A DNA stretch of 64,000 nt from Flavobacteriales bacterium (GTDB lineage: Bacteria > Bacteroidota > Bacteroidia > DT-38): the NCBI GenBank assembly GCA_013214205.1, contig JABSPQ010000127.1, forward strand, positions 1-64,000, in the 5' to 3' direction. Shown here piece by piece: positions 1-64,000 of this stretch. A model generated the notes under the pieces. The model saw nothing but the letters and a program-made list of their open reading frames with translations, was not told the DNA's origin and made no database searches. The translations under genes were made by a program, and so were the position numbers. Numbering within the stretch: the first letter of the stretch is position 1; every line of letters starts with the position of its first letter.

Positions 1-41
1 AATCAAAGATGGCCAACAGCCAATAATTTTTCTTCGCAGTT

Positions 42-248
42 TTAGGTGGTCACTTTGCTCCGTCGCAGGTGGTCACTTTGAAGCGTCCTGGGGTGGTCAG
101 TTTTATCCGCCGAAGGGTGGTCTAGGATAGCGTCGTATCCATCTGCGATCTGCTGGAAGTTTCCCTTGGTTTGATAGGCCAACCGCTCAATCGCTTCTTC
201 ATCCGTTCCATCGGCATCAATTAGGAATTCGATACCTGACGGGTTGGA
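42..248 (-). pseudogene. Unidentified C-terminal coding fragment abutting the IS end
   Basis: The minus strand is open for 69 codons and ends at TAA (42-44). Its upstream part has normal-looking composition (it includes GIEFLIDADGTDEEAIERLA and TKGNFQQIADGYDAI). The last ~25 codons read through the TGACCA repeats and are probably not ancestral. There is no start codon, and the frame begins where the SEC-C fragment on the other strand begins, near 246. I do not recognise the family. It could be the 3' end of an IS-borne gene or of a host gene cut by the element. Confidence 0.3.
47..123. repeat. IS21-type terminal repeat array
   Basis: Four copies of TGGTCA (the last is TGGTCT) start at 47, 70, 94 and 118, so they are spaced 23-24 bp, which is about two helical turns. 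Evenly spaced short repeats of this kind are typical of the multiple terminal repeats (transposase binding sites) at IS21-family ends. No complete istA or istB gene is present, so this is an isolated end of an element. The rest may lie left of the window or may have been deleted. Confidence 0.6.
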
Positions 249-452
249 TGCTATGCAATTAGAGAATATATTTCTACCTTTCTAGATAACCCCAGAATAG
301 AAGGAGAGATAGCAGAAAATGATTTTGAAGATTCATTTTTCGAATCTATGGCACCTCAAATACCTTTTGTTAAAGACAAAAAAGATGTGGGCAGAAACAA
401 ACGTTGCCCATGTGGCAGTGGAAAGAAGTATAAAAAGTGCTGCCTGAATTAA
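240..452 (+). pseudogene. SEC-C motif protein, C-terminal fragment
   Basis: About 70 codons are open without a start codon and end [19 protein letters not shown] then stop. This is a classical SEC-C zinc motif ([13 protein letters not shown]), as found at the C-terminus of SecA and of many small proteins of unknown role. The frame is blocked upstream by TGA at 237-239, where sequence linked to the IS21-type end begins, so the gene has lost its 5' part. The residues before the motif ([20 protein letters not shown]) do not look like SecA, so this is more likely a standalone SEC-C protein. Confidence 0.7.
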
Positions 453-488
453 TGAGAATACACCATTTAATGATCATATATTCAGCAT

Positions 489-3400
489 CTAATCATTTAT
501 ATGAACCAATTCTTGCAACTCGTTATTCGACAAGTCTCCAATCCATTTTTCGCCAGTTGCAACCGTTAGGTCTGCCAACTGTTTTTTATCCTGTAGCATC
601 TGATTTATCTTCTCTTCAAAAGTTCCTTTACAAATTAAACGATGTACCAACACATTCTTTTGTTGCCCAATACGAAAAGCTCTATCTGTTGCTTGAGACT
701 CAACAGCGGGGTTCCACCACAAATCGTAATGGATAACATGATTGGCTGCCGTTAAGTTTAATCCCGTTCCCCCTGCTTTTATTGAAAGAATAAAGAATTT
801 CACATGTTTCTTATTCTGAAACTCCTCAACCATATCATCTCTTTTGTGCCGTGCAACACCTCCATGCAGAAATAGCGGTTTGGTACCAAAAACATCTTCG
901 AGAATACGAGTAAGTATCTGTCCCATTTCTCTGTATTGGGTAAAAATCAACACCTTTTCATTGTTATCATAAATGGAGCGAAGCAGCTGCAATAACATTT
1001 CTGTTTTACCCGACAAGTCAGCTCGGGCATCGTCTTTCTTAAGAAATTGAGATGGGTGATTGCATATCTGTTTTAAGGCTGTCATCATTTTAAGCACCAA
1101 CCCTTTCCGCTCTATTGAGTTTTCTTCTGCATTATCGAGCGACTTAAGCATGGTATTAACAACATTCTGATAAAGAGCTGTTTGTTCTTTTGTGAGCTGA
1201 ATAAAACAATCGTGTTCAATTTTTTCTGGCAAATCGGATATAATTGACTTATCTGTTTTTAAGCGTCTAAGAATAAAAGGTTCCGTTATCTTTTTAAACC
1301 TTTCAAGTTGCTGCTGACTACTGTACTTTTCGATTGGAGTAGCAAAGGTTTTCTGGAAATACTTAGCCGACCCAAGGTAGCCCTTGTTTACAAAGTCGAA
1401 CAAACTCCAGTATTCACTCAATCTATTTTCAACAGGTGTTCCACTAATTGCTATTTTCACTTCGGCTTTCAATTTCTTTACAGCCTTTGTTTGTTCTGTT
1501 CCTGGGTTTTTAATGTTTTGTGCTTCGTCAATAGCTAACACTTCCCAATTAACCTTTTGAAATTTTGCTGCATCGCTGCGCAGCATGCCATAAGAAGTAA
1601 TTACCAAATCACAATCGATGGTTTTAAACTCACGCTTTACGCCATGATAAATATGAGTAATTAACTCTGGTGCAAATCGTTCAATTTCTTTTTGCCAGTT
1701 AGTAATTAAGGTTGTAGGCACTACAATTAGTGCTTTCTTATTATCGAAACGACCTTCTTTTTTAAATTGAAGTAGTAAACTGATTACTTGTATCGTTTTT
1801 CCCAACCCCATATCATCTGCAATGATACTTCCAAAACCTACCTTACTATTGTTGTACAGCCATTTATACCCACGTTCCTGATAAGGCCGCAAGGTGGCGT
1901 TTAAGGTTGTAGGTATCTCTTTCTGGTCGCTATGTAATAATTCATTAACGATTTCTCGTGCGGCGGCTGAAAGCGAAATTTTTGCTTCTTGGTATTCTTC
2001 CGACAGTGCGGATTGAAGTAAATCAACCCGAGAAAGTTCTTTTTCTTCATCTAGGTTGTTCAGTAGTGTTTGAATCTCTTTTTGATCAATCAGCACATAT
2101 TCTCCCTTAATATTAACTACTCCAGATACGTTTTTAACAAGTTGTTTAAATTCACTTATAGGAATGGTTTTATCGCCGATGGCTATTTGCCATTCAAATT
2201 GAAGCATTTCATCAAGGTTTAAATAGCTTTTGCCTGATGCATCAGATTGCTTGCTATCCAATCTTAATGAGGCTTTGGGTTTGGCAAGGCCTCTTAATGA
2301 ATTGGGTAATAAAATACGAATGCCCAACAGTTTAACCAAGGGCAAAATTTCCAACAATACTTCAGCAAAACTATCTCCATCAAACATTAGCGGTTGTGCA
2401 CCAGAAGAAGAGATTAACGGTTTTATGGCTGGAAAATCGCGCGATAAACTGGCCAAGGATTGGAACAATGAAGTTTTGAATTGATTGTATTTCTTTTTCT
2501 TAATAAAATCATGAAGCATCAATGGTTCCAGCATAGAGTCTTTACGGTTCTCAACCCACAGCTGAAGGTGAAATGTGTTCTCTTCTGCATTGTCTTCTAT
2601 TTTAATTAGCGGCACATATACCTTATCACTAAGGTAAAATCGTTGAAGGTATTGATGTATGGCCTCTGGTATCTGATTTTCACCAAGTTGAGTAAATGAA
2701 TGAACCTGATTGTTGAAAAACAGCTCTTCTATTTTTGATTCTGTATTCTTGTATGAGCTAATTGGGGTAGCCGGTAATTGATTGATGAAGTGGGTTAAAA
2801 AAACGGATACCAAAGCAAACGTTTGATCTCTAGGTGATAAATATTTTTGCTTGCCTTTACCGATTTCTATTTGCACCAAATCTTTTGATACATGGCGCTG
2901 AATCATGGTAAATAAATGATTCACCTCCTCGTTTATCACTGCAGGAATCCAACGGATTACATATTGATTTTTCTGCAACTCGAGCAACTGAGGAATAAAA
3001 GCTCCACATTCAGCTAATTTTACACTTAAATGGTATGATCGGTAAAGAACTCTTAAATCTTGAGAGAATAGTTGTTCGTGCTTTGGGGGTAGTCGGCTTA
3101 AGAAGTTAATTAGCGAATCACTCCCATCATCTAGTGCTTCAAATGTTAAATCTCCTTTGTCGGCGTGTAAAATAGCCTTATTAAAAAAGCTGTTTTTGCT
3201 AATACACAACTGCAGCTTTTCGATACTTTCAAAATCTACTGGCTCTAATTGCTCAACATCGTCACTCAACAATGTTTTAGAATGGCGACTTACTGCTTTG
3301 TAGTTTTTAAGCAATAAAGCCACTAAAGACTTGTCGTAAAAAACTGTTTTGGTTTCTAGTAGAGATAATAGATTTTGGCTTTGCTGTGTTATTTTAGAGA

Positions 3401-4016
3401 GGTCAAAATAACCCTCATCAATATTGTTCTCATATATTACATCAAGCGGTTTGTTGCGAAATAATTGTTCGAATTCTAAAACATTCATTTCTTTTTTTAG
3501 CGTCATTCCGACTTCTGTAAGCTCTTTTAGAATATCTAAACCATGCAACTGAAAAATTAAGAATGGGTTTCTATCAATTTCTGCCGACAGCATGTAAATA
3601 ACTGAAGCAAGATGTTTACAGGGTACTGCCCAATCAGGGCAGGAACAATGCATGTCAAAATCGGACCATTTATTGGGGAAAATGGCTATGTGATGTTCTT
3701 GTGCGATTACATCCAACTCATGCGGCAATTCACGATTCAAAAGCATCGAAAGCACTAATGGGTCATCTACAATTGCGTCTATTAACTTCTTTTTCTGGAT
3801 AGCAGTAAACAATGGTAAGATAACTTCGACCCGATATGGTGTTCTGCGACTTCCTTTAACTTTTGCATAAATCCCGTTTTTTTCGGTATCAATCTCTGTC
3901 ACAGACCCATTACGCGCATAGGTTCTTCCTCTGGGTAATCTATTAGAAAAATCAATATCTCTTAATGCTGCTAAAAAGTGTTCGCCCCACCATGTTTTGC
4001 CAAATTGCTGCGCCAT
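489..4016 (-). CDS. SWIM zinc-finger SNF2-family DNA-dependent ATPase
   Basis: A 1175-residue helicase-like ATPase. The N-terminus starts MAQQFGKTWWGEHFLAALRD and carries a SWIM zinc finger (C124-x-C126...C133-x-H135), as in bacterial SNF2 proteins. A long middle region of ~550 residues shows no motif I recognise. The C-terminal ~450 residues form the Swi2/Snf2 motor: Walker A DDMGLGKT (M736-T741), Walker B IDEAQ (D830-Q833), SGTPVENR (motif III), FTQYREMG and HGGVARHKRD (helicase C), and ATDRAFRIGQ (motif VI). Such ATPases translocate on double-stranded DNA to remodel bound protein. The gene lies 41 bp downstream of recD2 on the same strand, so the two are probably co-transcribed. The physiological role is unknown. 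Confidence 0.93.
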   Translation of the reverse strand: MAQQFGKTWWGEHFLAALRDIDFSNRLPRGRTYARNGSVTEIDTEKNGIYAKVKGSRRTPYRVEVILPLFTAIQKKKLIDAIVDDPLVLSMLLNRELPHELDVIAQEHHIAIFPNKWSDFDMHCSCPDWAVPCKHLASVIYMLSAEIDRNPFLIFQLHGLDILKELTEVGMTLKKEMNVLEFEQLFRNKPLDVIYENNIDEGYFDLSKITQQSQNLLSLLETKTVFYDKSLVALLLKNYKAVSRHSKTLLSDDVEQLEPVDFESIEKLQLCISKNSFFNKAILHADKGDLTFEALDDGSDSLINFLSRLPPKHEQLFSQDLRVLYRSYHLSVKLAECGAFIPQLLELQKNQYVIRWIPAVINEEVNHLFTMIQRHVSKDLVQIEIGKGKQKYLSPRDQTFALVSVFLTHFINQLPATPISSYKNTESKIEELFFNNQVHSFTQLGENQIPEAIHQYLQRFYLSDKVYVPLIKIEDNAEENTFHLQLWVENRKDSMLEPLMLHDFIKKKKYNQFKTSLFQSLASLSRDFPAIKPLISSSGAQPLMFDGDSFAEVLLEILPLVKLLGIRILLPNSLRGLAKPKASLRLDSKQSDASGKSYLNLDEMLQFEWQIAIGDKTIPISEFKQLVKNVSGVVNIKGEYVLIDQKEIQTLLNNLDEEKELSRVDLLQSALSEEYQEAKISLSAAAREIVNELLHSDQKEIPTTLNATLRPYQERGYKWLYNNSKVGFGSIIADDMGLGKTIQVISLLLQFKKEGRFDNKKALIVVPTTLITNWQKEIERFAPELITHIYHGVKREFKTIDCDLVITSYGMLRSDAAKFQKVNWEVLAIDEAQNIKNPGTEQTKAVKKLKAEVKIAISGTPVENRLSEYWSLFDFVNKGYLGSAKYFQKTFATPIEKYSSQQQLERFKKITEPFILRRLKTDKSIISDLPEKIEHDCFIQLTKEQTALYQNVVNTMLKSLDNAEENSIERKGLVLKMMTALKQICNHPSQFLKKDDARADLSGKTEMLLQLLRSIYDNNEKVLIFTQYREMGQILTRILEDVFGTKPLFLHGGVARHKRDDMVEEFQNKKHVKFFILSIKAGGTGLNLTAANHVIHYDLWWNPAVESQATDRAFRIGQQKNVLVHRLICKGTFEEKINQMLQDKKQLADLTVATGEKWIGDLSNNELQELVHIND

Positions 4017-4057
4017 AATAATACCTAAAGAGAGTTATTTTGATCTATGTTTTTAAA

Positions 4058-6592
4058 TTACTCCTGAATAATTGTTTTTAACATTGTTTTTCGAGATCTA
4101 TTGTCAATGTTTTTTACCGCTATACCGAGTGCCTTTCTTGTTCCTACAAAAATAGCCATCTTTTTGGCTCGTGTTAAAGCAGTGTAAATCAGATTTCGGT
4201 ACAGCATGGTAAAATGCTGCATCACCAAGGGTATGATCACCACATCAAATTCACTTCCCTGAGATTTATGAATGGTAATTGCATAGGCTAAATCGAGGTC
4301 TGTAATGTCCTGCTTTTTATAGTGAACACTCCGTGAACCAGTTCCGGTTTTGTAGGTAACCTCCAATGTAATTTCCTGATTATCTACTGCCGATATCTTT
4401 CCAATATCGCCATTAAATACTTCCAAGTCGTAGTTGTTTCTTCGCTGTATTACTCTGTCTCCAAGTCTAAACAAAAGCTCTCCCATTATCAAAACAGGTT
4501 TGTTATTACTTGCAGGGTTAGAGGTTGCTTGTACTTGAAGGTTGAGGTTTCGGGTGCCCATGCTTCCAACTGTCATTGGAGATAAAATTTGAATTTCCAA
4601 CTCCTTTCCTACACGTTGTTTAATGGTTTTTGCATACAATCGAACAATCATTTCGGAAGCGGTAAAACCGAAGTTTAATGACGACCAAGGATGAATACGA
4701 TTCAATACTTCTTTTAATGCAGATGCATGGCTGTTAGAATTTAGTAGGGTATTGAGGTTGGTATTGAGGTAATCTTCTGGAATAGAAAAGATGTAGGAGC
4801 GCACTCCTTGTTTTCTTATGTCTTCTATTTCTTGCTGAGAGGTTGCTTCCACATAGTAATCGTCCTCCATGGTAACTGATTTGTAATTATCGGCTACATC
4901 ATCGGGGGTGGTTTCCCGTAAAAAAGCTACTCCTTCATTTTCAATGATGTATTTCATCGAACCACGAATTTTCTTTATGAAATTCATTTGGTCTTTGGTT
5001 GCTTCTTCCGAGTCTACAAACAAACAATCTTTGTTGTCCTTCCAAATTTCAGGTTGATGAACTGGAGATTCAATTTTCGGTATTATGCCGTTGTTTATTT
5101 GATGTGCATATTTAATTATTTGACTTTGTTGAGCTTGCCGAAACACCTTAACCAACTCAAACAATGGCACTTTACCGCTATCAATTAAGTCTTTCAACAC
5201 ATTGCCTGCTCCTACAGATGGTAATTGATTGGCATCACCAATAAACAAAACTTGGGCGGTAAGTGGAATGGCTTGTAATAAACTAGCTGCTAAAGTGATG
5301 TCCAACATAGAACATTCATCAATGATGATGAAGTCTGTTTCCAGTTGGTCGTCTTTATTTTTTTTAAACAGACCCGACATGGGCTGCCAAACCAACAAGC
5401 GATGAATGGTTTGTGAATCATCACCTATCACTTCTGCCATTCGCTGGGCTGCTCTACCAGTTGGAGCCGCCAAGGTGATTTCCTTGTTCATTGCTTTTAG
5501 CAATTTAACCAAGGCTTTGGTTGTGGTTGTTTTACCACAACCCGGACCACCTGTTAAAATAGAAAACCCATATTTGGTTACACCTAAAACAGCATTGTAT
5601 TGTTCTTGGCTTAAGGGGAACTCTTGTTGCTCGTTGTATTTTTTTAGCCATTTTGCTACACGTTTATCATCCACCTTTACCTTTTGCGCGATAAACTTTT
5701 TTACCTGCTGTGCTGTATGCAGCTCGTCGTAGTAAAGCGATTTAGAATAATAGCATTTTATGGGTTCTGCTTCAGCTTTTCTTAAGCGGACTCTTAGCTC
5801 ATTGTCCTTTTCCATTCCAGAGATTTCTGTTGCCACCAATTCTTTAAAATCTTCTTTAAGCAATTTGTCTACCTCTACCACTATAAGCTCTAGTTCCAAA
5901 TAACAATGGCCTTGATCTCTACTGGCGGCCAATACATGAGCAATGGCAGCGCGTATTCGTTTCGGGCTGTTTTTCTCTACTCCCATACTCAAAGCAATAG
6001 TATCTGCCGAGAAAAATCCAATACCATAAATATCTTTGGATAGTTGATAGGGGTTATCCTTAACTATTTTTATTGCATTGTTTCCGTATTTTTTAAAAAT
6101 CTTAACTGCAAATAAGGTGCTTACACCATATTCTTGTAAAAACAGCATTACATTTCTAATCTCCCTATGCTCTATCCAAGAAGATGTGATTTGCTCCAAT
6201 TTGGTTTGCGCTATTCCAGGCACCTCGGTTAAGCGTTCCATATCGTCTTCAAAAACGTTAAGGGTGTCTTTACCAAAATATTTCACAATGCGTTTGGCTA
6301 TCTTGGGGCCTACGCCATAAATGAGGCCTGAACCAATGTATTTTTCCAATGCAGAAGCAGAAGCTGGTTTTTTCTCTATAAAGTTATGTGCTTTAAACTG
6401 CTCACCATATTTAGCATGTTGCATCCATTCGCCCTCAAATTCTACGGTAGCACCAGCAAATACATTGGCTTGATGAATGGTTACGGTTTTTACTTCGTGT
6501 TGACTTGCAATTGGGTTAACGCGCAAAACCGACCAGCCATTCTCAGGATTGTGATAAGTTACGCGCTGTATTATTCCGACTAGTTTCTCCAC
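4058..6592 (-). CDS. recD2: RecD2-type ATP-dependent 5'-3' DNA helicase
   Basis: An 844-residue SF1B helicase of the RecBC-independent RecD2 type. The N-terminal OB-like part starts MEKLVGIIQRVTYHNPENGW. Helix-hairpin-helix segments follow (GSGLIYGVGPKIAKRIVKYF, TEVPGIAQTKLEQI). Then come Walker A GGPGCGKT (348-355), Walker B IIIDECSMLD, GDANQLPSVGAGNVL, and the C-terminal UvrD-like motif AITIHKSQGSEFDVVI. The family unwinds DNA in repair and recombination. The protein is about 100 residues longer than usual because the stretch around residues 515-665, between VFRQAQQSQIIKYAH and the QILSPM strand, is expanded. It is first in an operon with the SNF2 ATPase gene. The upstream flank is invaded by an IS3 element. 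Confidence 0.93.
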   Translation of the reverse strand: MEKLVGIIQRVTYHNPENGWSVLRVNPIASQHEVKTVTIHQANVFAGATVEFEGEWMQHAKYGEQFKAHNFIEKKPASASALEKYIGSGLIYGVGPKIAKRIVKYFGKDTLNVFEDDMERLTEVPGIAQTKLEQITSSWIEHREIRNVMLFLQEYGVSTLFAVKIFKKYGNNAIKIVKDNPYQLSKDIYGIGFFSADTIALSMGVEKNSPKRIRAAIAHVLAASRDQGHCYLELELIVVEVDKLLKEDFKELVATEISGMEKDNELRVRLRKAEAEPIKCYYSKSLYYDELHTAQQVKKFIAQKVKVDDKRVAKWLKKYNEQQEFPLSQEQYNAVLGVTKYGFSILTGGPGCGKTTTTKALVKLLKAMNKEITLAAPTGRAAQRMAEVIGDDSQTIHRLLVWQPMSGLFKKNKDDQLETDFIIIDECSMLDITLAASLLQAIPLTAQVLFIGDANQLPSVGAGNVLKDLIDSGKVPLFELVKVFRQAQQSQIIKYAHQINNGIIPKIESPVHQPEIWKDNKDCLFVDSEEATKDQMNFIKKIRGSMKYIIENEGVAFLRETTPDDVADNYKSVTMEDDYYVEATSQQEIEDIRKQGVRSYIFSIPEDYLNTNLNTLLNSNSHASALKEVLNRIHPWSSLNFGFTASEMIVRLYAKTIKQRVGKELEIQILSPMTVGSMGTRNLNLQVQATSNPASNNKPVLIMGELLFRLGDRVIQRRNNYDLEVFNGDIGKISAVDNQEITLEVTYKTGTGSRSVHYKKQDITDLDLAYAITIHKSQGSEFDVVIIPLVMQHFTMLYRNLIYTALTRAKKMAIFVGTRKALGIAVKNIDNRSRKTMLKTIIQE

Positions 6593-6731
6593 AATTACAA
6601 ATTAACGGTAAACTTCTTATATAAACCTGAATTCTATTGCTAAATGGATTCCAAAACAAATTTAAAGTGGAAGTGCTACATTAGACTGGACGGTTAGTTA
6701 AGATATTGTTGCTAAGAATTAAATTAGCAAA

Positions 6732-7042
6732 ATGTCAAAACAGAAAAGAAGTTACACAGCTGTCTATAAACGTAATGCTGTGAAGTTATCAGAAGAAAAG
6801 GGTAATGTTGCCAAAGCTGCAAGAGAACTGGGTATCGGTGCTCAGTTGATCCATCGTTGGAAAAAAGAGCAAGGCGAGTTTAAACATAACAGCTTTCCAG
6901 GTCATGGAAAAGCAAAGCTTACAGATGAAGGTCGTGAGATCGCACGTTTAAAGAAAGAGCTACACTATACAAAAATGGAAGCTGAGATCTTAAAAAAGGC
7001 GATCGGCATCTTCTCCGCGAACGACAGCAAAAATTTGGGTTC

Positions 7043-7046
<4 letters not shown>
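6732..7046 (+). CDS. IS3-family transposase OrfA (HTH protein)
   Basis: A 104-residue protein with an N-terminal helix-turn-helix of the HTH_Tnp_1 type (KRSYTAVYKRNAVKLSEEKG through AARELGIGAQLIHRWKKE). A C-terminal leucine-zipper-like helix follows (EIARLKKELHYTKMEAEILKKA). OrfA binds the element ends and multimerises with OrfAB. The stop overlaps the orfB ATG (ATGA). The slippery run near the 3' end would fuse it to OrfB. Confidence 0.88.
6992..6998 (+). promoter_or_regulatory. Programmed -1 ribosomal frameshift heptamer A6G
   Basis: The heptamer A AAA AAG lies in the orfA zero frame (tta aaa aag). A -1 slip here leads into a frame that stays open through GRHLLRERQQKFGF and joins directly to the orfB ATG at 7043. 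A6G is a known IS3-family frameshift signal for making the OrfAB transposase. I inferred this from frame geometry and did not verify a downstream stimulatory structure. Confidence 0.8.
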
Positions 7047-7911
<865 letters not shown>

Positions 7912-7947
7912 TCTTAACCTAGCGTCCATTTTTTTGTTGCAAGTCCA

Positions 7948-8077
7948 CTCTTGCTTCTGCTAGTGCTACTGCCTTCTCTTTGAAAGCAGAATCAAATGTT
8001 CTTCGTTTTTCCATTTTGTAAAGTTAATAATGGTGACATTCTCTTAACTAACCCTCCACTCAAATGTAGCAAGTCCA
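7948..8077 (-). mobile_element. 5' stub of a second IS3-family element
   Basis: Read on the minus strand, 8077-8042 is a 36-bp terminal repeat closely matching the left end of the neighbouring IS3 element. It is followed by an orfA start at 8014 (MEKRRTFDSAFKEKAVALAEAR, an IS3-type HTH start). The frame breaks off exactly at the right end of the complete element. The simplest reading is that the complete element inserted into, or recombined with, this one, and that the remaining ~1.1 kb was then deleted, because it is not found on the other side at 6667. Confidence 0.78.
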
Positions 8078-8090
8078 TAATGCGACAGAG

Positions 8091-8265
8091 TGTGGAAAAA
8101 ACGGAGCCGTTGAGCACCTTATTTCGGAAATCTTTGAGCAGATCCACTCCAACTCAATAATATCGTTAATGATTCATATTAAGGTATTTTAAATATGATT
8201 TGTATTTAATTTGAGTGCTCACTTTAAACCGATAATAGGTGCTCACCTTGTCCGACATTTCCACT
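8091..8265. repeat. MITE-like relic with IS21-type inverted ends
   Basis: Two TGAGCA copies at 8111 and 8135 mirror two TGCTCA copies at 8216 and 8240, each pair 24 bp apart. The surrounding bases also match as inverted repeats: GTGGAAA at 8092 against TTTCCAC ending at 8264, plus CGGA and TGAGCACCT...TCGG on both arms. The ~75 bp between the arms has no coding potential. This is the end architecture of an IS21-type element without its genes, so it is either a MITE-like derivative or an internal-deletion relic. Confidence 0.6.
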
Positions 8266-8277
8266 GACGATTTACAA

Positions 8278-8323
8278 ACAAAAAAAACCTGAGTCGAAAT
8301 AAGATTATTATTCAACTCAGGAT
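8278..8323 (-). terminator. Rho-independent terminator of the T9SS gene
   Basis: A CCTGAGT (8288-8294) / ACTCAGG (8315-8321) stem has an AT-rich loop. On the minus strand it is followed by a long T-tract (8278-8287). It lies about 25 bp past the stop of the upstream minus-strand gene. Confidence 0.8.
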
Positions 8324-8347
8324 CATTAATATTTCGGATAAACTAGT

Positions 8348-10072
8348 CTATTCTTTTATCACTTTATAAGAAGATGTATTGTCTTCTATAATAACATTAA
8401 TAATGTAAATCCCCACTGGCCCGTCTAAAGTTACTTCTATGCTATCCGAACTTGAATAAGTTGATTTACTCACTTGGTTACCAAATAAGTCCAATACAAC
8501 CACTTCCGATTGACCTGATCCTTTGGGGATTGTAATAATTACCTTTCCAGTTGTAGGGTTAGGATAAATGGCATGGTTAAATGTCATTAAGTCATTAATG
8601 GCAGTGGCATTATCCGCTTCTCCAAGCCTTTGTATGAATAACGTACCACCAGTAGCGTCAGTAGTTAATTCATCAACAACAGAGGTAGGATCAACATCCA
8701 CTATAGAATTAAATTCCCCTGTATAGTATAAGTCATCACGATATCCAGCAGATAACATAACAATTTCCTCACCACCCAGGTTTAGCTGAAGGCTATAAGC
8801 TGTTTCGAAGGTGCCACTTGTATCAAATTTAGAGACAAAAGTATATCCGTCGTTATTAAATAATTGTAATGCGTTAATAGTAGGATCAAAGTCGCTGTTA
8901 CCAGTGAATTCTCCGCTAATGTACAAACTTGACCCGTTTGGTTCTACGGACATTGAGTTTATATTAATTCCCGCGTTTACACCATATTGGTTTACCCATT
9001 CAAAACCACCATTCTTATCATATTTAACTAAAAATGTTTCCCCTCCTACATATTGTAACGTATAACTTCCGCTGTCTAAATCATAGTCCGCAGTACCATA
9101 GACGTACCCACTGATATAAAAGCTACCAGATTTATCCATTGTAAACTTTTGCGGATAGACTTGTGTTGTAGACTCAAGCACTCTTCCCCAAATAAAGTCA
9201 CCAGCATCACTATATTTAGCAATAGTTGTAAAAGTATTATTGGATGATGTAAGAACTGAATCGTTAGTACTTGGATCATAATCCCCTGCTCCTTGGACGC
9301 TATTAACTAAAATCAAATCACCTTCGGGTGTCTGACCCATTCCAATGTTTGATTCACCCGAGCTACCACCTAATTGCTTTACCCATTGAAAATCTCCTGA
9401 AGCATCCATTTTCATTAAAAAGATATCAAAATCTCCAAACGCTGTTAGTACCCCTCCTGTTCCTAACGAGTCAAAATCTTGAGTTCCCCTAAAGACTCCA
9501 GATACATAAACTTCTTGATTATCGTTAATGACGATCTGCGATGGCGAAATATCATCATTCCCAATAGCGTCGAATAACTTAGTCCAAACTGGATCACCAT
9601 TAGCGGTAAGCTTTATAACGATCCCACTTGAGTTCCATGATTTAGTATCGTATAAATCCTCTGACGCAGTATGATCTAAATCAATTTCACCAGCGATGCT
9701 GCCTATAAAATACACATTCCCTGCCGAATCAAGTTTAATGTCTTTTGTCCAAAAATCACCGGTCGTTTCATAAAGTCTCGCCCACAGAAACTCTCCATCA
9801 ACATTGTATTTGCTGATCACTGCACTCCTGCCTTTTGTGATTGTTATCATAGAATCGTTTTCTGAAGGATCGAAGTCATACGTCCCAGGGTTCATGATAC
9901 TCGTAATGTACACGCTTCCATCAGGCGCTGCTATTATTGGTCCGGGATAGCAATATGAGGCCCCATTTGTATCAGAAAGTGCATGTGCCCAATTTAATGG
10001 AGGGATGCCTGTTCCTAAGGAATAAAATATCGTAACAAAAAACACTGATAACGTGAGTAGTAGTCTTTTCAT
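8348..10072 (-). CDS. T9SS-secreted protein with SBBP-type beta-propeller repeats
   Basis: A 574-residue exported protein. The N-terminal signal peptide is MKRLLLTLSVFFVTIFYSLG. The body consists of repeated units around 'W.k.l....d', 'gnvYisG.f.GtaDfD' and 'f.kYd..G.F.WvnqyG' (for example FIGSIAGEIDLDHTASEDLY, YISGVFRGTQDFDSLG, YISGYVYGTADYDLDSG). This is the SBBP/beta-propeller pattern with DxDxG-like acidic loops that probably bind calcium. The last ~75 residues (AIYPNPTTGKVIITIPKG... to YKVIKE) form a type A T9SS C-terminal sorting domain, so the protein should be released or anchored at the cell surface. The substrate is unknown. It is monocistronic, with its own terminator. Confidence 0.88.
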   Translation of the reverse strand: MKRLLLTLSVFFVTIFYSLGTGIPPLNWAHALSDTNGASYCYPGPIIAAPDGSVYITSIMNPGTYDFDPSENDSMITITKGRSAVISKYNVDGEFLWARLYETTGDFWTKDIKLDSAGNVYFIGSIAGEIDLDHTASEDLYDTKSWNSSGIVIKLTANGDPVWTKLFDAIGNDDISPSQIVINDNQEVYVSGVFRGTQDFDSLGTGGVLTAFGDFDIFLMKMDASGDFQWVKQLGGSSGESNIGMGQTPEGDLILVNSVQGAGDYDPSTNDSVLTSSNNTFTTIAKYSDAGDFIWGRVLESTTQVYPQKFTMDKSGSFYISGYVYGTADYDLDSGSYTLQYVGGETFLVKYDKNGGFEWVNQYGVNAGININSMSVEPNGSSLYISGEFTGNSDFDPTINALQLFNNDGYTFVSKFDTSGTFETAYSLQLNLGGEEIVMLSAGYRDDLYYTGEFNSIVDVDPTSVVDELTTDATGGTLFIQRLGEADNATAINDLMTFNHAIYPNPTTGKVIITIPKGSGQSEVVVLDLFGNQVSKSTYSSSDSIEVTLDGPVGIYIINVIIEDNTSSYKVIKE

Positions 10073-10395
10073 ATTTTTAAATATTAGCCCAATGTACCTT
10101 TTAGATGAGTCTTTCTATTGTATATTCTGTGAAATGCATCCTTTTTTTGATGAATGACGGAATACTTCGTGTAGATGAAAATTCGATAGGTTGGTCTACA
10201 ACAAGGGCATCATTAACATGGCAATAAATAATTTTTTCATACATTTAAATTGCAAGTGATAAACGTTGCGCCATAACATTGGCTCCCATAGTGGAGCCGA
10301 AAAGCACCACTACCAATATTTTTAAAACTTGATTCCTCACTTTAATATTTTGTCTTATTCTTCTAGTCTAATTTCCTACTGTTATATTAAGACGA
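10073..10395. other. Intergenic stretch without a recognisable gene
   Basis: AT-rich, with stops in all frames. The only structure I see is an 18-bp perfect hairpin, GGCTCC-CATAGT-GGAGCC (10281-10298), without a T-tract. It marks the transition from the T9SS gene promoter region to the decayed restriction island. Confidence 0.5.
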
Positions 10396-11111
10396 TTAAT
10401 ATATCTGAATATTACATTCTTTCACCTCCCTATCCAACTTTCTAGCATTACCAGATACCGAATCAAGCAAACTCCAAAATTCCTTGCTATGGTTCTTTAC
10501 TTTGGTATGTGATAGTTCATGAAGTATAACGTAATCAACCAACCGATCTGGTAAACGCATTAGATGCAAACTGAGATTGATATTATTATCCACGGAGCAG
10601 CTTCCCCAACGTGTCTTGGAGTTTCTTACAGACACCTTTTTATACTTAAAATCATGTTTACTAGCTAATTCTTGAACTCGAATTGGCAAGAATATTTTAG
10701 CTTCCTTTTTCCATGCTTTTTCAATTCCATGCCTTACCTCTAATTGAACCTTCTCGTTTTCAAAAGGTAATGCCTAGGCACCAAAACAGTAATACGATTA
10801 TCTTTTACTATCGTATTAACTTCTTCGACGTCTGCATGACTTACGTCTAACAAGTGTTCTCTAGTTTTAAACCTGGACTTAGAATCAAATAAGGTAAAGT
10901 CATTCTCGGCCAACTTCATTTTTGATAAATGGCTCTTAATCCATCCCATTCTCTGCTCGACTGCCTTTTTCGCCTTCTTGAAGCTTATTAGCTGAGGCAC
11001 TGATACACGCACTCCTTCAAAAGGCTTAATCGTAATGTTTATGCTTTTAGCCCTATTGCTTTTGTAGAATAGTAAATCTATGCCATCGATATGTTCGAGT
11101 TGTTCCGGCAT
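10396..11111 (-). pseudogene. YgjP/M48-type zinc metallopeptidase, frameshifted
   Basis: The N-terminal frame (from ATG at 11111: MPEQLEHIDGIDLLFYKSNR) matches the start of YgjP (DUF45, WLM-like) proteins. The C-terminal frame carries the rest, with the zinc motif HELSH (ILHELSHTKVKNHSKEFW) and TRWGSCS upstream of it. The frames separate at the A-run 10762-10765 (+ strand). One extra base there restores HYLFENEKVQLEVRHGIEKA and a continuous protein of ~238 residues, the normal family length. The start overlaps the stop of the HsdR stub (TGATG). This peptidase type often sits next to hsdR, where its role is not established. Confidence 0.82.
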
Positions 11112-11578
11112 CAATAGTATTGGATTACATATTTCATTAATTGCTTAGCAAATGGGATATAATCAACTTTCTCTTTTGTAATAGCAGAATGAACCTTAGC
11201 CCGACTAACCAGCTTCTTAATTATTTCAACCCTTATTTTGTCTTCTACTGAACCTTGTTTCTGCCAACCTTCAAAGTCTTTGGTAAGTTCTGTAGCTATT
11301 GAGTTTATTTCCTTTGTTATTAATTCAACCAGCTCCTCATTATCAATTTTTCGGGCTAACATCTGACTTATTGCCCTTTCTCCCATTGATAAATCTGACG
11401 CTAACTCTTGCTCTTGTGCATGGTTTACGTCATTCATAATTGTACAGAGTAGTGAGTATGTATCATCTACTTCTTCATCTCTACGTTTAATAATGGATTC
11501 CAAACGCTCCTGTAAGGTCTTGTATATTGGTAAATCTTCGGCTTTAATTCTTAACGTAGCTCTTAGTGGTCTAGGTTC
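11111..11578 (-). pseudogene. Type I restriction endonuclease HsdR, C-terminal fragment
   Basis: A continuous frame of 155 codons without a proper start. The only potential start is an internal TTG, and the frame is closed upstream by TGA at 11579-11581. It begins EPRPLRATLRIKAEDLPIYK and continues TLQERLESIIKRRDEEVDD. The second half (ITKEINSIATELTKDFEGWQ and the end AFAKQLMKYVIQYY-like helix) resembles the helical C-terminus (DUF3387-like) of HsdR translocase subunits, which contacts the methylase core. The helicase and nuclease domains are missing, as are hsdM and hsdS, so no restriction activity can remain. The assignment rests on recognition of the C-terminal pattern. Confidence 0.6.
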
Positions 11579-12883
11579 TCAAGAAATACTCTTGGAGCAT
11601 TACTAGTAATAGAAATCTTCGAGAAGCTTAATATAGAAATAAACAGTATTGAAAATTGGATAGATTACGAAGACCCTAATCAGAAATTAATGTAATTAAT
11701 GTATCTCGGAATACCAGAGGTAGATAATAAGATCAGAAGCAACAAAGTTAGAACAGGAATGAGACAAGGCCTAAAAGAAGGTCGCTGGAATTGCTCACAA
11801 CCTAAAGGTTATATCCCTGGTCGGGATGAACAAGGTAAAGTTCTAATGCAATTAGACCCTATTAAAGCCCCTCTAATAAAGCAACTTTTTACAGATTTTG
11901 CTGTTGGAACATTTTCTCAAAGTGAAATCTTAAAGATGCCTAAATATGGACTTCTTGGCCTATCAAAAAGCCATCTAAGTAGAATGCTACAGTTTGAGAT
12001 TTACACTGGAATTATAAAAGTTCCTGCATATAAAGATGAACCAGAGCAAATAGTTAAAGGACTACATGAGCCAATCATTGATGAAGACACTTTTAACAAA
12101 GTACAAATTCAACTAGGACTACGTAAAAGACAAAAACAGAAGCCATCTAAACTTAACGATAACCTACCTTTAAGAGGTTTTCTTGAGTGCCAGTCGTGCG
12201 GAGGAAACCTAACAGGTAGTGCATCAAGAAGCAAAACAGGTAAAAAACACTACTACTATCATTGTAGTAACGGATGCAAAGAGCGCATTAAAGTCAGTGA
12301 CGCTCATAATGCCTTTAATAGCTTATTGAACGATATAACGCCAACAGAGGAAGTTTGCGAACTATTTAAAGCAATCCTAGAAGACAAATACAAGTCTTCT
12401 GCTGAAAGCAAACACAATCAGATTCATTAATTAAAAGGTGACATAAAGAAGATCGAGGGCAGGAAGCAAGTACTGACTGAAAAATTGGTTGATGGAATAA
12501 TTGATGATAACACTTACACAGGCAGCAAGAAGGACTTTGACAAAAAACTGTTAAAATTGAAAGGACAATTGTTTCAACTCGGAGGAGAAGATAATGACAT
12601 ACGGGACTTTGTACAATTTGGCACCAACCTATTAACAAACATCCATTATTTCTATTCAAAATCCTCTGTAGTACTAAAGCAAAAGTTGTTGAGTTCGATA
12701 TTGAAGGGTAAATTGATATTTAATGGAGAAAAGTATCGAACCGCTATCTTTAAGGATGCAATCTCATTTATTTGTGGTAGTGTCAAGGCTTTGCAAGGAA
12801 TGAAAATAAAAAGAGGAAACACTCTTTCGAATATTTCCCCTCAAGTAGTCCGTAGGGGAATCGAACCCCTGTTACCAGGATGA
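11567..12883 (+). pseudogene. Large serine recombinase, N-truncated with two in-frame stops
   Basis: One reading frame encodes, in order: the end of a resolvase catalytic domain (RNTLGALLVIEIFEKLNIEI, then DYEDPNQKLM); MYLGIPEVDNKIRSNKVRTG; a recombinase domain (GRWNCSQPKGYIPGRDEQGK to HEPIIDEDTFNKVQ); a zinc ribbon (CQSCGG...YHCSNGC); and a coiled-coil C-terminus. TAA codons interrupt it at 11693-11695 and 12428-12430 without any frame change. Both are followed by TTA and fit CAA-to-TAA changes. The catalytic serine region is gone, because the frame starts at a junction with the HsdR stub near 11.57 kb. The last codons run into the 3' half of tRNA-Glu. Confidence 0.85.
12808..12842 (-). terminator. 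Terminator of tRNA-Glu
   Basis: Just past the tRNA 3' end on the minus strand, GAGGGGAAA can pair with TTTCCTC (one bulged base). It is followed by TTTTTAT. It overlaps the last codons of the recombinase pseudogene on the other strand. Confidence 0.6.
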
Positions 12884-12917
12884 AAACCTGGCGTCCTAAC
12901 CCCTAGACGAACGGACC
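12846..12917 (-). tRNA. tRNA-Glu (anticodon TTC)
   Basis: A 72-nt cloverleaf. The acceptor is GGTCCGT/ACGGACT with a G-U first pair and discriminator A. The D arm is GTCTAGGGGTTAGGAC, the anticodon stem is CCAGG/CCTGG around TTTTCAT (anticodon TTC), and the T arm is GGGGTTCGATTCCCC. CCA is not encoded. It has its own promoter and terminator, and it marks the edge of the decayed recombinase island. Confidence 0.97.
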
Positions 12918-12943
12918 ATTATCCCCTTTTTCTCAAGGGAGTG

Positions 12944-12973
12944 CAAATTTAAAAAACTATATAGTATCTCCAA
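12944..12973 (-). promoter_or_regulatory. Bacteroidota-type promoter of tRNA-Glu
   Basis: On the minus strand there is a -33 TTG (12971-12973), 19 nt, then a -7 box TAAATTTG (12944-12951). This fits the TTG-N19-21-TAnnTTTG consensus of the Bacteroidota primary sigma factor. It lies about 26 bp upstream of the mature tRNA 5' end. Confidence 0.8.
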
Positions 12974-12992
12974 AGTTTTATTGAAAAAGGAT

Positions 12993-13688
12993 TCAAGATT
13001 TTACATCATTCTCTGATTGCATCTTGAAACCGAGCCTTTTAGATGTTTTTAATCCCATTTTTGAGATTGAATCCACTATTTCTTTAAGCGTCACTTCTTC
13101 AACTTCATCATACGGAGGCACATAGAGATCAAAATTGATACAATACAGTATCGATGACTCTATTATGTCTTTAATATCTTTATTTTTTATCTTACTATTT
13201 ACAAAATCGTTGAACAAAACGCCCATTTGTCGCTTGCCTTCCACAAAGTAATGACCGTCCATATTAACAAAGATTCGAGCCACCAAATACCCCGAATCAT
13301 TGTGGCGCTGAAATTTGAATGAATCAGCTAAAAAATTATAGACGTTTATTATTCCACAATAGGCTCTTAAAGGCTCATCTTTAACGTATGAAGTGTTCCA
13401 AACATGATGATCTTTATCAAATAGAAACGCGTTGGTATGCATCTGAAAAACGATGATGTCACCCCCTATTTTAATCTCGGCCTCGTAATTTCCTTTCTCT
13501 CTAAATTCAACAGCCAACTTCTTATCAACTTTACCCGCCTTTTTCCCTAGAGAAATGGCGCTTTTTTCCAACTCGGTTTTAAAATCTGCGAAGATTTCAT
13601 ACAACTGAGTATATACGTTGACTTTAGTAAGTGTTTTTTCTGTGAGTGTTTCGAGTATAAGTTCTGTAGCGGACTTTTGTTTTTCCAT
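12993..13688 (-). CDS. Conserved protein of unknown function downstream of proS
   Basis: 231 residues, no signal peptide or membrane segment, mixed alpha/beta composition. It starts MEKQKSATELILETLTEKTL. Recognisable stretches are GGDIIVFQMHTNAFLFDKDH, YCGIINVYNFLADSFKF and DSGYLVARIFVNMDGHYFVE. I have the impression of having seen similar proteins next to proS in Flavobacteriales, but I know no function. It is 5 bp from the proS stop, so it is almost certainly co-transcribed with it. A link to translation is only a guess from the neighbourhood. The C-terminal ~30 residues (ISKMGLKTSKRLGFKMQSEN) are basic. Confidence 0.8.
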   Translation of the reverse strand: MEKQKSATELILETLTEKTLTKVNVYTQLYEIFADFKTELEKSAISLGKKAGKVDKKLAVEFREKGNYEAEIKIGGDIIVFQMHTNAFLFDKDHHVWNTSYVKDEPLRAYCGIINVYNFLADSFKFQRHNDSGYLVARIFVNMDGHYFVEGKRQMGVLFNDFVNSKIKNKDIKDIIESSILYCINFDLYVPPYDEVEEVTLKEIVDSISKMGLKTSKRLGFKMQSENDVKS

Positions 13689-13693
13689 AAGGA

Positions 13694-15169
13694 TTAGTAG
13701 GCTTTCGCGAAGATCACCCTTCTTTTAGACGGTTTTTTGGTGAGGATACATTCCCCATCTTCATCTATAACGTCTAAAGGTATACAACGTATTGTGGCCT
13801 TCGTTTGTTCCTTTATTTTTTGTTCGGTTTCCGCTGTTCCATCCCAATGCGCTGACACCATGCCCTTTCCCTCTTTCATGACTTTTTTGAACTCATCAAA
13901 ATCGTCAATTTTTTGTAAATTATTTTTTCTAAAATCGAGTGCTTTATCAAATAAGTTCTGCTGAATCTCTTTTAAAAGGTCATCAACATACTTATCAATT
14001 GTTGCTCTTTCAACAGTAGTTTTTTCTTTCGTATCTCTTCGAGCTACTTCTATAGTTCCGTTTTCTAAATCTCTTTTACCTAACGCCAACCTAACTGGCA
14101 CGCCTTTAAGCTCATAATCAGCAAATTTCCAACCTGGTTTATGGGTATCTCGGTTGTCGTATTTAACCTCTATACCTTTTGCTTCCAACTTGGATTTAAT
14201 TTCAAAGGCAACTTCGTTAATCTCTGCCAACTGCTCTTCTCCTTTATAAATAGGAACGATAACCACGGGGTAAGGAGCCAATTGAGGAGGTAATACCAAG
14301 CCAGAATCATCTGAATGAGCCATAACCAATGCGCCCATCAATCTGGTAGAAACGCCCCATGAAGATGCCCAAACGTGTTCTAATTTTCCTTCTTTAGTAG
14401 CAAATTTTACATCGAATGCTTTGGCAAAATTCTGACCTAAGAAATGAGATGTTCCCATTTGTAAAGCCTTTCCATCTTGCATTAATCCTTCAATACAATA
14501 AGTTTCTACTGCACCTGCAAATCTTTCTGTTGGTGTTTTTAGTCCTTTAATAACCGGAATCGCCATAAATTTTTCGGAGAAGTCGGCATATACATCCAGC
14601 ATTTTTTCGGTTTCCTCTAGCGCTTCCGATTCTAATGCATGTGCAGTATGGCCTTCTTGCCAAAGAAACTCGGATGTTCTTAAAAATAATCGCGTTCTCA
14701 TTTCCCAACGCATTACGTTGCACCACTGATTGATTAAAAGTGGTAAATCTCTATAAGATTGAACCCAACCTCTAAAAGTGTTCCAAATAATGGTTTCTGA
14801 AGTTGGTCTTATTATTAACTCTTCCTCTAATTTGGCATCTGGGTCAACAACTACGCCAGTGCCATCTTCGCTTGTTTTTAATCGGTAATGGGTTACTACG
14901 GCACACTCTTTTGCAAATCCCTCAATATGATCTGCTTCTTTGCTTAAATATGATTTAGGAATCAATAATGGGAAGTAGGCATTTTCGTGACCAGTCTCTT
15001 TAAATTTCTTGTCTAAAATGGCCTGCATTTTCTCCCAAATAGCGTAGCCATATGGCTTAATTATCATGCATCCTCTTACCTCCGAATGCTCCGCCAGTCC
15101 TGCTTTAATGACAATATCATTGTACCATTGCGAAAAGTCTTCTCTTGATGTTATTCCTTTGTTTTCCAT
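13694..15169 (-). CDS. proS: Prolyl-tRNA synthetase, archaeal/eukaryotic-type
   Basis: 491 residues, charges tRNA-Pro. It starts [20 protein letters not shown]. Class II motif 2 is around [29 protein letters not shown] is conserved, and the anticodon-binding domain contains [20 protein letters not shown]. It lacks the editing insertion of the long bacterial ProRS and ends with the short C-terminal domain and a terminal Tyr (RVIFAKAY) typical of the eukaryote/archaea-like ProS3 form, which is common in Bacteroidota. A -7-like box TAATTTTG lies upstream on the minus strand (15223-15230), without a well-placed -33. It forms an operon with the 231-residue protein. Confidence 0.96.
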
Positions 15170-15250
15170 TCTGTAGATTTATGGTACGATTTTTGGTTTG
15201 TTGCAGCTAATGCTATAAGAAACAAAATTAAAGAATAAGGAGGCTCGATT

Positions 15251-16678
15251 ATGAAAACAACAGTAAAAATATTGATTTTGATGTGCGGCACGCTAAATAT
15301 GCTGCCTGTAAACGCTCAAAATTATTACGACGACATCTATTATACTCCAGCAGATGATTACGGGCAAGACCATGATTCTTATTACAGTAACGACGAAACA
15401 CAATATTCCGAATATTATGATTCATCGGAGTATTATCAAGAAGGTAGCAATACTTATATCACCAATAATTATTATTCTGATGAGTATTACGATAAATCTT
15501 ATGCAAAAAGGTTAAGAAGGTTTCATAGCTACAATTACGATCCTTACCGTTACAACAATACTTATTTGCATTTTAATAATTATTATGATCCTTACTACTC
15601 ATACGGCTACAACCACTATAACTCTGGATGGAATGTAGGCTGGAATACCCACACTGGGTGGAATTATGATTTTTCTTATGGCGGAGGCTATGGAAGCTAC
15701 TATCCTTATAGCCAGGCTTTCAATTATGGTTATGGTTATGGTTATGGTTATGGTTATGGAGGTCATCACCACCACAACCAATGGGGCCATAACAGTTACT
15801 ACAATGGATATGCTTATAACAGCGCTTACAATAATGGTTATAGCGATGGCTACTATTCAAATTCAGGGTATTATAAAACAACCGCTTCTACTTCCAATAC
15901 TACTTACGAACCTCGAAGTTCTTCAATAGGTAGCACTAGATCTACTACTTCACCTTACTTAAAGAAAAGAATGATGGAGCAGCCACAGGATAAAAACGGT
16001 ACAACAAGAACAATTGCTCAAACTCCACGAACTAGAAATAATAATAACGGTGCACGAGCTCTTATAGCAAATGAGGTTAGAAATAATAACAAAGGCCCTC
16101 AAACACGATCTGGATCAAGAGCAAATACGACTGGGCTAAACGACAAGCCGGGTGCGGTTACCAGAACCAACCCTAATGCTAACAGAACGCGTGAGCAAAG
16201 AGGTACAACTGGCAGAACGTATGTAGCCAAAACACAAACTCCATCCGCTAACACAAGAACGGTAAATCGCCCACCGGTTAATAGAAACAACAACGGACAA
16301 CGACCTAATGTGCAGAGCAATGGTGGTAACAAAACATCCAATAATGCTAAGGTAACACCGCGTCCACGTTTGCAGTACACAAACCGGCCCGATGCAGTGG
16401 TGCCTAGAAATAATAGTCAAAAAACTACTCAATCACAATCTCGTCCTAAAGTTACGGCTAGACCAAAACAACAGTTGGCACCTACGTACAACAGACCAAA
16501 AGCAACACCAAGAAACAACAGTACACCAAGGCCTAAAACTTATTCTGCACCTAAAACTTACAAACCAGCTCCTAGGTCTACTCCTCGATCTAATTATAGC
16601 AAACCCAAGGCCCCAAGTAGACCAAGCGGTGGTAACAGATCTGGCGGTAGCAAACCTCCAAGAAAGAAAGTATTGTAA
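15251..16678 (+). CDS. Tyr/Gly/Asn-rich secreted low-complexity protein
   Basis: 475 residues. A signal peptide (MKTTVKILILMCGTLNMLPV, cleavage near NAQ-N) is followed by an acidic Tyr-rich region (DDIYYTPADDYGQDHDSYYS). A Tyr/Asn/Gly region follows, including five GGTTAT hexamers (15728-15757, giving (YG)5Y) and HHHH. The C-terminal half is basic, rich in Arg, Asn, Thr and Pro (RPPVNRNNNGQRPN), and ends GGSKPPRKKVL. There is no T9SS tail. A strong Shine-Dalgarno AAGGAGG (15237-15243) lies 7 nt before the ATG, unusual for Bacteroidota. It probably forms an unfolded surface or periplasmic layer with charge segregation. No family function is known to me. Confidence 0.85.
   Translation: MKTTVKILILMCGTLNMLPVNAQNYYDDIYYTPADDYGQDHDSYYSNDETQYSEYYDSSEYYQEGSNTYITNNYYSDEYYDKSYAKRLRRFHSYNYDPYRYNNTYLHFNNYYDPYYSYGYNHYNSGWNVGWNTHTGWNYDFSYGGGYGSYYPYSQAFNYGYGYGYGYGYGGHHHHNQWGHNSYYNGYAYNSAYNNGYSDGYYSNSGYYKTTASTSNTTYEPRSSSIGSTRSTTSPYLKKRMMEQPQDKNGTTRTIAQTPRTRNNNNGARALIANEVRNNNKGPQTRSGSRANTTGLNDKPGAVTRTNPNANRTREQRGTTGRTYVAKTQTPSANTRTVNRPPVNRNNNGQRPNVQSNGGNKTSNNAKVTPRPRLQYTNRPDAVVPRNNSQKTTQSQSRPKVTARPKQQLAPTYNRPKATPRNNSTPRPKTYSAPKTYKPAPRSTPRSNYSKPKAPSRPSGGNRSGGSKPPRKKVL
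15728..15757 (+). repeat. Five tandem GGTTAT hexamers
   Basis: A perfect in-frame hexamer repeat encoding alternating Gly-Tyr within the Tyr-rich secreted protein. Changes of copy number by slippage would keep the frame, so it is a possible length-variable site. Confidence 0.85.
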
Positions 16679-16703
16679 TTCTTAGAAGGCCCAAATAAAA
16701 TAG

Positions 16704-18128
16704 ATGAAAAACTTAATTCGCATATCCTTTACCCTGCTTTGCGCTGCAATAATTCAGCCAGCTACTGCTCAAAACGAGTTTGATGTTTTGAGATATTCTC
16801 AGCAGGAAATTAACGGTACTTCTAAATTTACAGGCATGGCAGGTGCCGTTGGTGCACTTGGTGGAGATATCACTTCTATGTCGTACAACCCAGCAGGTTT
16901 GGCAATTTACCGAAAATCAGAATTTACTTTTACGCCCCTGTTTTATAGCAACCAAAATTCAACTTCGTACAACGAGTCGCAAAACGACGCTAACCAAGCA
17001 GGGCTCTCCATAGGAAACTTAGGAGTGGTTTTTCACGCTGGCGAAAACACAGGAAAATGGATTGGAGTGAATTACGGTTTCAATATGACGAAAACGGCTT
17101 TGTTTACTGAAAATATATTTATTCAAGGTACTTCGGAAGGCAATTCATTGGTAGACCAATACCTTAATGAAGCAAACAATGCTGGTATAGGTAACATGGA
17201 CAATTTATCTTCAGGAGCGTATGGCGCATTTCACACTTACCTTATCGATACGTTATTCGGTGAGTTTTTTATTGAGTCTCCACTAGAAAAACCGCTCCAA
17301 ACAAAATCTACTAAGCAATATGGTAAAATGGCTGAATATTCGTTTGCTCTTGGCGGAAATTATGATGATCGTCTTTACTTAGGCGCTTCATTCGGATATA
17401 CCGTGGTTAAATATAATTCTCGTACCGAATACTTAGAATTTGATCAAGATTCAATTTCTGCAATCAACTTTTTTGAGATAAAAGAAGAGCTAGGCGTACT
17501 AGGCCATGGCTTAAATCTTAAGATCGGCATGATTTACAAATTGAACAAATGGCTTCGAATGGGTGCGTCGTTGCATACGCCAACCAAATATTACTTGCAC
17601 AACGAGTTTGAACTGAGCATGGAAGCACAATATGATGATGTCGATGAGGATTATATATTTGATCCAGACAGGTCGGAATTTGACTATACCATTAAAACTC
17701 CATATAAGGCTACTGCCAGCACTGCAATCATTTTTGGGAAGAAAGGCTTAATTAGTGCCGATTTCGAATTTGTAGACTACTCTACCGGCTCACTAAAGGC
17801 ATTGGGGTATTCTTTCTCTGATGCAAACAATATAATTGAAGACGATTTTAAACCTGCATTTAACTTAAGAGTAGGTGCGGAATGGAGAGTTCATAATTTC
17901 TCTCTTCGAGCTGGCTATGCAAATTATGGGAGTCCGGATGTGTTAAGTTCTGCACGTACCACTTACACAGGAGGTATTGGCTGGAGAGAGAAAGATTTTT
18001 TTGTTGACTTGGCTTACGCATTAAGCTCATCGTCTAACACGCATTTACTATATAATACTGTGAGTTCTAATACAGAAATATCATCTGTTAGGCACAAAGG
18101 CATGTTTACTGTTGGAATCAACTTCTAA
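16704..18128 (+). CDS. Outer-membrane transporter of the OmpP1/FadL/TodX family
   Basis: 474 residues. The signal peptide is MKNLIRISFTLLCAAIIQPA with cleavage after ATAQ. The mature N-terminus contains the family signature GMAGAVGALGGDITSMSYNP followed by AGLA, then alternating beta-strands to the end (FDLAYALSSSSN, GMFTVGINF), as expected of a 14-strand barrel with a hatch. FadL-type channels bring hydrophobic compounds across the outer membrane. The substrate cannot be read here. It starts 25 bp after the Tyr-rich gene and may be co-transcribed with it. A strong terminator follows. Confidence 0.9.
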   Translation: MKNLIRISFTLLCAAIIQPATAQNEFDVLRYSQQEINGTSKFTGMAGAVGALGGDITSMSYNPAGLAIYRKSEFTFTPLFYSNQNSTSYNESQNDANQAGLSIGNLGVVFHAGENTGKWIGVNYGFNMTKTALFTENIFIQGTSEGNSLVDQYLNEANNAGIGNMDNLSSGAYGAFHTYLIDTLFGEFFIESPLEKPLQTKSTKQYGKMAEYSFALGGNYDDRLYLGASFGYTVVKYNSRTEYLEFDQDSISAINFFEIKEELGVLGHGLNLKIGMIYKLNKWLRMGASLHTPTKYYLHNEFELSMEAQYDDVDEDYIFDPDRSEFDYTIKTPYKATASTAIIFGKKGLISADFEFVDYSTGSLKALGYSFSDANNIIEDDFKPAFNLRVGAEWRVHNFSLRAGYANYGSPDVLSSARTTYTGGIGWREKDFFVDLAYALSSSSNTHLLYNTVSSNTEISSVRHKGMFTVGINF

Positions 18129-18153
18129 CAAACCCAATTAGATTATACGTCAA

Positions 18154-18190
18154 TAAAAAAGGGATACTCATTTCTGAATATCCCTTTTTA
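18154..18190. terminator. Bidirectional terminator
   Basis: AAAAAAGGGATA pairs with TATCCCTTTTT around an 11-12 nt loop, with A and T tracts on both sides. It serves the converging FadL-like gene (+) and the zinc-ribbon gene (-). Confidence 0.9.
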
Positions 18191-18208
18191 AATACAGTTT
18201 ATTAAACT

Positions 18209-19033
18209 CTATTTTTTTGCTTTTTGCTTTTTTGTAGTTGCTTTTTTTGTAGTTGCTTTTTCTTCAACTTCAGCAACTTCAGGTTCTCCGTAAATATTAT
18301 CATCAACAAGTACTCTACCACAATGCTCACACACAATAACTTTTTTGTGCATTCTGATGTCTAATCTTCTTTGTGGTGGAATTTTGTTAAAGCAACCACC
18401 GCAAGCATCTCTTTGGATGGTTACAACAGCTAGACCATTTCTGGCATTACCTCTAATTCTTTCGTAAGCAGTTAACAATCTTTCTTCGATGATTGCAGAA
18501 GCTTTTTTAGATTTTTTAGCTAAACTCTCTTCATCTTTTTGTGTTTCAGCAACAATATCAGAAAGTTCGCCTTTTTTAATTTTCAAATCGCTTTTAAGCT
18601 CTTTAAGCTCTTTCTTAGATCCATCAACTCCGTCACCTTTCGAATCAATCTCGAATTTAACTTCTTTGATTTTCTTTTCAGACAATTCAATCTCCAACGT
18701 TTGAAATTCGATCTCTTTATTAAGTGAGTCGTATTCTCTACTGTTTCTTACTTTCTTTTGCTGAGACTCATATCTTTTAATTTCGGCATGAGAATCTTTT
18801 ATTCCATTCTCTTTATCCGAAATTTTAGTTTGTAAAGCTTCAGTTTCTTCAACATGATTTGCAAGTCTAGTTTCAAGACCTTCTACTGCATCTTCTAGAT
18901 CCTTAACCTCTAAAGGTAATTCCCCTCTTATGGTTCTTATCTTATCTATCTGACTATCTATCCTTTGCAAGTCAAGTAACGCCCTTAACTTCTCTTCTGT
19001 TGACGCTTCTTTTTTTTCTATTGTTGTTGACAT
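18209..19033 (-). CDS. Coiled-coil protein with C4-type zinc ribbon
   Basis: 274 residues. Residues ~15-200 form a long, highly charged coiled coil (for example LEIELSEKKIKEVKFEIDSK). The C-terminal zinc ribbon has C211-GG-C214 (DACGGCFNKIPPQRRLDIRM) and C235-EH-C238 (IVCEHCGRVL), and a Lys-rich tail follows. This is the PF02591-like architecture found across bacteria. Its biochemical role is poorly defined. It starts 1 bp after the Nif3-family gene stop, so the two form an operon, a pairing that is common. Confidence 0.9.
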   Translation of the reverse strand: MSTTIEKKEASTEEKLRALLDLQRIDSQIDKIRTIRGELPLEVKDLEDAVEGLETRLANHVEETEALQTKISDKENGIKDSHAEIKRYESQQKKVRNSREYDSLNKEIEFQTLEIELSEKKIKEVKFEIDSKGDGVDGSKKELKELKSDLKIKKGELSDIVAETQKDEESLAKKSKKASAIIEERLLTAYERIRGNARNGLAVVTIQRDACGGCFNKIPPQRRLDIRMHKKVIVCEHCGRVLVDDNIYGEPEVAEVEEKATTKKATTKKQKAKK

Positions 19034-19034
19034 C

Positions 19035-19820
19035 TTAAATCAAATATTTAATTGGATTCGTGTTTATCCCTGAAAAACGGATGGCAAATTTAGGAAAATT
19101 TTCCTTAATTAAGTCATAAATCACCTCGCTTGTGTATTGTTCGCTTTCATAGTGTCCAATATCAATAATTACTATTTCATTATTGGCATCAAAGAACTGA
19201 TGATATTTGAAGTCTCCGGTGATAAAAACATCAGCGTTTTCAGCAATTGCATCAGACAATAAAAAGCTTCCCGAACCGCCACAAACAGCAATCTTCCTTA
19301 CTTTTTCTTTTATTATCTCGGTATATCTAATGCCTTTAGCTTTGAAATCATTTTTCAGTAAATCAAGTAGGTCATCAAGCAACATTTCCTGCTTTAACTC
19401 CCCTATCATTCCATCACCTACATTATCCATACCGGGCTTAGGTGCTAATATTTTGGTATTAATCAATCCGATTTTCTCACAAATCTTGGTATTTACGCCA
19501 TTTATCACATTATCTAAATTAGTATGAACTGCGTAAATCGATATGTTGTGCTTAATTGCTTTTATTAGTATTCTACCCAGCCAATCTGAAGAACTTACTT
19601 GCTTTATGCCGCCAAAAATCAAAGGATGATGTGCAATAATCAAGTCGGCGCCAATAGAAATTGCTTCATCTACTACCTCCTCCGTACAATCCAAACAAAC
19701 CAAAGCCGATTCAACTTCATCATTTAAATTTCCTACGTTTAAGCCAGCATTATCGTATGCCTCTTGATATCCTAAGGGCGCTAAAGTCTCAATTACCGAC
19801 GTTATATCTTGAATTTTCAT
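19035..19820 (-). CDS. Nif3-like dinuclear metal-centre protein
   Basis: 261 residues. It starts MKIQDITSVIETLAPLGYQE. Metal-binding motifs of the YqfO/YbgI (Nif3, GTP cyclohydrolase I type 2-like) family are visible: DLIIAHHPLIF, IYAVHTNLDN and DIGHYESEQY. The insertion domain found in longer YqfO proteins is absent; this is the short form. Members are hexameric with two metals per subunit. The physiological substrate is uncertain. It is first in an operon with the zinc-ribbon gene and divergent from lpxK. Confidence 0.93.
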   Translation of the reverse strand: MKIQDITSVIETLAPLGYQEAYDNAGLNVGNLNDEVESALVCLDCTEEVVDEAISIGADLIIAHHPLIFGGIKQVSSSDWLGRILIKAIKHNISIYAVHTNLDNVINGVNTKICEKIGLINTKILAPKPGMDNVGDGMIGELKQEMLLDDLLDLLKNDFKAKGIRYTEIIKEKVRKIAVCGGSGSFLLSDAIAENADVFITGDFKYHQFFDANNEIVIIDIGHYESEQYTSEVIYDLIKENFPKFAIRFSGINTNPIKYLI

Positions 19821-19872
19821 AATTCAATATTAGGGAAATTTACATTAACCTAAATTTGTACTTTTATTTGCA

Positions 19873-20916
19873 ATGACTCCATCGCAGTTTTTATTATTAC
19901 CCATCTCATTTGTTTATGGGCTAATTATCCGAACAAGAAATTTGTTTTACGATTTGGGCATCCTAAATTCTAAAGGATATGACTTGCCCATAATTTGTGT
20001 TGGCAACCTTACTCATGGCGGTACAGGTAAAACGCCACACGTTCAGTTTATAGCAGAATTATTAAAGGAAAACAAAACCGTTGCCGTGTTAATGAGGGGC
20101 TACAAGCGAAATACGAGTGGGTTTTTATTGATTAACGAAAACACGCCTTACACCGATAGTGGCGATGAGGCCAAACAACACAAACAAATGAATAAAGATT
20201 TGATTGTAGCGCTTGATGAAGATCGCAGGAATGGCATTGAACAATTACAGGCTTGCACGCCTAATTTAGATTGCATTATAATGGACGATGGATTTCAACA
20301 CAGAAGGGTTAAACCTGGATTTTCGATTGTTCTTCGCGATTACCACGAATTAAAATCGAATAATTTTGTTGCTCCAGCAGGCACATTGCGCGAACCGCTT
20401 TCAGGAAGCAAGCGAGCTGATGTAATAATTGTGTCGAAATGCCCCCCAAATCTTTCCAAAAACGAAAAGCATATGCTTACAAAACAACTCAACTCTACAG
20501 AAAATCAAGCCATCTATTTCACTCAGGTTGTTTACGACGACATAACTTCATATAATTTATCCGATACCATTGCAAACATTTCCGATTACAACATTGTTTT
20601 GTTTACAGGAATTGGCAACGCTGCACCTTTGGTAGAACATTTAAAATTAAACGCTAAAAGCGTTTTACATGTTGATTTTAACGATCATCACAATTTTAAT
20701 GCTAACGATCTGAAAAACATTAAAAACAAATTTGATGCAATTGATAGCAATAAAAAAATCATGCTTACAACACAAAAAGACCTTTGCCGTTTATCGCAAG
20801 ACATATTAACCGAAATGAACATCTATTTTATTCCAATCTTTATTAAATTTCATAATGAAAGTAGTGCTGAGTTCATCGAACAAATCAGTAATTTCGTGTC
20901 TAAACCGACCAACTAG
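19873..20916 (+). CDS. lpxK: Tetraacyldisaccharide 4'-kinase
   Basis: 347 residues. It phosphorylates the 4' position of the lipid A disaccharide at the inner membrane. An N-terminal membrane anchor (QFLLLPISFVYGLIIRTRN) is followed by the Walker A-type loop HGGTGKTP (G49-T54) and the DDGFQHRR motif characteristic of LpxK. A -7-like box TAAATTTG lies 15 bp upstream of the start (19851-19858). lpxH follows two genes later, so lipid A genes are grouped here. Confidence 0.95.
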   Translation: MTPSQFLLLPISFVYGLIIRTRNLFYDLGILNSKGYDLPIICVGNLTHGGTGKTPHVQFIAELLKENKTVAVLMRGYKRNTSGFLLINENTPYTDSGDEAKQHKQMNKDLIVALDEDRRNGIEQLQACTPNLDCIIMDDGFQHRRVKPGFSIVLRDYHELKSNNFVAPAGTLREPLSGSKRADVIIVSKCPPNLSKNEKHMLTKQLNSTENQAIYFTQVVYDDITSYNLSDTIANISDYNIVLFTGIGNAAPLVEHLKLNAKSVLHVDFNDHHNFNANDLKNIKNKFDAIDSNKKIMLTTQKDLCRLSQDILTEMNIYFIPIFIKFHNESSAEFIEQISNFVSKPTN

Positions 20917-20917
20917 C

Positions 20918-22021
20918 ATGAGAGTATTTCAATTTATTATTGTTTCAACAGTTCTTTTTTTGGCTGCCTGTCAAGGAGAACTAGAGTACAGCCTTAAAGG
21001 CAAATTTAAAAATGCCGAAGGCAAATCATTGTATATTGAAAAAGCTGGCGTACAAGGCTTCCAAACAATTGCCACAGCCGTTTTAGATTCGGATGGTGAA
21101 TTCCTTTTCACTTTTCCTGTTAGAGATGCTGGGTATTATAGAATAAGAGTTGGTTCTGATCAGTCGATAATTTTAATAATCGATAAAGGAGAATCTGTAT
21201 TAGTTAATGGAGATGCAACCAACCTTGGACAAAATTATACTGTTGAAGGCTCTAAAAATTCTGTTTTATACAAAGAGTTCTTCTCCTCGTATCAAAAAAA
21301 CATGGTATCCATCGATTCTCTTAAGCAGATGTATACCGTAATTATGCAAACTACAAGAGATGCTATTCAGATTAGACAGATTCAAGAACAGTTTGGCGAA
21401 TTGAGTTCGGCACAAAGTACTTTCAGTAAAAACTTTATCGACGCTCACATTAATGATTTCGTGGTTTTAAGTGTGGTGGAAAGTTTGGAGCCAGAACCCA
21501 ATATGGAATATTACAAGAAGGTTGAGAGTAGTATGTCTAAAAACTTCCCCAACTCTGTACTTGCACAAAACTTCGTAAAAAAAGTGAGCGATTTAAACAG
21601 GATTGCTATAGGATCAATTCCTCCCGAAATTCAAATGTCGGACCCCAATGGAAACATCGTTGCACTTTCTTCTTTAAAAGGCAAAGTGGTTTTAGTAGAT
21701 TTTTGGGCGTCGTGGTGTAGACCATGTAGAATGGAAAGCCCCAATTTAGTCCGACTTTACAACCAGTTTAATAGTAGTGGTTTCGAAATTTATAGCGTTT
21801 CCCTCGATAAGAATAAAAACTCTTGGCTTCAGGCAATTCAACAAGATCAATTGAATTGGATTCATGTTAGTGAGTTGGCTTATTGGAATACCTCGGTTGT
21901 TAAAACTTACGGATTTTCGGGAATTCCTTTTACAGTTTTACTAGATAGAGATGGGAAGATTATCGGAAAAAATCTACGAGGCGCACAACTGGCTCAAAAG
22001 GTTCAAGAAGTTTTAAGTTAA
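20918..22021 (+). CDS. TlpA/ResA-like thioredoxin-fold lipoprotein (DUF4369 N-domain)
   Basis: 367 residues from ATG 20918, 1 bp after lpxK. I chose this start over an in-frame one at 20855 because it begins a clean lipoprotein signal (MRVFQFIIVSTVLFLAACQG, lipobox Cys 19). The N-terminal beta domain (residues ~25-120, LKGKFKNAEGKSLYIEKAGV) looks like DUF4369. A helical linker follows, then an AhpC/TSA-type thioredoxin domain with WASWCRPC (C267, C270) and the cis-Pro SGIPFT. These proteins are lipid-anchored thiol-disulfide reductases of the cell envelope, and the client is unknown. Confidence 0.9.
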   Translation: MRVFQFIIVSTVLFLAACQGELEYSLKGKFKNAEGKSLYIEKAGVQGFQTIATAVLDSDGEFLFTFPVRDAGYYRIRVGSDQSIILIIDKGESVLVNGDATNLGQNYTVEGSKNSVLYKEFFSSYQKNMVSIDSLKQMYTVIMQTTRDAIQIRQIQEQFGELSSAQSTFSKNFIDAHINDFVVLSVVESLEPEPNMEYYKKVESSMSKNFPNSVLAQNFVKKVSDLNRIAIGSIPPEIQMSDPNGNIVALSSLKGKVVLVDFWASWCRPCRMESPNLVRLYNQFNSSGFEIYSVSLDKNKNSWLQAIQQDQLNWIHVSELAYWNTSVVKTYGFSGIPFTVLLDRDGKIIGKNLRGAQLAQKVQEVLS

Positions 22022-22028
22022 TTTAGTC

Positions 22029-22790
22029 TTGGAAGGAATTAACACTTCAAATAAAATTTACTTCGCGTCAGATTTCCATCTTGGGATCCCTAGTCATGCT
22101 AAAAGTTTGATTAGGGAAAAGAATATTGTTAAATGGCTAGATGAGATTAAGCATAATGCAGCGGCCATTTATCTTATGGGAGATTTATTCGACTTTTGGT
22201 TCGAATACAAAACTGTAATTCCGAAAGGTTTTACACGGCTACTGGGAAAAATTGCAGAACTCACAGATTCGGGCATTGAAGTAAACTTCTTTATTGGCAA
22301 CCACGATATGTGGTGCTTCGATTACTTTGAATATGAATTAGGTTTGAAAATTTTCAGAAACCCAATTACCAAAGAATTCAATGGCAAAAAATTCTATTTG
22401 GCTCATGGCGATGGATTAGGACCCAAAGACTACAAATACAAATTCCTAAAAAAGGTATTTCGCAACCCTATTTGCCAATGGCTGTTTGGTATAATACCGC
22501 CACAAATTGGTATTGGTTTAGCATTACATTGGTCGGGTACAAGTAGGGCAACAAATCCTGTTACAATTGCAGATACGTACGGAGAAGATGGAGAATGGCT
22601 AATTATACATTCTAAAGAAGTGTTGGCGAAAGAACACCACGACTTTTTTGTTTATGGCCATAGACACATACCTCTTGATTTAAAAATTGGAGATAATTCA
22701 AGATACATCAATTTAGGCGATTGGATAATCCATTTTACGTATGCGGTATTTGATGGAGAAAATTTAGAGCTTAAGACTTTCTCTGAGTAA
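22029..22790 (+). CDS. lpxH: UDP-2,3-diacylglucosamine diphosphatase
   Basis: 253 residues with a metallophosphoesterase core: SDFHLGIP, MGDLFDFWFEY, GNHDMW, HGDGLG and YGHRHIP. It cleaves UDP-diacyl-GlcN to lipid X in lipid A synthesis. No ATG is available before the first motif, so a TTG at 22029 is the likely start. It follows the TlpA-like gene by 7 bp and belongs to the lpxK operon. Its last 20 bp overlap the convergent gapA gene. Confidence 0.93.
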   Translation: MEGINTSNKIYFASDFHLGIPSHAKSLIREKNIVKWLDEIKHNAAAIYLMGDLFDFWFEYKTVIPKGFTRLLGKIAELTDSGIEVNFFIGNHDMWCFDYFEYELGLKIFRNPITKEFNGKKFYLAHGDGLGPKDYKYKFLKKVFRNPICQWLFGIIPPQIGIGLALHWSGTSRATNPVTIADTYGEDGEWLIIHSKEVLAKEHHDFFVYGHRHIPLDLKIGDNSRYINLGDWIIHFTYAVFDGENLELKTFSE

Positions 22791-23775
22791 TTTTCCCGAT
22801 CAAATCGGACAATCTTGACGAATAGCCAATTTCGTTGTCGTACCAACCCACCACTTTTACCATATTACCTATAACAGAGGTAAGTTGCGAGTCGAAAACA
22901 CATGAATGTGGATTTCCTATTATATCTACAGACACAATAGGGTCGGTAATATACTCTAGGATGCCATTTAAGCCGTTTTTAGACGCTTTCTCAAATGCGC
23001 TGTTAACTTCGTCAATAGACGGCGAATTACTCAGGATACACGTTAAATCTGTAAGTGATCCATTTGCAACCGGAACCCTCATGCCACAGCCACCCATTTT
23101 ATTTTCTAAATGCGGGAATATCTTAGTAACTGCTTTGGCCGCTCCTGTTGTTGTAGGGATAATGGACATAGACGCAGCCCGTGCTCTTCTTAAATCATAA
23201 TGCGGTGCGTCGTGCAATTTCTGATCGCTAGTAAATGAGTGTATGGTGGTGATGTATGCCGTTTCTATATCCCAATTATCATCCAAAACTTTTACTAAAG
23301 GCGCAGCACAATTGGTTGTGCAAGAAGCATTAGAAATAATGATATCATTGTCCTCCAAAACTTCATCATTAATACCCAATACCACCATTTTTACATCAGA
23401 TTCGGATGGCGCGGATATTATAACTTTCTTGGCTCCTGCAGTTATGTGCTGTCCATTTTTCTTGAGGCTTTTATATTTACCTGTACATTCTATAACTACA
23501 TCAACATCTAAATCTTTCCAAGGAAGTTGTAACGGAGTAGCGCATGAAAGGAATTTAATTCGCTGATCCTTTACGAGCAAACTATCACCCTCAATGTTCA
23601 CTTGTTGATTAAACCGGCCATGAACAGAATCGTATTTAAATAAATGGGTTAATGTGTTGATGTCACTCAAATCATTAATAGCTACTATTTCATAAGTATC
23701 TTGTTCAAGCAAAATCCGAAGCAGTGCCCTACCTATTCTTCCAAAACCATTTATTGCAATTTTAGCTTTAGTCAT
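22771..23775 (-). CDS. gapA: Glyceraldehyde-3-phosphate dehydrogenase, type I
   Basis: 334 residues. The NAD-binding start is KIAINGFGRIGRALLRILLE. The catalytic Cys152 is in SNASCTTNC, His is in TTIHSFTSDQ, and NEIGYSSRL is near the C-terminus (WYDNEIGYSSRLSDLI). It oxidises glyceraldehyde-3-phosphate to 1,3-bisphosphoglycerate in glycolysis, or the reverse in gluconeogenesis. It is convergent with lpxH, with a 20-bp 3' overlap. KSYDSVHGRF-type residues are present as HLFKYDSVHGRF. Confidence 0.96.
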   Translation of the reverse strand: MTKAKIAINGFGRIGRALLRILLEQDTYEIVAINDLSDINTLTHLFKYDSVHGRFNQQVNIEGDSLLVKDQRIKFLSCATPLQLPWKDLDVDVVIECTGKYKSLKKNGQHITAGAKKVIISAPSESDVKMVVLGINDEVLEDNDIIISNASCTTNCAAPLVKVLDDNWDIETAYITTIHSFTSDQKLHDAPHYDLRRARAASMSIIPTTTGAAKAVTKIFPHLENKMGGCGMRVPVANGSLTDLTCILSNSPSIDEVNSAFEKASKNGLNGILEYITDPIVSVDIIGNPHSCVFDSQLTSVIGNMVKVVGWYDNEIGYSSRLSDLIGKITQRKS

Positions 23776-23792
23776 TTTAAGCTATCGGTAAC

Positions 23793-23822
23793 AATTAAAA
23801 TAGCTGCATGAAGCAGCTACTT
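23793..23822 (-). terminator. Terminator of the giant T9SS gene
   Basis: TAGCTGC (23801-23807) and GCAGCTA (23813-23819) form a perfect 7-bp stem with a 5-nt loop. On the minus strand it is followed by TTTTAATT. It lies between the T9SS gene stop and the gapA start. Confidence 0.75.
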
Positions 23823-23849
23823 TAATATTATTTATTTAGGAGTAACGTA

Positions 23850-26800
23850 TTAATTGATCACAACCATTTTGGCTGCCAATACTTCTTTACTAGTTGTAGC
23901 ACTTACAATATAAGTACCAGCACTTAATCCAGCAACACTAAGATCAAAATTGTTGGTTCCCTTAATTAATGTTACTACATCCGTATAGATTGAAGTACCG
24001 CTTAAGCTATATACATTTAATCGAACACCTTTCTCGCTTTCACCAACAGTAATGGACACATTGGCTACATCCGTAACTGGGTTTGGATAGATAGAAAGAC
24101 TTGACTCGCTAGTTTCAACAGTTACCTTCTCTTCAACTCCAACAACATCTTGAGATGTATATACACCTCTACCATACGTACCAGCAACTAAGTTGCCATA
24201 TGTGTAAGAGAATTTCCAATATTGTTGGAATAAATCTGTTACAGGAACTTGAGGAATTATATCACCGTCAGTATTCCAGCTAGCTCCAGCATCATCTGTA
24301 CTATAAACGCCATACTCTGTACCAATTATTATTTCAGCACCAGTAGAATCGTTCAAGTTAATCAATACCGAATAAACAGGCATTGCCGGTAAATCAGACT
24401 GAATGGAAATAAACAAAGGAGTCGCGTCAGTAGCATTTTGAGACTCATATACATAATCCGCGTTACCATAATTACCTAAAGTAACCACAACATGCGACGA
24501 TGTTTTTCTGCTAGTAGCAATATCAGTAATATACCTTCCTTCGAAGTCGTGAACCAGTGATATCTTCAAATTCTCCACATCTTTTCCTCCTCTCAAAGTA
24601 AGTACTTTTGAAATCCGGTAGAGTCTTCCTCCCATTCCTACCCATATTTCATTCCCATCTGCAGAGAATCTTATTGCTGTTGCAGGATGCATTGCCGCCG
24701 TATCTAGCTCAACAGGCACATAATAATGCTGTTCGTAAATAGAACCAAATGCTACAGGAATTGTTTTTATATCTAATGGATCGTTAGCAATTAAAATGCT
24801 ACCATCTTCACCAGATACAGCAAACCTCGAATTAATTACATCCGTAAACCAAGCTGAATCTTTATCTCTGTTCGATAGGTCTTCTGTTAAGGTAGTCCAG
24901 TAGTAAATAAAATCGCCACTGCCAGCCATAACAGTATTACTTTTTAACTGAATGGTTGAACCAACTATTTCAGTAGGGTCTCCTGAAGTAAGATAAGGAA
25001 CACTATCAACGTTCGTTGTATCATACAGACTTTCCCATAAGTCCATTTTAACAACAGACGAATAAACCTCATCCTGAGTAATATCGATTACAGTAATCCC
25101 TCTGTTTTCAGAGCGATAAACTGTATTTATAACCTCGTAGCCATTGTAACCAAACTTAGTACCTGAATAAAAGATAATACTTGGGTCAATTTTAGAAATT
25201 ACAACATCTCCACCACTCATAACTTCTCCTAGGTCGGTATATAGCTGCGTTCCTCGATTAGGGTTTATGTCGAAACCAGAATTGTATATAACACCATTTC
25301 CTACGGTACTCATAAGTAACTCACCATCAACGTCCATCTCTGCACCTAGCATTTGTGTGCTCACATAGTTTGCATTTTGTTTTGAGAATGAACTACCACC
25401 ATTTCTAGTATTGTATATCCCTGCATCCGTTGCTATGTAAAAGGTTTTAGTATTTGTTGGATGGTATACTATATCATGAATTCCCGTTGATACGTATAAT
25501 GGATCATTCAACTCTAATTCTGCTGATGACACTTTGTTCCAATTTTCATCAAAAGTCCATTTCCAAATATCTAAACCTGCAACCAATATATTTTCTCTAT
25601 CATTTGGATTAACAACAATTGTATTTGCATACATACCGTCGAATAATGGATAAAATTGAGATTGAGAAAGTCCTCCAGGGCCTATTAGATCCCATCTTGC
25701 TCCTTTATCAGTAGATTGGTAAACACCTTCTAACAAATATTTTTCCTCAGTATCTCTTTCCTCTGCGGTATAGGCAACTGATGCATAAACATAATTAGGA
25801 TCAGAAGGCGCAATAGCTACTTCAATTCTACCAACACCCTTAATTGGTAGCAAGTTACTCTCAAAATCATTTGAACGTTGTACATATGTACCTGGATCTC
25901 CGTTAGCAGAGGTAAAGCATACATTGCCTACAATGGCAATTACCGAACCATCACTTCCAACTTCAACGTCTGTAGCTCGAGCAACAGAATCAGAATCAAA
26001 AGAAACAGCATCTAATCCAGTTACATTACCAATTAGTGTTTCAAATGTGCCAGAAAGTCCAGAAACATTTGCTGGATCAGAGAAATAACTTGATCCTAAA
26101 TTAACAGAAGTAATATTGTCTATTACGGTATACCTATTTCCTGTTAAACCACAACTTGCGTTTTCATGTGTTGTTTCCTGATCAGCTTCGAAGTCTCCTG
26201 CTGGAACTGCCTCTGAAATCACTTCATATATCGCATCAAGGTCCGATGGCTTATCAACAGTAGGCGCTTCAGATTCGAAAGTACCACCTTGAGTACTAGA
26301 AGTAAAATAAATAGAAGTTCCACTTCTGTTAGCTGTTATGTTTTGCTTATTCCAAGCATCTTTAGCATTAAGATCCTTTTTAATAAATTTATTTATCTTC
26401 TCAATCAATGTTGGTGCGTCAGCCTTGTTTTCCCATTTAAACGTTGTTAAACTATACTTTGATCCAACATTCAATATAACTTTGTCAATCCCCGGTGTTA
26501 AGTCACCAACCATATGATATACAACTTGTTTAGACAATGGGAAATTAGGAACCAAAGTGGTAGCAAGTACCTCCAATTCGCCACTTTGAGATGTTAACAA
26601 ACCATCAAATCCAGGAAAATCATTCCCTGGTACTTTAGCAGTAAATGTTATGAGGCTGTCCTCTTGTGTCATTATAATACCTTCTACAGTATCTAGTTTA
26701 GCTTTGTAATCAGCATAGAACTTTTCTGCAATTTCGGTAACCGAACCATTATCGAGAAATTTATACTTATCCTTGTTCATATAAAGTGTTACTTCACCCA

Positions 26801-28835
26801 AATTTCCAGTAACTACATATTCAACCACTTTAGCCCTTGCTTCCAAAACTTCGGTTGAAGCAGTAAACCCTACTCCTGCTGTTGTAGAAGTTAAAGTCAA
26901 TACTGGACCAACAGATGAAACAGAAACACCTTTTTCATATAATTCAATAAATTTCTCTGTAACAAAGTCTGCAAGAGATTGTTTTATATCTCCATTTTTA
27001 AGTGCAATAAAATATGCATCTTCTATTGTATCAGATGTGATTAATGTTAACAATACAGCTCCACCCATACCGTCAAAACTGAATACTTCTTCTTGTTTAG
27101 AGTATCCGCTATCATTAATCATTGTGTATGTTGTAAACGGATCACCCGCAGTAATAGCTGTTAATGTAATTACACTATCTGTAGCCGTAACAGCAACTGA
27201 ACCATCTATTATTGGATTTGCAGCTGCAAAGTTTGCCAATGTAGTAGCAAGGTCTGTATCAAAATCAATTGAATAATCTGTACCGTTAACAGTTATATGT
27301 CCTTTACCGCAAGTCCCTTCAATATGATGCTCTACAATTTGTGCAACTGGAGTTTCTTGCACCAACGTACTAGTAAATACCACACCAATTTCTCGAGAAG
27401 TTAAAATTATTGTATCTCCACTAACTGATAGATCCGTATTGGTATAACTGGAAATATTCGCTGAATCAGTATCGAAAAAATTTGAAACCGTAGTTGCAAG
27501 GTCTGTATCGTATACTACTCTAAATATCGAACTGTCAGTAACACTATTAAAAATGGTAAGTGTTGCTGAACCCGAGTCTCCTGTTAGTACATATTTATCA
27601 ACTTGATTAACACTACCAACTGCATTATTAATTGAATCTATCGTAAATGGCTCGCCTTCTTCCGCGGCAGTTAAAATAATTACGCCTGTATCAGCAGTTA
27701 CTTCAATTTTCCCCATTAACCCAGTTAGCCCTGCTGCGTTTGCTGTAGCAAAATCATCGGCACTCGTAGCCAAATCACCATTAAAAGTTGCTGTATATAT
27801 TGTATCATTAATATAAAAATTTGCTGTTCCTTCAGTTCCAGTTAATGTTATTGCAGTAACCTGTTTTGTTCCCCCATCAAAATTATCAAAAATGACAGCT
27901 GGGTCAGTTCCACTTAAATCACTAAATATTAAACTTTCACCAATATTTGCAACACCTATATTGTCATCTGCTTCAAGATCTGCACCAAATGCAATAACAA
28001 AATTTGCTGCTGTTGTTTCTAGATCAGTATCAAATGTATGTGTATAAGGTGTTCCACTTCCAACTTGCAATGTCATAGAACCACCCGTTCCAATTAAAGT
28101 TAATGTAGTTGAGTTGATTGCGTTAGTCCAAGAATCACCGCCATCAGAAGAAACCATTAGACCATGATGAGTTGCTGCATAAATCCTTTCAGAGTTAGAT
28201 GGATCTGCTGCCATTTCGTTTACATATTGCCAAGCTTCTTGATCTCCTGTTGTCCAAGTAGAAGCAAGTTGAGTAAATGTAGCTCCGTTGTCTTCCGATT
28301 TAAAAACACCTTGTCCTGGCAAACCTGTTTCACCATCACCCATTGGGTACATAAAGCTTTCTCCCGTTCCTACATAAATATCGTTGTCTGCACCTTGTGT
28401 AATGCTTGCAATGGCCAAACTCGACATATTATCGGCAGCAGGCTCCCAAGTTGTTCCTCCTGTTTGAGAAACAAATAGGCCACCACTAACTGATCCTGCA
28501 AACATTCTTGAAGAATTACTTTGGTCGTATAAAATGCTTCTGGTTCTTCCTCCAAAGTTATTTGGCCCTCTAGATTCCCAAGTTAAGTTTAAACTCTTAC
28601 GAATAGAACGTCTACTATTCGTTCTAGCCTTATCCACATCAGCTTTATCAATTTTTCCAGTTATCTGATTCTTACGAACATCAAACAAAAAACTTTCTGA
28701 AGTAGCAGACTTTGATTCCTTTTCTTTTAAAGGTTTGTTGCCAAATCGTGGATCTTGATGGAGTTTAAACGCGAATGTTACAAAGACAAATAACACTCCT
28801 ATTACTCCGATAATTACACTTAAATTCTTTCTCAT
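23850..28835 (-). CDS. Giant T9SS-secreted BNR-propeller protein with internal tandem repeats
   Basis: 1661 residues. The N-terminal signal anchor is MRKNLSVIIGVIGVLFVFVT. A beta-propeller of sortilin/BNR type begins at ~residue 90 (GGLFVSQTGGTTWEPAADNM, GVFKSEDNGATF, GLMVSSDGGDSWT). It is interrupted by ~625 residues of about seven degenerate ~85-residue repeats (residues ~242-868) and then resumes (GVYQSTDKGARWDLIGPGGL, IYNTRNGGSSF, GVYSTDDAGASWN). The C-terminus (SIYPNPVTDVANVSITVGES to KMVVIN) is a type A T9SS sorting domain, so the protein is surface-exposed or released. The gene is monocistronic with a hairpin terminator. Binding or adhesion is a plausible role but unproven. Confidence 0.9.
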   Translation of the reverse strand: MRKNLSVIIGVIGVLFVFVTFAFKLHQDPRFGNKPLKEKESKSATSESFLFDVRKNQITGKIDKADVDKARTNSRRSIRKSLNLTWESRGPNNFGGRTRSILYDQSNSSRMFAGSVSGGLFVSQTGGTTWEPAADNMSSLAIASITQGADNDIYVGTGESFMYPMGDGETGLPGQGVFKSEDNGATFTQLASTWTTGDQEAWQYVNEMAADPSNSERIYAATHHGLMVSSDGGDSWTNAINSTTLTLIGTGGSMTLQVGSGTPYTHTFDTDLETTAANFVIAFGADLEADDNIGVANIGESLIFSDLSGTDPAVIFDNFDGGTKQVTAITLTGTEGTANFYINDTIYTATFNGDLATSADDFATANAAGLTGLMGKIEVTADTGVIILTAAEEGEPFTIDSINNAVGSVNQVDKYVLTGDSGSATLTIFNSVTDSSIFRVVYDTDLATTVSNFFDTDSANISSYTNTDLSVSGDTIILTSREIGVVFTSTLVQETPVAQIVEHHIEGTCGKGHITVNGTDYSIDFDTDLATTLANFAAANPIIDGSVAVTATDSVITLTAITAGDPFTTYTMINDSGYSKQEEVFSFDGMGGAVLLTLITSDTIEDAYFIALKNGDIKQSLADFVTEKFIELYEKGVSVSSVGPVLTLTSTTAGVGFTASTEVLEARAKVVEYVVTGNLGEVTLYMNKDKYKFLDNGSVTEIAEKFYADYKAKLDTVEGIIMTQEDSLITFTAKVPGNDFPGFDGLLTSQSGELEVLATTLVPNFPLSKQVVYHMVGDLTPGIDKVILNVGSKYSLTTFKWENKADAPTLIEKINKFIKKDLNAKDAWNKQNITANRSGTSIYFTSSTQGGTFESEAPTVDKPSDLDAIYEVISEAVPAGDFEADQETTHENASCGLTGNRYTVIDNITSVNLGSSYFSDPANVSGLSGTFETLIGNVTGLDAVSFDSDSVARATDVEVGSDGSVIAIVGNVCFTSANGDPGTYVQRSNDFESNLLPIKGVGRIEVAIAPSDPNYVYASVAYTAEERDTEEKYLLEGVYQSTDKGARWDLIGPGGLSQSQFYPLFDGMYANTIVVNPNDRENILVAGLDIWKWTFDENWNKVSSAELELNDPLYVSTGIHDIVYHPTNTKTFYIATDAGIYNTRNGGSSFSKQNANYVSTQMLGAEMDVDGELLMSTVGNGVIYNSGFDINPNRGTQLYTDLGEVMSGGDVVISKIDPSIIFYSGTKFGYNGYEVINTVYRSENRGITVIDITQDEVYSSVVKMDLWESLYDTTNVDSVPYLTSGDPTEIVGSTIQLKSNTVMAGSGDFIYYWTTLTEDLSNRDKDSAWFTDVINSRFAVSGEDGSILIANDPLDIKTIPVAFGSIYEQHYYVPVELDTAAMHPATAIRFSADGNEIWVGMGGRLYRISKVLTLRGGKDVENLKISLVHDFEGRYITDIATSRKTSSHVVVTLGNYGNADYVYESQNATDATPLFISIQSDLPAMPVYSVLINLNDSTGAEIIIGTEYGVYSTDDAGASWNTDGDIIPQVPVTDLFQQYWKFSYTYGNLVAGTYGRGVYTSQDVVGVEEKVTVETSESSLSIYPNPVTDVANVSITVGESEKGVRLNVYSLSGTSIYTDVVTLIKGTNNFDLSVAGLSAGTYIVSATTSKEVLAAKMVVIN
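26230..28110 (-). repeat. About seven degenerate ~85-codon repeats inside the T9SS gene
   Basis: At protein level each unit follows a 'v..y.vtG..G.a.l.in...Y...fdtDLattaanFa......l....v.vt...d.i.LTa...G.pFt' pattern. Examples are HTFDTDLETTAANFVIAFGA, ATFNGDLATSADDFATANAA, VVYDTDLATTVSNFFDTDSA and IDFDTDLATTLANFAAANPI, with increasingly divergent copies towards the C-terminal end. DNA identity is low, so this is old duplication and not a recombining array. Confidence 0.8.
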
Positions 28836-29093
28836 CCCTATCTTTTTGTTTGGGGTTTTTAATGGTCGACCAAATTACACTAATAATACATCATAAAAAA
28901 GATTTCAAATTATAAAATTGACGATCTATTTTACAAGATGAAACTCATCTCGCAACGCATTAACTCTGAGTAATTTGAATATTTTAAAAATTGACAAACA
29001 AGTTCTGTTTTTTTCAATTCAAGACTAATACCCTAAACGCTTGTGAGCACCCTGAATGAAGAACAATAAAAAACAGATTATTTAATAAGGATA

Positions 29094-29957
29094 TTAGGCC
29101 ATATGGCGTTCTGCATGATATGACGACCTAACCAGCGGGCCTGATTCGACGTAATCAAAGCCTCTTTTTATTCCTTCAGCTTTAAGTGCTTCAAATTTAT
29201 CTGGATGAATAAATTCTACAACAGGAAGATGTTTAGATGTTGGTTGAAGATATTGCCCCATAGTAAGCACATCGCAATTAACTGAAACCAAGTCATCCAT
29301 GGCTTCATATATTTCGTCATCGGTTTCTCCTAACCCGAGCATCAAACCAGATTTAGAACGAATACCAGCCTCACTTACTCGCCTTATTACCTCCATGCTT
29401 CTATCGTATTTAGCTTGGATTCGAACTTCTTTTGTTAACCTTTTAACCGTTTCTATATTGTGAGATATTATTTCGGGAGCGGCTTCAATTAATCTTTGCA
29501 AATTATCCCAATCACCCTTAAAGTCTGGAATTAACGTTTCCATGGTAGTACCTGAATTTAACCTTCGGATAGACGCGATAGTTTTAACCCAAATATCAGA
29601 ACCGCCATCGGCCAGGTCATCCCTATCTACAGACGTTATCACACAATGTTTAACATTCATCAACTTTACAGCTTTGGCCACCTTAAGCGGCTCATAAATA
29701 TCAACATCATCCGGTCTGCCAGTAGATACGGCGCAAAACCCGCAAGAACGTGTACAAATATTACCCAATATCATAAAGGTTGCGGTTCCCTCACCCCAGC
29801 ATTCTCCCTTGTTTGGGCAATTGCCGCTGTCGCAAATAGTATTCAACTTATTGTCTCTTACTATCTTTTGAAGGTCGGTAAACTCAGGCCCACTAGGCAA
29901 CCTTACTTTAAGCCAATCAGGCTTCTTTTTCTTTTCTTTCGAGACTATGCTACTCAT
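29094..29957 (-). CDS. lipA: Lipoyl synthase (radical SAM)
   Basis: 287 residues. It inserts two sulfurs into protein-bound octanoate to make lipoate. The auxiliary cluster cysteines are C42, C47 and C53 ([12 protein letters not shown]). The radical SAM cysteines are C68, C72 and C75 (CTRSCGFC). RSSYHAERH near the C-terminus contains the conserved Ser ligand. The start overlaps by 1 nt the stop of the 244-residue upstream gene. Confidence 0.96.
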
Positions 29958-30691
29958 TAATTATGGAATTTTTTACCCATATAAAAACTTATGTAATACG
30001 ACAGGATAAAGCTTTGGTTTTCCTCAATCGCCATCAAAGGAATTTTCTTTAGATACATATCTGCCGTTAAGCCCACTTCTATTGCCATCACTCGATCGTA
30101 ATAAGAAGAAAAATCAAAATTCAAACCCAGTTTTGTATACAGGCCTGGCATTACTTTGGTTTCCAATAATCCGTTATTATAAGTGGCTCTTCCGTAAATA
30201 TTACCAGGGTTATGTTCATCCGGATCATACCTTTCAATAATTCTATCGCTGCCATTATCCACAATTAAATATACTGGTTTTAAAAAAGCAATAGATGGCC
30301 CCACATGATAGTTGCATTTAATCTCTATATTTCTCAAAGACTCCTTTGCAGCTAGTGTTTTTTGCCAAAAAATACCCGATCGAAAAACAATCATTGAATT
30401 CAATTTACCATATCGATATGTTTTATCCTCGGCCACCCCATTTCTTGCAAATTTAACTTCCTTAGGGTGTCGCATGTTAAGCAATTCAAAAGAATACATT
30501 GACTTTTTCATCACTGATTTACCCTTCCGAGTACGATATCCCATATGAAATCCAATCCGATGAACTCCACCACCGAACATTTTTTCGCTACGGTACAAAA
30601 CATCTTGCCCTGGATCACTAACTTCCTTCTGACAGAAGCCATAACCTACGTTTGTGAGTAGAAAAATGAAGAAAAGGAATGATTGCTTCAA
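29957..30691 (-). CDS. Secreted protein of unknown function, possible small outer-membrane barrel
   Basis: 244 residues. A signal peptide ([20 protein letters not shown] with cleavage near CQ-K) is followed by alternating hydrophobic/polar strands ([75 protein letters not shown]). It ends in an aromatic-rich strand, [18 protein letters not shown], which suggests an 8- to 10-strand barrel. I do not recognise the family. It is translationally coupled to lipA (TAATG). A -7-like TATATTTG lies just upstream without a clear -33. Confidence 0.8.
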
Positions 30692-30839
30692 TTCAAATGG
30701 ATATAATGCAAATATAAGTTTATATACGATCTAAGATAGGGAAAAGTATATGTATGCAATGATTTTACAATACTTTAAAAGCATCATTTATTCTCAGCTA
30801 AAATCTGGATAAACAATAAGATTTAACGAATTTTCCTGT

Positions 30840-30980
30840 TTAAGAAGGAATTTCTGCTTGATTAACAATAACATGTCCGTAAGCTGGACATCTATATGCA
30901 GAACCATGACCACCTCCACACGCACTTAATAATGAAATTGCGGCAACAGCTACGAGAAGTAAAACAACAAGTTTTTTCAT
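30840..30980 (-). CDS. Small lipoprotein, 46 residues
   Basis: The minus strand encodes MKKLVVLLLVAVAAISLLSA, then CGGGHGSAYRCPAYGHVIVN and QAEIPS. It is a textbook lipoprotein signal with a lipobox (LLSA-C21) and a mature part of only 26 residues containing two Cys and two His (CGGGH, CPAYGH). The mature peptide could bind a metal or form a disulfide, but nothing proves it. A well-formed promoter lies ~60 bp upstream. It stands alone between the lipA operon and ung. Confidence 0.85.
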   Translation of the reverse strand: MKKLVVLLLVAVAAISLLSACGGGHGSAYRCPAYGHVIVNQAEIPS

Positions 30981-31039
30981 TTATTGATAAGCCCTATCTT
31001 TTATTAGTGTCTAATACTTAAATTTGATTCACTGTTGTA

Positions 31040-31069
31040 CAAAGTTAATCTTTTAATCAATTTAAGCAA
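31040..31069 (-). promoter_or_regulatory. Bacteroidota-type promoter of the 46-residue lipoprotein
   Basis: On the minus strand: TTG (31067-31069), 19 nt, TAACTTTG (31040-31047). This is a full match to the TTG-N19-21-TAnnTTTG consensus, implying a 5' UTR of roughly 50 nt. Confidence 0.8.
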
Positions 31070-31139
31070 ATATCGTCTTATACGATTACACTTATTATAA
31101 GTTCTCTGTATATACTATTTATTGTTAATGTTACCTATT

Positions 31140-31817
31140 ATGGAGCAAGATTCAAGCATCCCCAAGATCCATCAAAGTTGGAAGAAAGTTCTTTACAACG
31201 AGCTTAATTCACAGTATTTCAAAGACTTAAATATTTTCTTATTGAAAGAGAAAAAGCATCATACCATATTTCCTGCGGTCGAAAATATTTTTTCGGCATT
31301 TAACAAAACAACCTTCGAACAGGTAAAAGTTGTAATAATCGGACAAGACCCTTACCATGGTGATAATCAGGCGCATGGATTGTCGTTTTCCGTTCCCGAA
31401 GGAATTAAGCTTCCGCCTTCATTAAAAAACATTTTCAAAGAGATAAACGTCGATCTAGGTAAAGGTATTCCTGAATCGGGTAATTTAGAAAGATGGGCAG
31501 ACCAAGGCGTGCTCTTACTTAATGCCACCTTAACAGTAAAGGCACACGAAGCCGGCTCGCATCAAAAAAAAGGATGGGAACCATTTACAGATGCAGTAAT
31601 TAAAAATTTATCGGATGGCAAGGAAAACCTCATTTTCCTTTTATGGGGCAGGTTTGCCCAAAAGAAGGCAAGCTTAATTGATGCCGATAAACATCACATT
31701 TTAGAAGCAGCACATCCATCACCCTTCTCGGCGTACAACGGTTTTTTTGGATGTAACCATTTCTCAAAAACTAACGAAATTCTAAGTTCTTTAGGATTAC
31801 CTGCGATTGAATGGTAA
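31140..31817 (+). CDS. ung: Uracil-DNA glycosylase, family 1
   Basis: 225 residues from ATG 31140. In-frame TTG 31122 and ATG 31128 would add 4-6 residues with no family support. It removes uracil from DNA in base excision repair. The water-activating Asp70 is in GQDPYHG, the Phe is in GLSFSVP, and the minor-groove loop is HPSPFSA (H192). LLLNATLTV and LLWGRFAQKK are also conserved. Confidence 0.95.
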   Translation: MEQDSSIPKIHQSWKKVLYNELNSQYFKDLNIFLLKEKKHHTIFPAVENIFSAFNKTTFEQVKVVIIGQDPYHGDNQAHGLSFSVPEGIKLPPSLKNIFKEINVDLGKGIPESGNLERWADQGVLLLNATLTVKAHEAGSHQKKGWEPFTDAVIKNLSDGKENLIFLLWGRFAQKKASLIDADKHHILEAAHPSPFSAYNGFFGCNHFSKTNEILSSLGLPAIEW

Positions 31818-31882
31818 GAACAGATATTTTACTAATCAATATTAGACCACTAACTTCGTTAGACTAAAAAATTCAAACAATT

Positions 31883-33607
31883 TTGACCAGGTCGTTTTAT
31901 ACTGCTGTTTTAATATTGGGCTTAAGCTTCTCTTTGTTTTCGAAAGACGACTTCAAGCTCACCATGCACATAAACGACTCTACAATCAATTTATCCAACA
32001 TCAAGAGTTTAGAAACTCCAAAAACAAAATTTAATAACCCCAAACAACGACTGAGCTACCTAAGATCAATCAGGTCGGAATTGATTGCCTCTGGATACTT
32101 GGGTGCTTATTTTATGCACGAAAAGATGGACAGTCTTTTACTGGAAACCACCCTATACCCCGGCTTTCAATACAAAGTTGCACAGTTAGGCCCAGGCAAT
32201 ATTAATGAAGGATTATTGAGCAAAATAGGATTCAGAGAGAAGCTTTACGCCAATAAGCCTTTCAATCAGCTTGAGGTTAAAAAGTTGATTGAAAAAATCT
32301 TGGTGCAATACGAAGACAGCGGCTACCCTTTTGCCTCGGTGGCAATGGAAAACATTTCGATTAGTTCGGATACAATTAGTGCAACACTCCATGTAGATCG
32401 AAAAAGAGAAATCGTAATCGATTCGGTTATAATTAAGGGTGATGCGGATATTGAGTACATATACATCACCAAGTACCTTGGGCTTAAAACTGGCGACCAG
32501 TATAGCGAAGCGGTAATTAAAAACATCAAGCCCAAACTCAACGAATTGCCTTTTATAAAAACGATTAAACCTTCTGTTGTACGTTTTACAGAAGACAAAA
32601 CGGAAATAATTTTGTATCTAGAAGATAAAAAGGCAAGTAAATTCAATGGAATCATAGGCTTTTTACCCAATAGTGAAACGAAAAAACTAACTGTTACCGG
32701 CGACGTTTTTCTTAAGTTAAACAACTCTCTTGGCAAAGGAGAATTGATTGAATTTAACTGGAGATCGCTCCAACCAAGAACATCCGATCTAACAACAAAA
32801 TTTAACTACCCATTTATTTTTAAGTCGCCATTTGGAATTGATTTAAACTTTAAACTGTACAAAAAAGACACTTTATTTATTACAACAGATTATCAACTAG
32901 GCGTGGAATATCTACTAAAAGGAGGTAATTATTTTAAAGTTTTTTGGGACAGAAAGAAAACTTCGCTGCTGAATGATCAAGATGAAAATTCGAGCGATTT
33001 ATATGCCAACACCGATTTTACTGTGTATGGTCTTGGAATGCGAAAAGAGAAGCTGGATTACCGGATTAATCCAAGAAAGGGCTATTCCATAGAAGGAGAA
33101 GTTGGTGTTGGAAGAAGAAAAGAAAAGGCTTTGATTAATGGCGATGAAGACCCCAAACCGAATACTCAATTTAAAACAAAAGGGAATTTGCATGTATTTA
33201 TTCCAATTAAAGCAAGAAGTACAATAATGATGCGAATCAACGGGGCATATTTATCAAGTGATAAAAATTACGACAACGAGATGTTCCGAATAGGTGGTCT
33301 TAAAACCTTTAGAGGATTCGATGAAGAAACTATTTTAGCATCTTCGTATGCCATTTTTTCTTTAGAATATAGAATCCTGTTGGAGCAAAATTCCAACGTT
33401 TATCTATTTACCGATGTTGGTTGGTTTGAGTATAAAAGTGTAAATAAAGAATTTAGAGATGATATTCCTTATGGGTTTGGCGCGGGCATGAATTTTCAAA
33501 CCAAAGCAGGAATATTTAGCGTAAACTATGCACTGGGGGCTCAACTAAACAATCCTATCTTGTTTAAATCGGCAAAACTTCATTTCGGGATTATAAACTA
33601 TTTCTAG
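31883..33607 (+). CDS. BamA/TamA-family outer-membrane protein
   Basis: 574 residues. A TTG at 31883 is the only start that keeps a signal peptide (MTRSFYTAVLILGLSFSLFS). Residues ~85-250 contain POTRA-like segments (FNQLEVKKLIEKILVQYEDS, GYPFASVAMENISI). The rest is a beta-barrel with the RGFDEETILASSYAIFSLEY strand typical of Omp85 proteins and a terminal aromatic (LHFGIINYF). It is smaller than the true BamA (~850 residues), so it is an accessory Omp85/TamA-like member. It precedes rmuC by 50 bp. Confidence 0.82.
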   Translation: MTRSFYTAVLILGLSFSLFSKDDFKLTMHINDSTINLSNIKSLETPKTKFNNPKQRLSYLRSIRSELIASGYLGAYFMHEKMDSLLLETTLYPGFQYKVAQLGPGNINEGLLSKIGFREKLYANKPFNQLEVKKLIEKILVQYEDSGYPFASVAMENISISSDTISATLHVDRKREIVIDSVIIKGDADIEYIYITKYLGLKTGDQYSEAVIKNIKPKLNELPFIKTIKPSVVRFTEDKTEIILYLEDKKASKFNGIIGFLPNSETKKLTVTGDVFLKLNNSLGKGELIEFNWRSLQPRTSDLTTKFNYPFIFKSPFGIDLNFKLYKKDTLFITTDYQLGVEYLLKGGNYFKVFWDRKKTSLLNDQDENSSDLYANTDFTVYGLGMRKEKLDYRINPRKGYSIEGEVGVGRRKEKALINGDEDPKPNTQFKTKGNLHVFIPIKARSTIMMRINGAYLSSDKNYDNEMFRIGGLKTFRGFDEETILASSYAIFSLEYRILLEQNSNVYLFTDVGWFEYKSVNKEFRDDIPYGFGAGMNFQTKAGIFSVNYALGAQLNNPILFKSAKLHFGIINYF

Positions 33608-33657
33608 CCTCTATTAACCGAATCAAATAACCTAACTTTGCTTTACTAAACAAGTAG

Positions 33658-34785
33658 ATGCTAGAGGGAGCCATTATATTTATCTTACTCATTTTAATTG
33701 CTGCGGTAGCTTATTTAATTATAGAATTAAAAAAGCAGCCTAAAGGAGCAACTGACTCTCAACAATTATTGGTTGATTTGAACGAAAACCTGAGAAAAGA
33801 AATTGGCGAAATAAGAAATAGAATGGAAGCGTCGAGTAATGAAAGCCGCAAAGAAGTTCAAAGCCAGATAGAGAAAATAAACTCAGAAATTTCCTCCTAC
33901 CAAAAGGCCTCTACCGAAACGATTCAAAAACAGTTTAGCAGCAGTTATAAAATAATTACGGAGGTTACCGAAAAGCTCACCAGTATTGAAGACACCAATA
34001 AACAGGTGCTTGGTTTTGCAGAACAAATGCGAAGTTTAGAAAATATTTTACAAAACCCAAAACAGCGCGGTATTCTAGGCGAATATTTTTTAGAAGCTTT
34101 ACTCAACAATATTCTGCAACCAAATCAATACAAGATGCAGTACAAGTTTTCTAACGGAGAAATAGTAGATGCGGCAATTTTTTTTAATAAAAAAATCATT
34201 CCTGTCGATTCAAAGTTCTCTCTAGAAAAATACAATCAGATGGTTCAAACGACCGACAAAGATTTAAGGATTCAATTAGAAAAAGATTTTAAAAACGACA
34301 TAAAGAATAGAATTGACGAAACAGCCAAGTACATTAGGCCAGACGAAGACACCACTGAATTTGCATTTATGTTTATTCCGGCCGAAGGGGTTTATTACAA
34401 CCTTTTAATATACAATGTAGGTACTGTAGAGATGAACACGCAAGATCTGATTGAGTATGCATTTGGCAAGCGCGTTATCATTGTATCACCAACTTCTTTT
34501 TACGCATATTTAGAAACTGTATTACAAGGCCTAAAAGCGCTTAAATTTGAAGAGTCGGTAAAAGACATTATAAAACGTGTAGGACTACTGGGAAAGCATT
34601 TAAATGCATACGAGATATTTTTAAATAAACTTGGGAAAAACCTAAGTACTACGGTAAACATGTACAATGATGCCTCGAAAGAATTTAAAAAAATTGATAA
34701 GGATGTTGTTCGAATTACTGATGCAAATGCCGCCAGTTCATTTGAACCGCTTACCATTGATAAACCAAATGAATTAACCGAATAA
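33658..34785 (+). CDS. rmuC: RmuC-family DNA recombination protein
   Basis: 375 residues. An N-terminal membrane helix (AIIFILLILIAAVAYLIIEL) is followed by a coiled coil to ~residue 130, then the RmuC nuclease-like domain (PKQRGILGEYFLEALLNNIL, VDSKFSLEKYNQMV, FMFIPAEGVYYNLL, VIIVSPTSFYAYLETVL). RmuC limits inversions at short repeats, probably by cutting DNA structures. A -7-like TAACTTTG lies ~20 bp upstream of the start without a clear -33. Confidence 0.92.
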   Translation: MLEGAIIFILLILIAAVAYLIIELKKQPKGATDSQQLLVDLNENLRKEIGEIRNRMEASSNESRKEVQSQIEKINSEISSYQKASTETIQKQFSSSYKIITEVTEKLTSIEDTNKQVLGFAEQMRSLENILQNPKQRGILGEYFLEALLNNILQPNQYKMQYKFSNGEIVDAAIFFNKKIIPVDSKFSLEKYNQMVQTTDKDLRIQLEKDFKNDIKNRIDETAKYIRPDEDTTEFAFMFIPAEGVYYNLLIYNVGTVEMNTQDLIEYAFGKRVIIVSPTSFYAYLETVLQGLKALKFEESVKDIIKRVGLLGKHLNAYEIFLNKLGKNLSTTVNMYNDASKEFKKIDKDVVRITDANAASSFEPLTIDKPNELTE

Positions 34786-34797
34786 TTAAGAACAATT

Positions 34798-36066
34798 GTG
34801 AGAAACAGTTCCATCTTATTTTTTCTTTTATTATGTGCTCTTGTTGCCTGTACAGGCCCTCGCAACATTAGCAATGTTAACTTGTCTTATTTATACAAGG
34901 ACGGTTCTCTTATAAAGCCAGAGTTTAAGATCTATCATTTATCGGCAAATAAATCAAGACTTTATTTAAAACTTAAATCCAACCAATTTCTTCATACGAA
35001 AGAACTAAACGACGAGAAGTTTAACGCTAAAATTATTGTTCGTGTTGATGTTTTAAATTCCTATGAATCGTCCGACCTCATCGATAGCGTTTCGGCCAGT
35101 ATTACACATTTTGGTGTAAATGAAGACAAGCACAAATTGCTAAAACACCTTGACCTTAATGTTACTATGAGTAGTAATCTTCTTCTAAAAATTACCATTA
35201 CTGATGTAAAAAGGCAGCTCACTAATATTTTCTATAAAAACATGAGCAAATCCAATAAATATGAAGGGCTCAACTTCCATATTGCTAAAGCGGGAAATGA
35301 GGGACCTCTGTTTGGAAATTATGTCGAAAACAATTCAGAATATCACATTATCTGTTCGAATCAAACTGTTCAAAAGCTCTATGTTAGATACTATAAAAAC
35401 ACTAAAACCCTACCTCTTCCACCGCATTCAACAAATAAAATTGAGCCCTTAAGCTATAAGGCAGACAGTTTGTTTATAATCAATATGGCCACGGATTCTA
35501 CTTTTATTTTTAAACCAAAGAGTCGAGGAGTTTACCATTTTCAAATAAACAAAGAGGTTAGAGATGGTTTGACCTTGGTTAATTTTACGCCTAACTATCC
35601 TAAAATTACCAGTATTGCAGAATTGGTAGAACCTCTACGATATATCACTAATAAGGATGAATTTATTGAACTGATTGAAAGTAAAAACAAAAAATCTTCT
35701 ATCGATAAGTTCTGGATTTCTTTAGGAAAAGACCCTACCCGATCTAAATCGTTGATTAAAACATATTATAAAAGAATAGAAAAAGCGAACGAAATGTTTG
35801 CCGCACATGTAGAAGGATGGAGAACGGATAGAGGGTTAATTTATGCAGTAATGGGCCCGCCTAACAGTATTTACAGAGTAAACAATTCGGAAACTTGGAT
35901 TTATGGTGAGGATCAAAGTCCTCAAGCACTTAATTTCACCTTTATTGTCAACAAAAATCCTTTTACCGACAACGATTATTATCTTATCAGATCAGAGGCA
36001 TATAAAAATGTATGGATGATGGCTGTGGAGAGTTGGAGACAAGGAAGGGCGTTTAATGCAAAATAA
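34798..36066 (+). CDS. GWxTD-domain lipoprotein
   Basis: 422 residues with a GTG start. The signal is MRNSSILFFLLLCALVACTG (lipobox LVAC). The C-terminal region carries the GWRTDRGLIYAVMGPPNSIY signature of the GWxTD domain, then WIYGEDQSPQALNFTFIV. The N-terminal ~280 residues are beta-rich and of unknown fold. GWxTD proteins are common in Bacteroidota, with unknown function. It lies 12 bp after rmuC and 3 bp before rlmB, in an operon. Confidence 0.88.
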   Translation: MRNSSILFFLLLCALVACTGPRNISNVNLSYLYKDGSLIKPEFKIYHLSANKSRLYLKLKSNQFLHTKELNDEKFNAKIIVRVDVLNSYESSDLIDSVSASITHFGVNEDKHKLLKHLDLNVTMSSNLLLKITITDVKRQLTNIFYKNMSKSNKYEGLNFHIAKAGNEGPLFGNYVENNSEYHIICSNQTVQKLYVRYYKNTKTLPLPPHSTNKIEPLSYKADSLFIINMATDSTFIFKPKSRGVYHFQINKEVRDGLTLVNFTPNYPKITSIAELVEPLRYITNKDEFIELIESKNKKSSIDKFWISLGKDPTRSKSLIKTYYKRIEKANEMFAAHVEGWRTDRGLIYAVMGPPNSIYRVNNSETWIYGEDQSPQALNFTFIVNKNPFTDNDYYLIRSEAYKNVWMMAVESWRQGRAFNAK

Positions 36067-36069
36067 AAG

Positions 36070-36828
36070 ATGGAGTACACAAATAAAAAAGAGAAGACAG
36101 ACAATGATTTAATTTATGGGTTTCACCCATTGCTTGAAGCAATAAATCAAGGGAAGGAGATCAATAAAATAATGATTCAGAAAGGGCTAAGAGGTCCTTT
36201 GTTTTCTGAATTGAACAAGAAAATCAAATTGTTGGATATACAACTTCAACATGTTCCTATTGAAAAACTAAATAGAGTTTGCAAAAAGAACCACCAAGGC
36301 ATTATTGCATACTTATCGCCAATAGCATATACTTCTTTAGACATGCTACTCCCAACGATCTATGAAAAAGGCGAAACCCCTCTTCTTTTAATTTTAGATC
36401 AAATTACTGATGTAAGAAATTTTGGTGCCATTAGTAGAACAGCAGAATGCGCAGGTGTACATGGCATTATTTTACCAGCTAAAGGAGGCGTTTTAATTAC
36501 TTCCGATGCAATTAAAGTATCGTCTGGTGCATTACACAAAATTCCGGTTTGTAAAACCAATAGCATTTCGGAAACACTTCAATATATTAAAGACAGCGGA
36601 ATTCAAATTGTTGCATGTACCGAACATACCGAAGAAGCATATCACAAAGTAGATTTCACAGTACCTACTGCCATTATTATGGGATCGGAGGAAAGTGGGA
36701 TTTCGCAGGAGGCTTTTAGGTTAAGCGACAAAAAAGTAAAAATTCCTATGGTTGGAGAAATTGAATCTCTTAATGTTTCTGTTGCCGCTGGTGTAATTCT
36801 GTTTGAAACAGTGAAACAACGCGGTTAA
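36070..36828 (+). CDS. rlmB: 23S rRNA (guanosine-2'-O)-methyltransferase RlmB-type (SpoU)
   Basis: 252 residues. The N-terminal RNA-binding substrate domain (YGFHPLLEAINQGKEINKIM) is followed by a knotted SpoU catalytic domain with motif 1 LDQITDVRNFGAISRTAECA, motif 2 IIMGSEESGIS and motif 3 KIPMVGEIESLNVSVAAGVI. It is expected to methylate G2251-type 2'-OH in 23S rRNA with SAM. Length and domain order fit RlmB better than TrmH. It is last in the rmuC operon. Confidence 0.92.
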   Translation: MEYTNKKEKTDNDLIYGFHPLLEAINQGKEINKIMIQKGLRGPLFSELNKKIKLLDIQLQHVPIEKLNRVCKKNHQGIIAYLSPIAYTSLDMLLPTIYEKGETPLLLILDQITDVRNFGAISRTAECAGVHGIILPAKGGVLITSDAIKVSSGALHKIPVCKTNSISETLQYIKDSGIQIVACTEHTEEAYHKVDFTVPTAIIMGSEESGISQEAFRLSDKKVKIPMVGEIESLNVSVAAGVILFETVKQRG

Positions 36829-37134
36829 ATATCTCCCAACCAATTTCTAAACACCTATTCTATTCACCTTCAACCAGTAAATGATTGAAGAACTCAAAAC
36901 CTTGCTACAACATAGCTTTAGACTCTTTTGCGTGATTCCGCATTTTTCATGCATAAATCACTCACATACAACTGTTTATGTATTTGATAATAAATAGTAC
37001 ATTTATTACATAAGTAAGAATTGAATATAAAATTGATTAACCATTCCTGATTGTTGCGATTACATTTTGCATGTTATGATACTGCAAGCACACTGCGCAA
37101 CGCCAACTTTAAACCCTTTTAAACTAGCAATATA
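36829..37134. other. Intergenic stretch, no feature found
   Basis: AT-rich sequence after rlmB with stops in all frames. No clear hairpin terminator and no consensus promoter are visible. Confidence 0.5.
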
Positions 37135-37356
37135 ATGTGGGAGCGAATTCAATATACAGAGGGCATGACCATGGAAGATTTGGTCAAAGAAATTAATGAG
37201 AATGTAATTGATAAGATGGAAATAGAATTAAAAGGTTTGGTTCTTACTTTTAACAGTAACATTGGAATGATTATTAAGAAATATTTAAAACCAATTGAAA
37301 CTAAAACAGAGAGACTAGAAATTAAAATAACAGGTATAGAGAAAGGCGTTTTCTAG
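37135..37356 (+). CDS. Possible small acidic helical protein, hypothetical
   Basis: A 73-codon frame (MWERIQYTEGMTMEDLVKEI...KITGIEKGVF) with alternating charged and hydrophobic residues compatible with two helices. It stands alone in a 630-bp gap before the CLC gene, without a recognisable promoter or Shine-Dalgarno. It has no family I recognise and may be a chance frame. Confidence 0.35.
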   Translation: MWERIQYTEGMTMEDLVKEINENVIDKMEIELKGLVLTFNSNIGMIIKKYLKPIETKTERLEIKITGIEKGVF

Positions 37357-37458
37357 ATTTTAACCATTTTAAAAAGCCGGAGTAAATAGGCATTATTGCA
37401 GTTTTTCGCTTGTTAAAAACAACTACTTTTAGCTTCCCTAAAACATTGCAGGGGTTCT

Positions 37459-39240
37459 ATGCTGAAAAAAAAATTATCCCGTTTTCTTACTTACTTCTTT
37501 GCTTGGCGACTTAAGAATATTAAGCATCGACAATTCGTTCTAATTTTAAGCGGAATTGTTGGTATTGCTTCTGGCTTAACGGCTGTTGTTATCAGAAATT
37601 CAGTTCATGTTGTTGAGGGATTAATTAGAGGCGATTTCTTCGGAGATTATCACAATTATTACTTTTTCATTTTTCCGCTAATCGGGATCCTAATAACACT
37701 TTTTGTAATTAAGTATGTTTTAAGAGCCCCTGTAGAACATGGGATTCCTAATGCATTGTACGCCATTTCTCGAAGAAATAGTATCATCAAGAAAAAATCG
37801 ATGTACTCTTCAATTATTACAAGTGTACTTACGGTTGGTTTTGGAGGGTCTGTTGGGCTAGAGGGGCCTACAGTTGGAACAAGTACAGCCATTGGTTCTA
37901 ACATAGGCAGATGGGCTAGGCTAAATTACAAGACTAAAACATTATTAATTGGTTGTGCTGCTTCTGGAGCATTGGCAGCTATTTTTCAAGCACCTATTGC
38001 AGCAATTGTATTTGCTATTGAAGTTATAATGCTCGATTTAACTATGTCGTCGCTTATACCTTTACTTCTAGCGTCTGTAAGTGCTGCGTTAACTTCGAGG
38101 TTAATAGAAGGTAAAAGTCCCTTATTCGATTTTACTGTAGAGCCATTCGGCTTTCCTGACATGCCATTTTATGTATTACTAGGTGTAGGTGTTGGAATTT
38201 GCTCCATCTATTTTACCAAAATGTTCCTTTTCATTCACAAACTTTTTGACAAGCAAAGTAATTTGCTACTCCGTGCAGTAATAGGAGGCAGTATGTTGGG
38301 TATTTTAATCTTTTTCTTTCCTCCACTATACGGCGAGGGTTATGGAACCATCAACAGCCTAATTGATGGTACTTATCTTGAATTGGTAGATTTTAGTTTG
38401 TTTGAAAAAGCATCCGATAATTTATTCGTAGTTCTAATATTCCTCTTTCTAATCGTTTTCTTTAAGGCCATTGCAACCAGTTTAACATTTGGAGCCGGTG
38501 GAATCGGTGGCATTTTTGCCCCTACCCTTTTTATGGGAAGTACTGTTGGGTTCACTTGCGCCAAAATGTATAATTCTTTTGGATTCAACCAACTCTCCCA
38601 AAGTAATTTTACATTAGTTGGAATGGCCGGGTTAATGGCTGGAGTTCTGCATGCTCCCTTAACAGCAATTTTCCTTATTGCAGAAATTACAGGCGGTTAC
38701 GATTTATTTATTCCACTGATGGTAACGGCTTCTATTAGCTATCTTACTGTTAAAATCACTGTTCCGCATTCGGTATATACCATGCAGCTTGCCGAGCGAG
38801 GTGAATTAATTACGCATGATAAAGATCAAGCAGTTTTAAGTTTAATGAATCTTGAAGCGGAGATAGAGAAAGATTTTGAGACGGTTACTCCTAATATGAC
38901 TTTAGGTGAGTTGGTTCACGTAATTGCGAGATCCGACAGAAACATTTATCCGGTGCTTGATGAAGAATATGGTCTGATTGGATTGGTGCGATTGAATCAG
39001 ATTAGAAACATTATGTTTAAGTCGGAATTGCACGATATAACTTTTGTACATGAGTTAATGACACCTATTGAATCGTCTGTAGCATTGCATGAAACTATGG
39101 ATGCCGTGATGACGAAATTCGATAAGGTAGAAATATGGAATCTCCCAGTAATCGAAAACGGAAAGTATATTGGCTTTGTTTCTAAGTCGAAACTGTTTAC
39201 AGCTTATAGGAAGTTATTGAAGGAGTTTTACGATGAGTAA
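37459..39240 (+). CDS. CLC-family chloride channel/transporter with CBS domains
   Basis: 593 residues. About 430 residues form the CLC membrane core: EHGIP (the selectivity-loop position of GSGIP), GSVGLEGPTVG with gating Glu135, FQAPIAAIVFAIEV, and GAGGIGGIFAPTLFMG. The C-terminal ~150 residues hold a CBS pair (LGELVHVIARSDRNIYPVLD; THELMTPIES-like VHELMTPIESSVALH). Val189 occupies the site of the internal proton glutamate (E203 of E. coli ClcA), as in channel-type CLCs. Anion identity and coupling cannot be read from the sequence. Confidence 0.92.
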   Translation: MLKKKLSRFLTYFFAWRLKNIKHRQFVLILSGIVGIASGLTAVVIRNSVHVVEGLIRGDFFGDYHNYYFFIFPLIGILITLFVIKYVLRAPVEHGIPNALYAISRRNSIIKKKSMYSSIITSVLTVGFGGSVGLEGPTVGTSTAIGSNIGRWARLNYKTKTLLIGCAASGALAAIFQAPIAAIVFAIEVIMLDLTMSSLIPLLLASVSAALTSRLIEGKSPLFDFTVEPFGFPDMPFYVLLGVGVGICSIYFTKMFLFIHKLFDKQSNLLLRAVIGGSMLGILIFFFPPLYGEGYGTINSLIDGTYLELVDFSLFEKASDNLFVVLIFLFLIVFFKAIATSLTFGAGGIGGIFAPTLFMGSTVGFTCAKMYNSFGFNQLSQSNFTLVGMAGLMAGVLHAPLTAIFLIAEITGGYDLFIPLMVTASISYLTVKITVPHSVYTMQLAERGELITHDKDQAVLSLMNLEAEIEKDFETVTPNMTLGELVHVIARSDRNIYPVLDEEYGLIGLVRLNQIRNIMFKSELHDITFVHELMTPIESSVALHETMDAVMTKFDKVEIWNLPVIENGKYIGFVSKSKLFTAYRKLLKEFYDE

Positions 39241-39270
39241 ATGTAAAGTTTAAAGTGTTAAATCCTGGCT

Positions 39271-39483
39271 CTATGTCAAATATAGTGGGTAGTCAAATTT
39301 GAGTTTTCCACGTAAGCATCCATTGACAATCTTTTCAATCTCGTCGCTTGATGCGGCATCAATTTTAACCCATGGGCGTTCTTTAGGTTGAAATACATTG
39401 GAAAGATTGCTTACACAGTGGGCAGAATGAATACATTTTTTCAATTCCCACTTTACTTCTATTTCTCCGTTCGTATATTTCAT
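39271..39483 (-). CDS. Divergent ferredoxin-like Fe-S domain protein (Fer4_19 type)
   Basis: 70 residues from ATG 39483. I preferred this start to an upstream in-frame one that overlaps the UbiD gene and adds a low-quality extension. C17-IHSAH-C23-VSNL, the VFQPKERPWVKIDAASSDEI block, and C56 fit the YjdI-like [4Fe-4S] mono-cluster domain. The usual CPSGAL after the last Cys is here CLRGKL, so the cluster loop is altered. It lies just downstream of the UbiD-family gene on the same strand. Confidence 0.78.
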   Translation of the reverse strand: MKYTNGEIEVKWELKKCIHSAHCVSNLSNVFQPKERPWVKIDAASSDEIEKIVNGCLRGKLKFDYPLYLT

Positions 39484-39493
39484 AGCTAAAGAT

Positions 39494-41404
39494 TTAGTCG
39501 TCGGCAATGGCACCAGTGCCATACATTTGCTTACCGTATTTTATAGAAGGAGATTCGATCGGTTCTCCTAGTCCTAATTTATCCCATTTTGCGTCAACAG
39601 CCTTAATCGTTGTTGGATCTGAGCACACAACATTCGGCCAGTCGCGTTGGAAATTATCGTATTTTTTTGTCTTTCTTGTTCCGTCAAACCCAATGTGAGA
39701 AATTGATTTATCGTCTTTTGCTTTTATTACAAAACCATCTCTTTTAGGATCTAGGTTATTCGCAAATCTCCAAATTACATCTTGCATACAATCTAGCTCC
39801 AACATTTCATCAATGTAAATAACGGCCTTAATTGTTGTAAAAGCTTCATCTGCAAACAAAGCGGCATTCAATTCTTCGATGTGATTTGGTCTGTTTTTCT
39901 TTAACGATATCGCCACCAACGAAACTCCAAGATCTACCAATTCATTAGAAATATCAGCTATTTCAGGAAATTTCTCAATTATCGCTGTTTTATCTATTGC
40001 CTTAGGCACATTTACTTCGATGTAATCTGAACGTAATTCTTCCGTCATTTTAGCCGTGGCATCAATACACATTTTGCCACCAAAAGCGAATTTAGAACAC
40101 GAATGATCTAACACGTCCATTGGTCCAGAACTTAAATAAATATCCGATTCAGGATCAACATTTTGTGTAAGCAATTTTGCAACCGATACATAATCATGAA
40201 TATCTGTGTCGCCATCTACCACAACCAACATTTTATTAAACATCATTTGTCCTGCTCCCCACATGGCATTCATTACTTTTTGCGCATGCCCAGCGAATCC
40301 CTTCTTAATCTTTACAATAGTAAGGTTATGAAAAATCCCTTCTATCGGAAGTTCCATGTCTACCACCTCTGGCAACATGGTCAACTTAATTGGTGTTAAG
40401 AAAATTCTTTCTGTAGCCTTTCCAATCCAAGCATCTTCTTGTGGTGGAATTCCCACAATTGTAGATGGGTAAATGGCATTCTTTTTATGAGTAATACATG
40501 TTACATGAAACTGTGGATACCAATCGGCTAACGAATAATACCCAGTATGATCACCAAAAGGCCCTTCCCAAATTAATTCTTCATCAGGCTCTACATAGCC
40601 CTCAATTACGAAGTCGCAATCGGCAGGTACGTAAAGATCTTGAGTTTTGCATTTAACGAGCTCTACCTTCTTCTTTCTAAGAAAACCTGCCAACATGTAT
40701 TCATCAACATTGGGAGGCATAGGAGCCGTTGCAGCGTATGTATATGCAGGATCTCCACCAAGAGAAATAGCAACTGGCATTCGCTTACCCATTTTTTTGT
40801 ATTCGTTAAAATGGCCTGCAGAATCTTTGTGTTTATGCCAATGCATCGCGGTAAGGTCGTTTTCCATTACTTGCATTCGGTACATGCCAATGTTTCTAAT
40901 CTTGGTATGCGGATGAACAGTATGAACTATTGGAAATGTAAGAAACGCTCCACCATCTTCTGGCCAACATTTCATAACTGGTAACTTGGACAAATCAGGT
41001 TTGTCCATTACCACTTCCTGACAAGCACCCGTTTTACTGGTTACCTTAGGCATCCAAGATGCCATCCTTCCTAACTTAGGCAAAAGCTTAATCTTATCTA
41101 AGATGCTTTCCTTAGGTGCAACTAATTCCTTGAAAATATTTTCTAAATCCTTTCCAATATCATCAAGGTCATTAACACCAAGCGCAATACAAATCCTTTT
41201 GTAAGACCCTAAAGAATTGATGAGGATAGGAAAATCGGTTCCGTTGTTTTCGAACAGAAGCGCTTTATTTCGATCGGCTGTTTTGGATATTCGATCCACA
41301 ACCTCGGTAATTTCAAGGTTGGGATCAACGAATTCTTTGATTCTGATTAACTCACCAGCATCTTCTAATTCTTTAACAAAATCAGCAAGATTTTTGAATG
41401 CCAT
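39494..41404 (-). CDS. UbiD-family decarboxylase (menaquinone-type)
   Basis: 636 residues. It starts MAFKNLADFVKELEDAGELI. UbiD family blocks are present: RNIGMYRMQVMENDLTAMHW, GEDPAYTYA-like GGDPAYTYAATAPMPPNVDE, EGPFGDHTGYYS (the conserved acidic/Gly active-site loop), HNLTIVKIKKGFAGHAQKVM and WGAGQMMFNKMLVVVDGDTD. UbiD enzymes use prenylated FMN to decarboxylate aromatic acids. In Bacteroidota this long form is usually assigned to menaquinone synthesis. The UbiX partner is not in the window. The small Fe-S gene follows by ~10 bp. Confidence 0.9.
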   Translation of the reverse strand: MAFKNLADFVKELEDAGELIRIKEFVDPNLEITEVVDRISKTADRNKALLFENNGTDFPILINSLGSYKRICIALGVNDLDDIGKDLENIFKELVAPKESILDKIKLLPKLGRMASWMPKVTSKTGACQEVVMDKPDLSKLPVMKCWPEDGGAFLTFPIVHTVHPHTKIRNIGMYRMQVMENDLTAMHWHKHKDSAGHFNEYKKMGKRMPVAISLGGDPAYTYAATAPMPPNVDEYMLAGFLRKKKVELVKCKTQDLYVPADCDFVIEGYVEPDEELIWEGPFGDHTGYYSLADWYPQFHVTCITHKKNAIYPSTIVGIPPQEDAWIGKATERIFLTPIKLTMLPEVVDMELPIEGIFHNLTIVKIKKGFAGHAQKVMNAMWGAGQMMFNKMLVVVDGDTDIHDYVSVAKLLTQNVDPESDIYLSSGPMDVLDHSCSKFAFGGKMCIDATAKMTEELRSDYIEVNVPKAIDKTAIIEKFPEIADISNELVDLGVSLVAISLKKNRPNHIEELNAALFADEAFTTIKAVIYIDEMLELDCMQDVIWRFANNLDPKRDGFVIKAKDDKSISHIGFDGTRKTKKYDNFQRDWPNVVCSDPTTIKAVDAKWDKLGLGEPIESPSIKYGKQMYGTGAIADD

Positions 41405-41446
41405 TTAAATGTGTTTAGACAATCAAAGATAGTATAAGAAACGAAT

Positions 41447-42766
41447 TTAAACTGCTTCTGGCTGACCAGCAAATTGCTTCATAAGCAATTCTGTAGTAGT
41501 TGAACCAGGACGCTCTATAGATAATCCTAGCGCTCTGTCCCAAACCAATTGAGCCAATACACCTAATGATCTGGAAACACCAAACATAACTGTATAGAAC
41601 TCATACTCGTCCATTCCATAATGCAACAATAAAGCACCTGAATGAGCATCAACATTAGGCCAAGGGTTTTTAACTTTTCCTAATGCACCCAAAACTTCAG
41701 GAACCACTTCGTACATACTGTGAACGATGTCTATAATGTCGTCTTGTTCAATGTATCTTTTAGCAAAATCCCATTGTGCAGTAAATCTAGGGTCGGTTTT
41801 TCTTAAAACAGCATGACCATAACCCGGAACTACTTTACCATCAGCTAAAGTTCTTTCAACGTACGCTCTAATTTCTTCTTTGGTTATTTTACCGCCTCCT
41901 AACTCTGCTTGAAGAGCAAGAATCCATCTCACTACCTCTTGGTTAGCCAAGCCATGTAAAGGGCCTGCTAAGCCGTTCATACAAGCAGCAAAAGATTGAT
42001 ATGCATCACCCAAAGCCGAACCAACTAAATGGTTAGTATGTGCAGATACATTTCCTCCTTCGTGATCTGAATGAATGGTAAGGTATATTCTCATTAGTTT
42101 TTTAAACCCGTCGGAATCGAAACCTAACATGTGTGCAAAGTTTGCACCCCAATCTAATCTTGGATCTGGCTCAATGTGCACATCATTTTTGTACGTTCTT
42201 CTGTAGATGTATGCAGCAACTCTTGGAAGTCTTGCAATCAAATTCATTACATCTTCATAAGTCGAATCCCAATATTCGGATTTATGAACCCCTCTTTTGT
42301 ATTCCTTTGCAAATACCGACTCGTTTTGCATTGCGTTGATCGCAATAGCAAATTGAGTCATTGGGTGAGTAGCTTTAGGCAAGCTATCCAACACATTAAA
42401 AACGTGAATAGGAACTACCGATCTAATGGCCCAGTTTCTTGTTAACCCAACAACATCTTCGTTGGTAGGCAATTCGCCAATCAACATTAAGTAAAAAATC
42501 CCTTCAGGAAGCGGTTCAAATCCATTTGGTGCTGTTGGTAATTTTTCCATTAGTTCAGGAATCGTATAACCCCTAAATCTAATACCCTCTTCAGGATCAA
42601 GCTTTGAAGTTTCGGTTACCAATCCTAGCATTCCACGCATACCACCATATACCTGTGCCATCGTGATTTCACCAACTTTTTCGTGTCCGTGTTTTTTCAC
42701 GAATTCTTTAACCTCTCCCGCCATTGGAAGAGCTATTGTTGCAAATTTTTTCTTTAAGGTTTCCAT
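41447..42766 (-). CDS. gltA: Citrate synthase, eukaryotic/mitochondrial-type
   Basis: 439 residues. It condenses acetyl-CoA and oxaloacetate in the TCA cycle. It starts [20 protein letters not shown]. It has catalytic blocks [59 protein letters not shown] and the Asp in [13 protein letters not shown]. Sequence style ([29 protein letters not shown]) resembles mitochondrial Si-citrate synthase and not the E. coli hexameric GltA. A -7-like TAATTTTG lies upstream without a good -33. It is downstream of eno on the same strand. Confidence 0.95.
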
Positions 42767-42866
42767 CTTATCTCTGATATTTTAAACTTAAATTAATTCT
42801 CTACTTAAGCCCAACAATTTTCAAAATTAACAGCCCTACAAATCAACGCCGTCAATGTTAAGTATA

Positions 42867-45319
<2,453 letters not shown>

Positions 45320-45335
45320 GATATTATTTATTTAT

Positions 45336-45375
45336 ACAAAAAAAGGACAGTGTATAAATACACCATCCTTTTTTA
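45336..45375. terminator. Terminator at the end of the ribosomal superoperon
   Basis: AAAAGGA-(t/c)-GTGTA pairs with TACAC-(c)-TCCTTTT around a short TTTA loop, with A and T runs on both sides. It separates rplQ from carA. Partial read-through into carA is possible, because I see no consensus promoter for carA. Confidence 0.8.
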
Positions 45376-45414
45376 TATAACGTAAAACGTAGTTCAATTC
45401 TTTCTTAATCTTAG

Positions 45415-46119
45415 CTATTTAGACTCAGTTTCATCCGCTGCAGCATCATCCTTGCTGTCGCCATCTTCCGCTGAAGTTTCTGGTGCCGCTTCTGCTTTTG
45501 CCTCAGGAGCTGCTTCAGCTTCTGGAGCCGCTTTTCCAGCAGCAGGTGCCTCAGGAGTTGCTTCCTCTGCAGGAGCTTCTCCTTTCACTTCAGTTGAAGC
45601 GTCTGGAGTTGCATCATCAGCAATGATTTGAGCGTCTTCAACACCCGCATCAGTGGAACCTGAAAGGTAATCCATTTCAGCAACTGGTGTTTCATCAGCT
45701 TTTGCTTTACCTCTTCTGGTACGCTTTTTAGCTTTAGGAGCGGCATCTTGCATCATACTCTCGTTGTAATCTACCAACTCGATTAAACACATTTCAGCAT
45801 TATCTCCCAGTCTGTTACCTGTCTTTAAAATCCTGGTATACCCACCCGGACGTTCGCCAATTTTCACTGCTACATCTCTAAATAACTCTGCTACCGCGTA
45901 CTTATCTTTTAAGTAACTAAATACTACACGTCTCGAATGAGTAGAATCATTTTTTGATTTTGTAATCAATGGTTCAACGTACATTCTTAAAGCTTTTGCT
46001 TTAGCAACTGTTGTGTTTATTCTCTTATGTTGTATTAGAGAACAAGCCATGTTTGCTAACATTGCTTTTCTGTGTGGTGCTTTACGGCTTAGGTGATTAA
46101 ACCCTTTCTTGTGTCTCAT
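45415..46119 (-). CDS. rplQ: 50S ribosomal protein L17 with long acidic tail
   Basis: 234 residues. The core ([20 protein letters not shown] to [11 protein letters not shown], ~120 residues) is canonical L17 at the exit-tunnel side of the 50S subunit. A Lys/Arg stretch ([16 protein letters not shown]) follows, then ~100 residues of Ala/Glu/Pro low complexity ([20 protein letters not shown]). Shorter extensions are usual in Bacteroidota; this one nearly doubles the protein. It is the last gene of the operon, 31 bp after rpoA. Confidence 0.95.
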
Positions 46120-46150
46120 TTCTAACGTGTATTATTCTTCTGACTAAAAT

Positions 46151-47140
46151 CTATTCGTCTAATTTGTATTTAGTCAAATCCATTCCAAAGGTTAACTCTT
46201 TGTTCTCAACTAATTCATCCAATTCAGTAAGTGACTTCTTACCAAAGTTTCTAAATTTCAACAAATCGTTTTTATTGAATTTTACTAAATCACCTAATGT
46301 ATCAACATCTGCTGCTTTCAAACAATTTAATGCTCTAACAGAAAGATCCATATCCACTAAGCGTGTTTTCAATAATTGTCTCATGTGTAATGAAGACTCA
46401 TCGAATTGCTCAACATCTGAAACATCACTTGCATCCATTGTAATTTTCTCATCAGAAAACAACATGAAGTGGTGGATCAAAATTCTAGCAGCTTCTTTCA
46501 AAGCTTCTTTAGGATGAATTGAACCATCTGTATCGATGTCAAATATTAATTTCTCGTAATCTGTTTTTTGCTCAACACGGAAGTTTTCAACTTTGTACTG
46601 AACATTTTTTACTGGTGTGTAGATAGAATCTAATGCTATCGTTCCTACAGGACCTTCTACCATTTTATTATCTTCCGCAGTTACATAACCACGTCCTTTT
46701 CCAATCACCAATTCCATGTTTAGCTTAACGCTAGGATCCATGTGACAGATTACTAAATCAGGATTTAAAACTTGGAATCCTGAAGTAAATTTGCCAACAT
46801 CACCAGCAGTTAAAGTTTCTTGACCGCTAACTGAAACAGATAGTTTTTCACCATCAGCATTTTCGATTTGTCTTTTAAAACGAATTTGTTTCAAGTTCAA
46901 AACGATTTCAGTAACATCTTCAACAACTCCTTTAATAGTAGCAAACTCATGATCTACACCATCAATTCTTAACGAAGTAAGCGCGTAACCTTCCAATGAA
47001 GAAAGCAAAATTCTACGCAATGCATTTCCTATTGTAATACCGTAACCTGGCTCTAAAGGTCTAAATTCAAATTGACCTTGTACCTCCGTAGAGTTAATCA
47101 TGATCACTTTGTCCGGTTTTTGAAAATCTAATATCGCCAT
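46151..47140 (-). CDS. rpoA: RNA polymerase alpha subunit
   Basis: 329 residues. The N-terminal dimerisation domain ([40 protein letters not shown]) nucleates RNAP assembly. The C-terminal domain ([36 protein letters not shown]) contacts UP-element DNA and activators. It sits between rpsD and rplQ as in most bacteria. Confidence 0.98.
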
Positions 47141-47171
47141 TGTTTAAAGTTTAAATTTTATTTAATGCTTA

Positions 47172-47780
47172 TTATTTCGAATACAATTCAACAATTAACC
47201 CTTCTTCTATATTTTCAGGTATTGCTTCTCTCTCAGGAATATTTAAATACGTTCCACTTAAACTATCGCTGTTCCACTGCAACCATTCGTATGATGTGGC
47301 ATTGTTTGCAATTGATTCTCTAATTGCACTCATTCCTCTTGATTTCTCTCTAATAGAAACAACATCTCCTACTTTAAGCGCATAAGATGCAATGTTAACC
47401 ATTTTACCATTTACAGTAATGTGTCTGTGAGAAACTAGTTGACGTGCACCTGCTCTAGTTGGAGCAATTCCCAATCTATAAACGGTGTTGTCTAATCTCA
47501 ATTCACAATATTGTAATAAGATTTCTCCTGTAATACCTTTTGCTCTAGAAGCTTTATCAAATAAGTTAGCAAATTGCTTCTCTAAGATACCATAAGTATA
47601 CTTAGCAATTTGTTTTGCTCTTAACTGAAGCGCATATTCTGACTGCTTGCTTCTTCTTTTTTTATCTGGACCGTGTTGTCCTGGAGGATAATTTTTTTTC
47701 TCCAAGTATTTGTCCTCGCCATAAATAGGCTCTTGAAACTTACGAGCGATTTTACTCTTTGGTCCTGTATATCTTGCCAT
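47172..47780 (-). CDS. rpsD: 30S ribosomal protein S4
   Basis: 202 residues, a primary 16S rRNA binder. The S4 RNA-binding domain is seen ([34 protein letters not shown]). The N-terminus ([20 protein letters not shown]) lacks the four-Cys zinc site, so it is the zinc-free form. It is 29 bp from rpsK. Confidence 0.97.
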
Positions 47781-47809
47781 AACTCTTTATTAAATCTATC
47801 TTACTTAAA

Positions 47810-48193
47810 TTATACCCTTCTTCTTTTCGGTGGTCTACAACCGTTGTGTGGCTGAGGAGTAACATCGATGATTTCAGTGATCTCAATGCCCGAGTTGTGA
47901 ATTGTTCTGATTGCAGAATCTCTTCCTGAACCAGGTCCTTTTACATATACCTTCGCACGTCTCATACCTGCATCATGCGCTATTTTTACGCAATCTTCAG
48001 CAGCAACTTGTGCAGCATAAGGAGTGTTCTTTTTAGAACCTCTAAATCCCATTTTACCTGCCGACGACCAAGATATAACTTGACCTTGTGTGTTGCAAAG
48101 CGAGATAATAATGTTGTTGAAAGTTGCTTTGATGTGAACGTGCCCTGTAGCCTCCACATTTACCTTTCTTTTTTTAGTAGTACTCTTAGCCAT
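47810..48193 (-). CDS. rpsK: 30S ribosomal protein S11
   Basis: 127 residues, at the 30S platform. Family blocks are [51 protein letters not shown] and the basic C-terminus [16 protein letters not shown]. Its order after rpsM and before rpsD is the usual alpha-operon order. Confidence 0.98.
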
Positions 48194-48214
48194 AATTTAC
48201 TTTTTCAGATGTCT

Positions 48215-48592
48215 CTATTTCGTTACTTTCTTTTTATTCGCGATGGTCTTTCTCCTTCCTTTCCTCGTTCTAGAGTTATTCTTGGTTCTTTGACCTCTCA
48301 ACGGCAATCCTGTTCTGTGACGAATTCCTCTAAAACAACCTATATCAACAAGTCTTTTTATGTTCAGTTGAACTTCAGATCTTAGTGTACCCTCAACCTT
48401 ATAAGTATCGGAAACGATTTTATTGATCGCTTTTAACTGCTCATCGTTCCAATCTTGAACTTTGATGTTAACATCGATCTCCGCTTCTCCAAGTATCTTT
48501 TGAGCGGTTTTTTTACCAATTCCGAAAACGTAGGTTAATCCTATTTCTCCTCGTTTATTATTTGGTAAGTCTATTCCAGCAATTCTTGCCAT
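48215..48592 (-). CDS. rpsM: 30S ribosomal protein S13
   Basis: 125 residues, in the 30S head, where it contacts the 50S subunit and P-site tRNA. It starts [20 protein letters not shown], contains the helix-hairpin-helix [13 protein letters not shown] and [20 protein letters not shown], and has a basic tail ([18 protein letters not shown]) that reaches towards the tRNAs. Confidence 0.98.
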
Positions 48593-48613
48593 AATCTAAT
48601 AGTTATTTTTTTA

Positions 48614-48730
48614 TTACCCTTGTCTTTGTTTAAATCTCGGATTCTTTTTGTTGATCACATAAAGTCTACCCTTCCTCCGCACAATTTTACACTCTGCGCT
48701 TCTCTTTTTTATTGATGCACGTACTTTCAT
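48614..48730 (-). CDS. rpmJ: 50S ribosomal protein L36, zinc-free form
   Basis: 38 residues: [20 protein letters not shown] then [18 protein letters not shown]. Three of the four zinc ligands of the C+ form (Cys11, Cys27, His33) are Ser, Asn and Phe here; only Cys14 remains. It therefore should not bind zinc. It lies between infA (5 bp upstream) and rpsM, its standard position. Confidence 0.96.
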
Positions 48731-48735
48731 AAGTT

Positions 48736-48954
48736 CTATTTATATCTAAAAGTTATTCTACCTTTTGATAAATCATAAGGAGACATCTCCAATTTTACTC
48801 TGTCACCGGGCAATAATTTAATATAGTGCATTCGCATTTTACCCGAAATATGAGCGGTTATCTTATGTCCGTTTTCAAGCTCTACCCTAAAGATAGCATT
48901 TGCTAATGCCTCTATGATAGTACCGTCCTGTGATATTGATAACTGCTTCGCCAT
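48736..48954 (-). CDS. infA: Translation initiation factor IF-1
   Basis: 72 residues with a single S1/OB domain ([56 protein letters not shown]). It occupies the 30S A site during initiation. It is 3 bp after map, so probably translationally coupled. Confidence 0.98.
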
Positions 48955-48957
48955 ATT

Positions 48958-49746
48958 TTAAAACTCTCTATTCTTTTTCTTTAATACTTCCTCTATGTAC
49001 TCAAATGTTGATAATATATCTGGTTGCCCATTATTTATTGCCAAGCTATGTTCAAAGTGTGCAGAAGCCTGATCATCTTTCGTTCTGATGGTCCAACCAT
49101 CATTTTTTTGAATGATCTCTTTTTTTCCCATGTTAATCATAGGTTCTACTGCTATCACTAAGCCCTTTTGAAGTTTCAATCCTTTCCCCTGTTTACCGTA
49201 GTTAGGAACCTCAGGTCCTTCATGAAGGTTTTTACCCAATCCATGTCCGACTAACTCTCTTACTACCGTATAACCTCTTTCCTCAACGTAAGTTTGAACC
49301 GCATGTCCAATATCACCAACTCGTCCTCCAACCTTTGCCTTTTCAAGACCTTTATAAAGTGACTCTTTGGTAGTTCTTAATAGTTGTACCAAATCATCGC
49401 TTATGTCTCCAACTGCAAAAGTAAAGGCAGAATCTCCATAGAAGCTATTTTTCAATACACCGCAGTCTATTGAAACTATGTCTCCATCTTCCAGCACTCT
49501 GTCACCAGGGATTCCATGTACTACTTCCGAATTAACAGAAATACATAATGTAGCGGGAAACCCACTATATCCCTTAAAACCAGGAATTGCATCATTATCT
49601 AAAATGAACTCTTCAGCAATTTTATTTAATGCCTCAGTCTTAATTCCAGGCTCGATGCATTTTGCCACCTCAGCCAATGTTTTACCAACAAGTAAAGAAC
49701 TTTCTCTTACTAACTCTATCTCATCATCCGTTTTATAATAAACCAT
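48958..49746 (-). CDS. map: Methionine aminopeptidase, type I
   Basis: 262 residues. It removes N-terminal Met from new proteins. Metal ligands are in VSIDCGVLKNSFYGDSAFTF (two Asp), ELVGHGLGKNLHEGP (His), VIAVEPMINMG (Glu) and SAHFEHSLAI (Glu region). HEGPEVPNYG is the substrate-loop signature. It sits between secY and infA. Confidence 0.97.
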   Translation of the reverse strand: MVYYKTDDEIELVRESSLLVGKTLAEVAKCIEPGIKTEALNKIAEEFILDNDAIPGFKGYSGFPATLCISVNSEVVHGIPGDRVLEDGDIVSIDCGVLKNSFYGDSAFTFAVGDISDDLVQLLRTTKESLYKGLEKAKVGGRVGDIGHAVQTYVEERGYTVVRELVGHGLGKNLHEGPEVPNYGKQGKGLKLQKGLVIAVEPMINMGKKEIIQKNDGWTIRTKDDQASAHFEHSLAINNGQPDILSTFEYIEEVLKKKNREF

Positions 49747-49767
49747 AATCTTTGTCTATTATAATAG

Positions 49768-51093
49768 TTACGCCGGATTTAGCGAATGTCGACCTTTAAT
49801 CTTACCAGTCTTCATTAACCCATCGTAATGGCGCATCAACAGATGACTTTCAATTTGTTGTAATGTATCTAATACTACCCCTACCATAATTAATAAGGAA
49901 GTACCTCCAAAAAAGTTTGCGAACGATCTATCCACACTTAATATTGATGCAAATGCAGGTAATATCGCTACGAAAGCTAAAAATATTGAACCTGGCAATG
50001 TAATTCTTGACAATATCGTATCTAAAAATTCTGCTGTTTTCTTTCCTGGTTTAACTCCAGGAATAAAACCTCCATTCTTTTTCATGTCATCGGCCATTTG
50101 ATTTGGATTAACACTAATTGCCGTGTAGAAATAAGTGAATAGAATAATCATTACTGCAAACAATGCGTTGTACCAAAACCCATCTATATTCGCCAATGCT
50201 CCAGTTATTCCAGACATAGAATCACCACCTGCAAAGCCTAAAAACTGAACTGGTAACAATACAACCATTTGCGCGAAGATAATAGGCATAACACCTGCTG
50301 CGTTTACTTTAAGAGGAATGTATTGTCTAACTCCTCCATATTGTTTATTCCCAACTATCTTTTTTGCGTATTGAACAGGTATACGCCTCGTCCCTTGTAC
50401 CAGTAGTATTGTTACAACCACTATCAGAAGAAGTATTACTAGTTCAATTAAAAAGGTAACCAATCCACCAGCACCATCTAATTTACTAGCAAATTCTTTA
50501 ATAAATGCTGAAGGTAGATTTGCAATGATCCCAATCATAATTAATAAGGAAATTCCATTACCAATTCCTTTATCGGTAATTCGTTCACCCAACCACATTA
50601 CGAACAATGTACCTGTTACTAGAATAACTGTAGATGGTAGTATAAAACCTAAAAACGAATTATCCAATATTGCAATCTCCGGCACTTGAGTTGACAAGTA
50701 AGTAGGCGCTTGAATCAATGTTAAAGCTACAGTTAAGAACCTAGTCCATTGATTAATTTTCCGTCTACCGCTCTCGCCATCTCTTTGCAGTTTCTGAATT
50801 TGCGGTACAGCAAACCCTAAAACCTGCATCATAATAGACGCCGAGATATAAGGCATTATTCCCAAAGCTAAAATAGAAGCTCTAGAAAAAGCACCCCCTG
50901 CAAACATATTAATGATTCCAGCTAAGCCTTCAGCGTCACTTGTATTCGCTTCAAGCAAATCAGCATCAACACCAGGCAATATAATAAATGAGCCTATCCT
51001 ATATACCAAAATTAGTCCAAGCGTATTCAGGATTCTTGTTCTAAGATCCTCAATCGTCCAGATATTCTTAAGTGTATTTAGGAAATTTCTCAT
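49768..51093 (-). CDS. secY: Preprotein translocase subunit SecY
   Basis: 441 residues, ten predicted membrane helices. It starts MRNFLNTLKNIWTIEDLRTR. The plug region AGGAFSRASILALGIMPYISAS and QRDGESGRRKINQWTRFLTV are conserved, as is the cytoplasmic loop RRIPVQYAKKIVG. It forms the protein-conducting channel for exported proteins, including the T9SS cargos in this window. It follows rplO by 5 bp. Confidence 0.98.
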   Translation of the reverse strand: MRNFLNTLKNIWTIEDLRTRILNTLGLILVYRIGSFIILPGVDADLLEANTSDAEGLAGIINMFAGGAFSRASILALGIMPYISASIMMQVLGFAVPQIQKLQRDGESGRRKINQWTRFLTVALTLIQAPTYLSTQVPEIAILDNSFLGFILPSTVILVTGTLFVMWLGERITDKGIGNGISLLIMIGIIANLPSAFIKEFASKLDGAGGLVTFLIELVILLLIVVVTILLVQGTRRIPVQYAKKIVGNKQYGGVRQYIPLKVNAAGVMPIIFAQMVVLLPVQFLGFAGGDSMSGITGALANIDGFWYNALFAVMIILFTYFYTAISVNPNQMADDMKKNGGFIPGVKPGKKTAEFLDTILSRITLPGSIFLAFVAILPAFASILSVDRSFANFFGGTSLLIMVGVVLDTLQQIESHLLMRHYDGLMKTGKIKGRHSLNPA

Positions 51094-51098
51094 CAGTT

Positions 51099-51554
51099 CT
51101 ATTTGGTTATAATAGTTGCTGTTCCTCCGGCTGCTTCAATTAATTTTTTAGCAGTTTCCGAAAATGCATGTGCGGTGATCTCTAATTTAGCTTTAAGTTC
51201 TCCTTTTCCGAGAATTTTAACTAAATCTTTCTTTTGTACTACACCATTTGCGATTAGTACTTCAAGATCAATTTTTTCTAGTTTTTTACTATCAGCTAAA
51301 GCTTGAAGTAAGTTTACATTAACACCTTTGAATTCTTTTCTATTGATGTTTCTGAAACCAAACTTAGGCACTCTACGCTGTAAAGGCATTTGACCACCTT
51401 CAAAACCTTTCTTAGTTCTCCAGCCAGATCTAGCTTGTTGTCCTTTATGACCTTTACCGGTTGTATGTCCACCATACCCTGATCCTTGTCCTCTACCTAG
51501 TCTCTTTCTGTCCTTGGTAGACCCTTCATTAGGTTTTAAATTGCTTAAATCCAT
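51099..51554 (-). CDS. rplO: 50S ribosomal protein L15
   Basis: 151 residues. The N-terminal Gly/Arg-rich extension (KRLGRGQGSGYGGHTTGKGH, KGQQARSGWRTKKGFEGGQM) penetrates the 23S core. The globular C-terminal part ends AHAFSETAKKLIEAAGGTAT. It lies between rpmD and secY, in the usual spc order. Confidence 0.98.
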   Translation of the reverse strand: MDLSNLKPNEGSTKDRKRLGRGQGSGYGGHTTGKGHKGQQARSGWRTKKGFEGGQMPLQRRVPKFGFRNINRKEFKGVNVNLLQALADSKKLEKIDLEVLIANGVVQKKDLVKILGKGELKAKLEITAHAFSETAKKLIEAAGGTATIITK

Positions 51555-51556
51555 GA

Positions 51557-51739
51557 TTACTTAACTTCTTCTACTGTTAATAAGTGCCTAATTGCATGAA
51601 CCATTCCAAGTATTTGAGGAGTGTCTTCATGTATTACTTCTTGCTGCATTTTTTTAATGCCTAAAGCGATCAGTGTCCTTTTTTGACGTTCTGTTCTGTT
51701 GATCTGCGATCTAACTTGCTTAACTTTTATCTTAGCCAT
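51557..51739 (-). CDS. rpmD: 50S ribosomal protein L30
   Basis: 60 residues: KIKVKQVRSQINRTERQKRT, LIALGIKKMQQEVIHEDTPQ. It has the small ferredoxin-like fold bacterial L30 length. It is 2 bp before rplO and 4 bp after rpsE. Confidence 0.97.
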   Translation of the reverse strand: MAKIKVKQVRSQINRTERQKRTLIALGIKKMQQEVIHEDTPQILGMVHAIRHLLTVEEVK

Positions 51740-51743
51740 CTTC

Positions 51744-52262
51744 TTATCCGTTGAATACTTTGTTCATTTCAATACCTCTGTGTTGAGCAACTGTAACAGC
51801 ATCTCTCATTTGCATCAAAGCTTCGATAGTCGCTTTTACAACGTTATGAGGATTCGAAGATCCCTTTGATTTAGCCAACACGTTCTTAATTCCTACACTT
51901 TCAAATACAGCTCTCATTGCACCACCGGCAATTACACCTGTACCATGAGCAGCTGGTTTAATTAAAACAAATGCACCTGAATATTTTCCTTCTTGAGAAT
52001 GAGGAACAGTTCCATTTATTACTGGAATTTTCACCAAGTTTTTCTTTGCATCATCTATTCCTTTAGAAATAGCTGTTGCAACTTCATTTGCTTTTCCTAG
52101 GCCATGACCTACAACTCCATTACCATCTCCAACAACAACGATTGCTGAAAATCCAAAATTTCTACCACCTTTGGTTACCTTGGTAACACGGTTGATCGCT
52201 ACGAGTTTATCTTTCAACTCGATTTCACTCGATCTTACCTTTTTTACATCTGTACTTGCCAT
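51744..52262 (-). CDS. rpsE: 30S ribosomal protein S5
   Basis: 172 residues. The double-stranded RNA-binding-like domain ([20 protein letters not shown]) and the ribosomal fold GRGKGKAxEVATA-like block [20 protein letters not shown] are present, as is [20 protein letters not shown]. It is located at the mRNA entry channel and affects decoding accuracy. Confidence 0.98.
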
Positions 52263-52268
52263 GATATA

Positions 52269-52622
52269 CTAAAATTTTAATCCACCTTCTCTAGCGCCTT
52301 CTGCTAAAGATTTAATTCTACCGTGATATAAATATCCACCTCTGTCAAAACGAACTGCAGATATTCCTGCTTTAATCGCTTTTTCCGCTATACTTTTTCC
52401 TACTGCAACTGCTTTTTCAGAAGCTGTGCCTTTTTCTGCACCTTTTGTAGTTTTAGTAGAAGCACTTGCTAGAGTAACACCGTTCACATCATCAATTAAT
52501 TGAGAATAGATATTCTTGTTACTTCTAAACACGGCTAATCTTGGACACTCTGCTGATCCTTTGATCACCTTTCGGATCCTTCTTTTAACCCTTATTCTTC
52601 TTTCGTTCTTAGTTAACGCCAT
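52269..52622 (-). CDS. rplR: 50S ribosomal protein L18
   Basis: 117 residues. A basic N-terminus ([20 protein letters not shown]) precedes the 5S rRNA-binding domain ([40 protein letters not shown]). It bridges 5S rRNA to the central protuberance. Confidence 0.98.
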
Positions 52623-52642
52623 AATTGATAAACTTATCAGTA

Positions 52643-53197
52643 TTATTTAGCTACAGTTTTACCTGCTTTTCTTCTTAATTCCTCTCCAACAAACTTGATA
52701 CCTTTACCCTTATATGGCTCTGGTTTTCTCAATGATCTAATTTTCGCTGCCACTTGGCCGATCAATTGTTTGTCTGCAGATTCTAATATTACACGTGGTG
52801 GCTTACCTTTTTGTGTATCGGTAGTCAATTTAATCTCCTCTGGCATTTCCAAGATAATGTTATGAGAATAACCCAATAACATTTCAAGTTTCTGACCAAT
52901 GTTTGAAGCTTTATAACCTACACCCACTAATTCCTGCTCTGTTTTAAAACCTTCGCTTACACCAATAACCATGTTATTGATTAATGATCTGTAAAGACCA
53001 TGTTTTGCTCTGTGGTCTTTCTCATCAGTTTTTCTTGCAACAGAAATAACACCTTCTTCAACTTTAACACTTATACAAGTATCAACTGTTTCAGTTAGTT
53101 CTCCTTTAGGTCCTTTTACAGATACTACGCCCTCAGCTGAAACTTTCACTTCAACTCCCGAAGGAACATTTATAATTGCATTTCCAATTCTAGACAT
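52643..53197 (-). CDS. rplF: 50S ribosomal protein L6
   Basis: 184 residues with two L6 repeats: [20 protein letters not shown] and the C-terminal [20 protein letters not shown] signature. It sits near the factor-binding centre of the 50S subunit. Confidence 0.98.
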
Positions 53198-53209
53198 CTC
53201 TCTAATTTT

Positions 53210-53605
53210 TTAAGATACGTGACAAAGTACTTCGCCACCTACGTTTAAGTTACGTGCTTCTTTATCCGACATAACTCCTTTCGAAGTTGAAACAATCGCT
53301 ATACCCAAACCATTTAATACTCTTGGCATTTCGCTGCACGCTGTATAAGTTCTTAAACCTGGACGGCTAATTCTCTTAAGCGTTTTAATCGCAGGAGCGT
53401 TTGAAGTAGGATGATATTTTAAAGCGATTTTGATGTTATCTTGGGGTTTAAGTTCTTCAAACTTATAGTTCATGATATATCCTTTCTCGAATAATATCTT
53501 AGTCATTTCTTTTTTCAAGTTAGAAGCAGGAATATCTACTACACGGTGCTTTGCACTCACTGCATTCCTAATTCTAGTCAAAAAATCTGCTATCGGATCT
53601 GTCAT
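53210..53605 (-). CDS. rpsH: 30S ribosomal protein S8
   Basis: 131 residues: [20 protein letters not shown] at the start and the C-terminal signature [29 protein letters not shown]. It binds helix 21 of 16S rRNA. In E. coli S8 represses the spc operon; whether that holds here is unknown. Confidence 0.98.
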
Positions 53606-53625
53606 TGTCTTTCTTCTTTATTTTA

Positions 53626-53895
53626 TTACCAGCTGGCTTTAGTTACTCCGGGGATTAATCCATAGTTTGCCATTTCTCTAAAAGTTACCCTTGATATTCC
53701 AAATTGTCTCATGTAACCTTTTGGTCTCCCAGTAAGTTTACATCTATTGTGTAATCTAGTTGGAGATGAGTTTTTAGGTAACTTTTGTAAACCCTCATAA
53801 TCTCCAGCAGCTTTCAACGCAGCACGTTTTGCAGCATATCGAGCAACTAATTTTTGTCTTTTAACCTCTCGGGCTTTCATCGATTCTTTAGCCAT
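53626..53895 (-). CDS. rpsN: 30S ribosomal protein S14, long zinc-free form
   Basis: 89 residues. The C-terminal block [20 protein letters not shown] contains a single Cys and not the CxxC pairs of the short zinc form. The sequence ends [14 protein letters not shown]. It sits in the 30S head near the A site. Confidence 0.98.
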
Positions 53896-53902
53896 GTCTT
53901 AA

Positions 53903-54451
53903 TTATTTTTTTTTAAATGGGAAACCAAATTCCTTCAATAAGGCCATGCCTTCTTCGTCGGTTTTTGCAGTTGTAACAAATGTTAAATCCATTCCTGAAA
54001 TCTTATCTACTTTATCAATGTTTATCTCAGGAAAAATTAATTGTTCCTTAATACCCATTGTGAAATTTCCTCTTCCGTCAAATTTACCAGAAATTCCTCT
54101 AAAGTCACGAATTCTTGGAATAGAAGCTGCAATCAAACGATCTAAAAATTCATACATGATCTCTCCCCTCAAGGTAACTTTAGAACCAATTGGCATTCCT
54201 TTTCTCAACTTAAAGTTAGAGATATCTTTCTTAGAATAGGTAGCAACTGCTTTCTGACCAGCTATCATTGTCATTTCTTGAACTGCAGAGTCAATCAACT
54301 TTTTATCGCTTACACCAGCACCAACTCCTTGATTAAGGCATATCTTTTGCAACTTTGGTGTTTGCATAATTGAACTGTACGCAAACTTCTCTTTAAGAGC
54401 AAGCTTAATCTCGTCGTTGTATTTAGTTTTAAGTCTAGGTGTGTATTTCAT
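53903..54451 (-). CDS. rplE: 50S ribosomal protein L5
   Basis: 182 residues. [20 protein letters not shown] and [15 protein letters not shown] at the N-terminus, [20 protein letters not shown] and FGIxEQ-type [12 protein letters not shown] in the middle. It binds 5S rRNA and contacts P-site tRNA. Confidence 0.98.
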
Positions 54452-54453
54452 CT

Positions 54454-54771
54454 TTATACTAATTCATTCGATTTTTTAGAAAATCTTTGCAATTTTCCAT
54501 CTTCTAACCTTTTACCTGTGCGTGTTGCCTCTCCTGTTTTAGGATCTACGAATTTCAAGTTAGAAACATGTAAGCTAGCTTCTTTCTTAATTATCCCTCC
54601 CTGAGGATTTGCAGCATTCGGCTTTGTGTGTTTTGAAACTAAATTAACACCTTCAACAACAGCTCTGTCGTTTTTTGTATCAATAAGCAACACTCTACCT
54701 TGTTCGCCTTTAGACTCACCTGAAATTACTTTCACGGTATCGCCTTTTTTTATGTGTAGTTTTTTCTTCAT
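54454..54771 (-). CDS. rplX: 50S ribosomal protein L24
   Basis: 105 residues. A KOW motif lies at the start ([20 protein letters not shown]), followed by [20 protein letters not shown]. It initiates 50S assembly and lies near the tunnel exit. It is 2 bp from rplE. Confidence 0.97.
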
Positions 54772-54776
54772 AACAA

Positions 54777-55145
54777 TTATATCACCTCTGGTGCTAGAGA
54801 AACTATTTTCATGAATTTCTTCTCTCTTAATTCTCTTGCAACAGGTCCAAAAATTCTTGTTCCTCTCATTTCGCCTGAATCATCTAATAACACTACTGCA
54901 TTATCATCAAATCTGATGTGAGAACCGTCTTTTCTTCTAATTTCTTTTTTTGCTCTTACTACAACAGCTTTTGACACTGTACCTTTTTTTACATTTCCAT
55001 TAGGAACTGCATGCTTAACGGTAACAACAATTTTATCACCTAAAGAAGCGTATCTTCTTTTTGAACCGCCCAATACTCTAATGCAAAGAACTTCTTTCGC
55101 TCCGCAGTTATCTGCTACTCCTAACCTTGACTCTTGTTGTACCAT
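54777..55145 (-). CDS. rplN: 50S ribosomal protein L14
   Basis: 122 residues. The start is [20 protein letters not shown]. The L14 signature [20 protein letters not shown] is followed by [11 protein letters not shown], and [18 protein letters not shown] closes it. It contributes to an intersubunit bridge. Confidence 0.98.
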
Positions 55146-55170
55146 TTTTAAATCTTTTTGTTGTGATGCA

Positions 55171-55434
55171 TTATTTCACTTTTTCAATTACTTCAACCAA
55201 TCTCCAGCATTTGTTCTTGCTTAATGGTTTGGTCTCCATTATTTTCACCGTGTCGCCAATGTTGCATTCATTTTTTTCATCGTGAGCAATAAATTTCTTA
55301 GAACGCTTAACATACTTACCGTACTTAGGGTGCTTTACTTTTCTTTCTACCTCAACTGCAATAGACTTATCCATCTTATTGCTGGTAACCAAGCCTACTC
55401 TTTCTTTTCTAAGATTTCTGTTTTCAGTTTCCAT
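55171..55434 (-). CDS. rpsQ: 30S ribosomal protein S17
   Basis: 87 residues of OB fold: [60 protein letters not shown]. It binds 16S rRNA early in assembly. It is 25 bp upstream of rplN. Confidence 0.98.
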
Positions 55435-55439
55435 AGCGC

Positions 55440-55652
55440 CTATGCTTTGTTATTTTTTTTCTCCTCCATCGCTCTCTTAGTCAATTCCGTTTGAAGTCTA
55501 GCGATAGTTCTTCTATTGTCTTTTATAGTCATTGGATTTTCTAAAGGTGAAACCGCGTGGTTCAACTTCATTTTCACCAAAGTCTCTTGAATGCTTTCAA
55601 GACGTTCTTTGACTTCCTCTGTTCCTAATTCTCGTATTTCTGACGATTTCAT
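55440..55652 (-). CDS. rpmC: 50S ribosomal protein L29
   Basis: 70 residues, two-helix hairpin: [40 protein letters not shown]-type core, then [20 protein letters not shown]. Located at the tunnel exit, next to L23. Confidence 0.97.
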
Positions 55653-55668
55653 CTTTTCTTTATCTTAA

Positions 55669-56088
55669 CTATTCTGTATAATCTCTTCTTACCACGAATT
55701 TCATAATCATTGGTAACTTCTGAGCTGAGAGTCTTAAGGCTTCTTTGGCAGTTTCCAAGTCAACACCTTCTATCTCGAATAATATTCTTCCTGGCTCAAT
55801 TCTAGCAACCCAGTGATCTAGTCCACCTTTACCTTTACCCATTCTAACTTCCGCTGGTTTTTTGGTAATTGGCTTGTCTGGAAATACTCTGATCCAAACT
55901 TGACCTTCTCTTTTCATGAATCTTGTAACAGCAATCCTTGCTGCTTCTAACTGACGCGCCGTAACGAATCCACCTTTCAGTGCCTTAATACCGAATGATC
56001 CAAATGCAATTTCAGCTCCTCTGTTTGCATTTCCTTTCATTCTGCCCTTTTGGACATTACGATATTTTATTTTTTTCGGTTGTAACAT
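55669..56088 (-). CDS. rplP: 50S ribosomal protein L16
   Basis: 139 residues. [20 protein letters not shown] at the start, [20 protein letters not shown] and [20 protein letters not shown] in the middle. It helps position A-site tRNA. Confidence 0.98.
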
Positions 56089-56102
56089 ATCTCAATAAGT
56101 TC

Positions 56103-56807
56103 TTATCCTCTTTGACCTTGACCTTTTCCTCTAAACTTCGATTTTGGTTTTGATGCACCAATATTAGGAGACAAATCTCTTTTACCAAAAACTTCACCCT
56201 TACAAATCCACACTTTAACACCAAGTCTACCATAAGTAGTGTGTGCCTCAGCCAAAGCGTAATCTATATCTGCTCTAAATGTATGCAATGGGATACGACC
56301 TTGTTTGAACTTTTCAGTTCTAGCCATCTCTGCACCATTTAATCTTCCTGCAACAGAAATCTTAATTCCTTCTGCTCCCATTCTCATTGTAGATGCTAAA
56401 GACATTTTAGCCGCTCTTCTGTAAGAAATTCTTCCTTCGATTTGACGAGCAATACTATTAGCAACTAATTTTGCATCTAGTTCTGGTCTCTTAATCTCGA
56501 ATATGTTGATTTGAATTTCCTTACTCGTTACTTTCTTAAGCTCTTCTTTCAGTTTATCAACTTCCTGTCCTCCTTTACCAATGATGATACCTGGACGTGC
56601 AGTATTAATAGTTACTGTAATAAGTTTAAGTGTACGTTCAATAACAATTTTAGAAACACCTGCTTTCGCCATTCTAACTGTTAAGTACTCTCTGATTTTT
56701 GCGTCCTCTACTAACTTTTCGCTGTAGTCTCTTCCGCCGTACCAGTTAGAATCCCATCCTTTGATGTATCCTAATCTTAAACCAATTGGATTTGCTTTTT
56801 GCCCCAT
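56103..56807 (-). CDS. rpsC: 30S ribosomal protein S3
   Basis: 234 residues. [20 protein letters not shown] at the start, a KH domain with [18 protein letters not shown], and the C-terminal domain [40 protein letters not shown]. It lines the mRNA entry pore. Confidence 0.98.
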
Positions 56808-56809
56808 TA

Positions 56810-57226
56810 TTATGCTTTTTCTAATTCTTTTTTGATTGAATCTCCTACCACAAGCGTTATGTGGTTCGATCTTTTTCTAATTCTATGAGCTCTTCCTTGT
56901 GGAGCTGGTCTGAACCTTTTTAACTGACGTGCGCTATCAACGAATATTTCAGTCACAATTAAATCGTGATCTTCAATTCGTTCACTTTCGTTTTTTACTT
57001 GCCAGTTTGCCAATGCAGATAACAAAAGTTTCTCTAATCTTCCAGATGCTTCTTTTGGACTGAATTTTAACAATTGAAGTGCTTTATCCACTTGAATACC
57101 TCTAACTTGGTCAGCAACCAATCTCATCTTTCTAGGTGAGGTAGGGCAGTTTCTCAAGCGAGCAAATGCTCTTTGCTTGTTATCTTCTTTCCGTTTATCG
57201 GCTGTATTTTTCTTACGAGATCCCAT
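56810..57226 (-). CDS. rplV: 50S ribosomal protein L22
   Basis: 138 residues. The L22 fold begins after ~25 charged residues: [20 protein letters not shown], with the tunnel beta-hairpin and signature [20 protein letters not shown]. It lines the peptide exit tunnel. It is 2 bp from rpsC. Confidence 0.97.
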
Positions 57227-57242
57227 TATTCAATAATTCTAC

Positions 57243-57512
57243 TTATTTCTTTTTACCAGCTGCGTGGCCTCTATATGTCCTAGTCGGAGAAAATTCTCCC
57301 AATTTGTGACCTACCATATTTTCTGTTACAAAAACAGGAATGAATTTATTGCCATTGTGAACAGCTATTGTCAATCCAACAAACTCTGGAGATATCATTG
57401 ATGCTCTTGACCAAGTTTTTATCACACTCTTCTTTGATGAACTTTGTGTCTCCGCTACTCTTTGAGCTAGCTTATAGTGAATAAATGGAGGCTTTTTTAA
57501 TGATCGACTCAT
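57243..57512 (-). CDS. rpsS: 30S ribosomal protein S19
   Basis: 89 residues. [60 protein letters not shown]. Part of the 30S head, in contact with S13. Confidence 0.98.
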
Positions 57513-57519
57513 GTTCTAC

Positions 57520-58344
57520 TTATTTTTTCCTTTTTTCAATAATATACTTGCTCGAAGCTTTCTTCTTCGATCTAGTCTTAAATCCTTTCGCTGGTATACC
57601 ATTTCTAGATCTTGGGTGTCCACCTGAAGATTTACCTTCACCACCACCCATCGGGTGATCTACTGGATTCATAGCTACACCTCTTACTCTAGGCCTTCTA
57701 CCCAACCATCTTGATTTACCCGCTTTACCTTTTCTTTCTAACATGTGCTCAGAGTTAGACACTGAACCGATAGTTGCTAAGCAAGTTGTTAAAATCATTC
57801 TTGTTTCACCAGAAGGCATTTTGATAACGGCATATTTACCATCTCTTGCATTAAGCTGTGCATGTGCACCTGCTCCTCTAGCAATAACTCCACCTCTACC
57901 CGGCTTCATCTCAATATTGTGAATCACAGAACCCAATGGAATATCAGCTAAAAACATTGCGTGTCCTACTTCAGGTATAGCATCTTTACCAGAAAGAATT
58001 TCTTGACCAACTTTTAATCCATTAGGACAAACGATGTATCTTTTTTCTCCATCAACATAATGAATCAAAGCGATTCTTGAAGTTCGGTTTGGATCGTACT
58101 CTACTGTAGCTACTTTTCCAGGGATACCGTGCTTGTCTCTCTTGAAATCAATTATTCTATATTTCTTTTTATGACCACCACCTATATTACGTGTAGTCAT
58201 TTTACCTGTGTTATTTCTACCACCAGATCTTGCTTGAACAGCTAATAAGCTCTTCTCTGGAGTTGATGTAGTAACATCATCAAAATTGCCAACAACTTTG
58301 TGTCGTTGTCCCGGGGTAGTAGGTAATATTTTCTTAACAGCCAT
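57520..58344 (-). CDS. rplB: 50S ribosomal protein L2
   Basis: 274 residues. [20 protein letters not shown] at the N-terminus, the signature [20 protein letters not shown] with the His needed for peptidyl-transferase centre function, and [20 protein letters not shown] at the end. Confidence 0.98.
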
Positions 58345-58356
58345 CGCTCTCTATAA

Positions 58357-58647
58357 TTAAATGCTATTGTAAATATCAAGTGTATCTCCTTTGGCTAATG
58401 AAATGATCGCTTTTTTAAACGATGATCTTCTTCCAACAACCAAACCAGATTTGGTATTTCTTCTCTTCATCTTGCCCAAGTAATTCATCGTGTTTACATC
58501 TTCAACAGCAACACCATACATTTTTTCGACTGCGTCTTTAATCTGTATCTTGTTGGCGTCAGCGTCAACGATAAATCCATACCTATTTAGATTCTCGCTT
58601 TGCAACGACATCTTTTCAGTAACTAATGGTTTAATTAAAATACTCAT
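58357..58647 (-). CDS. rplW: 50S ribosomal protein L23
   Basis: 96 residues. MSILIKPLVTEKMSLQSENL, then YGFIVDADANKIQIKDAVEK and MYGVAVEDVNTMNYLGKMKR. It is the docking site for trigger factor and SRP at the tunnel exit. Confidence 0.98.
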   Translation of the reverse strand: MSILIKPLVTEKMSLQSENLNRYGFIVDADANKIQIKDAVEKMYGVAVEDVNTMNYLGKMKRRNTKSGLVVGRRSSFKKAIISLAKGDTLDIYNSI

Positions 58648-58652
58648 AATTC

Positions 58653-59279
58653 TTAGTTCAATATCTTTTCTACCGTTCTAACTGCTTCTTCAGACATCAT
58701 CACCGTATTTGCGTTTACGATATCGTAAGTAGTTAACTCGTCAATTAAAATCACTTTACATTTAGGAACATTCCTAGAAGCCAAGTACACATTGTTGTCT
58801 GCTTCGTTAAGTATTAATAAAGTTTTCTTTTGATCCAACTTTAAGTTCTTAAGCAACTCAACATAATTTTTTGTTTTAGGTGCATCAAATGTGAAGCTCT
58901 CAAGGATAGTGATTTCGTTATCTTTCGCTTTATAAGAGAAAGCTGATTTTCTAGCTAACTTTTTATACTTCTTATTCAATTTGAAACCATAATCTCTTGG
59001 CTGAGGACCAAATGCTCTACCACCTTTTCTGAAGATAGGAGATTGGATGCTACCAGCTCTAGCAGTACCAGAACCTTTTTGTTTTTTAATCTTTCTTCTA
59101 CTACCTGTTACTTCAGATCGTCCTTTAGCTTTAGATGTACCTTGTCTTTGATTGTTTCTGTACAATCTAACATCCATATAGATGGAATGATCGTTAGGCT
59201 CAATGCTAAAAACATTGTCGTCTAATTTAACTTTTTTAGACGTTTTCTTACCGCTAATATTATATACTTCTAGTTCCAT
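58653..59279 (-). CDS. rplD: 50S ribosomal protein L4
   Basis: 208 residues. It starts MELEVYNISGKKTSKKVKLD. The tunnel-loop region is KKQKGSGTARAGSIQSPIFR with GGRAFGPQPRDYGFKLNKKY. In E. coli L4 regulates the S10 operon; there is no direct sign of that control here. Confidence 0.97.
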   Translation of the reverse strand: MELEVYNISGKKTSKKVKLDDNVFSIEPNDHSIYMDVRLYRNNQRQGTSKAKGRSEVTGSRRKIKKQKGSGTARAGSIQSPIFRKGGRAFGPQPRDYGFKLNKKYKKLARKSAFSYKAKDNEITILESFTFDAPKTKNYVELLKNLKLDQKKTLLILNEADNNVYLASRNVPKCKVILIDELTTYDIVNANTVMMSEEAVRTVEKILN

Positions 59280-59283
59280 TGAT

Positions 59284-59901
59284 CTATTTTTCTATTGTAA
59301 CTATTGAACCGTTTGATCCAGGTATTGATCCTTTTAGAACTAAAAGGTTTTTTTCCGGAAGAACTTTAATTACTCTTAAATTCTGAACTGTTACTCTTTC
59401 GTTACCAGTTTGACCTGCCATTCTCATTCCCTTGAATACTCTACCAGGATAAGATGCACCACCGATTGAACCAGGAGCTCTACCTCTATTGTGCTGTCCG
59501 TGAGTTTGACCACCAACACCAGCAAATCCGTGTCTTTTTACAACACCTTGAAATCCTTTTCCGATAGATGTACCAGCAACATCAACCCAGTCACCTTCTT
59601 CAAAGATGTCTAATTTGATTTCTGTTCCCAACTCTAAGTCAGCTTCAAATCCACCGAACTCAATCAATTTTGATTTAGCTCCTGTCTTAGCTTTCTTGAA
59701 ATGCCCTTTTAAAGCATTGGTTACATTCTTATCTGTTTTGTCGCCATAACCAAGTTGTATAGCAGCATAACCGTCTTTTTCAACAGTTTTTACCTGAGTC
59801 ACAACACAAGGTCCTGCCTCAACGATTGTACAAGCTACGTTTTTACCATCTTCTAGGTAAACACTTGTCATTCCAATTTTCTTTCCAATTAATCCAGACA
59901 T
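59284..59901 (-). CDS. rplC: 50S ribosomal protein L3
   Basis: 205 residues. [20 protein letters not shown] at the start and the signature [20 protein letters not shown], with [20 protein letters not shown] reaching towards the peptidyl-transferase centre. Confidence 0.98.
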
Positions 59902-59906
59902 CTTAG

Positions 59907-60212
59907 TTAGGCTTTAATTTCAACTTCTACCCCGCTAGGTAATTCTAAACTCATTAATGCATCAACAGTCTTAGATGTTGAGTTATATATATCCATTAAT
60001 CTTTTGTGCGAACAAAGTTGAAATTGCTCTCTTGCTTTCTTGTTCACGTGTGGAGATTTAAGAACAGTATAAATGTTTTTGTGTGTAGGCAATGGAATTG
60101 GTCCACTCACAACAGCTCCAGTACTCTTTACAGTTTTTACAATCTTTTCAGCAGACTTGTCTACTAAATTGTGATCGTAAGACTTTAACTTAATTCTAAT
60201 TTTCGATACCAT
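59907..60212 (-). CDS. rpsJ: 30S ribosomal protein S10
   Basis: 101 residues. [20 protein letters not shown], the loop [20 protein letters not shown] and the signature [20 protein letters not shown]. Also a transcription antitermination partner of NusB. It follows fusA by 6 bp; no tuf gene is in between. Confidence 0.98.
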
Positions 60213-60218
60213 CTTCTA

Positions 60219-62327
60219 CTATTGAGCTGTTTCTAATTTACCTTTTGACTTTGAAATTACGTCTTCCGCAATACTTTTTGGACATTCATCGTAATGTGAA
60301 AACTCCATTGTTGAAGATGCTCTTCCTGAAGAAATAGTTCTTAAGTCAGTAACATATCCGAACATTTCAGAAAGAGGCACTTTAGCTTTAATTACTTGCG
60401 CATCTCCTCTTGAATCCATTCCCTCTACTTGCCCTCTTCTTCTGTTCAAATCTCCTACTACGTCACCCATGTTTGCTTCCGGTGTAACTATTTCCAATTT
60501 CATAATTGGCTCAAGTAACACAGGACCACATTTAGGCAATGAGTTTCGGTATGCCATCTTACCAGCAATCTCGAAAGATAATTGATCAGAATCAACTGCA
60601 TGGAAAGAACCATCTAATAGAGTTACTTTCAATCTATCTACAGGATATCCAGCCAATACACCATTTTGCATTGATTCTTTAAATCCTTTTTCGATAGAAG
60701 GAATAAATTCTCTAGGAACATTTCCACCTTTAATTTTGTTAACGAATTCTAAGCCTTCGTCATCCCCTTCAGTTGGTCCAACAATTACGTCAATATCAGC
60801 AAATTTACCTCTACCACCCGATTGTTTTTTGTAAACCTCTCTGTGAGACACATCTTTTGTTATAGCCTCTTTATATGCTACTTGAGGCGCACCTTGGTTA
60901 CATTCTACCTTGAATTCTCTCTTAAGTCTATCAACTAATATTTCAAGGTGAAGTTCACCCATACCAGAAATAATAGTTTGACCTGAAGCCTCATCAGTTT
61001 TAACGATAAAGGTTGGATCCTCTTCAGATAATTTACCAAGTCCTACTCCCAACTTATCTAAATCTGCCTGAGTTTTAGGCTCAATAGCAATACCAATTAC
61101 TGGTTCTGGGAATGACATTGATTCAAGAACGATTGGCTTCTTCTCAAAACAAAGCGTATCTCCTGTTCTTATATCTTTAAATCCTACTGCTGCACCAATG
61201 TCACCAGCTTCAATTCTAGGAATAGAATTTTGCTTGTTAGAATGCATTTGGAAGATTCTAGAAATTCTTTCTTTCTTACCACTTCTTACATTCAACACAT
61301 AACTTCCAGCATCTAATGCACCAGAGTAAACTCTAAAGAAACATAATCTACCAACAAATGGATCAGTTGCAATTTTAAATGCTAAAGCTGCAAACGGCTC
61401 AGAAACATCTGGCTTTCTTAATTCTTCATCTTCACTATCAGGATTAGTTCCAATAATAGCTTCAACATCTAATGGGCTAGGAAGAAATTCCATTACCGCA
61501 TCAAGCATTGTTTGTACACCTTTGTTCTTAAATGCAGATCCACATAAGATAGGAGTAATAGTCATATTGATCGTTGCAATTCTAATTGCTTCAAACATCT
61601 CAGCTTCTGTAATAGAATCAGGATCTTCGAAATACTTTTCCATCAACGATTCATTAGACTCAGCAACTGCCTCAACTAATTTTTCTCTGTACTCCTCAAC
61701 TACATCTTTAATATCATCTGGAATTGGAACTTCTTCCCAAGTCATACCTTGATCAGACTCATTCCAAACCATTCCTTTATTAGAGATCAAATCAACAACT
61801 CCTTTAAAGTCATCTTCTGCTCCAATAGGAATTTGTAACGGAACTGGGTTAGCTCCTAATCTTTCTTTAATCTGACCAATTACACTTAAGAAGTCAGCAC
61901 CAGAACGGTCCATTTTATTAACGAAACCAATTCTTGGAACTTTGTATTTGTTAGCTTGTCTCCAAACCGTTTCTGATTGTGGCTCAACACCACCAACAGC
62001 GCAAAACAAAGCAACAGCACCATCTAATACTCTTAATGAACGCTCAACCTCAACAGTAAAATCAACGTGACCTGGAGTATCAATGATGTTCATTTTATAC
62101 TCAGTACCTCTATACTTCCAGAAAGTAGTAGTAGCAGCAGAAGTAATAGTAATACCTCTTTCTTGCTCTTGCTCCATCCAATCCATTGTAGCTGCTCCAT
62201 CATGCACCTCACCAATCTTGTGATTGACTCCTGTGTAATAAAGGATACGCTCAGTAGTTGTCGTTTTACCTGCATCAATGTGAGCCATGATGCCGATGTT
62301 CCTAGTATGTTTTAGATTGATAGCCAT
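60219..62327 (-). CDS. fusA: Elongation factor G
   Basis: 702 residues. The GTPase that drives translocation. G1 [13 protein letters not shown], switch region [13 protein letters not shown]3 [20 protein letters not shown] and G4 NKMDRSGAD are intact. Domains III-V follow, with the domain IV tip ([31 protein letters not shown]) intact. Operon position after rpsG is standard. Confidence 0.98.
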
Positions 62328-62338
62328 AATTTCTTCAA

Positions 62339-62806
62339 TTAAAATCTAAAGTGTGAAAATGCTTTATTCGCTGCCGCCATTTTATGCGTATCAGATTTCT
62401 TTTTGTAAGCTCCACCTTCTTCCTTAGAACCTGCAATAATTTCTCCAGCCAATTTCTCGCTCATCGATTTCTCATTTCTTTTTCTTGCGAAAAGAATCAT
62501 CCACTTCATTGCAAGAGATAATTTTCTTTCTGGTCTAACTTCTCTTGGAATTTGAAATGTAGCTCCACCAACTCTTCTACTTCTTACTTCAACAGCAGGA
62601 GTAATATTATCGATAGCACTTTTAAAAACATCAAGACCTTTCTCTTCCGTTCTCTTTTCAATTAAATCCATTGCTTGATAGAATATATCAAACGCTAAAT
62701 TCTTCTTGCCGTCCAACATCATGTTGTTCACAAACTTCGTGACCATCTCATCGTGGAATCGAGGATCCGCAAGTATTATTCTTTTTTTCGCTCTAGACTT
62801 TCTCAC
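62339..62806 (-). CDS. rpsG: 30S ribosomal protein S7
   Basis: 155 residues. [20 protein letters not shown], the block [20 protein letters not shown] and the C-terminal [10 protein letters not shown]. It nucleates the 30S head and touches E-site tRNA. Confidence 0.98.
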
Positions 62807-62820
62807 TTTTTAAATCAGTT

Positions 62821-63192
62821 TTATTTTGGTCGCTTAGTACCGTATTTAGATCTTCTTTGAGTCCTACCGTCTACACCAGCTGTATCTAACGCACCTCTTA
62901 CGATGTGATATCTAACACCTGGCAAATCTTTAACTCTACCGCCTCTAATAAGTACTATAGAGTGCTCTTGCAGATTATGTCCTTCACCTGGGATGTAGGC
63001 ATTAACTTCTTTGTTGTTCGTTAACCTTACCCTTGCTACCTTTCTCATTGCTGAGTTAGGCTTCTTAGGCGTAGTTGTATATACTCTAATGCAAACCCCT
63101 CTACGCTGTGGACATGAGTCCAATGCGATTGACTTGCTTTTCTTTTTGGAAGTGTGTCTTCCTTTTCTTACCAATTGTTGAATCGTGGGCAT
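62821..63192 (-). CDS. rpsL: 30S ribosomal protein S12
   Basis: 123 residues. [20 protein letters not shown], the signature [20 protein letters not shown] (Lys at the classical streptomycin-resistance position, hence wild-type) and [20 protein letters not shown]. The first gene of the superoperon; secE/nusG/rplK-type genes are not upstream. Confidence 0.98.
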
Positions 63193-63600
63193 AAATCTTA
63201 TTTAAGAACCTTTATTCACGCTGATTGTCAGCTAAAATTATCTTTTCCCCATTTTTTTTGGGACGGCAAATGTACGAGAAAAGTTTTATAAATTCAACAG
63301 AAGCAGTATTATTTTTCACTATACCGTTAAGTATGCTTTTTCCTATGATCTTCAATGTTAATTTTTAAGCATTTCTACTTTAACCATTAGCTAAAAAAAC
63401 ATTTCATAACATCCTTCATTCCACGCAAATACTGAATACCATTTACTATCGTGCAAATCTAAATACCTTTTCTTAATAACTTAATGCTTCCCTGTTTTTA
63501 TCAACAATGTATTTTATGTTAATTTGTTTTTTGCTCAGGATGAAGGATTGAACCGCGTAGAAATATTCATCAGTGCAGCTTTATTTTATTTTTTTCGATC
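63193..63600. other. Divergent intergenic region between rpsL and the UvrD gene
   Basis: 408 bp, AT-rich. The rpsL side holds a consensus promoter and a ~65-nt leader. On the helicase side I see only a weak -7-like TTAATTTG shortly before the start, without a -33 TTG. No small gene or obvious RNA structure was found. Confidence 0.6.
63267..63297 (-). promoter_or_regulatory. Promoter of the str-S10-spc-alpha superoperon
   Basis: On the minus strand: -33 TTG (63295-63297), 20 nt, -7 box TACATTTG (63267-63274), an exact fit to the Bacteroidota sigma consensus. It would start transcription near 63260, giving a leader of about 65-70 nt before rpsL. All 31 downstream ribosomal-operon genes are spaced by 2-31 bp, and I saw no internal terminator. 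Confidence 0.85.
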
Positions 63601-64000
63601 ATGTCATATCTCGACACACTAAATGAGGAACAGCGAAAAGCTGTAGAACACACGGAAGGCCCCGTAATGGTTATTGCTGGTGCAGGTTCGGGGAAAACTC
63701 GAGTACTCACCTATCGAATAGCGCATTTAATAGACAAAGGTGTAGACCCTTTTAATATACTTGCCCTCACCTTTACTAATAAGTCGGCGAAGGAAATGAA
63801 GGATCGAATTACCAAAATTATTGGTGGCGAGGCAAAAAACGTTTGGATGGGTACGTTTCACTCCGTTTTCGCAAGGATTTTAAGAAGCGAAGCAGAACAC
63901 ATTAACTACCCACAGAACTTTACTATATATGACACGCAAGATTCAAAGAATTTAATTAGACAAATTGTTAGGGATTTAGGCCTTGATGAGAAACTATATA
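63601..64000 (+). CDS. UvrD/PcrA-type superfamily 1A helicase, partial (5' end)
   Basis: 133 residues are present before the window ends. MSYLDTLNEEQRKAVEHTEG contains the Q motif. Walker A is AGAGSGKT, motif Ia is LTFTNKSAKEMKDRI, and MGTFHSVFARILR precedes motif II. These are typical of UvrD/PcrA/Rep 3'-5' helicases acting in mismatch and excision repair. The full type (UvrD or a paralogue) cannot be settled from this part. Confidence 0.92.
   Translation, partial: MSYLDTLNEEQRKAVEHTEGPVMVIAGAGSGKTRVLTYRIAHLIDKGVDPFNILALTFTNKSAKEMKDRITKIIGGEAKNVWMGTFHSVFARILRSEAEHINYPQNFTIYDTQDSKNLIRQIVRDLGLDEKLY

Follow-up and report, generated by a model that had tools for sequence, protein, structure and literature searches.

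At positions 23850 to 28835 of the window (the whole stretch of 64,000 nucleotides of Flavobacteriales DNA analysed here), a gene encodes a 1661-amino-acid-residue protein in which a long block of repeats separates two parts of a β-propeller. The question raised by this locus is what the repeats are, whether they truly interrupt one propeller, where they came from, and what an array of them might do in a protein with a type IX system (T9SS) sorting tail. The parts of the gene outside the repeats are as follows.

23850..28835, minus strand: whole gene, T9SS propeller with inserted module array, 1661 aa
28767..28835, minus strand: N-terminal hydrophobic export signal, residues 1-23 (read from the sequence, no predictor used)
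28113..28628, minus strand: N-terminal part of the propeller, residues 70-241 (homologues at 40-50% identity, PDB 3b7f, Asp-box scan)
25995..26195, minus strand: final stretch of the insert beyond the repeats, residues 881-947 (missing from uninterrupted homologues)
24156..25994, minus strand: C-terminal part of the propeller, residues 948-1560 (homology to uninterrupted propellers)
23859..24092, minus strand: T9SS type A sorting domain, residues 1582-1659 (PF18962, TIGR04183)

The protein ends, as a sequence-only reading of the window had proposed, in a T9SS tail. Both models of the type A sorting domain matched residues 1582-1659 above their curated cut-offs, PF18962 of Pfam with 37.4 bits (cut-off 27, E 3e-9) and TIGR04183 with 32.8 bits (cut-off 23, E 5e-8), as expected of a type A cargo protein. 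Sorting tail aside, the protein is single-copy in its own genome, and a scan of the genome_contigs collection with the whole protein gave zero confirmed relatives.

Besides the sorting tail, the searched libraries gave signals for two propellers only. One was the F510_1955-type glycosylhydrolase (NF045728), to which the protein cannot be assigned because it scored 82.8 bits against an equivalog cut-off of 175; the other was the BNR propeller 3b7f in the PDB (E 5e-5). The latter match, the Asp-box-like motifs and many homologues identify the protein as a BNR/sortilin-like propeller. Relatives of the propeller were present in 45 of the 60 related genomes searched. In several genomes the uninterrupted relatives occur in neighbouring or multiple copies (G007:C30, G036:C239, G019).

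Homologues from about twenty families aligned to both flanks of the repeat block, until residue ~240 and again from ~948-957. At the same site most of them have a gap of a few to ~30 residues, compared with ~706 residues (242-947) here, and these uninterrupted T9SS BNR propellers of the class are roughly 30-50% identical to the flanks. Since about twenty families have the same propeller with a short loop at this site, the block is a genuine insertion into one fold, and the two flanks are not independent complete propellers; the N-terminal flank (70-241) would in any case be too short to form a complete propeller alone. In the Asp-box scan the insert begins directly past the Asp-box SSDGGDSW (residue 229), so that it probably sits in the connection between two blades. 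A domain can also sit between propeller blades in the muzzle protein gp44 of crAss001, where the inserted domain is Ig-like (PMC10172136), unlike the module described here.

Seven units of ~85 residues occupy residues 242-880, slightly more than the ~242-868 first read from the sequence, and the inserted stretch as a whole reaches ~947, with residues 881-947 extra beyond the repeats. The units, given here as R1 to R7 in the order of the protein, are very divergent outside their core residues.

27852..28112, minus strand: R1, residues 242-328 (viral-only profile 45 bits; high local pLDDT in the four-repeat model)
27597..27851, minus strand: R2, residues 329-413, the closest to phage modules (viral-only profile 52 bits; AlphaFold model)
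27330..27596, minus strand: R3, residues 414-502 (viral-only profile 17 bits; position conserved in the sister species)
27087..27329, minus strand: R4, residues 503-583 (viral-only profile 36 bits)
26820..27086, minus strand: R5, residues 584-672, divergent (ortholog at the same position, E 2e-18; viral-only profile 11.5 bits)
26520..26819, minus strand: R6, residues 673-772, divergent (ortholog at the same position, E 2e-20; viral-only profile 9.7 bits)
26196..26519, minus strand: R7, residues 773-880, the most divergent (70 bits with family profile A1)

The profile built from viral modules alone was judged against 500 shuffles of the protein, which reached a top score of 11.2 bits. R1-R4 beat all 500 shuffles and so match the phage module; R5 stands barely over and R6 under the shuffle maximum, and R7 scored below zero with this profile and was not found by it. 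R5 and R6 are counted as members mainly for their conserved position in the ortholog of a sister species (G001), and R7 only by profile A1, which contains R7. The ortholog adjoins lipA, like the window gene, and is 44% identical across the aligned 779 residues, up to the end of its contig. Each of R1-R6 matched the ortholog best at the corresponding position, and the array is therefore older than the split from the sister species.

The repeat had been described as a domain that could not be named, and the libraries bear this out: none of the Pfam, NCBIfam or PHROG models matched it. BACON (PF13004) and other Pfam Ig-like domains were absent from the whole protein and from 13 repeats, a literature search on the motif string found no paper, and comparison of the module with the PDB by sequence gave chance-level matches only.

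Structure prediction of one repeat, R2, gave a confident alpha+beta fold (AlphaFold, 53 aligned rows, pLDDT 89.5, pTM 0.81) with the topology three strands, helix, three strands (beta3-alpha-beta3). In a model of four repeats R1 and R2 retained the fold and R3-R4 were weak; the pTM of just 0.40 means that the arrangement of the repeats is not fixed by the model. The long beta-rich arm suggested by the sequence-only reading is thus not borne out. Among the best fifteen PDB matches of the fold (Foldseek) all were phage tail, sheath, baseplate or portal-tail entries, with marginal scores (E 0.002 and above, TM by query 0.27-0.64), and the T7 tail entry 7ey9 (7ey9_s) stood lower in the list with a TM by query of 0.69. 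A viral structure library agreed with this result, with one match at 4e-4. The similarity to tail sheath, baseplate and T7-type nozzle domains (9cba, 8kee, 9khy, 8fop, 9cuy, 8i4m, 7ey9) extends over most of the module, but the Foldseek E-values are marginal, and by sequence hhalign, run against a 61-residue piece of a single sheath protein, gave a probability of only 6.8. Since sequence gives no support for homology, we treat this resemblance as a likeness of fold only.

Relatives of the repeat were found in phages. A pattern scan of IMG/VR gave 60 viral loci; it was seeded with conserved peptides and so is biased toward consensus-like copies. Profile A1 was too divergent for a viral scan. The 58 viral modules obtained after extraction, mostly one per protein, sit in more than 15 groups of host proteins that are unrelated outside the module, as counted by simple BLAST clustering with the module masked. 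The viral status of these contigs is that given by the collection, and matches to phage families back it for part of the host proteins. The carriers include a crAss-like structural protein (phrog_32037), a virion structural protein (phrog_37948), a head-tail adaptor (phrog_442), which also matches the gp6-like connector PF05135, and a crAss-type auxiliary capsid protein (PF25650). In the crAss-like structural protein the module is cleanly inserted: both flanks align with the proteins of Cellulophaga phage phi17:2 and csAssE-Sib, in which the module is missing. The domain is therefore not peculiar to the window protein: its family is widespread in phage virion proteins, where the modules are mostly inserted singly. 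Of the sequence-only reading, the interruption of one propeller, the T9SS tail and the lack of a library name for the repeat are supported; what sets this protein apart is only its sevenfold array within a T9SS propeller. When the modules were compared with INPHARED phages and PLSDB plasmids by tblastn there were no matches, an uninformative result, as the low-complexity (SEG) filter drops most known carriers (the same query, SEG-filtered, recovered only 24 of the 62 that it recovers unfiltered).

A few viral proteins carry more than one module. At locus L101 (3306-10241) a 2312-aa virion structural protein (phrog_37948) has two modules ~150 residues apart, and phage proteins at L105, L128, L131 and L133 have two or three close modules and, among viral proteins, come closest to the window array.

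In cells the module is very rare. It was found in 4 of 395 sampled genomes of the class, namely in the window genus and in two genomes with ArrA-type molybdoenzymes, and the sample of the phylum gave no further carriers and one false match only. Weak hits in four genomes were not counted as carriers: G083 encodes another kind of repeat protein, the match in G678 is broken by an internal stop, and the open frames at the other two resemble a histidine kinase (G278) and an LD-carboxypeptidase (G626). In the two genomes outside the window genus, profile A1 found a single copy each, inside a molybdoenzyme with a twin-arginine-type leader. When this enzyme was compared with the arsenate respiratory reductase ArrA (6cz7), the alignment ran to query residue 661 and resumed at 771; over this stretch the chain of 6cz7 runs only from 638 to 645, so that the module lies in ~100 residues that the query has in addition. 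The insertion is read against the solved ArrA structure because no close uninserted relative was found among 59 genomes. The Fe-S protein encoded next to this enzyme is similar to ArrB, at a score under the curated cut-off, and has a T9SS tail.

Taken together, we favour, with some reserve, the reading that the window protein is a T9SS surface propeller carrying a tandem array of a phage-virion decoration module, which likely provides weak multivalent contact and bulk. The protein would be exported by the type IX system to the cell surface, a location suggested by its tail, with about seven copies of the module following the Asp-box blade near residue 240. On the cell envelope the array would most likely serve for weak multivalent contact, probably with glycans or other surface polymers, and such putative multivalent adhesion is plausible; the array would also add bulk, lifting or shielding the propeller.

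The modules could instead bind nothing, the array being an inert spacer or filler that alters distance or crowding around the propeller. We regard this as doubtful. The high divergence of the repeats except at core residues would suit selection for folding only, and a bacterial BACON structure has been interpreted as a linker and not as a binder (PMC6949934), but a spacer alone does not predict that the family recurs singly in many unrelated virion proteins.

As to origin, the module appears to be mainly a component of phage virions, inserted singly in head, connector and tail proteins. An ancestor of the window genus may have acquired it by exchange with phages or from a common pool, and the acquired module would then have multiplied in this lineage. 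A tree of 71 modules had few columns and placed the cellular repeats on long branches, so that a phage origin is not proven by it. The opposite direction, with modules that arose in cells and passed from surface proteins of Bacteroidota into phages, seems unlikely to us. The most divergent copies are indeed cellular and the midpoint-rooted tree puts some of them at the base; however, midpoint rooting is unreliable with long branches, and the handful of cellular carriers in the class sample compares poorly with the viral loci of a single scan. We give little credence to a further reading, in which an undescribed alpha+beta family moves between phage and host, both share a surface ligand, and the seven-copy array competes with, mimics or shields against phages.

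In at least three unrelated protein frameworks the module is precisely inserted, which might also suggest a mobile DNA element with in-frame insertion into genes, as opposed to a protein domain spread by ordinary recombination. This is very improbable and was rejected for the low DNA identity between modules: codon-aligned identity has a median of 0.49 and stays under about 0.70 when modules from different host-protein groups are compared. Nor do the inserts have the same edges, and a shared terminal DNA sequence was not seen. An assembly chimera of a phage gene and a bacterial gene, which the 464 contigs of the source assembly and the phage-like module might bring to mind, is refuted by the sister-species ortholog, with its first six repeats in the same propeller by lipA, and the gene is a single open frame without stops.

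The favoured reading, a surface propeller with an array of virion modules, has a documented parallel in the BACON domains, which crAss-like phages have in common with surface proteins of Bacteroidota; they too form tandem arrays and have been transferred horizontally (PMC6949934). Like the window module, BACON (PF13004) is a domain of ~90 residues that occurs singly and in tandem in Bacteroidota surface proteins and their phages, with a suspected role in surface contact. Unlike BACON, an all-beta Ig-like sandwich, the window module is alpha+beta with a central helix and has no Pfam match, and its long array is in a cell protein whereas the phages mostly have single copies. Another parallel is the Ig-like domains of phage structural proteins (Fraser et al. 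2006, as cited in PMC6949934), likewise promiscuous extra domains in unrelated virion proteins and patchy among homologues; the window module differs from them in fold and sequence. The module would thus be a further decoration domain shared by phages and hosts, beside BACON and Ig-like domains and of a different fold. Relatives are now at hand for a repeat that no searched family library recognises. They show a single small module in use on the capsid, connector and tail proteins of environmental phages and also on host surface proteins, where it is rare. The compact unit R1-R2 makes the ligand directly testable.

Three further observations concern the neighbourhood and the other cellular carriers. 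At locus L063 (3006-7040, JACPRZ) an ArrA-type molybdoenzyme with one module is followed by the ArrB-like Fe-S protein with a T9SS tail; in this MAG of a groundwater Bacteroidota the pair may form a respiratory reductase at the cell surface, and its function as an arsenate reductase is putative, with scores below curated cut-offs. The window encodes a second T9SS-tailed protein (8348-10072, 574 aa), in which the tail is the sole Pfam match at E 1e-4. Near the propeller gene, at 31883-33607 of the window, lies a gene for a POTRA and ShlB/FhaC-like protein.
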